The position numbers were made by a program, and so were the translations under genes. 64,000 nt of DNA from positions 132,958,476 to 133,022,475 of the forward strand of contig NC_092806.1 in the NCBI RefSeq assembly GCF_040954645.1. Reading direction: 5' to 3'. This document shows, piece by piece, positions 1 through 64,000 of this stretch. Position 1 is the stretch's first letter. Each line of letters begins with the position of its first letter. The notes beneath the pieces are model-generated. The model made no database searches. It worked only from the letters and a program-made list of their open reading frames with translations, and was not told where the DNA came from. This DNA comes from Diabrotica undecimpunctata (Eukaryota; Arthropoda; Insecta; Coleoptera; Chrysomelidae).

Positions 1-3000
1 GTGGTATTAATATCAAATTCAACAATAAAACTTTAAGTATAATTTCCGTTTATAGGTCACCGGATATTAAAACCAACACAACTGATTGGGTAAATATTTT
101 TTCGCAGTTTTCAACTCCATGTATTATTGGTGGGGATTTTAACGCGCATCATGCTACTTGGGGATCCCATAAAAACGATTCTATTGGTAAACAACTCATT
201 GAAGCAAGCAATAATTGTGATTTTGTAGTTATGAATACTGGCGAACCCACGTGTATTACCCGGCCAGGATGCAATGATTCTATGATAGATGTTACCTTTT
301 GCTCCTCGGACGTAGCTAGTGATATAGATTGGGCAGTTTACTCTGACACACTTGGATCGAATCATTTTATGATAAAAATAACTCTTGCAATGCAGCAAAT
401 TCCGCAGGACATCACAATTCCGCGATATAGATGGAACCTAAAAGGAGCTAATTGGGAACAATATAAAGAGTTTGTGGAAGACTACTTTTATAAATTTACT
501 GATGCAGAATATCCAACCACCAAAGAAAAATATGCATTCTTAATCAATTGTATAAATAATGCGGCACAAAGAACTTTAAAAGAATACAGACCGTTTAAGT
601 GCAAAAATCGAACACCTTCACCTTGGTGGGATGCAGAATGTGACAACATAATTTCTGAAAGGAAACATGTACTGCAAGTATACAAAGAAAACCCCACAAA
701 AGATAATTTTCTTGCATACCAAAAATGCATGGCACTTACTAAACGAACATTAAAAGAAAAAGCTAAAAAAAGTTGGATTGAATGGTGTTCCAATCTCAAC
801 AAAAATACTCCAACTAGCATGATATGGAAACAAGCAAAAAAAATGAATCGTAAAACAATAAACATTGGTAAGCCACATAATGATGATTTAATAGATGAGT
901 TTTTTAATCATGTAGCTCCCCAGACTGTTCCTTTCACTGTAAATATCGAACATACGATCTTAGATAAAAAACATTTTTTGGCAAATAATTTTCACATTAA
1001 TGAACTAAATTATGCTTTAAGAAATAAAAAAAGTACTGCCCCGGGTTTTGATCAAATAAAGTATCCGATGTTAGAGAACCTACCAATTATAGCAAAAAGT
1101 TTTCTTCTACAAATTTTTGATGAGATGCTTGCAGGTGAGTGCATTGAAGATTTTAGGAAAATTATAATCACACCGATTCCTAAACAAGGTAAAGACCCTA
1201 ACTTGGCCCATTCTTATAGACCAATTTCTCTGCTATCATGTGTGCAAAAAACTTTCGAACGTATGATAAAACATAGGCTGGAATGGTGGCTACATAAAAA
1301 AGACCTGCTTACGCCCTGTCAATTTGCATACAAAAGAGGAGTGGGTACGCTAGATGCACTTACAACCTTAGTAACAAATATTCAAAATAATTTCTCTAGA
1401 AATAACTTTCTTCCAACAATTTTTATTGATATTGAGAAAGCATATGACACCTTAAACTTAAATATTTTGAGTAAAAAAATGATTATTGATTTTAACATTC
1501 CTAAGGCAATAGTGTATGCTATTATCGGATTATATTCAGAAAGACATGTTTATGTCAGGGATTTTAACAACCATTTATTAGGCCCAAGATATGTTTTCAC
1601 AGGAATTCCACAAGGAGCTGTCTTAAGTCCTTTTCTTTTCAATTTATACACAGCTGACCTACATAAATTAAAGTTGGAAAAATATCCTTTTAAGATCATC
1701 CAATATGCAGATGACTTCTGCATTTACTGTGAAACAAAGAAGAGAGATGAAGCTTTTGGATTTTTAATGGATACCTACAACGTTGTAGAAATATGGTTGG
1801 AAGAAAATCACCTTCAGCTGTCGGCCACAAAATCAGCAGTGACCATTTTCAGTAGACATAATATTCCCAATATCGAAACATTTATAGTAAAACAGCGAGA
1901 AATTCCTTTTAAAAAGGTAATTAAATATTTGGGCATTATACTGGATCACAAGCTCACATGGAAATTTCACATAGAATATATGTTAAATAGATGTGAAAAA
2001 GGCCTAAACTTTCTGAAAATGACAACTAAAACTTGGTGGGGAACAGATGTTCAGACTTCCTTACTTTTTTATAGAACTTACATTCGCTCTATCATAGATT
2101 ATGGATGTTGGTTATATGGATCTGCCAGCAAGAACTTACTAAACAAATTAAACATATTTATAAACCAGTGTTTGCGTATCTGTATTGGTGCCATGAAGAC
2201 AACTCCTATTGAGCCCCTTTATGTTGAAGCACGTGAGCCTCCAATTTCTCTTAGAAGACATTTCTTGGCCGAAAAATTTTTACTGAAAATTAAACACCAG
2301 AACACTTTCCTTTATACCGAATTAACAAATTTAAACAATTATGATTTAACGAATAAATATTGGATTAAGAAAAATTCTCCAACCCTATGTGAAGCTCTTA
2401 GAGAAAACACAGTTTGTGCTGATGAAGCTATTAATTTAAAATCACACACAGATATAAATGATTTTGAAGCTCTTTTTTATAGCGTTAAATTTATTAAACC
2501 AAATTATGTTAACACTGGAAGAGCAAATAACAACATTATAACAAGCATTTTATCCAATTGGGATTACTACAGTACTATCTACACGGATGCCTCCAAATCA
2601 GAAGACGGTACAGGATGTGCCTTTTACATCCCCATGGAGAAGGTAGAAAAAATGTTCAAATTAAAAGCAAATATTTCCATATTTAGTGCGGAAGCAATTG
2701 CCATATATCAAGCCCTACTTTTTGTTTCTAACAGAGATTCCTCCGTTATTATTGTTTCAGATTCCATGTCAGTTCTCACAGCCATTAACCAACCTTTTGT
2801 TCCAACCTCATACTCCAATCCCTACATAATATTAATTAAAAAATTAGTTAAACACTTTAAGGAAAATAAAAAAAATGTGATATTTATATGGGCCAAAGCA
2901 CACAGTGGAATTAAACATAATGAACATGTGGACCAACTAGCCAAATTAAGTATTTATTCAGCGGATACCACAGGATTTCTACCCAGTATTTCTGATTTGG

Positions 3001-3801
3001 TTGCTTCACGCAAGGCAGTTTTAAAATATAAATGGAGTGACCTATGGTCTGAGTTTTGTTTTACCAACCCAAATAGATACACTTCTTTACACACAACTGT
3101 CCCTGTTGCACATTGGCACAGAACTTATAATGTCCCTAGGCGTTATATAACAACCATATCTAGGCTTAAATTTGGACATGCTTGTTTTCCTGCTTATCTT
3201 GCAAAGATTCATGTGATCGAGAGTAAAAACTGTTTGGAATGTGGAGTAGAAGGTGACCTAGATCATGTAATTTTTGGTTGTGCCAAATATAATTTGGAAT
3301 CCACCTTATTATATAATAATATAGTTCGTATTACCGGTAAATCTCCGTTTAACGTTTTATCTGCCCTAGCGACTCAAAATAGATTAATTTACGATTGCAT
3401 AATCGATTTTTTGACCAAATGTAATATTTTTCTTTAGTTAAAAAAAAAAAAAAATTGGTTTTTACTTTTTACCTTTGTTTTCTCTCCTTTATATGTTTAA
3501 TCCTATTTGCCGTGGCCTAGTTCTCCTGTGTATGTTATATATTATAATGTCCTGATGGTCCCCTGGACGTGAAACGAGTGACCCATGTTAATTGTATATG
3601 TTTATGGATATATATGTGTATGTATTATTTATATTTTTTCTCTTCTTTTTGTTAAATGTTGTAAATTTATCTATTTTAGTCTATTCGATTGCAAATAACT
3701 CAAAAACTTTTTACTGTACCTAATGAGATTAAAAGATCATGTAACTGGCTGTATGGCAAACTGCCGAAGCCATAAAAATAAAAAAAAAAAAAAAAAAAAA
3801 A
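1..3801 (+). mobile_element. I-like non-LTR retrotransposon, 3' part
   Basis: The window opens inside an endonuclease domain. The element continues through reverse transcriptase, RNase H and a Cys/His motif, then a 3' UTR of about 340 bases ending in an A run at 3780-3801. A second A run directly follows the stop codon at 3440. The RNase H domain after the RT points to the I group rather than Jockey or RTE. The 5' end lies outside the window, so the target-site duplication cannot be checked. Confidence 0.9.
3..3437 (+). CDS. Endonuclease-RT-RNase H polyprotein (ORF2) of an I-like element, 5'-partial
   Basis: This protein nicks target DNA and copies the element RNA into the nick. The frame is open from base 3, so the first in-frame ATG at 231 is internal and not the true start. 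Domains in order: the apurinic-type endonuclease end, with GDFNAHH at 132-152; an RT with FIDIEKAYDT, GIPQGAVLSP and the catalytic YADD at 1704-1715; an RNase H with TDAS (about 2583), SAEA, SDS and HVDQLAK, so all four acidic residues are present; and a C-terminal CLEC...H...C zinc-knuckle-like motif. No stop or frameshift interrupts about 1144 codons, so the copy is young or was recently active. One oddity is that the usual endonuclease SDH motif reads SNH at 357-365, with Asn for Asp. The 5' part of the endonuclease and any ORF1 lie outside the window. Confidence 0.92.
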   Translation, partial: GINIKFNNKTLSIISVYRSPDIKTNTTDWVNIFSQFSTPCIIGGDFNAHHATWGSHKNDSIGKQLIEASNNCDFVVMNTGEPTCITRPGCNDSMIDVTFCSSDVASDIDWAVYSDTLGSNHFMIKITLAMQQIPQDITIPRYRWNLKGANWEQYKEFVEDYFYKFTDAEYPTTKEKYAFLINCINNAAQRTLKEYRPFKCKNRTPSPWWDAECDNIISERKHVLQVYKENPTKDNFLAYQKCMALTKRTLKEKAKKSWIEWCSNLNKNTPTSMIWKQAKKMNRKTINIGKPHNDDLIDEFFNHVAPQTVPFTVNIEHTILDKKHFLANNFHINELNYALRNKKSTAPGFDQIKYPMLENLPIIAKSFLLQIFDEMLAGECIEDFRKIIITPIPKQGKDPNLAHSYRPISLLSCVQKTFERMIKHRLEWWLHKKDLLTPCQFAYKRGVGTLDALTTLVTNIQNNFSRNNFLPTIFIDIEKAYDTLNLNILSKKMIIDFNIPKAIVYAIIGLYSERHVYVRDFNNHLLGPRYVFTGIPQGAVLSPFLFNLYTADLHKLKLEKYPFKIIQYADDFCIYCETKKRDEAFGFLMDTYNVVEIWLEENHLQLSATKSAVTIFSRHNIPNIETFIVKQREIPFKKVIKYLGIILDHKLTWKFHIEYMLNRCEKGLNFLKMTTKTWWGTDVQTSLLFYRTYIRSIIDYGCWLYGSASKNLLNKLNIFINQCLRICIGAMKTTPIEPLYVEAREPPISLRRHFLAEKFLLKIKHQNTFLYTELTNLNNYDLTNKYWIKKNSPTLCEALRENTVCADEAINLKSHTDINDFEALFYSVKFIKPNYVNTGRANNNIITSILSNWDYYSTIYTDASKSEDGTGCAFYIPMEKVEKMFKLKANISIFSAEAIAIYQALLFVSNRDSSVIIVSDSMSVLTAINQPFVPTSYSNPYIILIKKLVKHFKENKKNVIFIWAKAHSGIKHNEHVDQLAKLSIYSADTTGFLPSISDLVASRKAVLKYKWSDLWSEFCFTNPNRYTSLHTTVPVAHWHRTYNVPRRYITTISRLKFGHACFPAYLAKIHVIESKNCLECGVEGDLDHVIFGCAKYNLESTLLYNNIVRITGKSPFNVLSALATQNRLIYDCIIDFLTKCNIFL

Positions 3802-4080
3802 CGTAGATGATGAAGAAGTAAAAATAGAGGAGTTACAAGCAAAAGAAAAACAGGTGGTATGGATAATATGGACCCAGAAATAGTGAAATACATAGGAAAG
3901 GTAGGAGGAGCATGATTGTTCAACTTCTTTAATATAACACGAAGAACGCGAACAATACATAAAGAATAGAAACCAAGCCTCATAATCTCAATACATATAA
4001 AAGAAAAGAGGCTAACTGTAACAACTATCTAACTATACGTCTAGCAGGAGTAACATCAAATGTATTAAGCCTTAGCCTAC
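3802..4080 (+). pseudogene. Decayed reverse-transcriptase fragment (endonuclease-RT type)
   Basis: Broken translation reads GGMDNMDPEIVKY, then LFNFFN, then KPSLIISIH and, after a frameshift, CNNYLTIRLAG. These match the order of the RT N-terminal blocks (GxDxIxxEllKy, lfNxxw, WkxaxIipiyKkG, CxNYRgIsLl). Several stops and at least one frameshift are present. The fragment starts directly after the poly(A) tail of the I-like element. Confidence 0.5.
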
Positions 4081-4170
4081 CCAACCCTGGGCAGTTCAAC
4101 AGAAAGTGTTTCGTCGTCTGGTCTTTAGTCTGACGAAAATCTGCAATCCGCACTTTCTGTCAGCCTGATT
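4072..4170 (-). pseudogene. Possible C-terminal zinc-motif fragment of a non-LTR element
   Basis: Minus-strand translation gives a short stretch (QTTKHFLLNCPGLGRLR) like the HLLLxCPgLaxlR tail found at the end of R1/I-type polyproteins. There is nothing else around it to anchor it. Confidence 0.35.
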
Positions 4171-4640
4171 TTTTTTATTTATAGCCTCTATGGGCGACAG
4201 TATACTGTTAGAAGATCTAAGATAATTAGCAGATCATTCTTTTGGCTATAAAACTAACTTAGGGGAGAAATAAATGATAAGGATTATTAAAACTTGTTTA
4301 TGTTAGTAGATATAATATATGTTGAACTCTATTTGCAATCTAGAGCCCATACCGAGATATCGTTTCAGGGTCAGCAAACCCCAAATTGGAAGTCTTACGT
4401 TGCCATCCAGGGTTTCTGTTAAAATCTTTAACATCAGTAAGTTATTAACAAAGATGTAATAAATAAAAAATTTTGTACCATTTTAAGGGTTTATACTCAC
4501 AAATTTAGTGGCTTGACTCATGTACATCTGGTAAATGCACTGATGATGGACTAGTTAGTTCGAAAACGTTCTGTTGTGATGTAGCCCGAAAGGGTCTTGT
4601 TTATCATATACCTTTTATAAAGGATTTTTAATTAAAACTT
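4171..4640. other. Unassigned repeat-like stretch
   Basis: No gene is visible. The block near 4540-4580 (ctgatgatgg...ttcgaaaacgttctg) resembles terminal regions of Penelope-like elements, but there is no second copy in the window to confirm this. Confidence 0.25.
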
Positions 4641-4784
4641 ATGTGGTTCATGGTATACAGCCAACTAGAGGAATTTTATTTTCCTTGCGGATCTTAACAT
4701 CCCGTTCAATAGCTCTATTATTTGTATTCCTCTGAGCTTCTATATGATTGCTGCTGATTGTATGCTGATTACCATATTTACGTA

Positions 4785-5238
4785 TTTTTTTTTTTTTTTT
4801 ATAGCCCTTCTTCTCTCCGAATTGTCGAATAAAGGCCTCTCCCATTTCTCGCCATTCATCCCTGTTGTGTGCTAGGCGTTTCCACATTGGTCCTGCGACT
4901 CTTTTGATATCGTCGCTCCAGCGCATTTGAGGTCTTCCTCTTGGTCTCTTCGCATCGTACGGTCGCCAGTTTCCGACTTCTTTGTTCCATCTACCATCTT
5001 CGAGACGTTCGTTGTGTCCAGTCCATTTCCATTTTAATTTAGCTGCTTGTTTCGCGGCGTCCTTTATTTTTGTTCTGTTCCGGATTGCTTCGTTCGTTTG
5101 CCGATCTATTAGTGAGATACCAAGCATCTGTCGTTCCATGGCTCGCTGAGTTTTTCGAATCTTGTCCATGTTCTTTTTTGTGAATGTCCAGGTTTGAGCT
5201 CCGTAAGTGAGAACGGGAAGGATACAAGAATCGAACAC
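4785..5238 (-). mobile_element. 5'-truncated endonuclease-RT element, 3' end with poly(A), TSD-flanked
   Basis: This is a 454-base insert that reads on the minus strand as the C-terminal domain of an endonuclease-RT element (PVLTYGAQTW, then GHNERLEDGRW, then RPRGRPQMRWSDDI), ending in a 16-base A tail (T run at 4785-4800 on plus). The 10-bp sequence tatttacgta flanks it at 4775-4784 and 5239-5248. This is the signature of target-primed reverse transcription with a severe 5' truncation. Confidence 0.9.
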
Positions 5239-5635
5239 TATTTACGTATACCATATATTTAATATTTGCTACGTTGATGTTAAGCCCGCACTTCTATTCC
5301 ACCCTATTTATGATATTCACTAAATCTTGCTGCTCCTCTATATTCTCCGCTATTATGGCCGTATCGTCAGCATATCTTAGGTTAATAACAGAAATACTAT
5401 TAAGTTTGATGCCTTTTTCGTTATATTGTGAAAGCTGAAATATCTTTTCTACATAAATGTTGAACAGTAGTGGGCAGAGAATACAATCCTGTCTTATACC
5501 TTTCCTTATCTCCATTTCTTCTGTGTATAGATAATTGGCGGTCTTTAGGCTCCCTTTTGATTTCAATATAGTTGTTGAATCATTCTTATGTATTTGTCAT
5601 TGAGCTCGATTTCGTTTAACGTCTGTATCAATAGT

Positions 5636-6063
5636 ATCAAACGTACAAGAACGCTTGAGTTCTTGGTAAACTGTCTATGTTCCTAGTATTCGAGACGAGC
5701 TCACGTGTGGCCAATGTACTTTTATTCCATAAAACCAGAGTGCGGTTATACGAACTGCAGCTCCATGCGTTTAGTCTCAGCTAAACGTAAATCTGCGGTA
5801 CGAGCTCACTATTGAGACAAATGTGCTAGGCGGGACCTCATTGGTACCTGCATTTACCTTTCCGCCCGTGGTTGTGATAACGGCCAGGTGTTCGTGTAGC
5901 AACACAGATACCTCGGGGGTGAGGGGGTAAAGCCCTACGCTAGTCCTCTTAGCGTACCACTTCAACTATAGTCGGATTCGCAGTCATTTGCTGAAAGGCC
6001 AGGAGGACCTGGTGTGACGCTCTTCACAATTTTGCAAAAGTAAGGTGATACGAAGTACGTTCA
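5636..6063. mobile_element. Unidentified 428-bp insertion with a perfect 12-bp TSD
   Basis: The 12-mer tgtatcaatagt occurs at 5624-5635 and 6064-6075. Deleting the insert plus one copy rejoins the interrupted RT reading frame exactly (VRYELLI into QTLNE), so this is a real insertion. It is more GC-rich than its surroundings, has no coding capacity, no A tail and no clear terminal inverted repeat apart from a weak aacgtac-type similarity at both ends. A SINE, solo terminal repeat or non-autonomous DNA element are all possible. I do not recognise it. Confidence 0.75.
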
Positions 6064-6189
6064 TGTATCAATAGTTCATATCTAACATTGTCAAAGGCCT
6101 TTTGGTAATCAATGAAGCAAATAAATATGACTAACCAAATAAAAATAGAAAAATTTAGTCTTCAATTATTTTTCTTTTTAATATTTATA

Positions 6190-6715
6190 CTTTAGAGAAA
6201 TATCACAGAAACGTGAATCTATAAAGCAGCAATTAGACCTATATTAACATACACGGCGGATACAAGACCTGACATATCTAAAACGAGACGACTACTAGAA
6301 ACAACAGAGATAAAAATACTCCGACGAATATCAGGGAAAAGTCTGTTGGATAGGAAGAGAAGCGAAAACATAAGAAAAGCATGCAATATAGAAGACATAA
6401 ATGGATGGGTGACAAAACGGAAATAGGAGTGGAAGGAATTTCTTCTTCTTCGCGTACCATATCAGAATTATACGACGTTGGCGATCACCATTGCCAAGGC
6501 TTCTAGATCTTCTGCAATATGGAAGGAATGCAATGTGGAAGGAATACATTAGTAGAATGACAGAGGATAGTATAGTACGAATAGCACGAAATGGACGACG
6601 AAGTATTGGCAGACCAAGAAAAAGATGGTGCGATAATTTAAACAATTTAGGAGACTAATATTGAAAAAGAAAAGCCTCCGTACCAGAAGGAAGAAGAAGA
6701 AGAAGAGAAATATCA
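6190..6715 (+). mobile_element. 3' end of an RTE/R4-like retrotransposon with (GAA)n tail
   Basis: Plus-strand pieces read RPILTYTADTRPD, then KILRRISGKSLLDR, then NGRRSIGRPRKRW, the conserved end of the endonuclease-RT ORF. They are followed by a (GAA)n-like run at about 6690-6708. An 80-base insert (6440-6519) interrupts it. Confidence 0.7.
6440..6519 (-). mobile_element. 80-bp 5'-truncated retrotransposon 3' end, TSD-flanked
   Basis: This tiny insert carries only the 3' end of a (GAA)n-tailed endonuclease-RT element on the minus strand, with ttcttcttctt at its left edge on plus. It is flanked by tggaaggaat at 6430-6439 and 6520-6529. Removing it rejoins the host element. Confidence 0.75.
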
Positions 6716-6932
6716 CCAACCATCTAGTTGTAAGCCACTTACTTTGTAAGCATTTTGCGTACCTTTGCTTACTTGTCTTTAGCGGTATTTTTTTGTCAGT
6801 TTTTCTATTAATAAAATTCGACTACACTATTTATCTCCACAATTCAGTTAAACAATAGTCGTAACTAATAAATTGTTAATAAATAGTTTTAATAGTTTTA
6901 TCACAATATTAAAAAATTAATTGTTATTTTAG

Positions 6933-7089
6933 CTTTTGGTGGCAGCATGTTTAGTTTTCAAACGCGTAACAGACGATGAAGCTTCAAGAGTTTTTCTGTA
7001 TTTACAAAAAATATCTAGAGAATGGAGTTTGCTAAATAATATAACCTGGAGTAGAGTCGGTGCTGCTGTTGCAGATGTTACTTATGGAG
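6933..7089 (+). CDS. Four-TM membrane protein gene, exon a (first visible)
   Basis: This exon lies between a pyrimidine-rich AG acceptor (6931-6932) and a GTGCGT donor at 7090. It is open in one frame for 52 codons plus one base. It starts in a hydrophobic run (LLVAACLVF), which is probably the end of the first transmembrane helix, then has a polar loop (TDDEASRVFLY...) with an NIT N-glycosylation-type site, and ends entering the next helix (VGAAVADVTYG). No start codon fits, so an upstream exon must exist to the left. The overall topology recalls small four-TM junction proteins such as insect snakeskin, but I cannot name the family. Confidence 0.75.
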
Positions 7090-7800
7090 GTGCGTATATT
7101 TGTTACTTATTGTAATGTTATGGAAGTTAAATAGTACAATAAGTAAATCTGTTTATATCTGACAGTAAATAAGTAATTCTTATTTACACAAATAAGATAT
7201 TTTGTTTTTCAACTATAACCTTATAAATATAGTCTTTTCAGATGTTGGATATACAATTTCATATCCTCTAGGACAGTAAAAGTCAAACAGTAAAAATATA
7301 GTAATAAAATTATAGTGTAAAATTATAATCAAATCTAAATATTTATATAAATATCTTTACATTTTTAAAATGCACAGTACCTACTAATACTATATAGAAA
7401 TTCTCGTAATCTCAACAATATGTTTCGACTAAACGTTTTTCCAAAATTTCAGGAAGTACCTACTTAAAATTAATCATTTAGCAAACTAACTAAAATAGGG
7501 AAGCTGTCTGGACAATAAAATTATTTAATCTATAATAAAACAACAATGTTTTTCCCAAAATTTTAGGTAATAAAACTATAATAAAATGAATCGTGTTTCT
7601 AGTTAATACTTTCAAGTGTTGTTTTTGTTGAAAAATATAGTTGCAGAAAAAAAAACAATCAGAAACAGTAGCAATAAATAATTAAATTAAGTTCCAAGAT
7701 ACAAATATTTCAAATTACGCGGCAAAAATTTATTAAACAAAGATGGGAGAAAAACAATATAATAGCTTTATAATCAACTTTTTCCTTGAGATTATTTCAT
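7090..7800. other. Intron sequence, no recognisable feature
   Basis: AT-rich intron following exon a. I see no coding block, terminal repeat or RNA gene. Confidence 0.6.
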
Positions 7801-7970
7801 ACCTCCCTAAACGAGGTGCCTAGTTACCTGACCCCCCTTCCCCCGCCCCCCCCCCCAATGGTTACGCCACGTCCTGATTTAGTGCTGAGTGTCCGGACCG
7901 CAGAAGTGTAGTAGGTTTTCGAAATGGACCCTCAGGGAATATAATTGGTGACCCCTGCTCTAGGACTCAT
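7801..7970. repeat. Possible hAT-type element remnant with C-rich run
   Basis: A C-rich stretch ends in a homopolymer at about 7843-7855. Near 7950-7965 the reverse complement reads like a hAT end (caggggtcaccaa). No partner end or duplication was found. Confidence 0.3.
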
Positions 7971-8110
7971 TTATTTCACGGTTTTCTGTCAGTTGTAGTT
8001 ATACATTGTTTTTGGTTTTATACGTCTTGATCTAGAATTATTAATTTTTTACATGTAGACATAACTGTCGTAACGATCATCAACGCTTATTAGTTTTTGT
8101 ATGTTATACG

Positions 8111-8860
8111 TGAGTCGTCCAGAAAATAAAATACGATTGAACATCACGCGCGGCGCCGATCCCCCACCATTACGATTTCATGCCCGCCCCGCCAGTTACC
8201 TCTGTCTGTCACATCGGTGTGAGTCAACTCTCGTGACTCTATGGTCACGCGTTTTTGTTCTAAACATTTTGAAACTGCGGCGCCTATTGAAAATCCGGCC
8301 AAATGTAAAGTACGCAATGCGGTTCGGTTTTTAAATGTAAAGGTTTAATTCACGTAGACTTTATGCCTAAGGGTAAAACAATAAACTCGAAAGCTCATTG
8401 TGCAACCTTTCAAAGAGTAAAACGTGCAATACAGAATAAATGACGTGGAATATTGTCGACGGAGGTGTTTTTGATTCACGACAATGCGCCTCATGCATCG
8501 GCAAGAACTCAGCAAGAAATTCAACGTTTGCAACGGGAAATTTTTGAGCACTCCCACTTCAGTTTAAATGTTATCCGATTATCATCTTTTCCCGAAACTG
8601 AAGGAATTGTTAAGTGGGGGAGTTTGGAAACGACGAAGAGCTCAAAGATGAAGTTCAGAAGACTCAGGCGTTTGATGGTGGATGACTACAACACCGGCAT
8701 CGAAAAACTGATTCCGAGATGCAAGAAATGTCTTGACAACCAATGAAACTACATTGAAAAATAGCCTAAGGTACTATGACTTTGTAAATGAAATTTTGTG
8801 TGGATATATTCTGTTTTTAATTTTTTATGTCAAAACGTTCTTTACTTTCTGAACGACCTA
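8111..8860 (+). mobile_element. Internally deleted mariner element
   Basis: Terminal inverted repeats match imperfectly: gtcgtccagaaaataaaa from 8114 on the left, and ctttactttctgaacgac on the right ending near 8858. Between them the transposase jumps from its extreme N-terminus (ENPAKC...RFLNVKG, about 8293-8344) straight to the C-terminal catalytic part (VDFMPKGKTINS, about 8357, then the HDNA block), so most of the middle is missing. Mariners normally span about 1.3 kb; this one is about 750 bp. Confidence 0.85.
8293..8745 (+). pseudogene. Mariner transposase remnant, N- and C-terminal parts fused
   Basis: Mariner transposase cuts and pastes the element at TA sites using a DD34D catalytic triad. 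Here the N-terminal DNA-binding start (ENPAKCKVRNAVRFLN) leads directly into the second-Asp region (FLIHDNAPHASART) and the region that should carry the third Asp. A stop follows AIQNK near 8439, and frameshifts appear after HFSLNVI. The first catalytic Asp is lost in the deletion, so the copy cannot mobilise itself. Confidence 0.8.
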
Positions 8861-8988
8861 TTATGTTTGAACTTCCACTGACATGTACATACCTTACTTT
8901 TTTTTAAATATTCCATCCCATTCCGTTTACTTATTTATTTCTTTTATAAAACCGAGCAATAACCATCATCTTCCTATACTGCCGTCTT

Positions 8989-10200
8989 CTAACTAAGGTT
9001 GGCGATCAATTCTTTAAACGCTTTCCTCTCTTTTGCAACGTGAAATATCTGTTCAATACCAAGGTTAGTCCAATCTCTGATATTCCACAGCAAAGATTTC
9101 TTCTTCCTTCCCAAGCACTTTCTTCCATCTACTCTCCCTTGCATGATGATGTGTAGAAAAGAGTATTTATCGTTTCGAAGCATGTGGCCTCAATACGATG
9201 TTTTTCTTATTTTAATTGTTTTCATAAGTGCTTTTATGCATACAAAGTCTTAATGAAAAGTAAGTTACTGAATCGTGAGTCTAAGCTTAGAATCTACAAA
9301 ACAGTAATTAGACCAGTGGTCACATATGGATGTGAAACATGGATCCTCTCAACCACTGATGAAAATCAACTGAGACTATTTGAGCGCAAAATACTAAGGA
9401 AGATATTTGGACCAACCCAATGCAGCGATGGTTCGTGGAGAATTAAAATGAACCACGAGCTGGATGAACTAATGCAGAACGCAGATATTGTTATATTTGT
9501 AAAGTCACAAAGACTAAACTGGCTTGGTCACCTAGAAAGAATGCCAGATAATCGAGCTGTAAAAGTAGTCCAGAAATGGAAGCCCCAAGGAAACAAAACA
9601 AGAGGAAGGCCCCGTAAAAGATGGATAGACGACGTAGAGACGGATCTTAAAACCATGAACATCAGGCAGGAAGGAAAGGCGAAGGAAAGTATCCGACAGG
9701 GCAGAATGGAAGAACATTGTTAAACAGGCCAAGACTCACAAAGGGTTGTAGCGCCATTAGAAGAAGAAGAAGAAGAATTGTTTTCATAAGCTTTCTGCCG
9801 TGTCCAATTATTCTTAATACTTCTTCGTTTGAGACTTTTACAGTTCAAGGAGTTTTGAGAATATGCCTATATATAACACACTTCTACCTCATATAGCAGT
9901 TGCGACCATACGTAACATTTGACGAACCTCAATTTAATAACCATACTCAATTTCTAATTTGTAACATCGACTTGTATTTTATAAATCCTTTTTGAGCTAT
10001 CTTAATTCTGACCTTTACCTCCTCCTCCTCCTCCATATAGCATTTGCGACCATACATAACATTCGATGATTCTCAGTTCTCTATTCCTCATTATTAAGAA
10101 ATATACGTTGTTATTGGGCTTTATATGCCGTTTCTAGATTTATTAGTCCCCGAAACTTCTATCTACAACTTTGCCTACAACTGTATACGAAAAGATATTA
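8989..10200 (-). mobile_element. RTE/R4-like 3' end, split by a second retrotransposon
   Basis: Minus-strand pieces in order: YVWSQLLYEVEVC (about 9910), RKLMKTIKIR, then SFLHIIMQGRVDGRKCLGRKKKS and LLWNIRDWT, with the ORF ending near 8989. These are the conserved C-terminal blocks of (GAA)n-tailed endonuclease-RT elements. The 9229-9775 insertion interrupts it. A second diverged copy of the region around 9895-9935 appears at about 10035-10075, next to a (CCT)n run. Confidence 0.7.
9229..9775 (+). mobile_element. 5'-truncated RTE-like element with (GAA)n tail and 15-bp TSD
   Basis: The insert encodes the C-terminal domain (VIRPVVTYGCETW, FERKILRKIFGP, LNWLGHLERMPDN, TRGRPRKRWIDDV) on the plus strand and ends in (GAA)n at 9760-9775. 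The 15-mer aattgttttcataag flanks it at 9214-9228 and 9776-9790. The ORF runs open from 9184 (outside the element) to 9723. High quality and low decay suggest a recent insertion. Confidence 0.92.
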
Positions 10201-10329
10201 CGAGAGTGTGATCGCATTTTGACATTTAAAGAGCATTGTTTGAAGTTAAAATAAAGGCAAAATAATAACCAGAAAAAATAATCACCACAAACTTGTTAAT
10301 CAAAAGGGGACACCTCCTTCCACACTTAA

Positions 10330-10760
10330 AGAATCATTACAGCATATGCTGTTCCAGTATGGGAACCATCAGACATGTAGATATGTAGATATAGCTATCA
10401 ACGAGTCAATAAGAATTATTAGTGAATTTGTGAGACCCACGCCCATCATTAAGCTCTATTCTTCTAAGAGAAGTTGCTAGAGATGTGAAACAAAATAAAT
10501 AAATTGAAGATCCTTGACATTCACTTCACGTCCAATAACACACAATATGAAGATCAAGGTAAAGCTTTGTGGTCAGAGTAGCCCATTTACAAGATTTACC
10601 AGAAACAACTTATCTTAGTAATCGTAAAGAAGCTATTCCTCCATATCTAGAACTTTGGGAAGAACTCTTACCTGTAAGAAAAGTACCTTTGTAGAGAACA
10701 CTTAATCGCCTGCAAGTTGGAAAGGGTAATAAAATAGACCTAGCCCTCAAGATGTCAAAG
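10330..10760 (+). pseudogene. Non-LTR polyprotein C-terminal remnant (Jockey-like)
   Basis: Broken translation gives AYAVPVWEPSD, then IAINESIRIIS, then RPTPIIKLY, and further on RTLNRLQVGKGN. These are the blocks expected after the RT domain of Jockey-type elements (AEYCAPVW, LNxxxRIIsGclrpTP, LNRLRTGvGR). Several stops and frameshifts are present. Confidence 0.6.
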
Positions 10761-11607
10761 AAGTAGATGTATCAGGGTCCACTAGGGCAAATATTTGCGA
10801 TATTTACCTATTCCATGTAATTTGGTAATATCTTTTGTAAGAACTGGCAATAATTTTTACAATTTAAGCTGTTTTGAAAAAAAAACCAGTCTTATTTACA
10901 TTAACTTTATTTTCTTTGGTGATACGAAACATTTTTGCGTAAGAGTCTTCTTCTCCCCAGATTTGCGCATTATTATAGTTCATAATGTCATTTCTAATAA
11001 ATTCGTCAATAAACAAAAACTCCTTAGCCTCTGCATATCGACCTAACAAGTTTCTGTACATAATCTTAATTTAATTAAACCGCGTGGTAAAACTCTAAAG
11101 TCCTAATACCTCTGTCCAAGTTTATTCTTTTTCTAGGAATCATGTTATTTGTATCCAAGGTAGTAATTTACTTGAGGTACTATAAGATGGCAAAATATAT
11201 ACTATGTGCTATAACTCACATATTTCCCGTTTCTTTTTATTTTAAGCAATTCAGACTGTTCTCACTGTTTAACTTGTTTATATTTTTGAGTTGCTACCTT
11301 AGGGAGTAGTAACCAGTGGAAAGACCTATTACCAACTTAAATCTTTTTTCTCATTTTGAAAAAGTACTTTTAGATTTCAGGAGATAAATTTACAAAAAAA
11401 TTGTGTCTTTCTCAGTGATGCTCTAACTGAATGTTTTTTCAGACCCAAATTCCCGTTTCACGTTGCATTTGGTTAATCCATAAAAGGATTCTTGGCCTAA
11501 TAAAAGCTAATTTGCATCTAGGATTATCACACAATCATATTGAACAACAAAATAAAGTATATTCGTTAAAAAGGAAAAGACAGTTAAGATTTATTCGTTA
11601 ATTTTAG
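10761..11607. other. Intron sequence, no recognisable feature
   Basis: AT-rich; short open frames on both strands here have no family resemblance and look like chance. Confidence 0.5.
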
Positions 11608-11727
11608 GTTATTTAATAATCACTGGTGCTTTATTTGTGGGTCACATCGTTGGAGAACTGCCAACCACGAGGAGAGTAACTGAATATATATTACTAGGAG
11701 TAGGAACCGTATTGTTCATAGTAATGG
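11608..11727 (+). CDS. Four-TM membrane protein gene, exon b
   Basis: This exon is bounded by TTTTAG at 11607 and GTAAGT at 11728. It is 120 bases long and phase 1 at both sides, so it joins exon a in frame (TYG|GYLIITG). It encodes a helix (YLIITGALFVGHIVGEL), a short charged loop (PTTRRVTE) and the start of the next helix (YILLGVGTVLFIVMG). The joined reading is smooth across both junctions, which supports the splice sites. Confidence 0.85.
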
Positions 11728-12334
11728 GTAAGTTAGAATTCTTATATAAAATATGTATTTAAAAATTGTATACAAAGACTAATATTTATAATATAGTTTT
11801 AAATACCAAATTAGGTATTATCTTTCATGTTAGTTGACATGTTAATGCAATAAGACAATATTGCGAAAGACAATTCTTATCATTGGCCCTGGACTTCTGC
11901 TCTTATGGCAGAAAGATGAGTGAGCTTTCTGGAACACCTAAAGGTATGAATAGATTCAGGTCAGGCATCCAAAAAACTTTGAAAAACAGATGAAGACTTA
12001 AAACAAATCTTCAAGACAATCTCTTTTTGAAATGGTTATCAATGCATCAATCTGGCGCTATTTAGCAACCAATGTATAACAGTGGATTCATACTGACTCA
12101 GGTATAGGCACGTCTTATCTTAACGCAATCTATACAATTAGAAATTTGTCAGGAAGAACTAAAAGATTATACTACCTAATCATATTTAATATTATTTATA
12201 TAGGGAAGCAAAAAAGAGAAAAATCTTGCCTAAACTGTACAAATTAATAGAAATGTAAAACAATACTGTCTCTTCTGGGGGTTAACTGTAGTAAGTCTTC
12301 AACAGTCGTAAGTCTTCCATGTGAAATATAGCTA
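11728..12334. other. Intron sequence, no recognisable feature
   Basis: No coding or terminal-repeat signal seen. Confidence 0.5.
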
Positions 12335-13605
12335 ATTGTGGTGTTTCACCAAAAATGGAGAAAAGACAAAATCCAATAACAAAATACGAGTTGTAACAGT
12401 AGAAATTAATTTTGAAACGAAAACTCCATTATAAATACAGAAAAGAGATATAGAAAAACTTGCCCTACCTCTGATATTTTGAAGTGAAACTTCATATGAC
12501 AAATGGGAAATCAGAATTACCAACACAAAGAATTTTATGATTAATTGAAAGTAAGAAAAAGGAAAAAACGATAATAAAAAAAATTGCTTATGAAGTATTA
12601 GGAACAGAGAACAACGACAAAAAACACCACGAACCACCATGTATAATAGAAAACGCAAAAGAAATTATATAAGAAAAAAGAAAATATATAAGAAATGGCT
12701 AACAAATAAAACATCTAGCAATAGAGTAACATATCAACGGAAAAACGGAGAAGTACGCAATCAAATAAAAGAACCAAAAAACAATTTCTGGGAACAAAAA
12801 TGTGTCCAAGTTGAAAATTTATTTGGTGGTTCTCAGACTACGGAAGCATGGAGAACTATCACTAATCTAAAGAAAAACACCCATAATTCCTTAAGCAACT
12901 TAATTCCAATAGAAAAGTCAGAAAATCACTATAAAAATTTACTCCAAGAGTCCAGATTGAAATATATGGGAGAGGAATACAGAAAGGATAGACACCAAAT
13001 AGTAACAATAATACTACTAACAACAAGGTCCCTACTACGATAATTAAAATGAAAAACGGGTGATTTCCAGGACCTGGCAATATATCTTATTTAAAACAGG
13101 AGGTTTACTCCTAATAGAACGAATAACTTTTCTAATGGATCAATGGTGCCAACAAATTAAAGTACCATCTAAATGGAAAACCGCTCATCAAGTGTCCATC
13201 TTTAAAAAGGGTAATGGAAAAGATCCTAATTGCTACGTGTCCTACCTACTTTCGGGAGATTGTTGGGAAAGATAATGAATGGAAAGGAAAAATACAAGAT
13301 GATGTAGGGCATAACTTGTTTATACTCCAACAATTAATAGAAAAAAGAATAGCGGTTGGTACAGAAGTACATCTAGCCTTCATCGACCTAGAAAAAACGT
13401 ATGATACAGTTCCAAGTCTTAAATTGTGGCAAATTTTACAACAACTCGGCATTAGTCTATACCTTTTAGGAAAAATCACAGAAGTATACAGGGATAACAC
13501 TACTTACCTAAAAATCGGAAATAGACTATCCAAGATAATAAAAGTAACTAAAGGACTAAGACAAGGATGCAGTACGTCACCCTTACTGTTTAATTTATTA
13601 GGCCT
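12335..13605 (+). mobile_element. RTE-like retrotransposon fragment (linker and RT), truncated after RT motif B
   Basis: Plus-strand pieces, in changing frames: KKIAYEVLGTENN (about 12580), KNNFWEQKC (about 12780), MDQWCQQIKVPSKWKTAHQ (about 13137), LQQLIEKRIAVGTEVHLAF (13327), DLEKTYDT and LRQGCSTSPLLFN (about 13555-13600). The last block should lead to YADD, but the sequence switches at about 13606 to a minus-strand element. Stops and frameshifts are frequent in the first half. Confidence 0.75.
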
Positions 13606-14070
13606 TAGTTATTTGGCCTGGCTATTGGTCTCCTTGCTTTACCTCTTCTGGTTCTTCTTGGTTGCTATCTAAATTATTTTGGGTGTTCAGTAGATCATCG
13701 AAATATTGCTTTAATCTGTCTAAGATGTGATCATTGTCATGCAGTACGAGTTCTTCGTTGTCTCTTATCTGCTTTGGTGTTTGTAGAAACTTTTCGGTTC
13801 TTAGATTCTTCAGGGTTTTGAAGAATAACTTTTAATTAGTGTGGTAGTCTTTTTCTATCTTGTTTCCAAATTCTTCCCAACTTGTCCTTTTCGCTGCTAG
13901 TACCATTTCAATGACTTTGATTATCTGTTATTTTTATTTTTGGTACGTCTATTTAATTTTTCTTAAATTTTTCCGTAAGTTCAACCTCCTGGCCATTTAG
14001 ACCTCTAACATTCCACGTTGCTAATGTCTATCCTTTGGGATTGGGAACTACTCTGTTATTATGGCCGTGT
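13606..14070 (-). mobile_element. RTE-like endonuclease start plus linker, internally deleted
   Basis: On the minus strand the endonuclease start (RGLNGQEVELTEKFKKN, about 14010-13960) is followed almost at once by the post-endonuclease linker (LGRIWKQD near 13870, then LFFKTLKNL and similar pieces). Most of the endonuclease is missing. It abuts the plus-strand RT fragment head-on. Confidence 0.55.
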
Positions 14071-14452
14071 CATTGAACTCTTTTTCTTGCATGTGGTTTT
14101 TAATATTTACTGTTTATGTTCTCGCTCGTTGCTGGCTGCATTTTTTCAAACACTTATTTGAATTGCAGTATCTCAGATAACAAAAGCCATATTCCTCCAA
14201 ATTGCATTAGGATCCCTTTTCGTATTTCAATTCATGTTTTCCTTTTTTACTTTTATTTCTGCACAGAATATATGTTCTTTGTCGACTTACAACATCCATC
14301 ATAAAAATCTAAAACAAACAAAAATTAAACAGTTACTATAAACCATTTTGAAATCTCTTGCTTGATTAAATTAATTATATCTTACTACTTGAAATTATAT
14401 CTTACTTTTACTTTTTATGAATTTTGGTATTTTAAAGATGTTTATGTTTTAG

Positions 14453-14824
14453 GAAGTCTTTCCTTCGCTGCATTAGACTCCGTTCCTCCAAGTCTGGTAG
14501 ACAACGCTGCTATAGTGGGAACGCTATCCCTGGTAGTTGCAGGTCTCTTCCTTCTTGATATGGGCGGCCCAAAGAAACGAACGGCTAGATCTCAACAACC
14601 CAAACAAAAAAAGAACGTTGTAGTTCCTCGAGGCAGTATTACAAAACAGGTTATTGAGATAGAAAGAGATAAAGACAAAGAGCAGAAAGGTCAGAAGGAG
14701 AGTACAAAACCTGAGGAGATACAATTTAAAAAGGTAGAAAAGGGTGTAAAAATTGAAAAGGACAAAAATGGAACTAACGGAATGACTGCTATTGAAATGC
14801 AAAATACAAATAGTTCTAATAAAG
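14453..14824 (+). CDS. Four-TM membrane protein gene, exon c
   Basis: This exon lies between TTTTAG at 14452 and GTATAA at 14825. It is 372 bases long and phase 1 on both sides, continuing exon b (VMG|SLSFAALDS). It completes one helix, then has a short PPSLVDN loop and a last helix (AAIVGTLSLVVAGLFLLDMGG). Immediately after the membrane comes a strongly basic stretch (GPKKRTARSQQPKQKKN), then about 60 residues of mixed-charge, Lys/Glu-rich sequence, probably cytoplasmic. An open frame runs upstream of the acceptor, but only the spliced reading makes a coherent membrane protein. Confidence 0.85.
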
Positions 14825-16196
14825 GTATAATCTCTACGTTAGTTTATGTAAATTTTTTCTTTTTAATAGTAAGACGAAGATGGCTGCTAATACAGCATTT
14901 GGTACTTAAGCTGATGAAATTTTAAGATCATCTTGTGTAAACTGGTTAATATGGTGGTAGTACACCATATGCTTTTATTGATTATATACTTTAGATTTTT
15001 ATGGGGTTATGATAAGTTAAGAATTCAAGATAGTCACTTTGCTTTATCAAAACAAACACTAGATCCCGCTACAGATCCTACTTATACATATTAAGCTTAA
15101 TTTCGTGGCATAAATCGTAAATCTTCATTTTTTAAATAAACTTATATTTTTACTTCATAATAGATACAAATACGGTTCCCATTAAAGGTGTGCCATTTTA
15201 CCAAAAATAGAAGTAGAAAAAAAAGTAGAAGACAGACATAATGAGTTCTTATGGGGTGGGGGCGGCGAAACTCGGCCGGCCAAATGCGGCCCTGCTCAGA
15301 TAAATTGTCGTCCACTGCAAGAAAAATTACTATAGCCTCTTTTCTGTTGTCTATAATATGATCAATAATATAATATGATTCAGTTCTTATGCTTAACTAA
15401 AGTTGTCAATTATCGGAAGACATTTAACCAATAGGAATAAAACCACGTGATTACAATTTTTTACACGTCTTGCTCTGATGGTACGTCAGATTATATTGCA
15501 CATGTTGTTATAGTCAAGAGGTTTGTTCTTGTTCTGTGATGAAGTGTACCATGTGTCGCAATGACGTTTAAAAAATTACCAGAAGCATACCTAGAAAGTC
15601 TTTTGTTAGAGAGTGAAGATGAGTATCTTAATATAATAATGTATGTGTATATACCTGTACTTTATCACTTAAGATTCTTTATCTATAATCTATACTTCAC
15701 AAATTAAAACAAAAATGACAAGCAATAGTAAAAATTAAAAATAATGCATTACGCCTGACTGAGAATTTATTACTTTATAAATTCAACTAACTACCACTAA
15801 AAACAAAAAATGTACAGGCCAAACCTTCAAAATGCTTACGTCCAATAAATTCTTGGTGAATCATAAGGTTGTACCTTTTTACAAAGTGTGTCAAATCAAA
15901 TCTAAAAATAAAAAGGAAGTACTTAAAAATCAATTAGTAAAAAACCAGTTCCTCCTTTACACTAACGAATTAAAATCATAGTATAAGTACTCCTGGTGGG
16001 ATGGTATTATTAGAACCGCCTATATTATTGATTTCGTTTATTACTGCCAAGCCAGTAATTTAGGACTGACATGAATTTATTATTTTAAACCGATAACAGT
16101 CGAAAGACTTTTTTCTGTCACACGATCGATCGGTGGTCGCGCGTTAGTTTATAGTATATAGTATTTTTATTTGCTTTCTATGTTAAAAATATCTAT
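14825..16196. other. Intron sequence with a GC-rich patch, otherwise unassigned
   Basis: A short GC-rich patch (about 15250-15295) stands out from its AT-rich surroundings. Near 15563 a short frame begins MTFKKLPEAYLESLL, faintly like the start of piggyBac transposases, but nothing follows it. No gene is called. Confidence 0.4.
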
Positions 16197-18917
16197 GAGG
16201 AGCAGACTTTCTATATGCATTTTGTCCATTTTTTCAAATTTTCAACCAAAGATGGCATCGCAAACTATATGTATAGAGCCACCATTTTGTGTCACGAAAG
16301 ACGTTCCAAATGAATTCTGTTGTCTGCAAATTAAATGAAAAAAATACCTTGGACTTTCTATGTGCTGTGTGTCCATTGATGGTAGACGAACTAAACGAAG
16401 TTTGTCCGTGCGCTATGGACTAATTGCGATTTGTTTGTCGTTGGTGGTCGTTGTCGTTGTATAGTTGGTGTCTATACTGTTAAGTTTATTTTATGTGCGT
16501 TTGTTTTTCCGATTTTCAACAAAACAATATAAAATAATGGATGTAGTTGTGACAGGAGATCATGTAGTTGGTGATACGGACCGCGGTAGCAGAAAAAGAA
16601 AAAGACATCTAACTAAAGAGCGTAAAAGCAATGTTAGGTATGCTTTAATGACTTATAGGTTACTTGTGTATTTTGGTATTGTTTACACAATATCATCTTA
16701 TGTTGACTATCAGTTCTTATGTTGTTGCCGTTAATATTTTAATATCATTCTCTTTTCAAGGCATTCAAAACATTATCCTAATTTGGAATATTTTGTTGAT
16801 TTTTTCTGTAATCACCCTAATCGAAAAGATTTTTGCTGTAATGAAGTATCCGAAGACGATATTAGGACAATTAGAAGTATGTTTTATGAAACAATAAACA
16901 AAAATGTACAGGATAATTATTTGGGACATTTTATGGATGTTGAAAAACCAGATAGAAGTCGGAACCGAAAAATAGAAAGAAAATCCCACAATTTCTTTAT
17001 AAGATATCATGTAAGTTTTACTTACAATAAAATCTTATTTAGCATTAAAAGTTTTTGTTTAGATATTTTAAAAACACGGTAAAAAACACAATATGTGTTT
17101 TTCACCGAAAGTAATATTCTTTATTTTAGGTTTGGAAGAATGGAAAAAAAAAATTACATTTCCCAGAAATTATTCTTATCCATATTTAGTGTCAGTCAGA
17201 GTCGCGTAAATACTATTGCTCGAAAAATGCAATCTGGCAGTGGTATTGTTGAGAACCGTGGAGGGGACAAACGGTCTTTCAAGAATGTTGAAAAATTTGA
17301 AGCTATTAAAAAATTTATAGCCAGTTTGAAAGGACATGAAAGTCATTACGGGCGTGCTAAATCTAGGCGCATTTATCTATCATCTGAAAATAATATCACT
17401 ATTTTATGGAATCTGTACAATCAAAGTACTGCTGAGAATTTGAAAGTAAATTACAAGTATTTTAGTAGGAGCTTTAATAGTCATTTTAATATTGCATTTG
17501 GAAGCCCTGCTACTGACGTATGTGGCTTTTGTGTCAGGACCCAAACTTCTATTAGCCTTTGTAAAGACAAAACTAAGGAAAAACCAGAACACACTGTTTC
17601 CTACTGTTTTGAGCTTCAGCAGGTTCGAGTCTTACCGAAAGTGCCCATTCAAGATTCATTTTACGCCCAGCAGTTATCTTTTTATTGTTTTTGTGTAACC
17701 GACGTGGATATTAAAAAGCCAGTTTTCTACACCTGGATGGAACATCAAGCAAAAAGGGGATCTGCTGAAACAAGTTCTGCTCTATGTGATTTTTTTAATA
17801 AATCTGAATTTGGATCAGGTATAAAACAATTAAGACTATTCGCAGATGGTTGTGTGGAGCAGAATAAAAATGCACACATGATGCATATGCTCATGCTATG
17901 GTTATACAGAAATGCCCCACAAAATATTAAATCTGTGGTACTTATTTTTCCGGTACGCAGACATTCATATTTGCCAGCGGACCGTGTTTTCGGGCAAATA
18001 GAAAAAGTTACACGATCCTATAGTACAATAAAAACCCCTACACAATATTATGACATTTACTCCAAGAAGGGAGAATTTAAACAACTTGGTAGAGACTGGA
18101 CTGTTTATGATCTAAAAACTGCGTTAACCTGTTTAAAAAAAATTGAAGGAATCAGTGCAGCCAAACGAATTATTATTAAGAGATCACAAAACAACAACAA
18201 TATTTTGCTTAAGACCGAACTGTTCTACAGAAATGATGATCCATATTCCAAACATTATTGAAACGTGGAAAGAAGCTTTCGACTTTACACTTACCTGCTG
18301 TAGAACTCCAAAACGAAATTAAACCAAAAAAACTCCAGAGCCTCTCGAAACTATTAGTGGAACTGTCAGGGGTGAATTGGGTCAACGATCCTAAGCTAAC
18401 ATGGTTACAACCAATTCTTTCTGATACTGGTGAGCAAAATGACAATCAAGTTAACCTTGCTGAAACTGAGGATGATGACGTTATCGAAGGAGCTGAGTGC
18501 TGTGATTGCAATGATGACCATGGGGACCTTTATGATATGTAAAATGCCATTATTGTTCCATTTATTTTTAAACATTATTTTGTATTTAAAAATAAAATAC
18601 TATTTTTATGAAGCTACTTGAGTTTTTTTACATCGTTACTACCAAACGTCTGTCATACCGCTTGGTGTAGACAATCAAAATGCGTTTCGTCCAAGGATGA
18701 CAATCTAAATGCAGTTTGTCCAACAGTTTTTTCAAGTTTTTTGGGATATTATCAATACTAGATTTTTAGCATATAGGTATAATATTTGAATGATTATTCA
18801 TCCATGTTTTAGGTATATCAGTTTTTCGTTCAATTTCTTGCCAAACGCATAGCAGTTTTTCTCTATTTGCTAAAATTACAAAAAATGGACAACATGCATA
18901 TAGAAAGTCTGCTCCTC
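16197..18917 (+). mobile_element. TIR DNA transposon, DGCxxQNKN transposase family, copy 1 (nearly intact)
   Basis: The 38-bp terminal inverted repeats at 16197-16234 and 18880-18917 differ at one position. They begin gaggagcagactttc. The flanks are ctat and ttat, possibly a 4-bp duplication with one change. Inside, the 14-mer atgcNNttYgtcca occurs in both TIRs and twice more at 18680-18693 and 18709-18722, consistent with transposase binding sites. The element carries one spliced transposase gene. It sits in the intron between exons c and d of the membrane-protein gene. Confidence 0.88.
16537..18541 (+). pseudogene. Transposase of the DGCxxQNKN family (copy 1), three exons, two frameshifts
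   Basis: Exon 1 (16537-16637) encodes a basic, NLS-like start ending KERKSNV. The donor GTATGC and acceptor TTTCAAG splice it to exon 2 (16761-17010), which holds a Cys/His-rich segment (CNHPNRKDFCC) and FYETINKNVQDN. Exon 3 starts at 17130 and carries GGDKRS, KGHESHYGRAKS, FGSPATDVCGFC, TWMEHQAKRGSAE, the DGCVEQNKN block (about 17844) and HSYLPADRVFGQIE (about 17965-18006). The two Asp and the Glu in these last blocks are candidates for a DDE-like triad. The frame slips in the A run near 17141 and again at about 18258, after which the tail continues (KRGKKLSTLHL) to a stop at 18541. I associate this family with uncharacterised insect proteins (DUF7869-like), but that is from memory. Two slips in about 590 codons mean recent activity. 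Confidence 0.82.
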
Positions 18918-19029
18918 TTATTAAAAGAACATAAATTTAAATTAAAACTCAAGACATACACAAAAACGGAACAAACGCTAAAATAAAAGATAATAGATAC
19001 AAAGAAACTTAACAAACACTAAAATATAA

Positions 19030-22000
19030 ACACAGTAGGATGTAATGTTTAGAATTCTTTACGACTCGTACTCCTGCTCTTCACTTCTCCTTATGCATTA
19101 AAAGCATAATGTACGTTGTGGTGGACGTATGCTCCTTGAAGATGGGGTTCCTGCAAGTCAAGAGGTATGCTGCGTGAACCTTTTTTTTTTCCTTATTGGG
19201 CAATACTGACATCGAGGTTTCTGCGCATTTAGAAAAGGTTGATTTATTAGCGAGATGGTGGGCTTTTTTCCTATAACGTTGCTTATCTTTTGGCGTAATG
19301 GAATATGCACAGATGTGATTCTCTTTTTTCTACATGGGGCATCGAAAGACTCCGAGACAAGTCAGCAATATACTTTCTTCTTTGCATAAAAATTTGGGTA
19401 TTACTTTTATAAATCATTTGTGAGTTTATTGTAGCTTTATTATATTCAGTAATACGGTCGTCTGCTTTGAGCCTATTTAGGTACTATGTCTATCCCTCGT
19501 TTTGTGTCATTATAGAAGGAAATTATGTATGGTTTATATACATCATGTGTTTCAGGGGCAATTGAATAATCGTCATGGTAGGTGGAAAGAAGAAAAACGT
19601 ACTTACTTATATTTCTTTGGAACATAGGATGTCGGGATACATTTATTAGAGTCTTTCCTGTAAGAAAACATGCTATTACACACAGGGCGATTTTTTACTT
19701 GCACTAGGTAATTCCGCTGGTATGTCGAGCTTATTTTTGTGTGCCTACAACTGTTAATTTATGGCTAATACTTTAGAGATCGTTTCACCGTGAAGTAATT
19801 TTCCATGATGACATTTCGTTCAGATTTATTTAGAGGCTGGATAAGACCTTTTACTACACTGGGGGAATCCTTTGGCAAATTGAATGGACCTTCGGGCTGC
19901 TTTACTGCATAAATCTCTATATTAGACGTATAACAAGATTTGGAATGATGAAAAGATCCCTAATGATTGGAAAACCGGGATTATATGCCCAATCTATAAA
20001 AAAGGGGATAAACTTAAATGCGAAAATTATCGCGGCAAAACCCTCTTGTGCACGGCGTACAAAATTTTTACTTACATACTAAACAAACGACTCCAACAAC
20101 TAACTGAAAATATTGTCGGGGAATATCAAACCGGTTTCCGACAAGGAAGATCTACAACTGACCAACTATTCACAGTGAAACAAATCTTAAACAAATCGTG
20201 GGAATACGACATTGACGTCCACACCATATTCATAAATTTCAAACAAGCCTACGACTCAATTGATAGGAACAAGTTATATCAAATATTGTAGAGCTTTAAT
20301 ACACCCCAAAAGACATACTCCCATAAAAACAACAATGGATTCGTCAATAGCAACTGTCAGAGTCCAAAATGAGCTCACTGAAAACTTTACGATAGCCCAA
20401 GGATTAAAGCAAGGAGACGGGCTGGCACCGACACTATTCAACCTGACCTTGGAATATGTGATAAGACAGCTGAATATAGGAAGAAGTAATCTCCTAACAA
20501 ATAAATCAATACAGATTGCCGCCTATGCCGATGATATCAGCCTCATATCTCGCAGAACAGAAGAGGCGGCAGAAATATATTCACAATTAAAATCAAAGGC
20601 AAAAGAGACCGGACTAGAAATAAATATTCAAAAGACAAAAAAGTTAACACAGACAAGAGCTAAGGGAAACAGACGCACAGTTGAGGAGGATATTGAAACA
20701 GTAGAAAGTTTCACATATTTAGGAGTTGCATTAAACACGGATGGAACAGAAGAACCAGAAATCCAAAGAAGAATAGTAAAAGGAAACAAAGCTTATTTTT
20801 CACTCCAAAAACACACACTGGAGATCGAAAATCAGGGTCAACAAAACTATTATCAGACCAATAGTATGTTATGCATGCGAGACATGGGTGATGACAGAAG
20901 AGACAAAAAGAAAACTGGAAGTCTTCGAAAGAAAAGTCCTAAGAAAGATATTTGGACCTATTAACGAAAACGGAATATCCAGGTATAACCATGAACTCTA
21001 CCAACTGTTCAAAGAGACATCGATCTCAGAATTCGTTAAACTTCAGAGACTTCGCTGGGCTGGTCATGTAATAAGAATGGAGACAGAAAGATTGCCGAAA
21101 AGAGCCCTAGATAGTAAAATGCAGGGCGCAAGACCGAAAGGAAGGCCACGGAAAAGATGGGACGATGAAGTGGCAGCGGACGCGCAAAATTTGCTAGACG
21201 TGAGAACTTGGAGAAGATCGGCGCGGGACCGACAAGGTTGGAGGCATAGTTTGGAGGAGGCCAAGGACCGATTTGGGCTGTAGCGCCATTGGAGAGAGAG
21301 AGAGACGTATAATAGATTTTTGCATCTGTCAAGGAATAAATGTTAATTCTGAATTTTGCCGGTTTGTTAGCAATGTATTGTCTAAACTGGCAAATTCCTC
21401 GAAAAGCTTCTAACGTCTCGTCAATTATTAATATATTGTGCCAAAGTGTAAAACTCTGAGCACTTTTGGTCAAAACTGTCAAACATCGTACGTATTGGTG
21501 CCAGGTTATCAAATTCTGCTCTATCCGTTTTGGTACTGATATCGTCGAACCTTATGGCACTTAGAAAAGTGTTGAATCGCCTTTTAGAAATCACTGGAGC
21601 AACGAATTCGGGTGCGGTTCCCTCACCGGCCCAGAAATCGTAAGTATTGAGATGATGACTTGTTTAAACATCTGTCATAGATAAAATTCCAATGTAAGCA
21701 TTTATTTCATCAAAAACTGTGGGCTGGCAATTTCTCTCTCGCTGACAAACTGGTCGCATAAGCTCTAACTTCTGGTCTGTGTATTTTACTATGTCTTCAA
21801 TTACGGTATTTGGAAAAACACAATTTCCAACAATCTAAAATTGTTTTTGAACCTTCAGAGGCTAAATTAACCCCAGGTAGCTTGGTTATTATGTTAGCTT
21901 GGGATGTTTTCCCTCTAATTACATGGAGTTTGTGTTTATACCACTCTAGGTGTTTCTTTTTTTTTTCAACAAATATCGGTTCGGCAGATATTTGGTTAAA

Positions 22001-22200
22001 AAAGGACTGACATTCTTGTTCATCGCCACTCTCTTTACACTGCTCATCGTCCACTTCAACTGCCACAGTATCAAGAGCATCGTCAATATTGTCGTCAGAG
22101 TCTACAGCACTTCCTCATCGGATAGAATTTCTGCGTATCATAACGTACAAAGCAGTCAAAGCATAAGCGTACAAATAACCACAAAGCACTTCTTGCAGAA
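19030..22200 (-). mobile_element. piggyBac-family element, decayed, split by an RTE-like insertion
   Basis: The minus-strand transposase reads in order: acidic N-terminus (VEVDDEQCKESGDEQE, about 22065), KLELMRPVC, WAGEGTAPEFVAP, RFDDISTKTDRAEF, AFRGICQFRQYIANKPAKF (about 21400), DAKIYYT, then after the insertion [13 protein letters not shown] (19920 downward), RNVIMENYFT, SYVPKKYK and a C-terminal Cys-rich RCQYCPIRKKKKVH (about 19200). The order and motifs match piggyBac DDD transposases. Multiple stops and frameshifts occur. TTAA termini were not located. Confidence 0.85.
19934..21302 (+). mobile_element. 5'-truncated RTE-like retrotransposon inserted into piggyBac, (GA)n tail, 10-bp TSD
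   Basis: The 10-mer agacgtataa lies at 19924-19933 and 21303-21312. The element encodes RT blocks ([67 protein letters not shown]) and the C-terminal domain (LRWAGHVIRMETE, KGRPRKRWDDEV). It ends in a (GA)n run at 21292-21302. One short deletion or frameshift lies near 20285 and another at about 20885. Removing it restores the piggyBac frame ([14 protein letters not shown]). Confidence 0.92.
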
Positions 22201-22799
22201 CTGTATAGATACCTGATACAAAAAGACTCTGTCACAATACTAGAAAATTATGCTTGAAAATTTTGACCTACATTTTTAGCTCCGTCGTTAGACTTTATTT
22301 AACAGAAAAGATGACATGCTTGTTCGCGTGTTAGATTAATACTAGAAAATTCAATTCTACTCATATTTAGTTACGCTGTCGGGTACTATTGGACATGCGC
22401 ATTACTACACTCTTGCTCGGGGCACTTACGAGTGGAAAGCTATGTTGTCAAATTGTTCATCAAGTTTGCACGGAAAAGAATAAAATGTTAGATTTTCTCA
22501 ACAGCACGATGAATCTCGGGTTAAACAACTGGTAATCACACTAATGATAAAGAACTGTATTAGTGGACGAGAACTATAACAGAATTAAAGTAAAGACGAT
22601 CTATATTAACCATCTACATAAAAACAGAAGCCACTTATAGGAAAACAGCCTGTTTTGGTATCGACAAAAATCTCAAAATGCACAAAACCGATGAGTAGTG
22701 GTAGTGACAGTGATAACTGTGGAGACAAACAAAAAGGCGGATAGTTTTTTTGAAACAATTTTTTTAACTAATAAGATATGAAACACGTTACAATTTCAT

Positions 22800-23640
22800 T
22801 TTTTTTATTGCATAGTTAATACATCTTCGACTAGTCTGGAGTGGTAACTTGCTTTGCCATCACAATAACTGCGTGTTTAGGTATGAATCCAATCATTTGT
22901 TCGAAATATTCCTCAAACTCATCTCTGTTCATCTCTTCGTGATAATCACAGGTTTTCTTTGATTCAAACAAAAGTAAACCATCCGCGAGAAAACCATTTA
23001 CACTACCCATATGGGTAACTATGAGTCGTCGACCCTTACTGGTTGGTTCCACTGGACCATTTGAATGTCTTTGTAGAAACGCTTTTTGACCTGTTTTTAC
23101 ATTTTTACACTTCAAAACTCTTTCTACAGAATGCCTTTCATTAATTCACGTTTCATCTAAATAATATATTTTATTTATTTCGGTCCTGTGTTAATTTGTC
23201 GTAGGAACTCTCATCTCAAACATACTATTTCTTCGGTTTTGGCGTTTGAAGTTTAATTCATGTAAAACTTTCCAAAGTTTGATTCTAATTATCATGGCCA
23301 TATCAGGATCATCAATTAAACTTTGTAACTTTATCTAAAGTTGGTATTTGCTTGTTAAAAAAACGAATGGCCAATCCTACGAATGGCATTTTTAAAACAA
23401 TCATCTAGCTGGACTTTTAATAATTTTGGTCTTCCTCGTTTCGGTTTAGATGAAACTATACCAGCCAATTTTTCTGTTTTGAATACTTTATAATATATAG
23501 TTTCCTCTCATTCCACTGCAGACATTTCAACAATACGTATTAGAAAGATTCTGTTGCCGAAAATAATTGTAAACATTTAGTATCACTCTTTTCATTACGC
23601 TATAAATGGTTCATCTTTAATTTTTTGATTAGTCTATAAT
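22800..23640 (-). pseudogene. Tc1/mariner-superfamily (DDE_3-type) transposase remnant
   Basis: Minus strand: KPKRGRPKLLKVQLDD (about 23450), then KIYYLDET (about 23165), then a run of about 95 residues with SKGRRLIVTHMGSVNGFLADG, LFESKKTCDYHEEMN and MIGFIPKHAVIVMAK. Insect IS630/Tc1-type DDE transposases have YLDETW, GKGxRLIivHaGs, DYHxEMN and VIVmDNA at these places. The second-Asp motif is degraded and stops are present. Confidence 0.7.
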
Positions 23641-24187
23641 CCCAAGTTCATTCCACATTCAATAAAATTACTCACTATTAACTATCACAAAAATCACACT
23701 ATAATAATATCAAATCTCTTTAGTCGCTTACATTGACTGAAGGAAACTATTCTGATTATAATAAACAAACCCCAATAAATTAATGTAATTCTTTGATGTA
23801 CATCCATGACCTGTTTACTTATCGTATAATTCCATTATTGTAAAAGTAGCAGGTAGAAGATGTTTAGGGTATGCTGGTAATATGCATGATTGTTTATCTA
23901 AAAAGATGGCAAAAAAGAAGTTAAGGCTGAAATGTTCCCTTTGTAGGGTAAGTAAAGGTACTAAAATATGCATACCAAATTAGTTTCATTTCTAAGAAGT
24001 TACTCTATGTTGATTTTCAAATATGATATAGAAGGTTCGATTTAGCCTTGATATAAGAGTCCTGTATGTGTATATACCATAGCCAAAAAAGGTCTGTTTG
24101 TTGGTGGCAGAGAGCTGATATAGATACGGCCTAAAAAGATTTTTCTTTGCTTGTTGATTGTATTAAAAATTGGTTATAATGATTTAG
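23641..24187. other. Intron sequence, no recognisable feature
   Basis: AT-rich, ending in the acceptor of exon d. Confidence 0.5.
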
Positions 24188-24334
24188 GTTACCAAAGAAT
24201 GAGAGAAGACTCTTTTAGAAGATTTGGAATATACGGTCAAGACGTTACTGATGAAGGAAGCACAGAAGCTGAAGATATGGAAATACCTCCACATGTTGGT
24301 GAGCATTCACCTGTTTGGAGTAACATAAGAAGAG
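24188..24334 (+). CDS. Four-TM membrane protein gene, exon d
   Basis: This exon is bounded by TTTAG at 24187 and GTATGT at 24335. It is 147 bases long and phase 1 at both ends, so it can join exon c in frame (NKG|YQRMRED). It encodes a soluble, acidic tail segment (GIYGQDVTDEGSTEAEDMEI, then PPHVGEHSPVW). Because the intron before it is 9.4 kb and full of mobile DNA, an additional exon in that gap cannot be excluded. Confidence 0.8.
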
Positions 24335-25971
24335 GTATGTAATAATAAAAACACAACATCATCATTTAATCATTCTAAAATATACACATAGGTACTAAAA
24401 AATTATATTTTCAGGCTGCGTCAACAGCATTTCCGAGATAAAAATATTTGCTTCAGTCTTCAGCTGACTTTATCCCTCCAATAACCCTCTTTCAAATCTG
24501 TTTGAATTGCAATATCCACTTCCTCTATTCTTGTTATATCTTCATATAAGGTACATGTCCAAACCACTGAAATCACTTTTCGTGAATTTTCTGATTTATT
24601 ATCTATGTGACATTTGTAAGATAACTTATTTGCTTATTTCTAATTCTCTGCATTCTTGAAACTTCACATGATCGTTTGAGGTACTCCATATTCCATACTA
24701 TTCTTTGTATCTATATATAGAGTTTTGTATTTGTGAGTGTATTATGAGTTTATAATTTGTGTATATAATTCTCTTGTACAAATATGTGTACTTTTTATAT
24801 CGTTCTTATTTGCATCCACATTCGTTATGAATGGTCAAAGATAAAGATATGAATATACCTGTTATAGAGATATGATATTACATTTTAAAAGGATTACCTC
24901 CTTACTAAAGGTCTATACATCGATATATGTAAATAGTTGCATCGGTATTAGGCCAATTTAAGGTTTCACTAATGGAACATATTTATTTTCGTGTATTGAC
25001 AGATCATGGGTTGTTAATTTCTCAGAGAGGTAATTTTTCCGTTGGTCTTTACTCGGCATTCGAACTACAAACAACACAGTGTTTTATATAGACCACACTG
25101 CGGTCGATCTACCATATATTTTGGGAACTATATTTTATATTCTTTTAAGAATTACATTAATAGATTGTTTTTTGATTAAGTTATTCGATTAAGCCATGAA
25201 CATGGATAGTATCAAATATTAGTTGGAGCCATTTGTTTGCTATAGTGGTTCTTTTTTATGGAGCAAAATAAAAGCACGTGTTTTTTATACATGGATTTTC
25301 TGGAAGTTGTATGGAAACTAGATAAGCCGTAAGCTTTTTAAAATATCGATTATGTGGATCTACAGGTTAGCGACATTATTCATATTGAGTTTCACTTGGT
25401 ATGGACCCAGGTGCTGTTCTTTTTTTGTTTTGTATCTCTCCCCTTGCTTATCTGTTTTTATTAAATAGTTACTGGTTAAGTACTTAGTTTTTTTGTTTCT
25501 ATATCGCACCAAAATTGTTTTACAGTTTTTTTAGCTATTGTAAAGAGCTCTTGTTTTACAGTTTTTTTAGCTATTGTAAAGAGCTCTTAGGGACTTAACT
25601 TAAACCTTTTAAAGTTACTTTTTTATATATTTGTTATATTTTTTCCTATTATAACTCCATTTCTTAACTCAACATATCTTGTATGGCGCCAAATCCACTG
25701 AGAATAACTCATCCTCGGCCAGACTAGTTTGTGTCATCCTTATGATTTCTTATCTACTCCCAGAGAAGTCTCTAGTCTCTATATAGTCTAATTTTGTTCG
25801 ATTTTTATTTTGTGTGCTTATAGCCACGATATTTATTACAAATCAAGGCTTTAGCGTATAGTTTGTTTAATGTTTCCACTCAAATCTCCAAGTGATCGAT
25901 ACACATTTTGTAAATATGTATCAAAACCTATTTCTTAAGTAATACATTAATAAAATTTATCTATTTTATAG
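24335..25971. other. Intron sequence
   Basis: AT-rich intron with one perfect tandem duplication (25515-25586, listed separately); otherwise nothing recognised. Confidence 0.5.
25515..25586. repeat. Perfect 36-bp tandem duplication
   Basis: Two identical 36-base units lie head to tail (25515-25550 and 25551-25586), each beginning ttgttttacag and ending gagctc. Confidence 0.95.
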
Positions 25972-26159
25972 GGGAATATGGAAAATATGACATAGTAAAT
26001 CCTAAATTCGTTTTAAGAAGATCCGATAGACGGCAAGAAGAAATTCGACCACCTAGCAGCCCGGGTGATCCAGGATATGTACAATATACTGCACAACACT
26101 GGGGAGAAGGTGGTACTAGAACTCCCCGACCTAGTCCAACTGAACCAACTGAAGTTTAG
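25972..26159 (+). CDS. Four-TM membrane protein gene, last exon
   Basis: This exon starts after TTTTATAG at 25971 and ends at a TAG stop (26157-26159). The phase fits exon d (RRG|EYGKYDIVNP). It encodes a polar tail rich in Arg, Pro, Gly and Ser (RSDRRQEEIRPPSSPGDPG, then GTRTPRPSPTEPTEV). The final Thr-Glu-Val fits a class I PDZ-binding ligand (S/T-x-hydrophobic), which would suit an anchored junction or cortical protein; that role is inference. Confidence 0.85.
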
Positions 26160-26283
26160 TTAATCTTTCAAAGACATTTTTATCTTTTTTATAAGTAATG
26201 TTAAGTCAGTTATGCCATATACTTTGTATATTTTAATACAGCACCTCTTTATATACCGTAGATTATTGTTTAATACAATGTTA

Positions 26284-26289
26284 AATAAA
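26284..26289 (+). promoter_or_regulatory. Polyadenylation signal AATAAA
   Basis: AATAAA lies 125 bases after the stop codon of the membrane-protein gene, a normal distance for an insect 3' UTR. Confidence 0.65.
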
Positions 26290-26935
26290 AATTTAAGTGT
26301 TTTTAATTGCCCATTATACACGCCTACGATATAAATCTGCTACAAAAAACTTTTTTATGAAAGTGCGAGCCAAAGTATACACTTCAATGTGAGTAATCTA
26401 AAGTTTTGTAGTTCAATCTCGGCACACCACAGAAAAAAAGACCAATATACCTAGTAGTTTACAATCTGAAATGGATCTTTGACTTTAAATTAAAATACCA
26501 GTAAATCAAATAGACCGAATGATACGTGCTACGATAAGACTTGCATTCCTAGTCTTAGTCAAGACTATGTTACTCATTCCGTTGATTGCTACCGAAAAAA
26601 AAGAGAACTCAGAAATAGAAGATAGTACACCTTTCTTTTTCCAAAGAGGGTGTTCTTCAGATTCGATGTCACAGCCATTCTCCTGTTTGAAAGGTAGTAT
26701 TAAACAAATACTAAAAATTCATGTAAAATATGCATGTAGATAAAGAACATTTGGACATCCATGCCTTGCGGTGCTGACAGTTGGCATGTGGATAAGCCAG
26801 AAATAATCCTTCAAAACCCCAATGCTTCCCAGGCACTCCAACATCCCCCCACACACTCTTTTTTTATTTTTTTGGTGGTTGATTCCAGTTTTTAAAGGTT
26901 TTTTTTAGTTATTTTTATTTATAAAGCCATATTTA
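26290..26935. other. Intergenic, nothing recognised
   Basis: Downstream of the membrane-protein gene. A 74-codon frame at 26519-26743 has no family resemblance. Confidence 0.45.
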
Positions 26936-27502
26936 TAGAGCCATATGTCCAAAACCCATTTGGACATATGGCTCACAGCTCTGGGGTTCAGCTAGCAAAT
27001 CTAATATTATGATAATACAAAGATTCCAATCCAAAACTCTGAGAACAATCGCTAATGCACCTTGGTATATCCAGAATGATGCAATACATAGAGATCTTCA
27101 GGTATTAACAGTCTCTGAAGAGTGCAAAAAATCTTCTGACCAATATCAAAACAGGTTGCGATTGCATCCTAATACCCTGGCATACAATCTTCTCAACAAC
27201 CAACAAGCGAAGAGATTGAAGCGACATGACCCCTTGGACCTACCTCACCGATCCTGACAGAGCCTACAGCAGTGGGAGTTACGCCTTCAACAGCACCCAG
27301 CCATTGTGATCAGTGCCGCTTTTAGTGCTCGCGTATCAGTGTATGTGCGCATCCTACCGGTAAACAAGCCAATTTGTGTCGTGATGATTTGGTCACTGGA
27401 CCTTACATCTCTCTGTCATGTAAAGACAAAAAATTTTACTTATTGTTTTCACTGCAAAACAGATTGTAAAAATCTTAAATGTTAATAATAAAAAAAAAGT
27501 TA
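26936..27502 (+). mobile_element. Jockey-like retrotransposon, 3' end
   Basis: Plus-strand reading from about 26958: PIWTYGSQLWGSASKSN, IIQRFQSKTLRTIANAPWY, then HRDLQVLTVSEE and LRLHPNTLAYNLL, stopping at 27257. This is the characteristic C-terminal region of Jockey-clade ORF2. A 3' UTR and an A-rich end at about 27490-27498 follow. 5'-truncated. Confidence 0.85.
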
Positions 27503-28124
27503 TTTTTATGTGAGGACTGGTCTAGGTATTATCAATTTACAGCATTTTAGTACATTATGAATACATTTGTATAATCACTTCTTCTGCTTGCATATTGTAG
27601 AAATAACAGGATGTTAAGTGGTCATAATTAAAGCCTGCTAAATAAATAATTAAAATTAATATGAAGCTATTTTCTTAACGGATTCAATATAGGCACATTT
27701 CCCCTACTATCAATCTGCGGTGATTTGGAAAGAAGCGAGTTGCATAGGGATACATTGCTATCTGAAGCTACACGTTACCAAGCAGTTACTGTTTGTTATT
27801 CTTGTAAGCAGTTATTCCTCTACGCTTCTATCGGTGGTAGATGTCATACCCTACTACTTATCTCTCGCAGGATATGGTTTAGGTTATTGTTCTATTCAGA
27901 AAATTTCATTTCTGCTTTTTCTTTCCTTGTTTCTAGTATCCAGAATCTATTTTCTGTATGTTTCTTAACAGGAAGCGTTCATCCACGTGACAAGGTATGT
28001 TTGCGGCTTCACTTGGATCTTTTTTTTACTGCACGTGTGCACGTGTATCCTCATACAAGGGATGCCTGTCAATATGGGTAGTAGTTGCTTTTTATCAATC
28101 TAGTTTTTGTTTTGAAGGTTAACT
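27503..28124. other. Unassigned sequence
   Basis: Overlapping open frames at 27720-28081 show no recognisable motif; no call. Confidence 0.4.
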
Positions 28125-28380
28125 TGCTGCTTATTTCGCTTGAATGCTGGCTGTTTTGTATATGGCGGTGTTTACATGGGAAATGAACGTTAGACCTTTG
28201 TCCATTATGGCTCCTTGGTATTTAGCCTCGTTTCTCCATTCGATGAGTCTGTAAGGCAGTTTTAATTGTGCTTCAGGTGTTTCTGTTCTCTACTTAAAGA
28301 TAACTGCTTGAGTTTCTTTGAGTTTACTATTTCTAATTAAAATTACCCGATTTTCTATTATATGCACCAGTCATATAGTG

Positions 28381-30859
28381 CAGTGATTCCCAACCTGGGG
28401 GCGATCGCCACCCGGGGGGCGATTTGAGATATTCAGAAAAAGAGAAAAAAAATACAATACTTTCGATCGGATATCCATAGGATAATAAAAAGTAAATATA
28501 TGTATACCAATGCAGGTAATAATAACAAACATCTCGTCTAGTCACAGAGAGCTATGAATCATAATACAATTTAATTCTATACATTATCGTTATAATTATA
28601 CATTATAACGAATTCTGCATTTTCCTTTGATCGAGCTTTCGTATTATGCGATCATCCGCACAAAAGAGAAAGAGAGAGAGAAGTGGGATAAGAATTATGA
28701 GAAGTAGGTACCGCTCCTGCCGATCTGACTAAAACAAAAAGCTAACGGCCGAGGTTGTCATCGCTTCAAATTTGGAGTCTTTCGTTCCCGAGGTTTGTAT
28801 TGTGGTATATAAAGTTGTTTTGTTTCAACTGACAGTCATTGTGTTCAGTTAGTTATTACTTTAATAAAAATACTGTGATTTATTTGTAAAACTGTTAAGT
28901 CTGTCTTTCAATTCGGACATAACCACTTATCTTATCGAACACGAGACGTCACAATATTAGAATCATTATTAGATAGTGTTTGATAGAATTGCGAGATAGT
29001 GTTTTTATTCTTTGCCTTCTCAATAAGAAGTAATTAATTACTTTTTTGTTTTGTTCTCAAAATGTCAGCACCTAAAAAAAAGTGCCGGCAGTACTCAACG
29101 GAGTATTTGAAATATGGATTCATTGAATTGCCAGGAAATAAGAATCTACCATTGTGTCTCATTTGTGCAAAATCTTTGTCAAACGAAGCCATGAAGCCGT
29201 CTCGGCTTATGGATCACTTGAAGAGGATTCATCCAGAGAAGTCAGACAGACCCGTCCAATATTTTGGGTGAGTAAAAGTCTTTTGTTTGTAGGATGTAAT
29301 TTTTCCATGTACAGTTACAATCATTGAATAGTTTACAAACTTACGTATCTAGGAGCCTATTTTTTAAATTTTTACCCCGTTTAAACGCACCTTTTACGTC
29401 AAAAGTATTACAATGTAAAAATTAAAGTGTAAACTATTTGGTGATCGTAACTGTACCTAGGTATCAACATATTATAATTATTTTTACTTTCTATTACCAA
29501 AAGTCAGAGTTACCTCATTATTTGTGTGAGATAAAACAAATAATAAGAAAACCTTTTTTAAACTTTATTACCATTACTTATAATAATTAAAGTGAATGTG
29601 TATTTCTTTCGTTTACAGGAGCTCAAGGCAAAGTATGAAAGGCGAGTTACTGTTGGGTCATTGATTGCAAAAGCTACCAAGAAAAACGACAAGGGTTTAC
29701 TTGCTTCCTACAAAGTATCATTGTATCAATAGCAAAAAGTGCCAAGCCGCACACAATTGGAGAAGAACTCATCCTCCCAGCTGTCAAAGAGATAGTTGAT
29801 ACTATGTTGGGACCCAGCCAGGCCAGCCAAGTAACAGATGCAGTTCCTCTCAGCAATAGTACTGTCTCCAGAAGGATTTATAAAATGGGAGCGAATGTCG
29901 AAGATGTTCTCTGGAACAAATTGAAAAGCAGAGAGTTTACTGTGCAACTTGACAAGAGTACCCTGAGTGACATCACAGCTTTACTGCTGCCATATGTCCG
30001 ATTCATTGACGACAATGGAGAAATGGCCGAGGAAATGCTGTTTGTTAGAAGTCTGATTACTGATACAAAAGGATCTTCCATATTTGAGGGCGTTAAGAGA
30101 TTTTTTGAGGAAAAAGAGATTCCCTTATTAAATATTATCGCCTGTGCTACTGACGGTGCAGCAGCAATGACAGGACGTCATCAGGGATTTATTGCACATC
30201 TGAAACAAGCAGTACCTGGAATTTTGTAGGGTAGGAGGTGGGAGGAGGATTTTTGTAGGAGTAAGAGGTTGCACGATTCTCTTCGACTTGTCATAGATGC
30301 GGTAAATAAAATTAAAGCAAAACCAAAGAATGATCGAATATTTCTTACACTTTGTGAAGAAAATGATGAGATATTTAATACATGGCTACTACATACGGAA
30401 GTCCGCTGGCTTTCTAAAGGCAATTGCTTAAGGCGGTTCTTCAGTCTCATGGATATTGTTATTGAATTTCTTAATACTACTGACCCCACACTGAGTACAG
30501 AACTACAAGAGAAGCGAAATGACATCGCTTACTTATCAGATATTTTTCAAAAATTAAATGAAATGAATCTGCAACTACAGGGGAAGAACATAAATATGGC
30601 CAAAAAGGTAGTCGGAGCATTCATTGACAAACTATCTATTTTTGAAGAAAATATGCAGAGAAGAGATCTGACCAAATTCCCCAACTTGAAATCTTCTTGT
30701 GGTGATTCTGAGTATCTTCAAACATACTGCCTCCACCTTCAAAAACTGAAAGAAGATGTGCAGTCTCGATAATGGGGGGGGGGGGGGGCGATTATAGTAT
30801 TCATAACTGGTGAAACCTGTCTAAGGGGACGATCATGGGGAAAAGGTTGGGAACCACTG
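28381..30859 (+). mobile_element. hAT-superfamily transposon with 8-bp TSD, internally damaged
   Basis: Ends are cagtgattcccaacc on the left and ggttgggaaccactg on the right, which are 15-base inverted repeats with one mismatch. The 8-mer atatagtg flanks it at 28373-28380 and 30860-30867. It contains a BED-type transposase remnant. A run of about 15 G at 30774-30788 lies inside the right end. The length, 2479 bp, is short for an autonomous hAT because the transposase is deleted internally and at its C-terminus. Confidence 0.93.
29062..30771 (+). pseudogene. hAT transposase (BED zinc finger, ZBED5/SCAND3-like), broken
   Basis: hAT transposases bind their ends through an N-terminal BED finger and cut with an RNase-H-like fold. 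The start encodes a BED finger (YGFIELPGNKNLPLCLIC, then LMDHLKRIHPEK). A probable intron follows (donor GTGAGT about 29271, acceptor TTTACAG about 29619), though the junction is now out of frame. Then come KATKKNDKGLLASYK, SNSTVSRRIYKMG, DVLWNKLKSREFTVQLDKST (the first catalytic Asp region) and IIACATDGAAAMTG (second Asp region). After VPGIL there is a stop and a gap, then LHTEVRWLSKGNCLRRFF. The sequence ends at about 30771 without the C-terminal dimerisation region. Frameshifts and deletions make it non-functional. Confidence 0.85.
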
Positions 30860-31379
30860 ATATAGTGCATCTAGAACAGTCTGTAGTTTTCTTACTGCTG
30901 TATTCTAATTTCTATGAATAAAAGGTGATTAGTCCTTCAGGTGTTTTTGAATCATCTGCTGCGTATATTTTGTACAGTGTAGATGACAGTATTTTTTACT
31001 GCAGTACGTCAGCCTCTGGAGTCACGACATCTGACAGGACTTGTCTATGAGAACTGTCGGCTAATTGCCTCACTGTACCCGTAGTGCTTTATTTTACATA
31101 AGTCTTATGGTATACTCTGTCGAATGTTTTGACATTCTCATCATTTCGTTTCTCCTTACACTCTTAAGGGCCCTGTTTCTGCTATTTTGTCGACTGCTGG
31201 AAGTAAACATATTGGTCTATAGTATCGCGGAAATTTGCTGTTTTGCACTGCTTTGTGGATAATGGTACACTGGGGTTCTTTCAATCAATTAGGCACGAGC
31301 ATGAATCCTAGTATGGCATGTATTAGGTTCATTATATAAACTACTGCTTTCGTTCAATTGTATTTTACAGCTCTGTTGT

Positions 31380-32037
31380 ATATGTCGTCGGATTCTGGAG
31401 ATTTTTATGGGGAGTTCTTCCTGATTAACTCGCTGATCTCCTCTGGAGAGGTGTATGTAAGTATTGTATCTTCTTCTTACTGTATCTTTAATTCAGAATT
31501 TGAAGAAGTAGAACAATTCAAATACCTGGGAGTGACAACAAGCAAACCCAGAGAAAGGATGCTAAAAATATAAAGAATGACAAAAATATAAAAATAAAAA
31601 TATTGGCAACGAATAAAGCTTATTTTGTAAATAAAAGATCACTTAAAAGCAAAATATTGACTAAGAAAACTAAGGCGAACATATATAACACAACAATTCA
31701 ACCAATATTATTATACACAATAGAAATAATGACAATGGCTAAAAAAGATGAAGAAGACTTACGAATAATGGAAAGAAAGGTCAGAGAACCATACTGAATT
31801 CAATCCAAAGAAGATCAAAATGAATATAGAAGCAGAACAAATGCAAAGGTTAAGAAAGCTTTGTTGGATATTTCGTCGGATTCTGAAGCTTTTTATGGGG
31901 AGTTCTTCCTGATTAACTCGCTGATCTTCCTTGGGGAGGTGTATGTTAGTATTGTATCTCCTTGTTCTTTTTCTTCTTACTGTATCTTTAATTCAGAATT
32001 TTTAGAAGTATAACAATTTAAATACCTGGGAGTGAAA
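31380..32037. repeat. Diverged direct duplication across a junction of two retrotransposons
   Basis: The block 31380-31545 (Jockey-like minus piece followed by an RTE-like plus piece) recurs at 31868-32037 with small changes and one short insertion. Both share ggggagttcttcctgattaa and the KYLGV coding stretch. The offset is about 490 bases. Confidence 0.8.
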
Positions 32038-32140
32038 AAAGATATCGTGACCAACCAAAATAAAGTAATGTAGAACTAGATGGCTAGGTCACATCTGGCG
32101 GACAGGAAATAAAGAAGTGGCATACGCGATGATAAAATAG
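31465..32140 (+). pseudogene. RTE-like C-terminal fragments, duplicated
   Basis: Plus-strand pieces: EFEEVEQFKYLGVTTS (31495), then NKAYFVNKRSLKSKILTKKT, TIQPILLYTIEIM, then after the duplication a second KYLGV and RWLGHIWRTGNKEVAYA (about 32080). These are the post-RT blocks of endonuclease-RT elements, with frame changes. Confidence 0.65.
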
Positions 32141-33822
32141 ATTCCAGGAAAAATAAAGAAAAAGCTTTTATTTAATATTACGGGTAAACCAGCATGGACA
32201 GAACATTTTACGGAAAAGTTTGAAGGAGATTGGAGAGAGACGACCCCTGACATACCATTAGACCAAGCAGACAACAGAGAAAAGACTCCACCAACAATAG
32301 CCGAGATTAGAGCAGCAGTAGAAAAATTAAAGAACAATAAAGCACCGGGATCGGATCAAATAGCATCGGAGTTACTAAAGGAAGGAGGAGACGCACTACA
32401 AAAAACAATACATGAATTGATAACAAAGATATGGTCGAATAAACAGCTACCAACGGAGTGGAATAGCGGTATTATTGTACCACTACATAAAAAAGGAAAT
32501 CAGTTAGAATGTGGAAACTACCGTGGAATCACGCTGCTGAATGCAGCATACAAAATAATGTCCAATGTCATTTATGAAAGACTTAGACCACACGCTGAAA
32601 AAATAGTTGGCAAATACCAAAGTGGCTTCTGTAGACAGAAGTCAACAATAGACCAGATATTTGTTCTGCGACAGATCCTCGAAAAAACAATTGAATATAA
32701 CATCGACACCCATCATCTCTTCATAGACTTTGAAAGCGCATATGACAATATAAACCGAGAATTCTTAATAAAAGCAATGAAAGAATTTAATATACCAACA
32801 CAACTAATAGAACTGATAAAAGAATCTCTAAAAGTAGAAAGTAGAATCCGGATACAAAATGAATTAACGGAAACAATAGATGAGAAAAAGGGACTACGCC
32901 AGGGAGACGCCCTATCATGCATCTTGTTCAACATCGTGCTCGAGAAAATACTGAGGGACACAACAGTCAATACACGAGGAACAATCATTAATAAAAGCGG
33001 GCAAATACTAGCATTTGCAGATGATGTTGACATAATCGCAAGATCAAGAAGAGAAATGATAGAGGCATACAACCAAATAGAACGAGCTGCACAAAATAGT
33101 GGTCTTAAAATCAATCAGACCAAAACAAAATATATGCAGGTAAGAAAAAACGCAGAAATAAGGCAGCCACAAAATATAACAATAGGAGAATGCAACATAG
33201 AGGAGGTAAAAAACTTTATATACTTGGGATCCCTAGTCACGTCTGATAATAACGTTACGGAGGAAGTGAAGAGGCGAATATTTATTGCAAATAAATGTTA
33301 CCATGGCTTAATTAGACACCTAAGATCAGATAACGTCGCAAGAAAGACAAAATGCCAAATATATAAAACCCTAATAAGACCGGTACTCACATATGGCTCA
33401 GAAACCTGGACACTTACTAAAAGAGAGGAAACGTTGTTAGCCACCTTCGAAAGAAAAATCTTGCGACACATATATAAGGGCACAAAAAAAAAAACGGAAT
33501 ATGGCGAAGACGATACAACTCTGAACTATACAAAATATACCAGGATCCGGATATTATAACATTCATCAAAATAGGACGGCTGCGTTGGATAGGACATGTA
33601 GAAAGAATGGAAGAAGGCGAAATACCAAACAAAATATTCAAACAGATGCCAGTAGGAAAAAGAACAAGAGGAAGACCGAAACTGAGATACTGAGAACAAA
33701 TAGAAAATGATATAACAACCTTAAAAATAAAAAACTGGAGAAAAAAAGCACGAAACAGATCGGAATGGAGAAAAATCCTAGAACAGGCCAAGACCCAAAA
33801 AGGGTTGTCGAGCCAGTGATGA
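32141..33822 (+). pseudogene. RTE-like reverse transcriptase with C-terminal domain, one frameshift
   Basis: The frame is open from 32141 to 33559. It covers NKAPGSDQIASELLKEG, GNYRGITLLNAAYK, SGFCRQKSTIDQIF, HLFIDFESAYD, KGLRQGDALSCILFN and the catalytic block LAFADDVDIIA (FADD in place of the usual YADD), then FIYLGSLVT and LIRPVLTYGSETWTL. The frame slips in the A run at about 33487, after which the C-terminal domain continues (GRLRWIGHVERMEE, KRTRGRPKLRY) with one stop where Trp is expected (about 33693). The first domain (endonuclease) is missing because of 5' truncation. Only two lesions suggest recent insertion. Confidence 0.87.
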
Positions 33823-33832
33823 TGATGATGAA
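32141..33832 (+). mobile_element. RTE-like retrotransposon, 5'-truncated, well preserved, (TGA)n tail
   Basis: RT and C-terminal domain are nearly intact and the 3' end is a (TGA)n run at about 33818-33832. The inferred start at 32141 follows a stop codon ending another fragment. No duplication was identified. Confidence 0.85.
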
Positions 33833-33999
33833 ACCGCTGGTATTTGGTATTAAAAAGTAAGAAGTCCAAAATTATTGTTCTCTGATCGAATAATATAGAA
33901 TTTAATTTGGTTTCTGTATAATTTGTATACTGGACATTGAAGTGGATTCAAACTGAAACTAATTTAAATCTAGTAAATATGGTTTGGTAAAAATTGTAA

Positions 34000-34450
34000 T
34001 AGTAATTATTTAGATTCGATTGTTTTTGGAAGTTTTTACTTAGATATTCAGGTGGAGTTTATATGGGTTGGTCTTAATTTCAACATTGCTACTCTATCAT
34101 TTAGAGGGATAAAGTCTATGACTGACTGCGAAATTTTATCCCATACAAATATAGCCGTTCCATCTGTTATTTTTTTTTTCTGTACCAGGCCATCTTATTT
34201 CACTCATCCCCAAGATGTCTATTTTCATTATTCTCATCTCGGCTTCAGTGTTTGCCAGTTTCCCGAACATGAATAAGCTGCATACGTTCCAGGTGGCAAT
34301 TCCTACTATCCTGTCATATATTTGGATTGTCTGTCCACTTTCTTGGATCTTAATAGTAGTTGACAGGGGGATTCTTCGCACCCTCACCCCATTTAAGGAG
34401 TGCCTGAGACTGAGCCCGTTTTTTGTTTCCGTCTGTCATTTAGATTTGTG
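34000..34450 (-). pseudogene. Endonuclease domain of an RTE-like element
   Basis: Minus strand: IVGIATWNVCSLFMFGKLA, then MRIMKIDILGMSEIRWPGT (about 34300-34190), the first blocks of the APE-type endonuclease often annotated in insects as craniofacial development protein 2-like. After a gap comes DFIPLNDRVAMLKL (about 34120). The catalytic Glu of SEIRWPG is present. Confidence 0.8.
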
Positions 34451-35274
34451 GGGAATATAATGTGCCACATAAGTCCAACATGGTCTCACAGTTTTGTGTG
34501 TTTATATAACAGCGTGATGCCACATTAGTCTAGCTTCAACCAGTATCATTTTGCTGCATATATTTTTTATATTATTTTAAAATATTTTATATTACTCTAA
34601 ATCAGGTAAACATCAAAATCGCAAAAACCTTTTCGATCAGTGTGTAATACAAATTAATAAATCTTTTTCTTCATTTTCACTTATCATTGCAGTAAACGAC
34701 TTTTACTGTTTTTCAATTAAAAATTATTAATTCTATTTAATATAAATAAAACAAGAAATCTATTAAATAACTTTATATAAACATCAATACAAAATATGAA
34801 ATGATATACAGAGTGACCTTAAAAAAATAACTTTTTAACCAGTAAAACTCTAAATTTATTTTATCAGGACGGCACCAATCGTTCTCTCATTAATGACTTT
34901 ATCTGTTTACGTAATTTTTTTGGACAGTCTTGGCCTTTAACGTGCTCCATTCGACGTATAATTACTTACACTCTAAAGTTTCCATCGCTGTGGATTCGAA
35001 CCAGAATATCTGCGCACTACAGCGAAGTATCTTGGTACTTTTCCACCGAGGATATAAATTAAATATATAATAATGCCCTAGATATAAAAAATTGTTAAAT
35101 ATTTGTAGAACATGAAAATGTAGAAAATAATTGGATATATAAAATGGTTAGTTATATCATGATATAGAAATTACGACAAAGAAAAATCAAATACAAATAT
35201 ATATATGATAGTAGTCTTCTAATGACATGTCTAAGCAATTAAATGCATTGTCGCACTAATGGGTTAAGGAAGCA
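34451..35274. other. Intergenic, nothing recognised
   Basis: AT-rich without coding signal. The end carries an inverted piggyBac-like terminus (see 35254-35278). Confidence 0.45.
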
Positions 35275-36522
35275 TTAAGCCATTAGTGCCCAATGTAACC
35301 ATATGGTAACAAAGATCACTTGCAAGAAATTGTCTAAGTTCTCTGTGTAGATTTCATTATGTCATGTTGACAGCAGTACATTTTCTTTCATTTATGTTGT
35401 GTGAACTAGTAAATCACATCAATTCTTGTTTAATTCGCAAGTGGGTCACAGTGTTACTAATAATCTGTTTGGAAATTTTAGAAATTGCAAGTCAGCAGGA
35501 CGTTGACAAAATAGTAAGTATTACATATTTATATTCTTAAAACATTCTTAAATGTTTTTGTTACCATAAGACATTGGTAGAAATATTTGCTTCCGGTTTT
35601 ATACAGAACGAATCATAACATTTGTAAACGATGTTATTGATATTAAGGATATTTCTATTTCTCTTCCTTAACCTGATGTTTTGACAGACGAGGATTCCTA
35701 GGATGAGGACATAGAGTGAACTACAGATAACCTGAATGATAGACAACTTACGGCGAATGGTAAAGTTAGATTGATACATCGAGAGATAGATATTGAAAAT
35801 TTTGAACAGGTCCGAAAGACTCGAACTTGGAGAGAAGATTTTAAAAGTCATTAAAAATGTTTCCCGTCTTCAGATTACTCTCAGTTCAAAGATAACTCCG
35901 CTTTAGAGTTGTGTGAGGACAGGATGGATCAAAATATAGAGCAATATAGGAAAAATGTGCCCAATAAAAATGATACTTGCTCTTTTAACATGGCCCATCG
36001 ACAAAAGTGCACACAATGCATGGATAATATGTCTAAAATCTGGAAAAACGATTTCTTAGTCGAATTTTCGTACAATATTAGTAATATAAAAGCTCAATAT
36101 TACTTACAAAAGTACAAAACATCACGAAAATCATCAGGTCTGCAGATTTCTATAGAAAAGCTGTTAAATAATAACCTACAATACGGCCCATATGATCATT
36201 TCATTAAGAAAATACTTGACGGGAAAAGAAGAAGGTGTGGCGGAAATGGATGTACTATTTGGGGATGTACAATGTTAGACTGTACAGCACTTGCTTCAGA
36301 TCTTTTCATTATGAATAGAGATTGTTAAATTGTAAGTTGTTGTTTGAACATACTCGTTTCGGTTCTACTGCTGTATTATTTTGTTCTGAATCATAGTAGA
36401 AAATAATGGTTATGCAAATGTCCAGCGTTACCATATAGTACCACGTTATATGTCAAAAAATGTGTTTTTCAAAATTTTATAGAAGACCACCTAAAAAAAA
36501 TTTCTGGGAACTAATGAGTTAA
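35275..36522 (+). mobile_element. Internally deleted piggyBac-like element
   Basis: Ends are TTAA followed by gccattagtgcccaat at 35275, and actaatgagttaa closing at 36522. The reverse complement of the right end, ttaactcattagttccca, matches the left at most positions. Inside are an acidic N-terminal piece (DVLTDED, about 35680) and a C-terminal piece (35909-36328) with a run KILDGKRRRCGGNGC that resembles the Cys-rich domain ending many piggyBac transposases. The catalytic core is absent. Confidence 0.65.
35909..36328 (+). pseudogene. piggyBac-type C-terminal remnant
   Basis: An open frame of 139 codons. Its last third (YGPYDHFIKKILDGKRRRCG, then GCTIWGC) recalls the zinc-binding tail of piggyBac transposases. 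Some expected Cys/His are missing. The N-terminal part of the frame is not recognisable, so assignment rests on the tail and on the flanking TTAA-type ends. Confidence 0.5.
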
Positions 36523-36544
36523 ATATTACTTAAGTTTAAAAAAA

Positions 36545-36805
36545 AATACATAACAGGAACAAGTCCTATAGAAAGATGTTTAGATTTAAATCAAGAATTA
36601 TAGGATGAACGAATTACAAAAGAGGATGCAACCAAATTTTACAGAAAACCAACCCACATCAGCAGATATTTAAATTACCACTCGAATCACAACGTAAACA
36701 TTAAAAAGAAAGCATCAAATCATTATATGATACAGCCCGAAACATCTGCTCTAATGAAAAGGCATTTCAAGAAGAAAAAAAATCTGCTAACAAAGGTTTT
36801 AACAA
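36545..36805 (+). pseudogene. Penelope-like element, RT C-terminal part
   Basis: KFYRKPTHISRYLNYHSNH (about 36630-36690) matches the VYRKPTHTGRYLxxxSNHP block at the end of Penelope reverse transcriptases, and NICSNEKAFQEE follows. The element resumes at 37797 beyond a retrotransposon insertion. Confidence 0.85.
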
Positions 36806-37796
36806 ATTATAACAAATCTATATTATAAACAAGTCACACATACGCATTAATGAAAACACATCAGAAGAGTTCGAAACTAAAAGAGGAGTGCGACAGGGAT
36901 GTGTATTGTCACCACTACTATTCAATGCATACTCTGAAGAAATTATGAAAACAGCTCTTGAGGAAGAAACAGCAGGAATAAAGGTCAATGGAACACCAAT
37001 TAACAACATTAGATATGCTGACGATACTATCATAATAGAAGACAACCTCCAAGACCTCCAAAATCTAATGAACAAGATAGTTAAGTATGGAGAAAAAAAT
37101 GGATTATCAATAAACATCAAGAAAACTAAATTTATAAGGATATCAAAAACATAATGATGAAAGCCAGAAAATTAACGGTAAAACTTTAGAACAAGTTGAA
37201 AACTACAATTATTATCTTGGCACAGTAATTAATCACACAAACGATTACTCCAAAGAAATCAAAGTTCGAATAGAGAATGCACGAACAAACTTCAATAAAA
37301 TGACAAAGGTACTTTGTGCAAGAGAACTGAAATTAGACTTGAGAGTTAGGCTGGCAAGGTGTTATATTTTCTCGACTCTGCTTTACAGGATAGAAGCATG
37401 GAGACTTAACGCGTCGACTACTAAAAAGTTGGAAGCATTTGAACTATGGGTGTATAGAAGAATCCTGAGGATATCATGTACCGAGCATGTAACAAACAAC
37501 GAAGTCATGAGAAGAGTCAACAAAAGAATGGAAGTATTGGAAACCATCAAGACACGAAAGCTGCAATACTTGGGGCATATTATGCGTAATGAAAGATACA
37601 ACATACTTCAATTATTTATTCAAGGGATCCAGGGCAAGAGAAGTGTAGGAAGGAGAAGAATCTCATGGTTGCGTAACTTGAGGTATGGTATGGATGCACA
37701 TCAATCGAACTATTCAGAGCGGCAGCATTTAAGATCAGAATAGCCATGATGATTGCCAACCTCCGTCGCGGCGATGGCACGTAAAGAAGAAGAAGA
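36806..37796 (+). mobile_element. RTE/R4-like retrotransposon nested in Penelope, (GAA)n tail
   Basis: Encodes THIRINENTSEEF, KRGVRQGCVLSPLLFN, NIRYADDTIIIEDN (36888-37154), then after a frameshift CARELKLDLRVRLARCYIFS, FELWVYRRILRISC, YLGHIMRNERYN and SVGRRRISWLRNL (37300-37743), ending in (GAA)n at about 37785-37796. 5'-truncated inside the RT domain. Flanks share aacaa, possibly a short duplication, but the left edge is uncertain by about 30 bases. Confidence 0.8.
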
Positions 37797-38400
37797 ACAA
37801 GTAATTCCACCAGATAGACGAAAGATAACAAAAAACACCACTAGCAATCCGCAATCATCAATCAAAGGACTCAAGGATAACAACAATACCATATATAAAA
37901 GGCTTATCAGAAAAATTAAAAAGGATAGGAAATAAGTACAACATCACAACAACATTTAAAACAACCAATACATTCAGATACATCCTGTCCAAAAATAAAC
38001 CCAACGACACATAAGAGAGTTCGAAAAACTGCACCTAGAAAATACCCTATGAATACAACAATTTCTATGTGGGAGAAACCGCAAGACCACTAAGTGTCAG
38101 GATAAACGAGCATGAAACATGCATTAAAAACAGGGACTTCGACAAATCACAGATATGCAAATATGCCTGGGACAATGAACACAGAGAGCAAAGGATGCAC
38201 CAATATTCATGAAAGAAACAGACAACTTTCAATTTTTTCAGAAGACATAACTTTAACTCTGGCGGTTATAAACCTTTTCAACAAAATTCTTAATCTTTGT
38301 AGAAACGATTTCAGGAAGAGGATCAAAACGTCAAATTTAATCTAGCCTCAGCTGTAATTTTAATTACAGTCAATTGTTACTTAATCCCATATAAACACAA
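37797..38400 (+). pseudogene. Penelope-like element, linker and GIY-YIG endonuclease
   Basis: Starting right after the (GAA)n tail of the inserted element: NNNTIYI, KGLSEKLKRIGNKYN (about 37895), TFKTTNTFRYILSK, then EYNNFYVGETARPLSVRINEH (about 38050-38110) and KYAWDNEHREQ. FYVGE with the downstream Arg and His is the Penelope version of the GIY-YIG endonuclease motif. Stops interrupt the frame and the C-terminal end decays after 38345. Confidence 0.85.
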
Positions 38401-38924
38401 TTTTTATACCAGGATAAGATCTGGACTGGGTGAGTCTAACTGATGACTCCAATAGAGCCATAAAAGAAAAAAATGTTGAAAAACTAGGTAAAACAATAAG
38501 CACTTTTGAAAGTCGTGAAAATATATTCTTACTGGCTGAGTTTTAGACGAGTTGGAAGCAAAAAGCGGTGTATACTGATAGGGGAATACGAGGAAGATAT
38601 ACAACAGAGGTACGCTACTTAAAAACTGCGTTAGAAACATTCGATAAAAGCACCAAATGGATATTCTAAACATAAATAAATCCACAAATATACGTGGGAA
38701 CAGAGGAAAAGGTTTTAAAATATCTTGATTACTGCTTAACCAGACTCAATCACAAACAAAATAAATGATTTCAATAAAAAAGAGGTGCAGTTTATGGATG
38801 GATATTATTTACTTAAAACTGCTCTCCCATAAAATACAAACATGTAAAGTTAAAAGGAGTAACTATCTAGATTGAACAAAATATAACTTGTGACAGTTCA
38901 TATTTTTATAAACAACACAATAAA
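38401..38924. other. Unassigned, possibly Penelope 3' region
   Basis: A ctgatgactcc stretch near 38440 resembles Penelope termini; nothing firm. Confidence 0.3.
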
Positions 38925-41591
38925 ATTGAGTAGCTGAGATGCAAAACTCGCTCGTTACCAAAAATTAAAAATTTGAGATAGTTATGGATTCTGACACGTA
39001 TGGCTGCCCTTTACAATAGTCTCATCTCAAAGTGTAGCAAAACGTGCTCGTTTCCGTTGATTTTCACTATATAAAATAAGAGTTGGTAGCAAAACTAGTT
39101 CGTTCTATGTAACAGTTGGTTGCAAAACTAGCTCGTTGCATATTCTGCAGCAAAACTCGCCCGTACCTTGTTTTGACGAATCTAACCTAACATTTCATGC
39201 TTGTATTCGCTTTGTTACAAACATTAAAAAGTTTACTGTTTAAATAAAAGTAATACAGGTTTTGTTTTAATTAGTGTTTTTAACAGTGTTAATAGTAATG
39301 GATCCTAAACCGAAGAAAACAAGAGTAGTTAAAGATAAATGGAAGAGGAATATTGAGAAACGAAATAGGTAGGTTTATTTGAGGTTATGTTGAGATAAAT
39401 AATTTTTGCTTTAATTATTCAGACAGTTCATTAATTTTATTTTTATTTATTCCAGGCATACAGCAAAAGATTTCCCCTCATTATTAACATGCACTCATTC
39501 AAAAACATTTTATTGTTCAAAACTTAAACTCCAAGATGTACGGCGTTTCCATCAATCTTTTTATGACACACCAAATAAGGTGGACCAAGATAATTTTATT
39601 TTAAAACACACGAAGCAACTAGCTCCAATAAAGAATAGAAAACGAAAAAATTATGAAAGACTGGATAACAATGTAGAGAGAAAAAGCTGTATATCCATCA
39701 AATATTTACAGAGTTTACAGAGAGAGTACAGGTTTGCTCCAAAGCTTTTCTTACAATTTTGGGTATTTCTAAATACCGCGTTCAAAATATTGGCAAGAGG
39801 TTTTTTTTTAGAATTCCAGTCTCCAAGAGAACGAAGGGGAGGTGACAAAAAAACTGAACAATTTAAAGGTAAAAAAGAGGCTGTTTCAAATTTCTTAAAA
39901 TCACTACAGTTTGTGGAGTCCCATTATACAAGGGATAAAAGCACCAGACACTATATGCCAAGTGATTGTACAGCAAAAAAACTCTGGAAACAGTACAACC
40001 AATCAGTAAATGACAAGTTGTTACTTCCTGTATATTTTCAACTATTATTTTAATATCAGTTTCAAGACTCCAGCAACAGATGCTTGTTCGCAGTGCATTC
40101 GTCTGAGATGCCAAATAAAAACGATGTCTGCAGGACACAGGAAGGTTGAAGTTATGGCTGAACATGCGGTTCATAAAATGAAAGCAAAAACTTTTTATTT
40201 TCCATGCTGAAAAAAGACGACGGGCCTTCTGTACTGAAACTTTCTTTTGATTGTCAAAAGAACCTTGTGTTGCCACGTGTTCCAGACCAGGCTGCCTATT
40301 ATAGCAGGCAACTGTACCTCTACAATTTTACTATATGTGAGGGAAATTCTACTAGTGTTCAAAATCCTGGTTCGGTGTATGCTTATACATGGTGTGAACA
40401 CCAAAGATATAAAGGGTCTAATGAAATCGCTTCGATTTTATATCACCATCTTAGAAATAAGGACCTTTCAGAAATAAAGGAAATAATGATTTTCTGCGAT
40501 GGCTGTCCCGGCCAAAATAAAAACATAACTGTGATTGGCATGTTGTGCAAATTTTTATATGAAACGTTAAGTTGCAAAAAAATTACTGTTACTTATCCTG
40601 TGGTTGGACACTCCTTTATTCCTCCCGATAGGGTATTCGGGAGGATTGAACAAAAAATTAGAAAAAAGGACACAATAATACAACCTAGTGAATATTGGAA
40701 TTTGTTTTCTCAATTTAGCACAGTTAGAAAAGTTGGGACCCAGGTAGCCGTTCAATACTAGAAAAGTGCAGTTACTACAGTTGTAAAACCTCCAGGCCAA
40801 CTCCACTTCAAATTTGCTGCTTCCAAAAGAATAATCATAGAAAAAACTAATCAAAACAATGTGACTATGCAGGGTGAAATTAATTAGAGGTGCAATCTAG
40901 GCGTCCAGAAACCAATATTAAAAAAGGGAAAGAAAATTAATCAGATTATTCCAGCTCTCCTTCCAAACAACGTCATGGTTGCAAAAGAAAAAATTAAAGA
41001 TGTGGAAAAACTCCTTAACACTCATTTTGGTGAGAACTGGAGAACCTACGATAATTTGCAGTTCTATGTCCCCATTGTGGATAATAATTTTGAAGGAGTA
41101 GAAGAAAACGATGGGGAAGAGCACATTGAAATAATAGAGGAAGCTAATGGGCTCTCTATTTAACATTTTTTTGGCCTTAATAATAATAAAATTATTAGCA
41201 TTACGTTTTTTTTAATAAATAATATTGTTTTGTTCAAGTTCTATAAATAAAAATATTTCAAAAACTGTCTACTTTCCTATTTTCTATTTGGTTGGGTTTC
41301 AACTATTACGATGTATAACTTGTTTGTTCCTAGGTGCTTCGCAGCAAAAGTGTTTCAATGCAATGCTTCGCTGCAAAACTCGTTCGTTCTAACTTTTAAT
41401 CTAATATTTTTCTATTAAAATGTTGCTTCTGATTTTTTAATTCTTAGTTTCTTTATCGAGACCAGGGTAATGTTTCACAAGCAAAAAATTCATTTTACTT
41501 AAGTTAATTAGTCAGACACAATAAATTTTTTACATGTCCTGAAAAACTCGTTTAAGGGTAACGAGCGAGTTTTGCATCTCAGCTACTCAAT
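38925..41591 (+). mobile_element. TIR DNA transposon, DGCxxQNKN transposase family, copy 2
   Basis: Perfect 35-bp inverted repeats at 38925-38959 and 41557-41591, starting attgagtagctgagatg. Flanking taaa at 38921-38924 and 41592-41595 is a likely 4-bp duplication. A 16-mer of type gcaaaactcgYtcgtt is repeated inside both ends: 38941, 39037, 39089, 39122 and 39150 on the left, and 41373 plus the inverted TIR copy on the right. The transposase inside is homologous to copy 1 but more decayed. Confidence 0.9.
39298..41163 (+). pseudogene. Transposase of the DGCxxQNKN family (copy 2), decayed
   Basis: Exon 1 (39298-39368, MDPKPKKTRVV..., very basic) is spliced by GTAGGT to an acceptor TTCCAG at 39455. 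The intron falls at the same place as in copy 1, inside an Arg codon before a His. Exon 2 has CTHSKTFYCSKLKLQDVRRF, then FYDTPNKVDQDNFI, GGDKKTEQF, ESHYTRDKSTRHYMPS and KKLWKQYNQS. After a frameshift at about 40030 comes FKTPATDACSQCIRLR, and after another, YTWCEHQRYKGSNEIAS, IFCDGCPGQNKN (about 40492) and GHSFIPPDRVFGRIEQ (about 40607-40654). The tail KKGKKINQIIPALLP corresponds to KRGKKLST in copy 1. At least three frameshifts and two stops occur. The paired Cys near CTHSKTFYC and TDACSQC may bind zinc. Confidence 0.82.
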
Positions 41592-42472
41592 TAAAATGTG
41601 AGTATAAATAGAATCTTTAGGGTGATGGAGGAATAAGGTTACCATCGCTAATTTCTTTACAAAAATGAGCCAACGCCGAATATCTATTGAAGAACTGTAA
41701 TAAAGAAACTTGTTCAGACATTTATCAGTGATTGATATCTGCTGTGCATATTGTTCATCAGTGTAAAAATAATTGCAGCCCATCAAAGGCAAATAATTGG
41801 TCATAAGCAAATATTTTTAATTTAAGTATCTCTTTAATTTAATTTGTAATACAAATTCCTTTAAAGAATACGAGATATACCAATTTAATTTATATGGAAT
41901 CGTATTGCCATGAGGAACAAGCTAAACTATAATGACGTGACTTCATTTATTTTATTGACTTGTTTAACCTCTAATGTTAATACATAAATATCTTAACTAG
42001 GCAAAAATAATTAAAACACCATATACGGAATAAGTAAACACTTTGAAAGTGCTTGCTTACTGTAATATATATAGAAACACGTTGCATTGTTATTTTCATG
42101 GTTAAATGAGGTAGATAAAACTAAAATTACTAGAAACGTAAGAAATGTTTTGGTTTTTGTTAAAGTATATGCAGATTCTATGATCATAAATAACGAATTA
42201 TAATTAGTTGTGTCAAAGCTTTTAATGCTGGTTCAAGGAATTTCGTCAATAAAGAAGGAAAGTATTAGACACGCTCATCATATTAATAACTACACAGTCA
42301 CTGACAGATTTTTAGGTCACGTTGAAGCCTGAAGTAGTAATTAAACAAATCCTTTAAAGAATAATTATTTTAAAGATTTTAAATAAAAAATAAATGCAAG
42401 CACAACGGCACTTTATTTCAGAAGATTTGCTTTTCAGTACTATATTAAGTTTGGAATAACACTAAAAGATAT
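41592..42472. other. Intergenic, nothing recognised
   Basis: AT-rich; no coding blocks or terminal repeats seen. Confidence 0.5.
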
Positions 42473-42583
42473 ATTCCGGTTTTTGTATAATTCGGACCAT
42501 CGATATATACAGAGTGGACCAAAAGTCTGGAAACGCCTAATTATCTCTTAAATCGATGGTCCAAATTATACAAAAATCGGAAT
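42473..42583. repeat. 32-bp inverted repeat bracketing a mariner terminus
   Basis: Arms 42473-42504 and 42552-42583 are reverse complements with two mismatches. The 47-base spacer holds the left terminus of the mariner-like element. Confidence 0.9.
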
Positions 42584-44872
42584 ACGCCTATTCTGTAATA
42601 CAGATATTCCAAATTTGATGCTGCGGTGTTGCCAGATTTACCATTTTTCTGATATCATTGGTCACTTTGATTTTTCAAATACAACACTCCGTATATTGTA
42701 TTATTAGTGGGATCCTGTGTTCAATCCGTCTTCAACCATATGTAACACTTGGTATTTTATCTAGTGACGAAGATGTTAAATAAATATAACTTCTCAGTGC
42801 CAAATAGTTTTGAAGTAATTCAGTAAATGTAGAAAGATGTGATTTAAAAAAAAATGTATTAATAACTAAGACTGGGAGTTATTTTATGTGTTCTTAAAAG
42901 ATCTACAATAAAGATAGTTTTTAATGAAAAAGAGCGAATTACTATTTTAATCCATAAGTACTGATGCGTAGTCTACCAGACTACGGTTCTTTTTAAAACT
43001 GTAATATCTACCATTATTAATAAAATATTTAGTGTGCTATCAGTGTACTTTCAAGTGTCATTAAAACAAACATACTTACCAAATATTAAAAATAGATCTC
43101 GAACCGAAATTATCCGACAATAAAAGTTTGGCGTATTCTGTAAGACAAACCGTCAGTACAATGGTAACTATTATGAGACGTGGGTTATTTGTTTACTGTT
43201 ACGTTGTGATAGTCAAAAGTGATCAAAATGAGTACTAAAGCACATTCTTCAAACAGTGTGCTTTTTATAGATGATAATTATGAAAAAAAAAAGTTACGAA
43301 GTGGTATAAAGAATGTGATAGTAGTGGAAGTGAAACAGAGAATACAGAATATGATTGTGCTATTGAAAGTGAGCACGATACAGAATCGGAAATATCGGAA
43401 GAGAGTGATATCGGAAGACGAAAATATTGAGGAAGATGACTCATCTAATCGAGGTAATATTTTCGGCAAAAGTCGTTTTAAATAGGGGGCTCAAGAAGCT
43501 GTACTTACACGAGGAGAACTTTGAAACATAATATATAGTTATACAACTTCCTAAAGAATTCTGCCCGTGCTCTTGGAAATAATGCATCCACTTTAGATGT
43601 TGGAATTTACTGTTTTCTACAGAGATGATTGAGCAATTTATTCACTGGACCAACGCTAAAATCTTTATTTATAGTGAAAAATAAAAAAGAACTGATAGAA
43701 GTGAAAACCGTGACACGGATTCTATTAAAATGAAGGAATTTTTGGATATGCTAATTTATACTACCGTTTTAACTCCGATCATGAGTGTATTCGCTCCATT
43801 TTTGCAACGGACGGTACCGGAAGAACTGCTCCAATAACAGAAATATTTAACAAGTTTGTATTAAATTGGCAAAACGTATCAGTTGGCCAGACTATGTGTC
43901 GATGAAAAGCTAGTTAGTTTTTGGACAGATGTAAATTTAAAATGTTCATGTCGAACAAATCCTACAAATATAGTCTCACACTGATGTGTCCCACAGATAC
44001 CAGGAACAGGTATTTGTACATTATATTCTTCAAACCGCTTCGTAACTATTTTTTCTTAATTATTATCAATTATGAAATAATGTTAAAATCACATCATTCT
44101 ATATTTACTGAATTACTTCAAAACTATTTGGCTTTGTTTATTTAAGACCATTGTGACTAAATAAAATATTAAGTGTTACATATAGTTGAACACGGATTGA
44201 AGTGATGATTCCAATAATAATATCTTCTACAAATACAGTTAAGTAAGGTAATGATGAATAAATTTGTAACTGACGAGAACTTCGTTAACAAGATATATTT
44301 TTCCGACAAAGCAATATTAACGCTGTGTGGGAATTTAATAAGGTTTAAAGTGACGTAAGGGTACACTGGATACGTGAAAACCATACCCAAAGACTACAAA
44401 AATCAAATGTATGGTCAGATATAGTAGTTACTCAGTAAATTGGGCCGTTTTTATAGAAAGAAATTTACCAAGCGATAATAATGAAATGCTACCAGACATT
44501 TCCCGGATGATGGATTTATAGATTAGGTAATATTGAATGGCCTCCTCATTCACCCGATTTGAATCCTAAAGATTATTTTTATTGGGAATACTTGAAAAGT
44601 AGAATTTATAAATCTAAACAAGCGTTGCAGAGCCAAGGCAAATAATTATCAATGAATCCATATTAATTTCTAGAGAAACATGGAGAAATATAATAGATGC
44701 ATTCTAGAATCGTTTAGGATACTGTTAAATTAACAACAACATTTTGAACACTTAATTAGGTAGATATTCATATAGCAATATCGTAAACTTTTAATTATTA
44801 TGTTCAAATTTAGTTGTACATAGTTTGAATAAAAAAATTTATTGAGACGATTAGGCGTTTCTAGATCCGATA
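42524..44872 (+). mobile_element. Mariner-like element, degenerate, containing piggyBac-like sequence
   Basis: Ends: ctggaaacgcctaattatctc near 42527 and the inverted gacgattaggcgtttctag near 44845. Between them a transposase C-terminal part is readable (44240-44710): FVNKIYFSDKA, then WIYRLGNIEWPPHSPDLNPKD and FYWEYLKSRIY. The PPHSPDLNPxDfFLWgyLKs block is the third catalytic region of mariner relatives. A piggyBac-like segment lies between the left end and this part. Confidence 0.7.
43180..44020 (+). pseudogene. piggyBac transposase remnant
   Basis: Pieces in order: acidic N-terminus (43325-43440, DSDCSG..., SEISEESD in another frame), NSARALGNNASTLDVG (about 43557), IKMKEFLDMLIYTTVL (about 43730), LCVDEKLVSF (about 43893) and TNPTNIVSH. 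These match ARALGDNASP, IEMKAFLGLLIYtgv and LcIDEqLVPFRGR of piggyBac. Frameshifts and stops throughout. Confidence 0.7.
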
Positions 44873-45299
44873 ACTGAAGTACCTTTTTAATTAAAATACA
44901 GCAGATGCTGATGATATATGCATTCTAAGCCACTGATAGTGTAGTTAAATAAGGTAGTTTAAAATTAAAGAGATAAAAGAAATATGCTGATAGTCTGTCA
45001 AATATAAGCAAAGATAAAGAGCACAGGATTTAGGTGGCAACGTTGTGCGCAAGCTGTAAAAAGTAAATCTCAAATTTCAAGCAGGTACAAATTGCGCATC
45101 GTTTAAGAAGGAGTGTGTCCAGTAAGGTTATCAGCAAGCCAATGGATTTTGTTAGCTAAACTATGTTCGAAAGAAATGCGACGTTGCTGTACAAACATAT
45201 TTGATAAATGGGAAGTGATAAGAGTTTAGATTTCTGAGCTGTTGAGGCTAATCTGATTCCTACCGCAGTCGTTGGGAAGATATAGAATTTAAAAAAAAA
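44873..45299. other. Unassigned sequence
   Basis: No clear coding block before the RTE remnant. Confidence 0.4.
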
Positions 45300-46745
45300 G
45301 CGGCGATGGTAGTGTATGATCAGAGTATGTTCAAGAAGATGATGGACAATTGAAACAAATTAGTAAACAAAACAAATAATATAATAAAGAAATGAAAGAT
45401 CATAGAAATCAAAAAAATGTCGAAGTAAAAAGTGCAATACAACTGGGAAATAAAACATGTCTGGTGTAAATGAAAGATTATAGAGAAAAAGCGAAGGTAA
45501 TGAAAGAAAAAAGCAAACTTAAATTCTTTACTGGAGAAAAGGTTTGCATAAACGAAAACATGGCCGAAAACAAATTATTTCAGAATTTTTTCTCGGAAAT
45601 AACTTAGAAATCGGAACTTAGATATCATATACTGAACAAAAAAAAAATAATAAAGAAAATACCGAGAACTCGGACTAGAAAATACATGGAGGATAAAGTA
45701 AAACGTGTCAAAAAAGAAAATCAGGGCAAAATGTTGAATGTGAAAGATCAACATGGAAACTTGATAGCGGAAGAAAATCAAATTGGTTAAAGATGGAAAA
45801 ACTCTTTCAAAGACGATTCCTTAATAACAAAGAAAATTATACTCACATTGAATCACAGGCAAAACAGAGAAAATTACAATTTCTATAGAGATTAAGTTAA
45901 AGAATTAACAATAACAAATACCATGAAAACTCAGAAAAGCTGGTGCGCACATTATTGTGACTGAAATTATAAAATATTAAGGAGGTGTTTTGTTGAAGAA
46001 ATACATAGTGGGAATAAATCGATACATACATAGTAACCTAAAAAGGTCCTGTACTCTTTTAAATATAGAACAATGTTTACTGTTCGAGAATGATTTAGTC
46101 TTCATCAGAAGAAATAACATCTGTAATTAAGAGACTAATAGAGTTTGGCTGAAAGTGAATATTAATAAAAAGTACATGAAAATCATAAGCAAAATGGGGT
46201 AAGAAACTTACTTCGGGTTTCTGGTAAACTAAAGATGAAGGATGGATGATTCATACAATTTGAAAAGGTAAAAGAATATATATACTTCTACATACTTATT
46301 GAAGAAACATGTAAGGAAGATATTGACCAAAAGCAATACATGTGCTGCAGCTGTGAACAACATTATTAAAGCAATAAAAATATTGCGTAACACAAAAATA
46401 AGGCAATATAAAAGGATTATTGGCGAAACATGGACTATAAACAAAACCATTCAAGAATGCTGGATGCTTGGAAGAAAATAAGAATGATTGGTAAGATAGT
46501 AGAGAGATAGTAGAATGAATGAAGAAGACGAACACCAACTATACGACAAACCTCGTATATCAATAGTAGTTAAAAAACCTAGACTAGAATGGCTGAGCCA
46601 CCAAGAAAGGAGAAACGACTGCAGACAGCATTGTTGGATGGAATTTACCAGCAGGCAATAAAAGAAAGGTAGACCAAATAGGAACTGGAAGGATGTAGTC
46701 ATGGTGGATATTAAAAGAGGAAAAAAGAAAGAAACAAAATGACTG
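45300..46745 (+). mobile_element. RTE-like retrotransposon, decayed, RT core deleted
   Basis: Pieces: KEKSKLKFFTGEKV and KVKRVKKENQGKMLNVKD (45500-45740), MKTQKSW and RCFVEEIHSG (about 45920-46010). Then the central RT is missing and FENDLVFIRR (about 46080) stands for YADDLVLIAE. C-terminal pieces follow: TCKEDIDQK, ETWTINKTIQE, then LLDGIYQQAIK, ending with RPNRNWKDVVM-like sequence at about 46700. No long frame survives. Confidence 0.65.
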
Positions 46746-47268
46746 TTGAACTTTACAGAGTGAAATATTGCAAAAAAATAGGTAACTTAAAACTCATTTA
46801 TGGGGTTTGTTCTTTCCCATGAAATTCAACAAGCAATTCGCTACAAAATGGAATATAAAAATACTACGTACGATTACAAAGTGAAACATAACAACGTGTA
46901 AATGGAAACAAAAAAGGACGAATAGACTAAAAAAAATTCAGATAGCAACTAGTGACTTATAAAAAAATTTATTAATGCTATTATTACCAAAGACAACTTG
47001 TTAGTTTGTACAGATGCTATGAATATTTTGGACAATTTCAGTAAAAAACGAAAAGAGCATTTTAATGGTAGCTTTATAGAAAATATTAGAAGATCAATAA
47101 CTAAATGAATATAACACACAACTCTCCTATCCTAGTTTTAAATTTGAAAGTAAATAGTAAATATTAAGCATCTGCATGTACTTTAAAATAATCGTAGTTA
47201 AATTTGAGATCGATTTTAATATTTTTTAAGACACTCTGCATTCACAACAGTCTTAAAGTATAAAGTTA
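46746..47268. other. Downstream flank of the TBL2-like gene
   Basis: Holds the TBL2 3' UTR on the minus strand; otherwise AT-rich without recognisable content. Confidence 0.45.
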
Positions 47269-47486
47269 TTATTTTTCAACAATATTGTCCAAGAATGCTT
47301 GATTTTCCTTGATCAACTTTTCAAGTCGTTCCTTGGTGGCCGAAGTTACATGTTCCTTGAGTTTTTCCTTGGCAGTGACGATGCCGCATTTGTATCCGGT
47401 AACGTTGTGAAAAACTCTGATTTGCTTGTCGCCGGCAGTGAGCAGAAATTTGCCAGTTGAGTCGAACATAATGGCAGTAATGTTAC
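47269..47486 (-). CDS. TBL2: Transducin beta-like protein 2, last exon
   Basis: Minus-strand exon after a TTTCAG acceptor (47487-47489 on plus), ending with a TAA at 47269-47271. It begins in phase 1 and continues the upstream exon (NIYEG|NITAIMFDSTG). It encodes a last WD40-type strand set (NITAIMFDSTGKFLLTAGD, then KQIRVFHNVTGYKCG), followed by a charged helical tail (KEKLKEHVTSATKERLEKLI). The phrase DKxIRVFHNxxGy and the final STRxRL-like helix are characteristic of TBL2, an ER-associated WD40 protein linked to PERK in the stress response (family knowledge). Most of the propeller is encoded outside the window. Confidence 0.85.
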
Positions 47487-47819
47487 CTGAAACATAAGAT
47501 AAACTAGTGAATATATTTCTTTTTATAGCTAGCAAAAGGGGGTGAAGAAGAGTCTCTGGCCGTCTTAAAACTTATTATTCCACTAAGCGCTATAACCGTC
47601 TGTAGAGGGTGTTCACTTTTGTCTAGTTAAATCCAATTTTCAATAAGTATAGTTTAAATGGTTTTATCAGTTGTCAAGGATAGTTTCAGGTATATATTGA
47701 TATGCGTTTGAACACTACCTGGCGTTCCGTTTAGAAGTGACAAGAAATTATTCTACAATTTGGAAAATAAGATGCATAAATTATTGAAAAACCTATGAGC
47801 CTATATATAATGAATTCCG

Positions 47820-49838
47820 CCATGGTTACCATAGCAGACGAAGTTTTGAAATCAGAAAAAGAGCCAGTAAAGAAAAAGGATTGAATGACCGATAACATGC
47901 TAGACCTTATTCAGCAAAGAAGAAATTGTAAAAATAAAGATGAGACTCGATATATATCGACAAATAGGATACGAGATTATTCGAGCAAAAGACGCCTGGA
48001 TGGAACAGAGATTTCATGAGATGGAAGAACTACAAAGAAAACATGACGAGTTTAATATACACAAAAAACTTAAAGAAATTACCTACACTCAGAAAAAAAG
48101 AACTCTTCACCTTATGAGAAACTCCAAAGGTAAAATAATTCTCGACTTAAACGAAAAAAAGAAGGATGGACCAACTACATAAAAGAGCTCTTCCTGGATA
48201 CGAGGCCACCACTTAACATCATAAACTATACGAATACTGGTCCTAGTATTTTAAAAGCAGAAGTAGAGAAAGCCATCAAACAAAGCAAAAATGGGAAATC
48301 TCCAGGCCCTGACCAAATACCATCAGACTGGCTCAAACTTCTAGACGATGACAATGTCTCAGAACTAACAAATATTTATAACCACATATACCAAACTGGA
48401 ACACTACCACGAATATGGTTGGAGTCTACATTTATCACACTTCCAATAAAACCTAATACATCACCATGTAAAGACTTTAGACTAATTAGTCTCATGAGTC
48501 ACTCTCTCACGCTACTTCTTAGGATAATTCTTAATAGAATCAAGCAGAAATGTGAAGACACAATGGGAAATAAACAATTCGGTCTCAGAGAAGGTTTGGG
48601 AGCAAGGGAAGCTTTGTTCTGAATGCTAACACTACTTCAACGATCATGGGAAATACAGAAATCAATTTACGTCTGTTTTATAGATTTTGAGAAGTCATTT
48701 GATAGGGTTCAACATGGTAGGCTGTTCGAATATCTAGAAATGATTGGAATAGATGATAAAGATCTGAGACTTTTACAAGATCTATATTAGAATCAAGAAG
48801 CTTTTATTCTGGTAGACGGCAAAGAAACAGACAAAATTTGTATTCAAAGAGGCGTTAGACAGGGTTGTGTGTTGTCCCCAACTTTGTTTAACGTTTACTC
48901 AGAAATAATTTTTAACGAAGCCTTGGAAGGGCAATGTGGAGTTCGAATCGGGGGAGAAACTATTAACAAACATCAGATATGCAGATGACACCGCGATCAT
49001 GGCTGAGGTATCGAAGATCTCCAATTCCTTATAGATCGAATCACCTGCAATACCAAACTAAGCATAAATACAACAAAGACAAAGATACTTGTGGTTAGTA
49101 AACAAGACCTCGGCGCTATACAACTAATTGTCAATAATGAACCAATAACAAAAATTAACCATTTTAAATACCTAGGATGTTGGATAAACGAGACATTAAA
49201 TCCGGATGAAGAAATTAAAACTCGTATAGAAATTGCAAGAGGAGCATTTATGAAACTTAGATCTACTCTGAGCAATTCTCAGCTGAACTTACAGCTGAGA
49301 ATTAAGTTCCTAAAATTTTATGTGTATCCTGTATTACTGTATGGATGTGAAACATGGATTATGAAGGTTAACATGATGAACAAATTAGAAGCCTTCGAGA
49401 TGTGGTTATATCGTAGAATGCTCAGAATATCATGGGTTCAACACATTTCAAACAGAGAAGTCTTGAACAGAGTAGGTCAAGGTGAAGGCGACTTAATAAA
49501 GATGATAAAAAAGAGAAAACTCGAATATCTGGGGTATATAATAAGAGGAAGCATGATGATAAAAAAGAGAAAACTCGAATATCTGGGGCATATAATAAGA
49601 AGAAGCAGATACAGGATAATGCAGTTGATATTCAACGGAAAGATCGACGGAAAAAGAGGAATTGGTAGGAAGAAATACTCATGGCTCCGAAACCTTTGTC
49701 AATGGAGTGGCTTATCAGCAGATGAATTATTTATTACATGCCGCACAAGATCGAGAACGATATCGGCAAATCGTCATGAAAGCTACCCACGCCTAAAACT
49801 TGGGCACGGTACTCAAAGAAGAAGAAGAATAGCATTTT
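47820..49838 (+). mobile_element. R4/RTE-like retrotransposon in the TBL2 intron, 5'-truncated, (GAA)n tail
   Basis: Antisense to TBL2. It runs from a post-endonuclease linker (ADEVLKSEKEPVKKK, about 47838) to a (GAA)n end at 49815-49829. An in-frame tandem duplication sits in its C-terminal part. The left edge is approximate and no TSD was found. Confidence 0.83.
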
Positions 49839-49841
49839 CTT
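47838..49841 (+). pseudogene. Endonuclease-RT polyprotein, linker to C-terminus, several lesions
   Basis: Successive frames give MEELQRKHDEFNIHKKLKE (about 48018), YIKELFLDTRPPLN (about 48180), SKNGKSPGPDQIPSDWLKL, KDFRLISLMSHSLTLLLR, then CFIDFEKSFDRVQHGRL (about 48670), RGVRQGCVLSPTLFNVYSE (about 48850) and the YADDTAIMA region (about 48980), which is shifted. KTKILVVSKQDL, NHFKYLGCWIN, LLYGCETWIMK and MWLYRRMLRISWVQHISNRE then run in one frame from 49091 to 49843. Lesions include frameshifts near 47930, 48150 and 48960 and stops near 48620 and 48790. The second half is well kept. Confidence 0.8.
49501..49608 (+). repeat. 54-bp in-frame tandem duplication in a retrotransposon ORF
   Basis: Units 49501-49554 and 49555-49608 are nearly identical. 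Each encodes MIKKRKLEYLG plus seven residues, so 18 codons were added without breaking the frame. The units differ at a few positions (GYIIRGS versus GHIIRRS). Confidence 0.92.
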
Positions 49842-50314
49842 AGACAAGGAAAGAGAGAGGACAGGTAACTCTTATTTAATAAACCTTCGAAAAATGAAGC
49901 CAATTTCGATGTGACCGCTGTGTTTTGGTGCCTGTACGTTGCCTATTACTACCTCTCGCAGGGTTACCAGGTCTACTGATTTTTCAGTAGATCTACTGAT
50001 TTTAACTTCAACTTACTGATTTACTGAAACAATATATTGATCTAATAAAAAATATGTAATGATAAAATCATTTTCAAAAAGTGATCATTATGTCAGTGTT
50101 TCAATGTCAATTATAAATTTTGAAAAAAATCTATTTATTGATATATTATCCATTATTCTCAATCTGCTGAAGAAATAAAATATGGCCTCGCAACCTTTCT
50201 GGTGCCGGTTTGGCTTCAGTTAATTCCATACGATTACGCGTCCTCTCAGAAAAAGCGGTTTCTAATCTCTATATTTCGCTGAAAAATTTAGAGTAAGTAC
50301 GTAATATTTTTGAT
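49842..50314. other. TBL2 intron sequence, nothing firm
   Basis: Contains a small cluster of tactgattt motifs at about 49970-50030; no gene. Confidence 0.4.
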
Positions 50315-50316
50315 AC

Positions 50317-50403
<87 letters not shown>
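50315..50403. repeat. (TA)n microsatellite
   Basis: About 89 bases of almost pure TA with one c near the start. The open frame across it (Ile-Tyr repeats) is not a gene. Confidence 0.97.
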
Positions 50404-50405
<2 letters not shown>

Positions 50406-50579
50406 GCACTTATGATTACAGCTGATCAGTTAGACACAAAAGAAGGGATTAATGGGTATGCAGCTGAAAGTCAAAAGTACTCTTTTTTCAACAATCAAAT
50501 ATATTTCGGTATGCTTTATATCATCATCAATGATAGAAATATGAGATTGAGGCCATTAGATTGAAATGGTATGTAAAAA

Positions 50580-51150
50580 ATCCTCGAAAAAAAATCGGTT
50601 GCCTGTAAAGTCGGTTTTACGGGCGAAGATTTTACGTGACAACGTCTTTTTCTCGGTAGAATATTTATTGATATGAATATTATTAAATTGCACAATAGGA
50701 ACAAGGAATTGAATGAAAATAAGAATTGCACAAATTTTAACTATAGAAATATATTTTGTTTACTAAAACATTGTACATGTAAACTTAAACTTAACTAATT
50801 TCTATTTGAGTGATTTTGTTGAGGATAGGACGATGATAGGAGAAATATGAAATGAAAGGAAGTGTTTCTGCTGTAATGTGTCTTGAACGCCAAGAACGCT
50901 CGAGAAAGACAGAGACACAAGCACGCACCGATTCAACGCGCCTAATTCTCTAGTGCTGCGCGCGCAGCGGACCGATCATGTTTGAGTGGGAGAGAGACGC
51001 AAGGCATTCGCCGGTCCGGCGGGCCTCTCTCTCGTTCGGTGACTCATCGTAACAGACGTGAGCGGGCGTTACACTTTTTAATGAATGACTCCGAGCCACA
51101 ACCTAATTTAAGACGTTGTCACGAGTTAAAATTTCTTTTTTAAAAAAACA
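50580..51150. mobile_element. MITE-like element with GC-rich core
   Basis: Imperfect inverted repeats at 50625-50646 (gaagattttacgtgacaacg...) and 51112-51135 frame about 490 bases. The core at 50880-51070 is much more GC-rich than anything nearby and includes gctgcgcgcgcagc. No coding capacity. The outer boundaries are estimates. Confidence 0.6.
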
Positions 51151-51430
51151 AGTATTGGTTTAAGGAATGAATAACAATAACATTATCACAGGACACTTTA
51201 AAACAAAACTTTAAAAAAGTCTATATTTTTATATTAGAAACTTTGAAAGCTTCATTGCTAGGTACAATGTAAAACTTTTTTTACAGAAGTTTTTTTCGGA
51301 CTTTACCGAGTTTGTCTCTATCGGTAGAAATTTTTGAAAACAGATGAATAACTCAAAAAAAGTTTTAACCTATGATACATATTACAAATTGTATCTATAA
51401 TCTTATGCAGAATCTAAAAATGTAATAATA

Positions 51431-51585
51431 TATAGGGTATTCTATTTAAAGTGGCATATCTGTCAAAATGGTTTCTTTAAGTTTGTCCAACTTGCAATCC
51501 CCATAAAAAAATTTTCATAAATATCGTGTAAGTATGTAGTGTTCGATATATAGATATGTAAGTTCGTTGTGGCACACCCTGTATA
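51431..51585. repeat. Possible small mariner-type MITE
   Basis: Starts tatagggtattc and ends acaccctgtata, short inverted ends typical of TA-inserting MITEs; about 155 bases. Confidence 0.35.
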
Positions 51586-53735
51586 TACGGAGAACAATCC
51601 ATGTCATGGAACTGCTTATTAAATCAGAAAAAGACGTGTGTCAAAATACGAAAAACATATTTTACAAATTTACTTAAATGCGCTCTATAAAATAATTGTA
51701 AGAGTTTGTATTTTGCAAAATAAGGAATTACAGTTCATTGCTTCAGTAATTCTATATTGGTTGGGTTACTAACCTTCACAACTTGCAATAATGTGAGATC
51801 AGCTGACAGTCTACTTATTAAAATTTAAAACATATTGTAATAAATTAAATCTCTTGACCCCGTTGAAGAACCTAGTCAGCTTTTTGCCAAATTTTAAGTA
51901 AGTAACCACAGGCCGGTAAAAGCACTTCTACAAAGTGACTCTTCGAATTAGGTTAAGTTATCAAATTTTGAATTATTGTTAGTCACTGCCACTGTCAAAT
52001 AATGTCCTATCTATGTTTTTGTTCTATGATTCTCAGATCGCCAAAGAATACATTTTTTAAGGAATGTTGAAGAAAACACAATATAGATGAAAACATTAAA
52101 ATGACCAGTAGGTATACACTTCATTCAATCCCCTAATCAGCTTAACATGAATTTTAAAAAAATAAAGAGTTAGACAGGGAAACTTTTCACCCTAAGACAC
52201 TTTTCATAGCTACTTTACTAACATACAAAACGGAAAACGAATAGAAGGGTAGTAGTAGACATATATATTTTGTTATGTGATTAAACCACAATTAATTGTA
52301 AGGAAAATAACATTTTTTATTTTGTATTAACATTTAGATTTTCAATCCGGAAATCCGTTCTTTCGCCAGGGTTTGCATCAAATATTTAATTGCATCATCA
52401 TTATTTATACGTCCAAACATCCAATGATTATTAGCATAAAAATACAATCAAAAAACAATGTCTTAATTCGCCTAATTTTAGGCGAATTTAGGCTAAATCT
52501 TTATATTAGGGTAACTTCTTAAAGCAAAGCTTAGCTGGTAAAACAGGGAAAGTTTTAGTACACAAATATTTATTACTTCGATAACAGAAAAGATACCATT
52601 CAATCTACCAAGTTTGTTTTAAACTTTGCGTATGTGTAGTAATTAAATCACTTCTATCTACCTAATTAATTTCTGATTCTTTTCAGGCTTAATTCTGAGC
52701 AAAAAAATCTGCTTTGATGTTACGAGAAATACCAAAGACCCTCTTTACCCAAATGAAAGCCACAAAAGTATCATTTTTTCTCAGTAACTTTTTTTTTTCT
52801 AAGTAATTTTTACAATTCTTATGAGATCAATAAAATTTATCACTTTCACTCACCGGTCACTATTCTATTGTTAGAGTCTAATCTTTAAAACGTACAGCAC
52901 GAATTTTCAATTTTGAGATTTGGCAAAAAATATAAGTAAACGTACAGCAACACAGCTTCAGCTACAAATTCCACTCAATACCGTCTTCATGGAAGCATTT
53001 CCCGTGACGTAAGTTCGTTTGTAATGTGAAAGTTTAAGTTCAGCGTTTTTTAGAGATATTTCAAATGCCTCGTATTTGTTGTGAAAACTCAAATTCGAAA
53101 TTTCGTGTTATAGGATTTGAAAATTAGTCTCTAATAATGGAAATTCCATAATCGGTCAATGGAAGTAATAAATGTTACTGATCTCATGAGAATCATAAAA
53201 AATGCCAAAAATTGCGCAACATTTAGTTATTTAACAGCTTCATAGAAACTGACTTCATTTGCGGCAAAACGCAAAAATTGCATACCAAAACTGCACTTAT
53301 CACCTTTAAAATGCATTTTGACTTTTGTGTATAGGATACTCTAATCAAAAGATATTGAATTTGTACCCTCGAGTTCAAGTGGTGTTTCTGAGAGAATCGT
53401 TCATTCTACACTAAAAGTAGCACTACAATAAACATTTTTGTTGAATATTATTATCAGCTAAATTGGTTGTTTTTTTGCGTAGCAAAAATTTTTTGCTACG
53501 GCGTACAGATTTTGGTAAACCGATTTTTGCCGCCCCCTTCCTTCGAGGGAAGTTTTAGGGGGTAGGAATGGCAAACTTTTTTACGTCTTTTTTTGGAGTC
53601 CTAAAACTGACATTCTCAGCAAAATGTTAATGTCAATGTCAATGTTCGTCTAATTATTAGAGATTTTAGATTTTAGTTCGTCTCATTTTCAGAGATTAAA
53701 TCTCTGACGTCTGAACTAATAAATACGCGAATTGT
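51586..53735. other. TBL2 intron sequence, nothing recognised
   Basis: Long AT-rich stretch with no coding block. Some short near-palindromes of T/A-rich type only. Confidence 0.5.
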
Positions 53736-54061
53736 TTAACCCTTTCGAGTCGGGTTTTTTTTTGTAGCAACGGTATGAAATTTAGAACTTTTTTGTTTAA
53801 AACGTATAATTATGCAAAAATACACGTGATATAAAGGACTAAAATTAAGATCAATATTTAATGTATGTGAAAAGGTGTAAAACATGTTTTGCACAAGGGT
53901 ACATTGCAGCTCTGACATAGTGTGGTGTTTCATTTTTCTTTTTTCTGAGAACATCGTTGACGTCTTCTACGGGTCATTTTTGTTCGATAGGTAAATGATC
54001 TCCCACGTTAATAATTTTTTTTTTGTTTCTTTGCTAGAGGACGTACAAGTGAACGTCCTCT

Positions 54062-54105
54062 GAAAAGCCTTCACTTTCGTCTGAGGACGAAAGTGAAGGC
54101 TTTTC
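54062..54105. repeat. Perfect 20-bp-arm hairpin, 4-nt loop
   Basis: gaaaagccttcactttcgtc (54062-54081), loop tgag, and its exact reverse complement (54086-54105), inside the piggyBac remnant. Confidence 0.95.
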
Positions 54106-54569
54106 TTTTGACAGCAGCATGGCTTCTTACCAATGAAATAAGTCCCTCAGCTGCACTAATTAGAAAGGACAAAAAATGTGTTTTTTCTTTCCTTTCTAGA
54201 TCATTGTGTAGTACATGAAAATTTCCAACAGCCATCATCAGAAAGCGAAAAAATAATTTAAAAAATTTCTTCCACTATTTGGTAGACTTCCTATCAAAGT
54301 CATACAAGCCTGGACCTAACAGATCAAAATATGATCTGTTAGGTCCACGCCGCCCATTTTCTTATTGTACATGTCAAAAAGTTTAAGACATCGCACATTC
54401 ATTTTAGAGCCACTCTTCATTTTTCGTTTCACTTCTACCTGCTTATCTACAAAGCAATTGCTTACTGCTAACAAATCTTTAGTATCTAGCCATCAACTAA
54501 CTATGGTACCATGGTTATTTACTTTGAATTCTGAGTCACCACGATTCAACTTCCCAAGAAATTTAGGTA

Positions 54570-54930
54570 CATTAAGGGGCGCTCATAACGAGGCGCCGAC
54601 CGTCGATCGGACCATAGGATGATATCATATATATTATCATCGTCACGTAAAATAAATGCATTATTTAAAAACTGCCAGCGTTCACCGTCAACGCGCAGCC
54701 ATCAGCCCAGCATCGAGCCAGGTATCGGAACATAGACTTGGACCATAGTATTCAAGCTTAGTATTTTTTGGACCCTCGATCCTAGTACTCTACGATCGAC
54801 ACTACGAGACGCCGACCACCGACCTCAGACCATCGCATCGATCGCAAGGTAAAATAAATGCATTTTATTTTAACTGCGAGCGTTCACTGTCAGTGCTATG
54901 ATCTAGGCGAGGATACCATGCGATGGTCTC
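54570..54930. repeat. GC-rich block with two diverged copies of a roughly 200-bp unit
   Basis: acgaggcgccgacc (54588) recurs as acgagacgccgacc (54805), and taaaataaatgca (54648) recurs at 54850. The following aactgccagcgttcac recurs as aactgcgagcgttcac. Period is 217 then 202 bases, so a 15-base indel separates the units. Base composition differs sharply from the surrounding piggyBac. Confidence 0.75.
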
Positions 54931-56169
54931 CGTACTTGGTCTCCTTACTCTCTTGTAATTATTATTCCTATAGCTGGATAAGCCAAAGTATTAAGTAGTC
55001 TAATAAATAAGAAAAAGCTGTCAAAATACAATAATACATCAGTTCTACTTATAGTACTAACTAATTTGGTCACTATTTCCTTTCCCTCGTATATATAAAA
55101 ATCGTATGCATATCTTGTTGCAGAGTCGCTTGGTACCCATATTTTTATTCCCCATTTAATGGGTTTCGTGGGTAGGAACTGTGTTAGGGAAGACCTTCCT
55201 TTAAATTTCGCCATTGACTCATCAATGCTTAGAAAAGCCGCCTCTGTTCGATATTTTGGAAATGTTAGTTTTAGACATTTAGCAACATCCTCGATGTAAT
55301 ATGAAATATGTAATAATCATTGAAATATGGAACTAGATTGTATGCCACGATTAGTGTGATACCCTTTTCTAGGTGTCGTTTCCAAATTTCTCTAGTTCTA
55401 TTTCGATCGTCACTTATCATCTGTCTTCATCATCCACTAGTCTCAAAAGGATCGACTTCTGATTCTGTATCGCTGGTAAAAATGGCTGCTGGCTCCTCCT
55501 CTAGCTCTTTGTGCATCAATATCTTTCTACTGTTCTAGAACAAAACTAGACTGTTGGGACACATATAACCCACCCTATCTGTCTGTGGGGACATATTTCA
55601 CCCATAAAACAAAATACTAGTTTAATTGAATATATTTACCTTTTTTGTAGATAACTCCACTTACAAAAACAAATTCGCAAAAACAGTAACAGCGCACAAC
55701 GGTCCCTGTGGTAATCATCAACAAAACTACATAAACAAATTCCACAGATCAACATTACGGGAAAATACAGCACGAAAACGGTTCGCAATTTTGCCGTTTA
55801 CACAAATTATTCTTTTAAAATTGTCATTAAGTTCTTAAAAAGTCGGTTACGATAAAAATTCATATAAAAAGGTTCAGGTTTAGTCCAACAGACTTGATGA
55901 TTTTATGACTGGGATACATACGTCCCGTCAAACTCGAAAGAGTTAAAGCGAATAACGCAGATTTTAAATCGGAAATAACTACTGGATGGTCAGAAATTCT
56001 TTTTTTAACAGGCCATTCTAGAGCTTTATATACTGTAAAAAGTTATGCAAAATATACAGAGTAGTGCTGATTTAAGTTAAATATTATGGATTCTTGGTGG
56101 CCCCAAGGTTTTCCTTTCTTACGACTATAAAAAATCAAAAAAATAATGAGTTTTAAGTAAGTATTTTAC

Positions 56170-56355
56170 CTTCGTAGATGTTTTCAATCTTGTGGTCCAA
56201 TTCAGTAGTCCAAGTAGAATACAGAGCAACATCATTCGATGTAGCGATTGCTACGACCTCCGCATTTGGCGATAGAGCAATTAATGCAAGGTTTCCAGAT
56301 TTTTCGTACTGTCCAGATTTAAGTAAACGAGCGTTTTCTCCTTGCTTGTAGCTAA
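56170..56355 (-). CDS. TBL2: Transducin beta-like protein 2, penultimate exon
   Basis: Minus-strand exon of 186 bases between an acceptor (TTTGCAG, plus 56356-56362) and a GTAAAA donor (plus 56164-56169). Phase 1 at both ends. It encodes a WD40 blade: KSGQYEKSGNLALIALSPN, then EVVAIATSNDVALYSTWTTE and LDHKIENIYEG, which runs straight into the last exon. The next upstream exon is not visible in the 7.6 kb to the right edge, so the gene must extend beyond the window. Confidence 0.85.
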
Positions 56356-56459
56356 CTGCAAATTAAATTAAAATTAATTTAAAAAAAAATTATTACTTAA
56401 CATGTACTTAACGCTGCATTACTTTATATTAACGAAGTATTTATTACAGATTATCTGAT

Positions 56460-57060
56460 AAGGGTTCTTCTGTTAAAGTGCCGTCTCCCTACGGACGTTG
56501 GCAATCGTAATGGTTATTTTTTACTTTTAAACTCGCTGCTCTAAACAAATCAATCGATAACATTCACGCAGATTATTCAACCAAGATTTTTGCCTTAGAC
56601 CTACAGATCTTCTTTTGTTAGAAGTGGCATTATTCGTATAAATGTTGATGTGGTAATCTTTATTCATCTGTTTATTTCTAAAGTATGATTATTTGTTTCA
56701 TTCATTAAAGTTCACCAGTAATGATATGTTTTTACTTGTTTTCCTGTTTAACCGGGTACAGTTTCGAATGTTTTTCAGCCAGGATATTTGTCTTTCATAA
56801 TATGGTGCAACAACTCGTACTTCTCATTTCTAAGTATGTGCCCCAAATATGCTGGCTTTCTCCTTTTAATGGTGATCAAAAGGTCTCTGTCTCTTCCCAT
56901 TCTGTGCAACACCATCTCGTTATATTATCGGTTCATGGTATTTTCAAAATTCTTGTGAAAAGCCTAATCTCAAAAGCTTCCAGCTTTCTCATAAAGTCAA
57001 AATTAACAGGAAAAAAAAGTAAAAAGACAGTTAAGATTTGATTTCACATATAGTGCGTCT
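56460..57060 (-). pseudogene. RTE/R4-like C-terminal fragment
   Basis: Minus strand: FMRKLEAFEIRLFTRILKIP (57000-56945), EETETF / RDRDLL, AYLGHILRNEKYELLHHIM in shifted frames (56860-56790), RRSVGLRQKSWLNNLRE (about 56610) and ITIANVRRETAL (about 56500). C-terminal blocks of a (GAA)n-type endonuclease-RT element, decayed. Confidence 0.7.
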
Positions 57061-57215
57061 GTATATCCCCTTATACGTATTTCACCCTAAAAGAGATCTT
57101 CAGAACGGCTATTCACAGACGCTCTGAACGTCAAAATAAATCTTTCCTGTCTTGGTAGAAGCAACTCTAACATGGCTTCGTATGGACGTAAATAGCGACA
57201 TCTGATAATAAATCC

Positions 57216-57448
57216 GTAACCTAATTTTTCGAAACCTATTCAGATTTCTACTTTAATCTGTGCCTTCTAAGAATTTCAAGGCAAAACAGACGTTGAAAAA
57301 GATGTTATTAGAGACATGGGGAATCTAAAGTTGCATTCCACAACCCATGTCTCTAATAACATCTTTATCAACGTGTGTTTTGCCTTGCAATTCTTAGAAG
57401 GTACAGATTAAAGCAGAAATCTGAATTGGTTTCGAAAAGTTAGTTTAC
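57216..57448. repeat. Long hairpin: 105-bp arms, 23-nt loop
   Basis: Arms 57216-57320 and 57344-57448 are reverse complements with about 8 mismatches (about 92% identity). No coding content. Confidence 0.95.
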
Positions 57449-57639
57449 TGATCAACATTAACAGTTTAAGTTTCGGCACCATAAAGATGGATATCACATT
57501 TTACCATACGATATCGGATTTTCAAATTGAGACTTTGGTTACTCAGAAATTTCCTCATCTTCAAAAATCGTTCTAAAATGTTATAATTTATTGTCAATAT
57601 TGGTTCCATATTTTTTGGTCTTTTGTAATAAGCAAATAT

Positions 57640-58280
57640 TTTGTTTTTTAGCGTTTATTCTTCACTATTTATAATTTAACACTATTTATACTTAAGTTTT
57701 CCATTCGATATTGTAGATCTTCTGTGTTTGTTGCGAGGATCACAGTATCATATATAGCGTTACTTTTTTTGGACACAGTTACAAATATTGTATTGATAGA
57801 CCTATTGGTCAGAGAAGAAGAGGAAGACCTAGAACCTAGGTTCCTTGATAACATCGATGAATACATGAGAAATATGGAAATAAGTGCTTGGAGGAGAAAG
57901 CGATGGATAGGGACAACTAGAGAGATATTCTTGAGGAGGCTAAGACCCACGTAGGGTTGTAAAGCCAAAATGATGATGATACAAATATTGTATTCAACCA
58001 GTTATCTGGTAATTTGCCTCTGCTGTATATCTTGTTTAGAAAAGAGGTTATAATTGCAGCACTCTCGATATCTAATAGTAGTAATAATTCTATACGTATC
58101 TCGTCGAGACCAAGAACCTTTCTTTGTTTAGCCTGGTCGGTAGTCTTTTGCACGCGTCAGACTAGAATCGGTGGACCCGTGTCTCTGTTAGATTTTCTTT
58201 CTTGGTAGATCCTTTCATCGTCTTTAAATAATGCTGTTATGTAATTGCCTAGAGTCTTGAAAGATAATTGGTATATAAAT
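57640..58280 (-). mobile_element. RTE-like retrotransposon fragment split by a 184-bp insertion
   Basis: Minus strand: YITALFKDDERIYQERKSN (about 58240), QAKQRKVLGLDEIRIELL (about 58130), FLNKIYSRGKLPDNWLN, then beyond the insertion TIFVTVSKK, and, after an internal deletion, YDTVILATNTEDLQ. The junction WLN|TIFV reads through once the insert and one 15-bp duplication are removed. Confidence 0.8.
57795..57978 (+). mobile_element. 184-bp 5'-truncated RTE-like 3' end with (TGA)n tail and 15-bp TSD
   Basis: Encodes only EEEEDLEPRFLDNIDEYMRN and WRRKRWIGTTREI from the element's C-terminus, ending aaaatgatgatga. tacaaatattgtatt lies at 57780-57794 and 57979-57993. Confidence 0.92.
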
Positions 58281-59165
58281 TCTGCTTTTAACCGTTAATT
58301 CTTTCAGTTTTTAATGCAAATGGAAGCTGTTGTGTAAGTAGATGCAAAGTATAAAGATCTTTCAGGTTGCTCTGTGTAAAAAACTGCGATACCAAACGAT
58401 ACGTTTTAAATCTACAATCTACAACTTAATATTACACGAAATAACTTCCGTAATCGCAGCAGGCAAGATTATTCACACCATAGACTAACCGTATGAAGGT
58501 AAACAATAATATTCGTGTACCACGTGTAACCCGTGGCCTTATCGGATTCGGGTTACACGAGACAATGGAAATAAAAAAAAATATTAAAACTATAATAAAA
58601 AGTCCCAATAGTTAAGGGAATAAAGCAAATGACGCTTTTAGAAATGTATGTGTTGATAATATACAATAAATGGTATATAGAATAAAAAGCTCAAATTTCT
58701 AGATTAGATATTATATACTGGAAACTGCATGATTAAGAAACCATAAATTATTGTAACTCATTTATCATCTTTATTTTTCATCCTCCTACAATTAACCTAA
58801 CCGTAGATCTGTGTACTGCGATTTGACTGCTCTAGATACATTTGACCGCTATGGCTATCGCTGTACTTTTGGCGATTGTATTATAATTATGTGATTGTGT
58901 TTTATTTAATTCAAAAATATTCCAATTGGAATAGGGAAAAATTCATTTAAACATGTAATTCAGGTTGATGATACATACACATATAAATAAATACATACAT
59001 TGATGAATCATCCATCCACGATGATAATACTGCACTAAAATAATTAATGCAGTTGTAAATAATATAAAGGTAGTCCCATAATTAACTGGATATTACCTGA
59101 GAAATGATAAATAACCTTAAAACAAATTGTTTGAGCCTTATGTAACAGAGGAAGATATCTTAAAC
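58281..59165. other. TBL2 upstream or intron sequence, nothing recognised
   Basis: AT-rich; no WD40 exon or TE block identified. Confidence 0.45.
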
Positions 59166-60800
59166 ATAATAAAATATAAAATTTAAAACAAAGCATCGTG
59201 TGGTTTTGATGAAATATCAGGTATAGTAATTAAGAAAATGGCGTCTCAGATTTTGACACCACTTTCTCACATTATAAATGCTTCTTTCAATACTGGTGTT
59301 TTTCCCAGTATGCTGAAAACTTCTATCATTTCACCGGTATTAAAACAAAGTGATCCTGAATTAATGTCGATCATTTTCGACCATTGTCTGTTCCATCTGT
59401 CATATCTAAGATTATTGAATACGCAATGCTAAAACAACTTTTATTATTTTTAGATATCGCCCAAATTATCACAAAGGATCAACATGGATTTCGAAATAAA
59501 TTTTCTACGTCCACAGCCATTAATAGTTTCTATGAGGAAATCTTAATCTCAATTAAAAACAGTGAAAATCCAACTGCCATTTTTTGTGACCTCAGTCGTG
59601 CTTTTGATTATGTGCAACACGATGTACTCCTCGATAGATTGTACAGATATGGTGTTAGGGGAACTGCCCATAGTTGGTTCCTATCTGAAAGACCGGCACC
59701 AAATACTTAGAGTGAAAAATAACTTCAAGATTTCAATGTCTGATCCGATTGTCAATAAGAATGGAGTACCACAGGGCTCCATATTGGGCCCGATATTATT
59801 TATTTTGTATATTAATGAACTATCATATGTAATGTCTGATGCATTTGTATCAGTTTATGCGGATGACTCAACAATGCTATATCGCGATAAAGACATAAAT
59901 TTTTTACAAGATAAAATAACAATATCACTGAAGACCTTCTCTGATTCGTCCAGTAATCAGTCGCTCCTGTTCAATGTTCACAAAACTAAATTTTTATCAT
60001 TTACATCCCGTTCAAATTCTACTAAACCTGATTTAAGTATTTCCATCAATGGTGAGAGTATTTTGAGTTTTTAGGAGTGACTTTCGACTCTCATTTATCT
60101 TTTAAGACTCATTGTTGGAATGTATGTAAAAAACTCAATTCTAAATGTTATCAATGGAGAAATTCGGGTAGAATACTTAGTCTGCAGTACCTTCGTGTTT
60201 TTTATTTTGCTGAGGTACAATCGACAATGAGTTACGGTATTACTGTCTGGGGTGGCTCTTCTTGTATAAAGGACGTTTTCAAGGCCCAAAAGCGTATTGT
60301 CAGATATATTGCAGGTATTCCGTATGGTTGGTCTTGTAAAAACCTATTTAGAGATTTAAATATATTAACAGTGTATGGAATTTACATTTTGGAATTATTG
60401 ATACTAATTCATAAAAATAAAAGAACGTTTTTATGTAACAGTGATATTCACTCACCCAACACAAGAAATAAGAGACAGTTTGTAATACCCTATCGACATT
60501 TAGAAATAAGTAGAAAGTCATCTACTGTCTGTGGTTCACTACTGTATAATCAACTTCCTCAAAAATTTAAAAACATTAATTCAACTACAGCTTTTAAGAA
60601 CCAAGTCAAAGAGTACCTAGTGACCATGTGTCCTTATACATTAGGTGAATATTACGAGAGTGTATCTGTGAATGCAAAAGCTGCAACATAACCAAATTTA
60701 ATATTATTTTAATTATATGTCTATATTGTACGTTTTTATGTATTTTAATGTTTTAAATATTTTTAATGTATTGTTTCCATTTTTTTGTAATGTTTAATAT
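59166..60800 (+). mobile_element. CR1/L2-group (Daphne-like) retrotransposon, 5'-truncated
   Basis: Well preserved RT and C-terminal region, followed by an AT-rich 3' UTR. Clade placement rests on GVPQGSILGPILFILYINEL and the SLLYNQLP tail, which are typical of the CR1/L2 side rather than RTE or Jockey. No TSD found; the right edge is approximate. Confidence 0.78.
59238..60691 (+). pseudogene. CR1/L2-type reverse transcriptase, three frameshifted parts
   Basis: Part 1 (59238-59710): LTPLSHIINASFNTGVFPSM, KTSIISPVLK, then KDQHGFRNKFSTSTAI and AIFCDLSRAFDYVQHDVL. Part 2 (to 60074): GSYLKDRHQILRV, NGVPQGSILGPILFILYINE, SVYADDSTMLYRD (catalytic YADD near 59858). Part 3 (60077-60691): TFDSHLSFKTHC, RVFYFAEVQSTMSYGITVWG, then KAQKRIVRYIAG and TVCGSLLYNQLPQKFKNIN. 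Frames change near 59390, 59690 and 60070. Few other lesions, so this is a fairly young copy. Confidence 0.82.
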
Positions 60801-60829
60801 TTATAATTTTCATTATATACCTCATCAAG

Positions 60830-60988
60830 ATAAGAGAAGCTTGAGGAAGACCACCGACGCGATGGACAGACCAAATACGTAGAATATTGTATAACTGGAT
60901 ACAACTTGCACAAAATAGAATTTCCTAGAGGATTATGAAGGAGGCTCATATCCAGAAGTAGACGCTAGAAGCTGTATAATGATGATGA
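60830..60988 (+). mobile_element. RTE-like 3' end fragment with (TGA)n tail
   Basis: RGRPPTRWTDQIRRILYNWI is readable with a gap after the start, followed by tataatgatgatgatgg. Same type of 3' end as at 33832 and 57978. Confidence 0.65.
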
Positions 60989-61199
60989 TGGCTAAACTGA
61001 AAATCCTTATGCATTCCAAAAACACAATTTTCAACATCTTTTCCAGATATATTTGGTTTGTTGGCATATTTCGGGATTGTATTTTGAGACTATTCGAATT
61101 ATCAACTAGGCTTAATGTGCATATCACTTTTTATGGACTTACTAATTTTTTGGAAGGATTTACCTTTAAGTTTAAAACGTGACCCTAAGTATATGCATG

Positions 61200-61445
61200 A
61201 CAATGACCAACATATTGTAGACTAGAAGTTAGAAATTATTTGGATGACATTTACCCTTAGTATATTAAAGGATTGGTAGTAGTTTTTACTGATGGCCAGC
61301 ATGTAGCGCCGATCTAAATCCCCTAGATTTTTTACTTCCGGAGTGACCTAAAATCCTTTTTATATAAAGTTACTTGTATATAAAATATAGGCGTAAATAA
61401 AATGAAACAACTGTGAGACATTATGGTATGATTGTAGAGGGAGTA
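61200..61445 (+). pseudogene. Possible mariner transposase scrap
   Basis: PRFF / FYFRSDLKSFLYK near 61325-61370 recalls the SPDLNPLDFFLWxxLKS block of mariner relatives, in shifted frames. Weak. Confidence 0.35.
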
Positions 61446-61452
61446 AACGTTA

Positions 61453-61731
61453 GGGAACATCCATAAACTACGTAGTAAAAAATTTGAACCTCTTAATACC
61501 TTCCCAGCTCTTCGTCGTAAAGCGTCGTTTACAGATGAGACCCTCTCTCATCTCTCATTTAATTTAATTTTGATCTTTTTTAAATTAACTATAAAACTGT
61601 ATATAAGTATTAAAACTTCACATTTTTATATGATTATCGCTACTTTGACTAATGCTTCCTCCTGTCATATACTATCTTAAAAAGCAAAGTCCCCTTTCCT
61701 CCTCTCTAAGACGTAGTTTATGGATGTTCCC
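61453..61731. mobile_element. 279-bp MITE with perfect 21-bp TIRs
   Basis: gggaacatccataaactacg plus one base (61453-61473) is exactly inverted at 61711-61731. No coding sequence. The flanking dinucleotides are ta and at, so the duplication is unclear. The ends resemble the widespread tccataaaNtacgt MITEs of insects. Confidence 0.88.
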
Positions 61732-62160
61732 ATATCAGGGCCTAAAGAAACTAACTCAAATACTAATTATATCAAATAACAAGTAATTTAAACAACATAT
61801 TTGGATGATATATTAAATTAAACGATAGACATTTTTAACAATTATTGTAATTTGTTGCTATTTTGTTTTTTAATTATTCAATTATACTGTCAATTAGGTT
61901 CATTTAATTACCTGTTTTAAATTGATTTACTTTATTAAATACTTCATTCAAGCATTTGCATTTTATTTTGCAAAACGCGCTAATGCACTTCCCAATTGGA
62001 AAGAAAGTATAAAAATTTCTTTTTTTTTTTTAATTGATACATTTGAATTTTAAAAATTCTTAAAAAAGGATTAGTTAACATCAAAATGTTTTAGATCTTA
62101 CCAGACCTTATCAGTTAGTTGATATATTATGAGCAAAGAGTCACTTACAACTACATAGAT
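61732..62160. other. Intergenic, nothing recognised
   Basis: AT-rich spacer. Confidence 0.5.
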
Positions 62161-62168
62161 ATAAAACC

Positions 62169-63495
62169 CAGCGGCGGCTCGTGGCTTAAAAAAGTGGTGA
62201 AGATGAGGAAAACTTGCCTGAGCCAAAAGTAGTTTTGGTACCTACTTCGCGCCCAAATCCCATTAAAAATTCGTTAAAAAAAATGTATAGAGTGTAGGGC
62301 GCTAATAACTTGAAAACAGTTTTTTAGGGCACTTATACTAGATACGATTCGTTCTGCTTGCCTGGGGTATTTTAGTTCTGAACCTTGACATTTCATTGAG
62401 GGTTTTTTGGGGATTAAAACACCACGCCTGCTAAAACGGGTTGGTGAGTTTCGATTCAGCCGCCCACTCCGAGTCAGATGCTGATTGCAGCCGACCACTC
62501 TGGATCAGACGCAGATGTTTAAAATACTGGTTGGTCGACCATGTAAAAGAACATCCCTTTTATCTTCATTTTTAAAATGCCTAAACGGAGTCTCTAATAT
62601 ATTACAATCCAACTCATTCATTTAGCCACCATTTAATATAGTCTTCTGGAAGTCATCATACAGGGTAGAGTCGATGGCAAAAAGGGAAAAGGTAGAAACA
62701 GGAAATCATGGCTGCGAAATATTCAAGATTGGACAAAAAATATTGTAGACGAATTATTCCACGTTGCAAAAGACAGAGAAACTTTTAGAAATGTGGTCGC
62801 CAACCTCCGTTAATGGAGACGGCATAGGAAGAAGAAGAAGTTATTAATTGGATTCATGTCTGTCTAAAATTATTTTTGTCCAAACGAAATCCACGAGAAC
62901 ACTTTATATCCAAAATCCGAAACAAACCACAGAGAAATGTATTAATAAAGTGCACTAAACAAATAAAATTAATACTGTGACTAAACTAAACTAATAAATA
63001 CTATACTATACACTATACTATATAAAAAATATCTATATAATAGACTAAATTTCAAAATATTGTCGCTGAGAGAAATTTCCGAAAAATAGGAATACCAAAT
63101 ACACGTCCAACAGTGGGTGAAGACGGATAATGTATTTTTAGACGGAACTGCACTCACCAGTTTTCTCAGCTATCACTAAGCATAGGCTGACGTCACGTTG
63201 CCATGGCAACCGTGAACCCTTATGCAGATGCATTTCGCATTTCAAAAATTATATTCACCTATTCCTGAATCCTACACGGCTAGTGACACAGGTCAGGACT
63301 TGACCGTCAAGTACGTACCGCTAATAAAGCTAGTTGTCTTTTTTAATTTTTAGATTAATTAAAAGAGAATAAATAATTGATTTCAGAATTTAGATATAAT
63401 AATGTTGCTTTCATTTTTTATTTATTTGTCTGAATTTAATTATATTTTTTTGGTGAACCTCACCTTCACCTACTTCACCTGGCCGGCCGCCGCTG
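62169..63495. mobile_element. Non-autonomous hAT-like element with 8-bp TSD
   Basis: Ends: cagcggcggctcgtggc on the left and an inverted copy (ggccggccgccgctg) on the right, with similarity extending imperfectly for about 38 bases (gtgaagatgagg / gtgaaggtgagg). The 8-mer ataaaacc lies at 62161-62168 and 63496-63503. No transposase was found. A retrotransposon 3' end is nested inside. Confidence 0.85.
62642..62843 (+). mobile_element. RTE/R4-like 3' end nested in the hAT-like element, (GAA)n tail
   Basis: Encodes LEVIIQGRVDGKKGKGRNRK, SWLRNIQDWTKN and ELFHVAKDRETFRNVVANLR, then the (GAA)n run at about 62829-62841. It is close in sequence to the minus-strand fragment at 8989-9183, so probably the same family. 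Confidence 0.85.
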
Positions 63496-63503
63496 ATAAA
63501 ACC

Positions 63504-64000
63504 ATGCTGACGTTGACGTAATGTCGATAATTAAAACTTTTAAATAAAGGAAAATTATATATTATATTTATATGGGGTTAAGCGACAATTGATCGCAATG
63601 AAAATCACCATTGCCAAAGAAGAATGTCGTTTTCTCATGAAATAGTACATAATATCAATGAAAATTGTATTAAAATTAACACAATTGTCTATTGAGTAAC
63701 AACAGATTTACAAAATCCATTTTTTCAAAATATAGACATAAACAAATAAAACAAAGTAAGCAAAAAGTCAATGAATTTGGATTAGCTGACAGATCTTTGC
63801 GATATGACAGAACCGTAAATAACATTTTATGTAATTTTCTGATGTGGTTTGTAGCTTGATCATTTTACGCATAGCAACACAGGGCATGATCCATTATACC
63901 GTTTATTATTAATATTATAATCAGTATTTGTTCGAGTGCTTTATATTGGTATGTTGGTGGGTCAGCTCGATAGAGGTTGAACATATGAGGCGTGGGCACT
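63504..64000. other. Intergenic, nothing recognised
   Basis: AT-rich to the window end; no exon or TE block. Confidence 0.45.

What the first reader, a model, noticed from the sequence alone, without database searches (positions are those of the whole stretch)
16197..18917. Nearly intact transposon of a little-described TIR family (DGCxxQNKN transposase)
Seen: 38-bp TIRs with one mismatch, a three-exon transposase with only two frameshifts, and candidate catalytic blocks DGCxxQNKN and HSxxPxDRVFGxIE. The protein does not match the piggyBac, mariner, hAT, PIF or Transib motifs I know. Insect genomes contain many uncharacterised proteins of this kind, which I link to DUF7869 from memory. Inference: this is an RNase-H-fold DDE-type transposase and the element moved recently.
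Basis: partly seen in the sequence, partly recalled or inferred. Interest (0 to 1): 0.75.

Follow-up and report, generated by a model that had tools for sequence, protein, structure and literature searches.

The report
Decayed copy of a beetle jumping gene
This stretch of a cucumber-beetle genome is a broken copy of a cut-and-paste jumping gene of a known general kind, probably Sola type; sister copies suggest that the family jumped very recently and that its protein, filed only as 'unknown function', is the enzyme that moves it.

The parts
16197..18917 (+). whole transposon copy, 2,721 bp, non-autonomous by decay
   Evidence: 29 sister loci begin and end with the same TIR sequence
16197..16242 (+). 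left terminal inverted repeat (first 38 bases differ from the right one at one base; 43 of 46 alike)
18872..18917 (-). right terminal inverted repeat
16193..16196 (.). left remnant of the 4-bp target-site duplication (CTAT)
   Evidence: flanks; 4-bp TSD length set by 26 of 29 sister copies
18918..18921 (.). right remnant of the 4-bp target-site duplication (TTAT; 3 of 4 bases agree)
   Evidence: flanks
16537..16637 (+). transposase exon 1
   Evidence: tblastn with P0001, splice letters
16761..17010 (+). transposase exon 2
17130..18542 (+). transposase exon 3 (two frameshifts, near 17.14 and 18.24 kb; in-frame 69-bp gap at 17574/17575; stop codon 18540-18542)
17569..18258 (+). catalytic core piece that was folded: RNase H topology; the D302 position is Glu here, D380 and D425 kept
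16221..16407 (+). left subterminal TNTGTCC motifs (16221, 16368, 16401), possible transposase-binding repeats
   Evidence: T.BGTCC: 5 in the 540 bp of ends, 2 in 2,181 bp of middle; role is inference
38928..41588 (+). second, divergent DUF7869-type element with its own TIRs (first 32 bases identical) and AATT/AATT flanks

Best explanation
A dead copy of a cut-and-paste DNA transposon family of Diabrotica, most likely of the Sola superfamily (Sola2 group). SHOWN: the family has elements of about 2.75 kb with TIRs starting GAGGAGCAGAC, one three-exon gene for a 614-aa protein, and 4-bp, mostly AWWT, target duplications. INFERRED: the protein binds the TIRs and subterminal repeats, pairs the ends, cuts them with an RNase-H two-metal site (Asp302, Asp380, Asp425; D77D44D), and joins them to a target with a 4-bp stagger whose repair makes the duplication. 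SHOWN: one sister copy has a complete open frame, and gene-dead copies have multiplied. INFERRED: working copies moved the dead ones in trans.
Against: No Sola transposase sequence could be compared. Foldseek gave no PDB match at E 0.001 or below, so the fold link rests on VIA-align and topology. Whether the third acid is D425 or E432 is not settled by coordinates. No transposition was shown. The Sola2 elements described in PMC3627910 are amoebozoan, with 12-13- or 21-bp TIRs and an 888-aa transposase in DFa-2. Named relatives are insects only.
Confidence: 0.85

Rival explanations
1. DUF7869 elements are a DDD superfamily of their own that has independently settled on 4-bp AT-rich targets, and are not Sola.
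For: No Sola sequence was compared; named relatives are all insects; no relatives were confirmed in prokaryotic or viral contigs, though Sola is reported from bacteria.
Against: TSD length and AWWT motif, the DDD triad, element size and TIRs all agree with the published descriptions of Sola/Sola2. The prokaryote and virus scans used only two and one peptide patterns.
Confidence: 0.13
2. The gene is captured cargo in a TIR element moved by an unrelated transposase.
For: TIR pairs with more than 2 mismatches or over 10 kb apart were not examined.
Against: All 29 facing TIR pairs found hold the gene; the protein has an integrase-like core; a 32%-identical relative in the same window sits in its own, different TIRs with a 4-bp TSD.
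Confidence: 0.01
3. The window copy itself is nearly intact and recently mobile.
For: TIRs almost identical; reading frame mostly preserved.
Against: First catalytic Asp changed, two conserved glycines replaced, 69-bp gap, two frameshifts, imperfect TSD, nearest sister 96.9%.
Confidence: 0.03

Closest known systems
Sola superfamily, Sola2 group (Bao et al. 2009, recalled, not held; described in PMC10741241 and PMC3627910, passages seen)
   Same: DDD transposase, 4-bp TSD, AT-rich AWWT target (23 of 26 exact TSDs here), TIRs, size within 2-9 kb
   Different: Relationship by protein sequence not tested. The Sola2 elements described in PMC3627910 have 12-13- or 21-bp TIRs and an 888-aa transposase in DFa-2; here the TIRs run to about 38-46 bp and the protein to 614 aa
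Pfam PF25273 DUF7869
   Same: 66 of 67 members of alignment A4 match it at E 0.1 or better; the window core scores 28.7 bits against a cut-off of 26
   Different: The Pfam entry states no function, and the stretches matched here start after the first catalytic Asp
Tc1/mariner (SETMAR transposase domain, Mos1)
   Different: 4-bp TSD, mostly AWWT, instead of TA (TA recalled); no sequence match to solved structures at E 1 or below
Retroviral integrases (HIV, SIV, PFV)
   Different: a fold relationship only; 4-12% identity in the rows shown
piggyBac
   Same: DDD triad and 4-bp TSD (recalled)
   Different: 0 of 26 exact TSDs are TTAA

Membership tests
Sola superfamily (Sola2) | 4-bp target-site duplication | tested here: met
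   26 of 29 copies exact at 4 bp, 0 of 29 at 3 or 5 bp; definition from PMC10741241 passage
Sola superfamily (Sola2) | AT-rich AWWT target (Sola2) | tested here: met
   23 of 26 exact TSDs are AWWT, the other 3 are ACTT or AGTT; definition from PMC3627910 passage
Sola superfamily (Sola2) | DDD catalytic triad | tested here: met
   D302, D380 and D425 in 51 of 51 rows, E432 in 48 of 51; that D425 and not E432 is catalytic is inferred from helix position and invariance
Sola superfamily (Sola2) | protein sequence similarity to Sola transposases | not testable with these tools
   no Sola protein or Repbase library at hand; original paper not held
Sola superfamily (Sola2) | terminal sequence typical of Sola2 | not testable with these tools
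   no published Sola2 terminus appeared in the passages seen
DDE/D RNase-H transposase/integrase superfamily | RNase H fold with acids on strand 1, after strand 4, and on the last helix | tested here: met
   order of secondary structure; integrase and mariner matches
Pfam DUF7869 (PF25273) | score above the curated cut-off | tested here: met
   27.1 and 28.7 bits against 26; P0001 33.5
piggyBac | TTAA target duplication (recalled) | tested here: not met
   0 of 26 exact TSDs
Tc1/mariner | TA target duplication (recalled) | tested here: not met
   26 of 29 copies have 4-bp TSDs
hAT, P, MULE and other families with 8-9-bp TSDs (lengths recalled) | 8-9-bp TSD | tested here: not met
   4 of 29 match at 8 bp, 0 of 29 at 9; the 4 are loci with ATATATAT on both sides (L032, L036, L045, L061)

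The most novel reading that the evidence does not exclude
DUF7869 proteins are the transposases of an insect-rich superfamily separate from Sola, with its own DD44D core and AWWT targeting, of which Diabrotica holds a lineage that is still jumping.
Probability: 0.13. Interest if true: 0.6.

Novelty: new member of a known kind. Interest (0 to 1): 0.35.

Why it matters
It gives a likely function to a Pfam family of unknown function that is annotated in insects as 'uncharacterized' or 'DUF7869 domain-containing' protein (named hits are from beetles, bugs, moths and butterflies and a stick insect), so such entries can be recognised as transposon genes. It also shows a DNA transposon family in a crop-pest beetle that moved very recently and has at least one copy with a complete open frame.

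Tried and rejected
Cargo gene: rejected, all 29 facing TIR pairs found hold the gene. piggyBac and Tc1/mariner: rejected on TSDs. Relatives in prokaryotic and viral contigs: none confirmed (115 and 23 pattern stretches, none a relative), but only two and one peptide patterns, so weak. Sequence matches to solved structures: none at E 1 or below. Foldseek against the PDB: no match at E 0.001 or below for either model; its best rows (MutS-beta, acetyl-CoA carboxylase, NurA, HCMV terminase nuclease, and for the core also Mu transposase and TnsB) are weak. Viral fold library: one match at E 8.8e-4 to a MutS-like protein with TM 0.20, not taken as meaningful. DUF7869 in the paper library: 0 papers. 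The motif search QNKN showed nothing relevant among the 20 of 60 papers listed. The original Sola paper is not held. Passages of nine further papers were looked at and not used: PMC4455052, PMC5199201, PMC10294476, PMC9976928, PMC11071193, PMC9783078, PMC2836005 (no mention of Sola), PMC6875170, PMC8982398. Rfam on 12000-24000: nothing at gathering score. Genome-wide count of DUF7869 loci and copies of the second element: not obtained, because the genome search machine did not answer.

Dropped or uncertain rows: L044, L055, L058, L059, L060, L064 and L065 (7 of 36 fetched loci) lack one recognisable end and are not in the TSD count. L062 was counted as a mismatch; its right TIR carries two extra bases, and read past these its TSD is also ATAT (row). 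The identity table and the residue table use 23 copies of 2.4-3.05 kb (window included).

Full report
WHAT IS THERE. The window holds a 2,721-bp element at 16197-18917. Its two ends are inverted repeats that agree at 37 of 38 bases and 43 of 46. A 22-base TIR word with up to 3 mismatches matches the 64-kb window only at these ends (shuffles: mean 0.00). Between them lies one gene on the + strand. Comparison with P0001, an annotated 614-aa protein of Diabrotica undecimpunctata, gives exons 16537-16637, 16761-17010 and 17130-18542 with GT...AG introns. The longest open piece matches Pfam DUF7869 just above its cut-off.

WHICH GENOME. The host genome G000 is unnamed, 1.74 Gb. Its contig C10 is 81,904,310 bases and C4 is 163,134,084 bases, exactly the contig lengths listed for the D. 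undecimpunctata proteins P0001 and P0111. Copy L031 on C10, spliced, equals P0001 letter for letter. The species name is an inference from these lengths.

COPIES AND CARGO TEST. The DNA search counted 152 matching pieces; counts are lower bounds. I fetched 36 stretches that they mark; all 36 give transposase hits and their gapped identity to the window copy is 90.3-95.6%. The TIR word has 76 matches with up to 2 mismatches in the genome and 0 for the reversed control. They form 29 facing pairs within 10 kb: the window and 28 of the fetched loci, all with the gene. The shortest pair is 1,948 bp, so no gene-less miniature copies were seen; 18 TIR matches stay unpaired and were not examined apart from those in fetched loci.

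TARGET SITES. Of 36 fetched loci, 29 have both ends recognisable. 26 of these 29 have identical 4-bp flanks: ATAT 10, AATT 6, AAAT 4, ATTT 3, ACTT 2, AGTT 1. None has identical 3-mers or 5-mers at the ends; 5 match at 6 bp and 4 at 8 bp, all in AT repeats by the rows. 4-mers taken 5 to 59 bases further out match in 1 to 5 of 29. The window copy has CTAT and TTAT.

STATE OF THE WINDOW COPY. It has two frameshifts, a one-codon gap in exon 1, and a 69-bp in-frame gap. Of 36 loci, 34 cover that place; 33 keep it and L066 lacks an overlapping stretch. Among 23 full-length copies the window is the only one with Glu at 302, Glu at 384 and Arg at 418; outside these, L055 also reads Arg at 418. Its nearest sister is L031 at 96.9% over ungapped columns. 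It is an old copy whose enzyme would be dead (inference from the lesions).

RECENT ACTIVITY OF THE FAMILY. L049 (C9) and L050 (C6) differ at 1 of 2,774 bases, with different flanks and different TSDs, AATT and ATAT. Both give the same broken gene with the same number of stops, so they were presumably moved by transposase from another copy. L031 has a perfect AAAT duplication and a complete open frame. Whether it is active was not tested.

WHAT IT IS CALLED. Sola transposons are described as encoding a DDD transposase with 4-bp TSDs, mostly 2-9 kb long (PMC10741241, passages), and Sola2-type elements as having AWWT TSDs (PMC3627910, passages). This family meets these features. Similarity to a Sola protein was not testable; the founding paper is not held, and a search of the paper library for DUF7869 gave 0 papers. 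Hence: it works like a Sola transposon with high confidence, and is a Sola2 member with moderate confidence (about 0.8).

RELATIVES. Three searches listed 68 of 68, 120 of 193 and 120 of 137 hits. A second element of the kind lies in the same window at 38928-41588, with a broken protein 32% identical to P0001, its own TIRs (first 32 bases identical) and AATT on both sides. Both elements start GAGnAGCnGA, and both carry a short motif repeated near their ends.

Noticed in passing
window 38928-41588: A second, divergent DUF7869-type transposon relic, 2,661 bp, TIRs identical over the first 32 bases, AATT on both sides, gene broken by stops and frameshifts. Copy number in the genome not obtained.
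   Followed up: partly
window 38941-39165 and 41344-41575: The second element has repeated GCAAAACT-like motifs near both ends: GCAAAA 9 times in 540 bp of ends against 6 in 2,121 bp of middle; possibly transposase-binding sites.
   Followed up: partly
L049 and L050: Two copies on different contigs differ at 1 base yet carry the same broken gene: a gene-dead lineage (with L040, L053 and others in the tree) has multiplied, presumably in trans.
   Followed up: partly
L056 and L066: Two copies are split by inserts of about 3.5 and 5.5 kb (one search places), probably other mobile elements nested inside them; the inserts were not identified.
   Followed up: no
window 18938-19034: A 41-bp tandem repeat of 2.3 copies starts about 20 bases right of the element.
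   Followed up: no
window 30509-30769 and 32561-32788: Weak hits that may be parts of a non-LTR retrotransposon (P0065 hit; RT-like stretch); the name is a guess from the letters.
   Followed up: no
P0061 and P0064: Two annotated beetle proteins related to the query carry other domains (P0061 PF25273 with PF13843; P0064 PF03184); perhaps nested elements fused by gene prediction.
   Followed up: no
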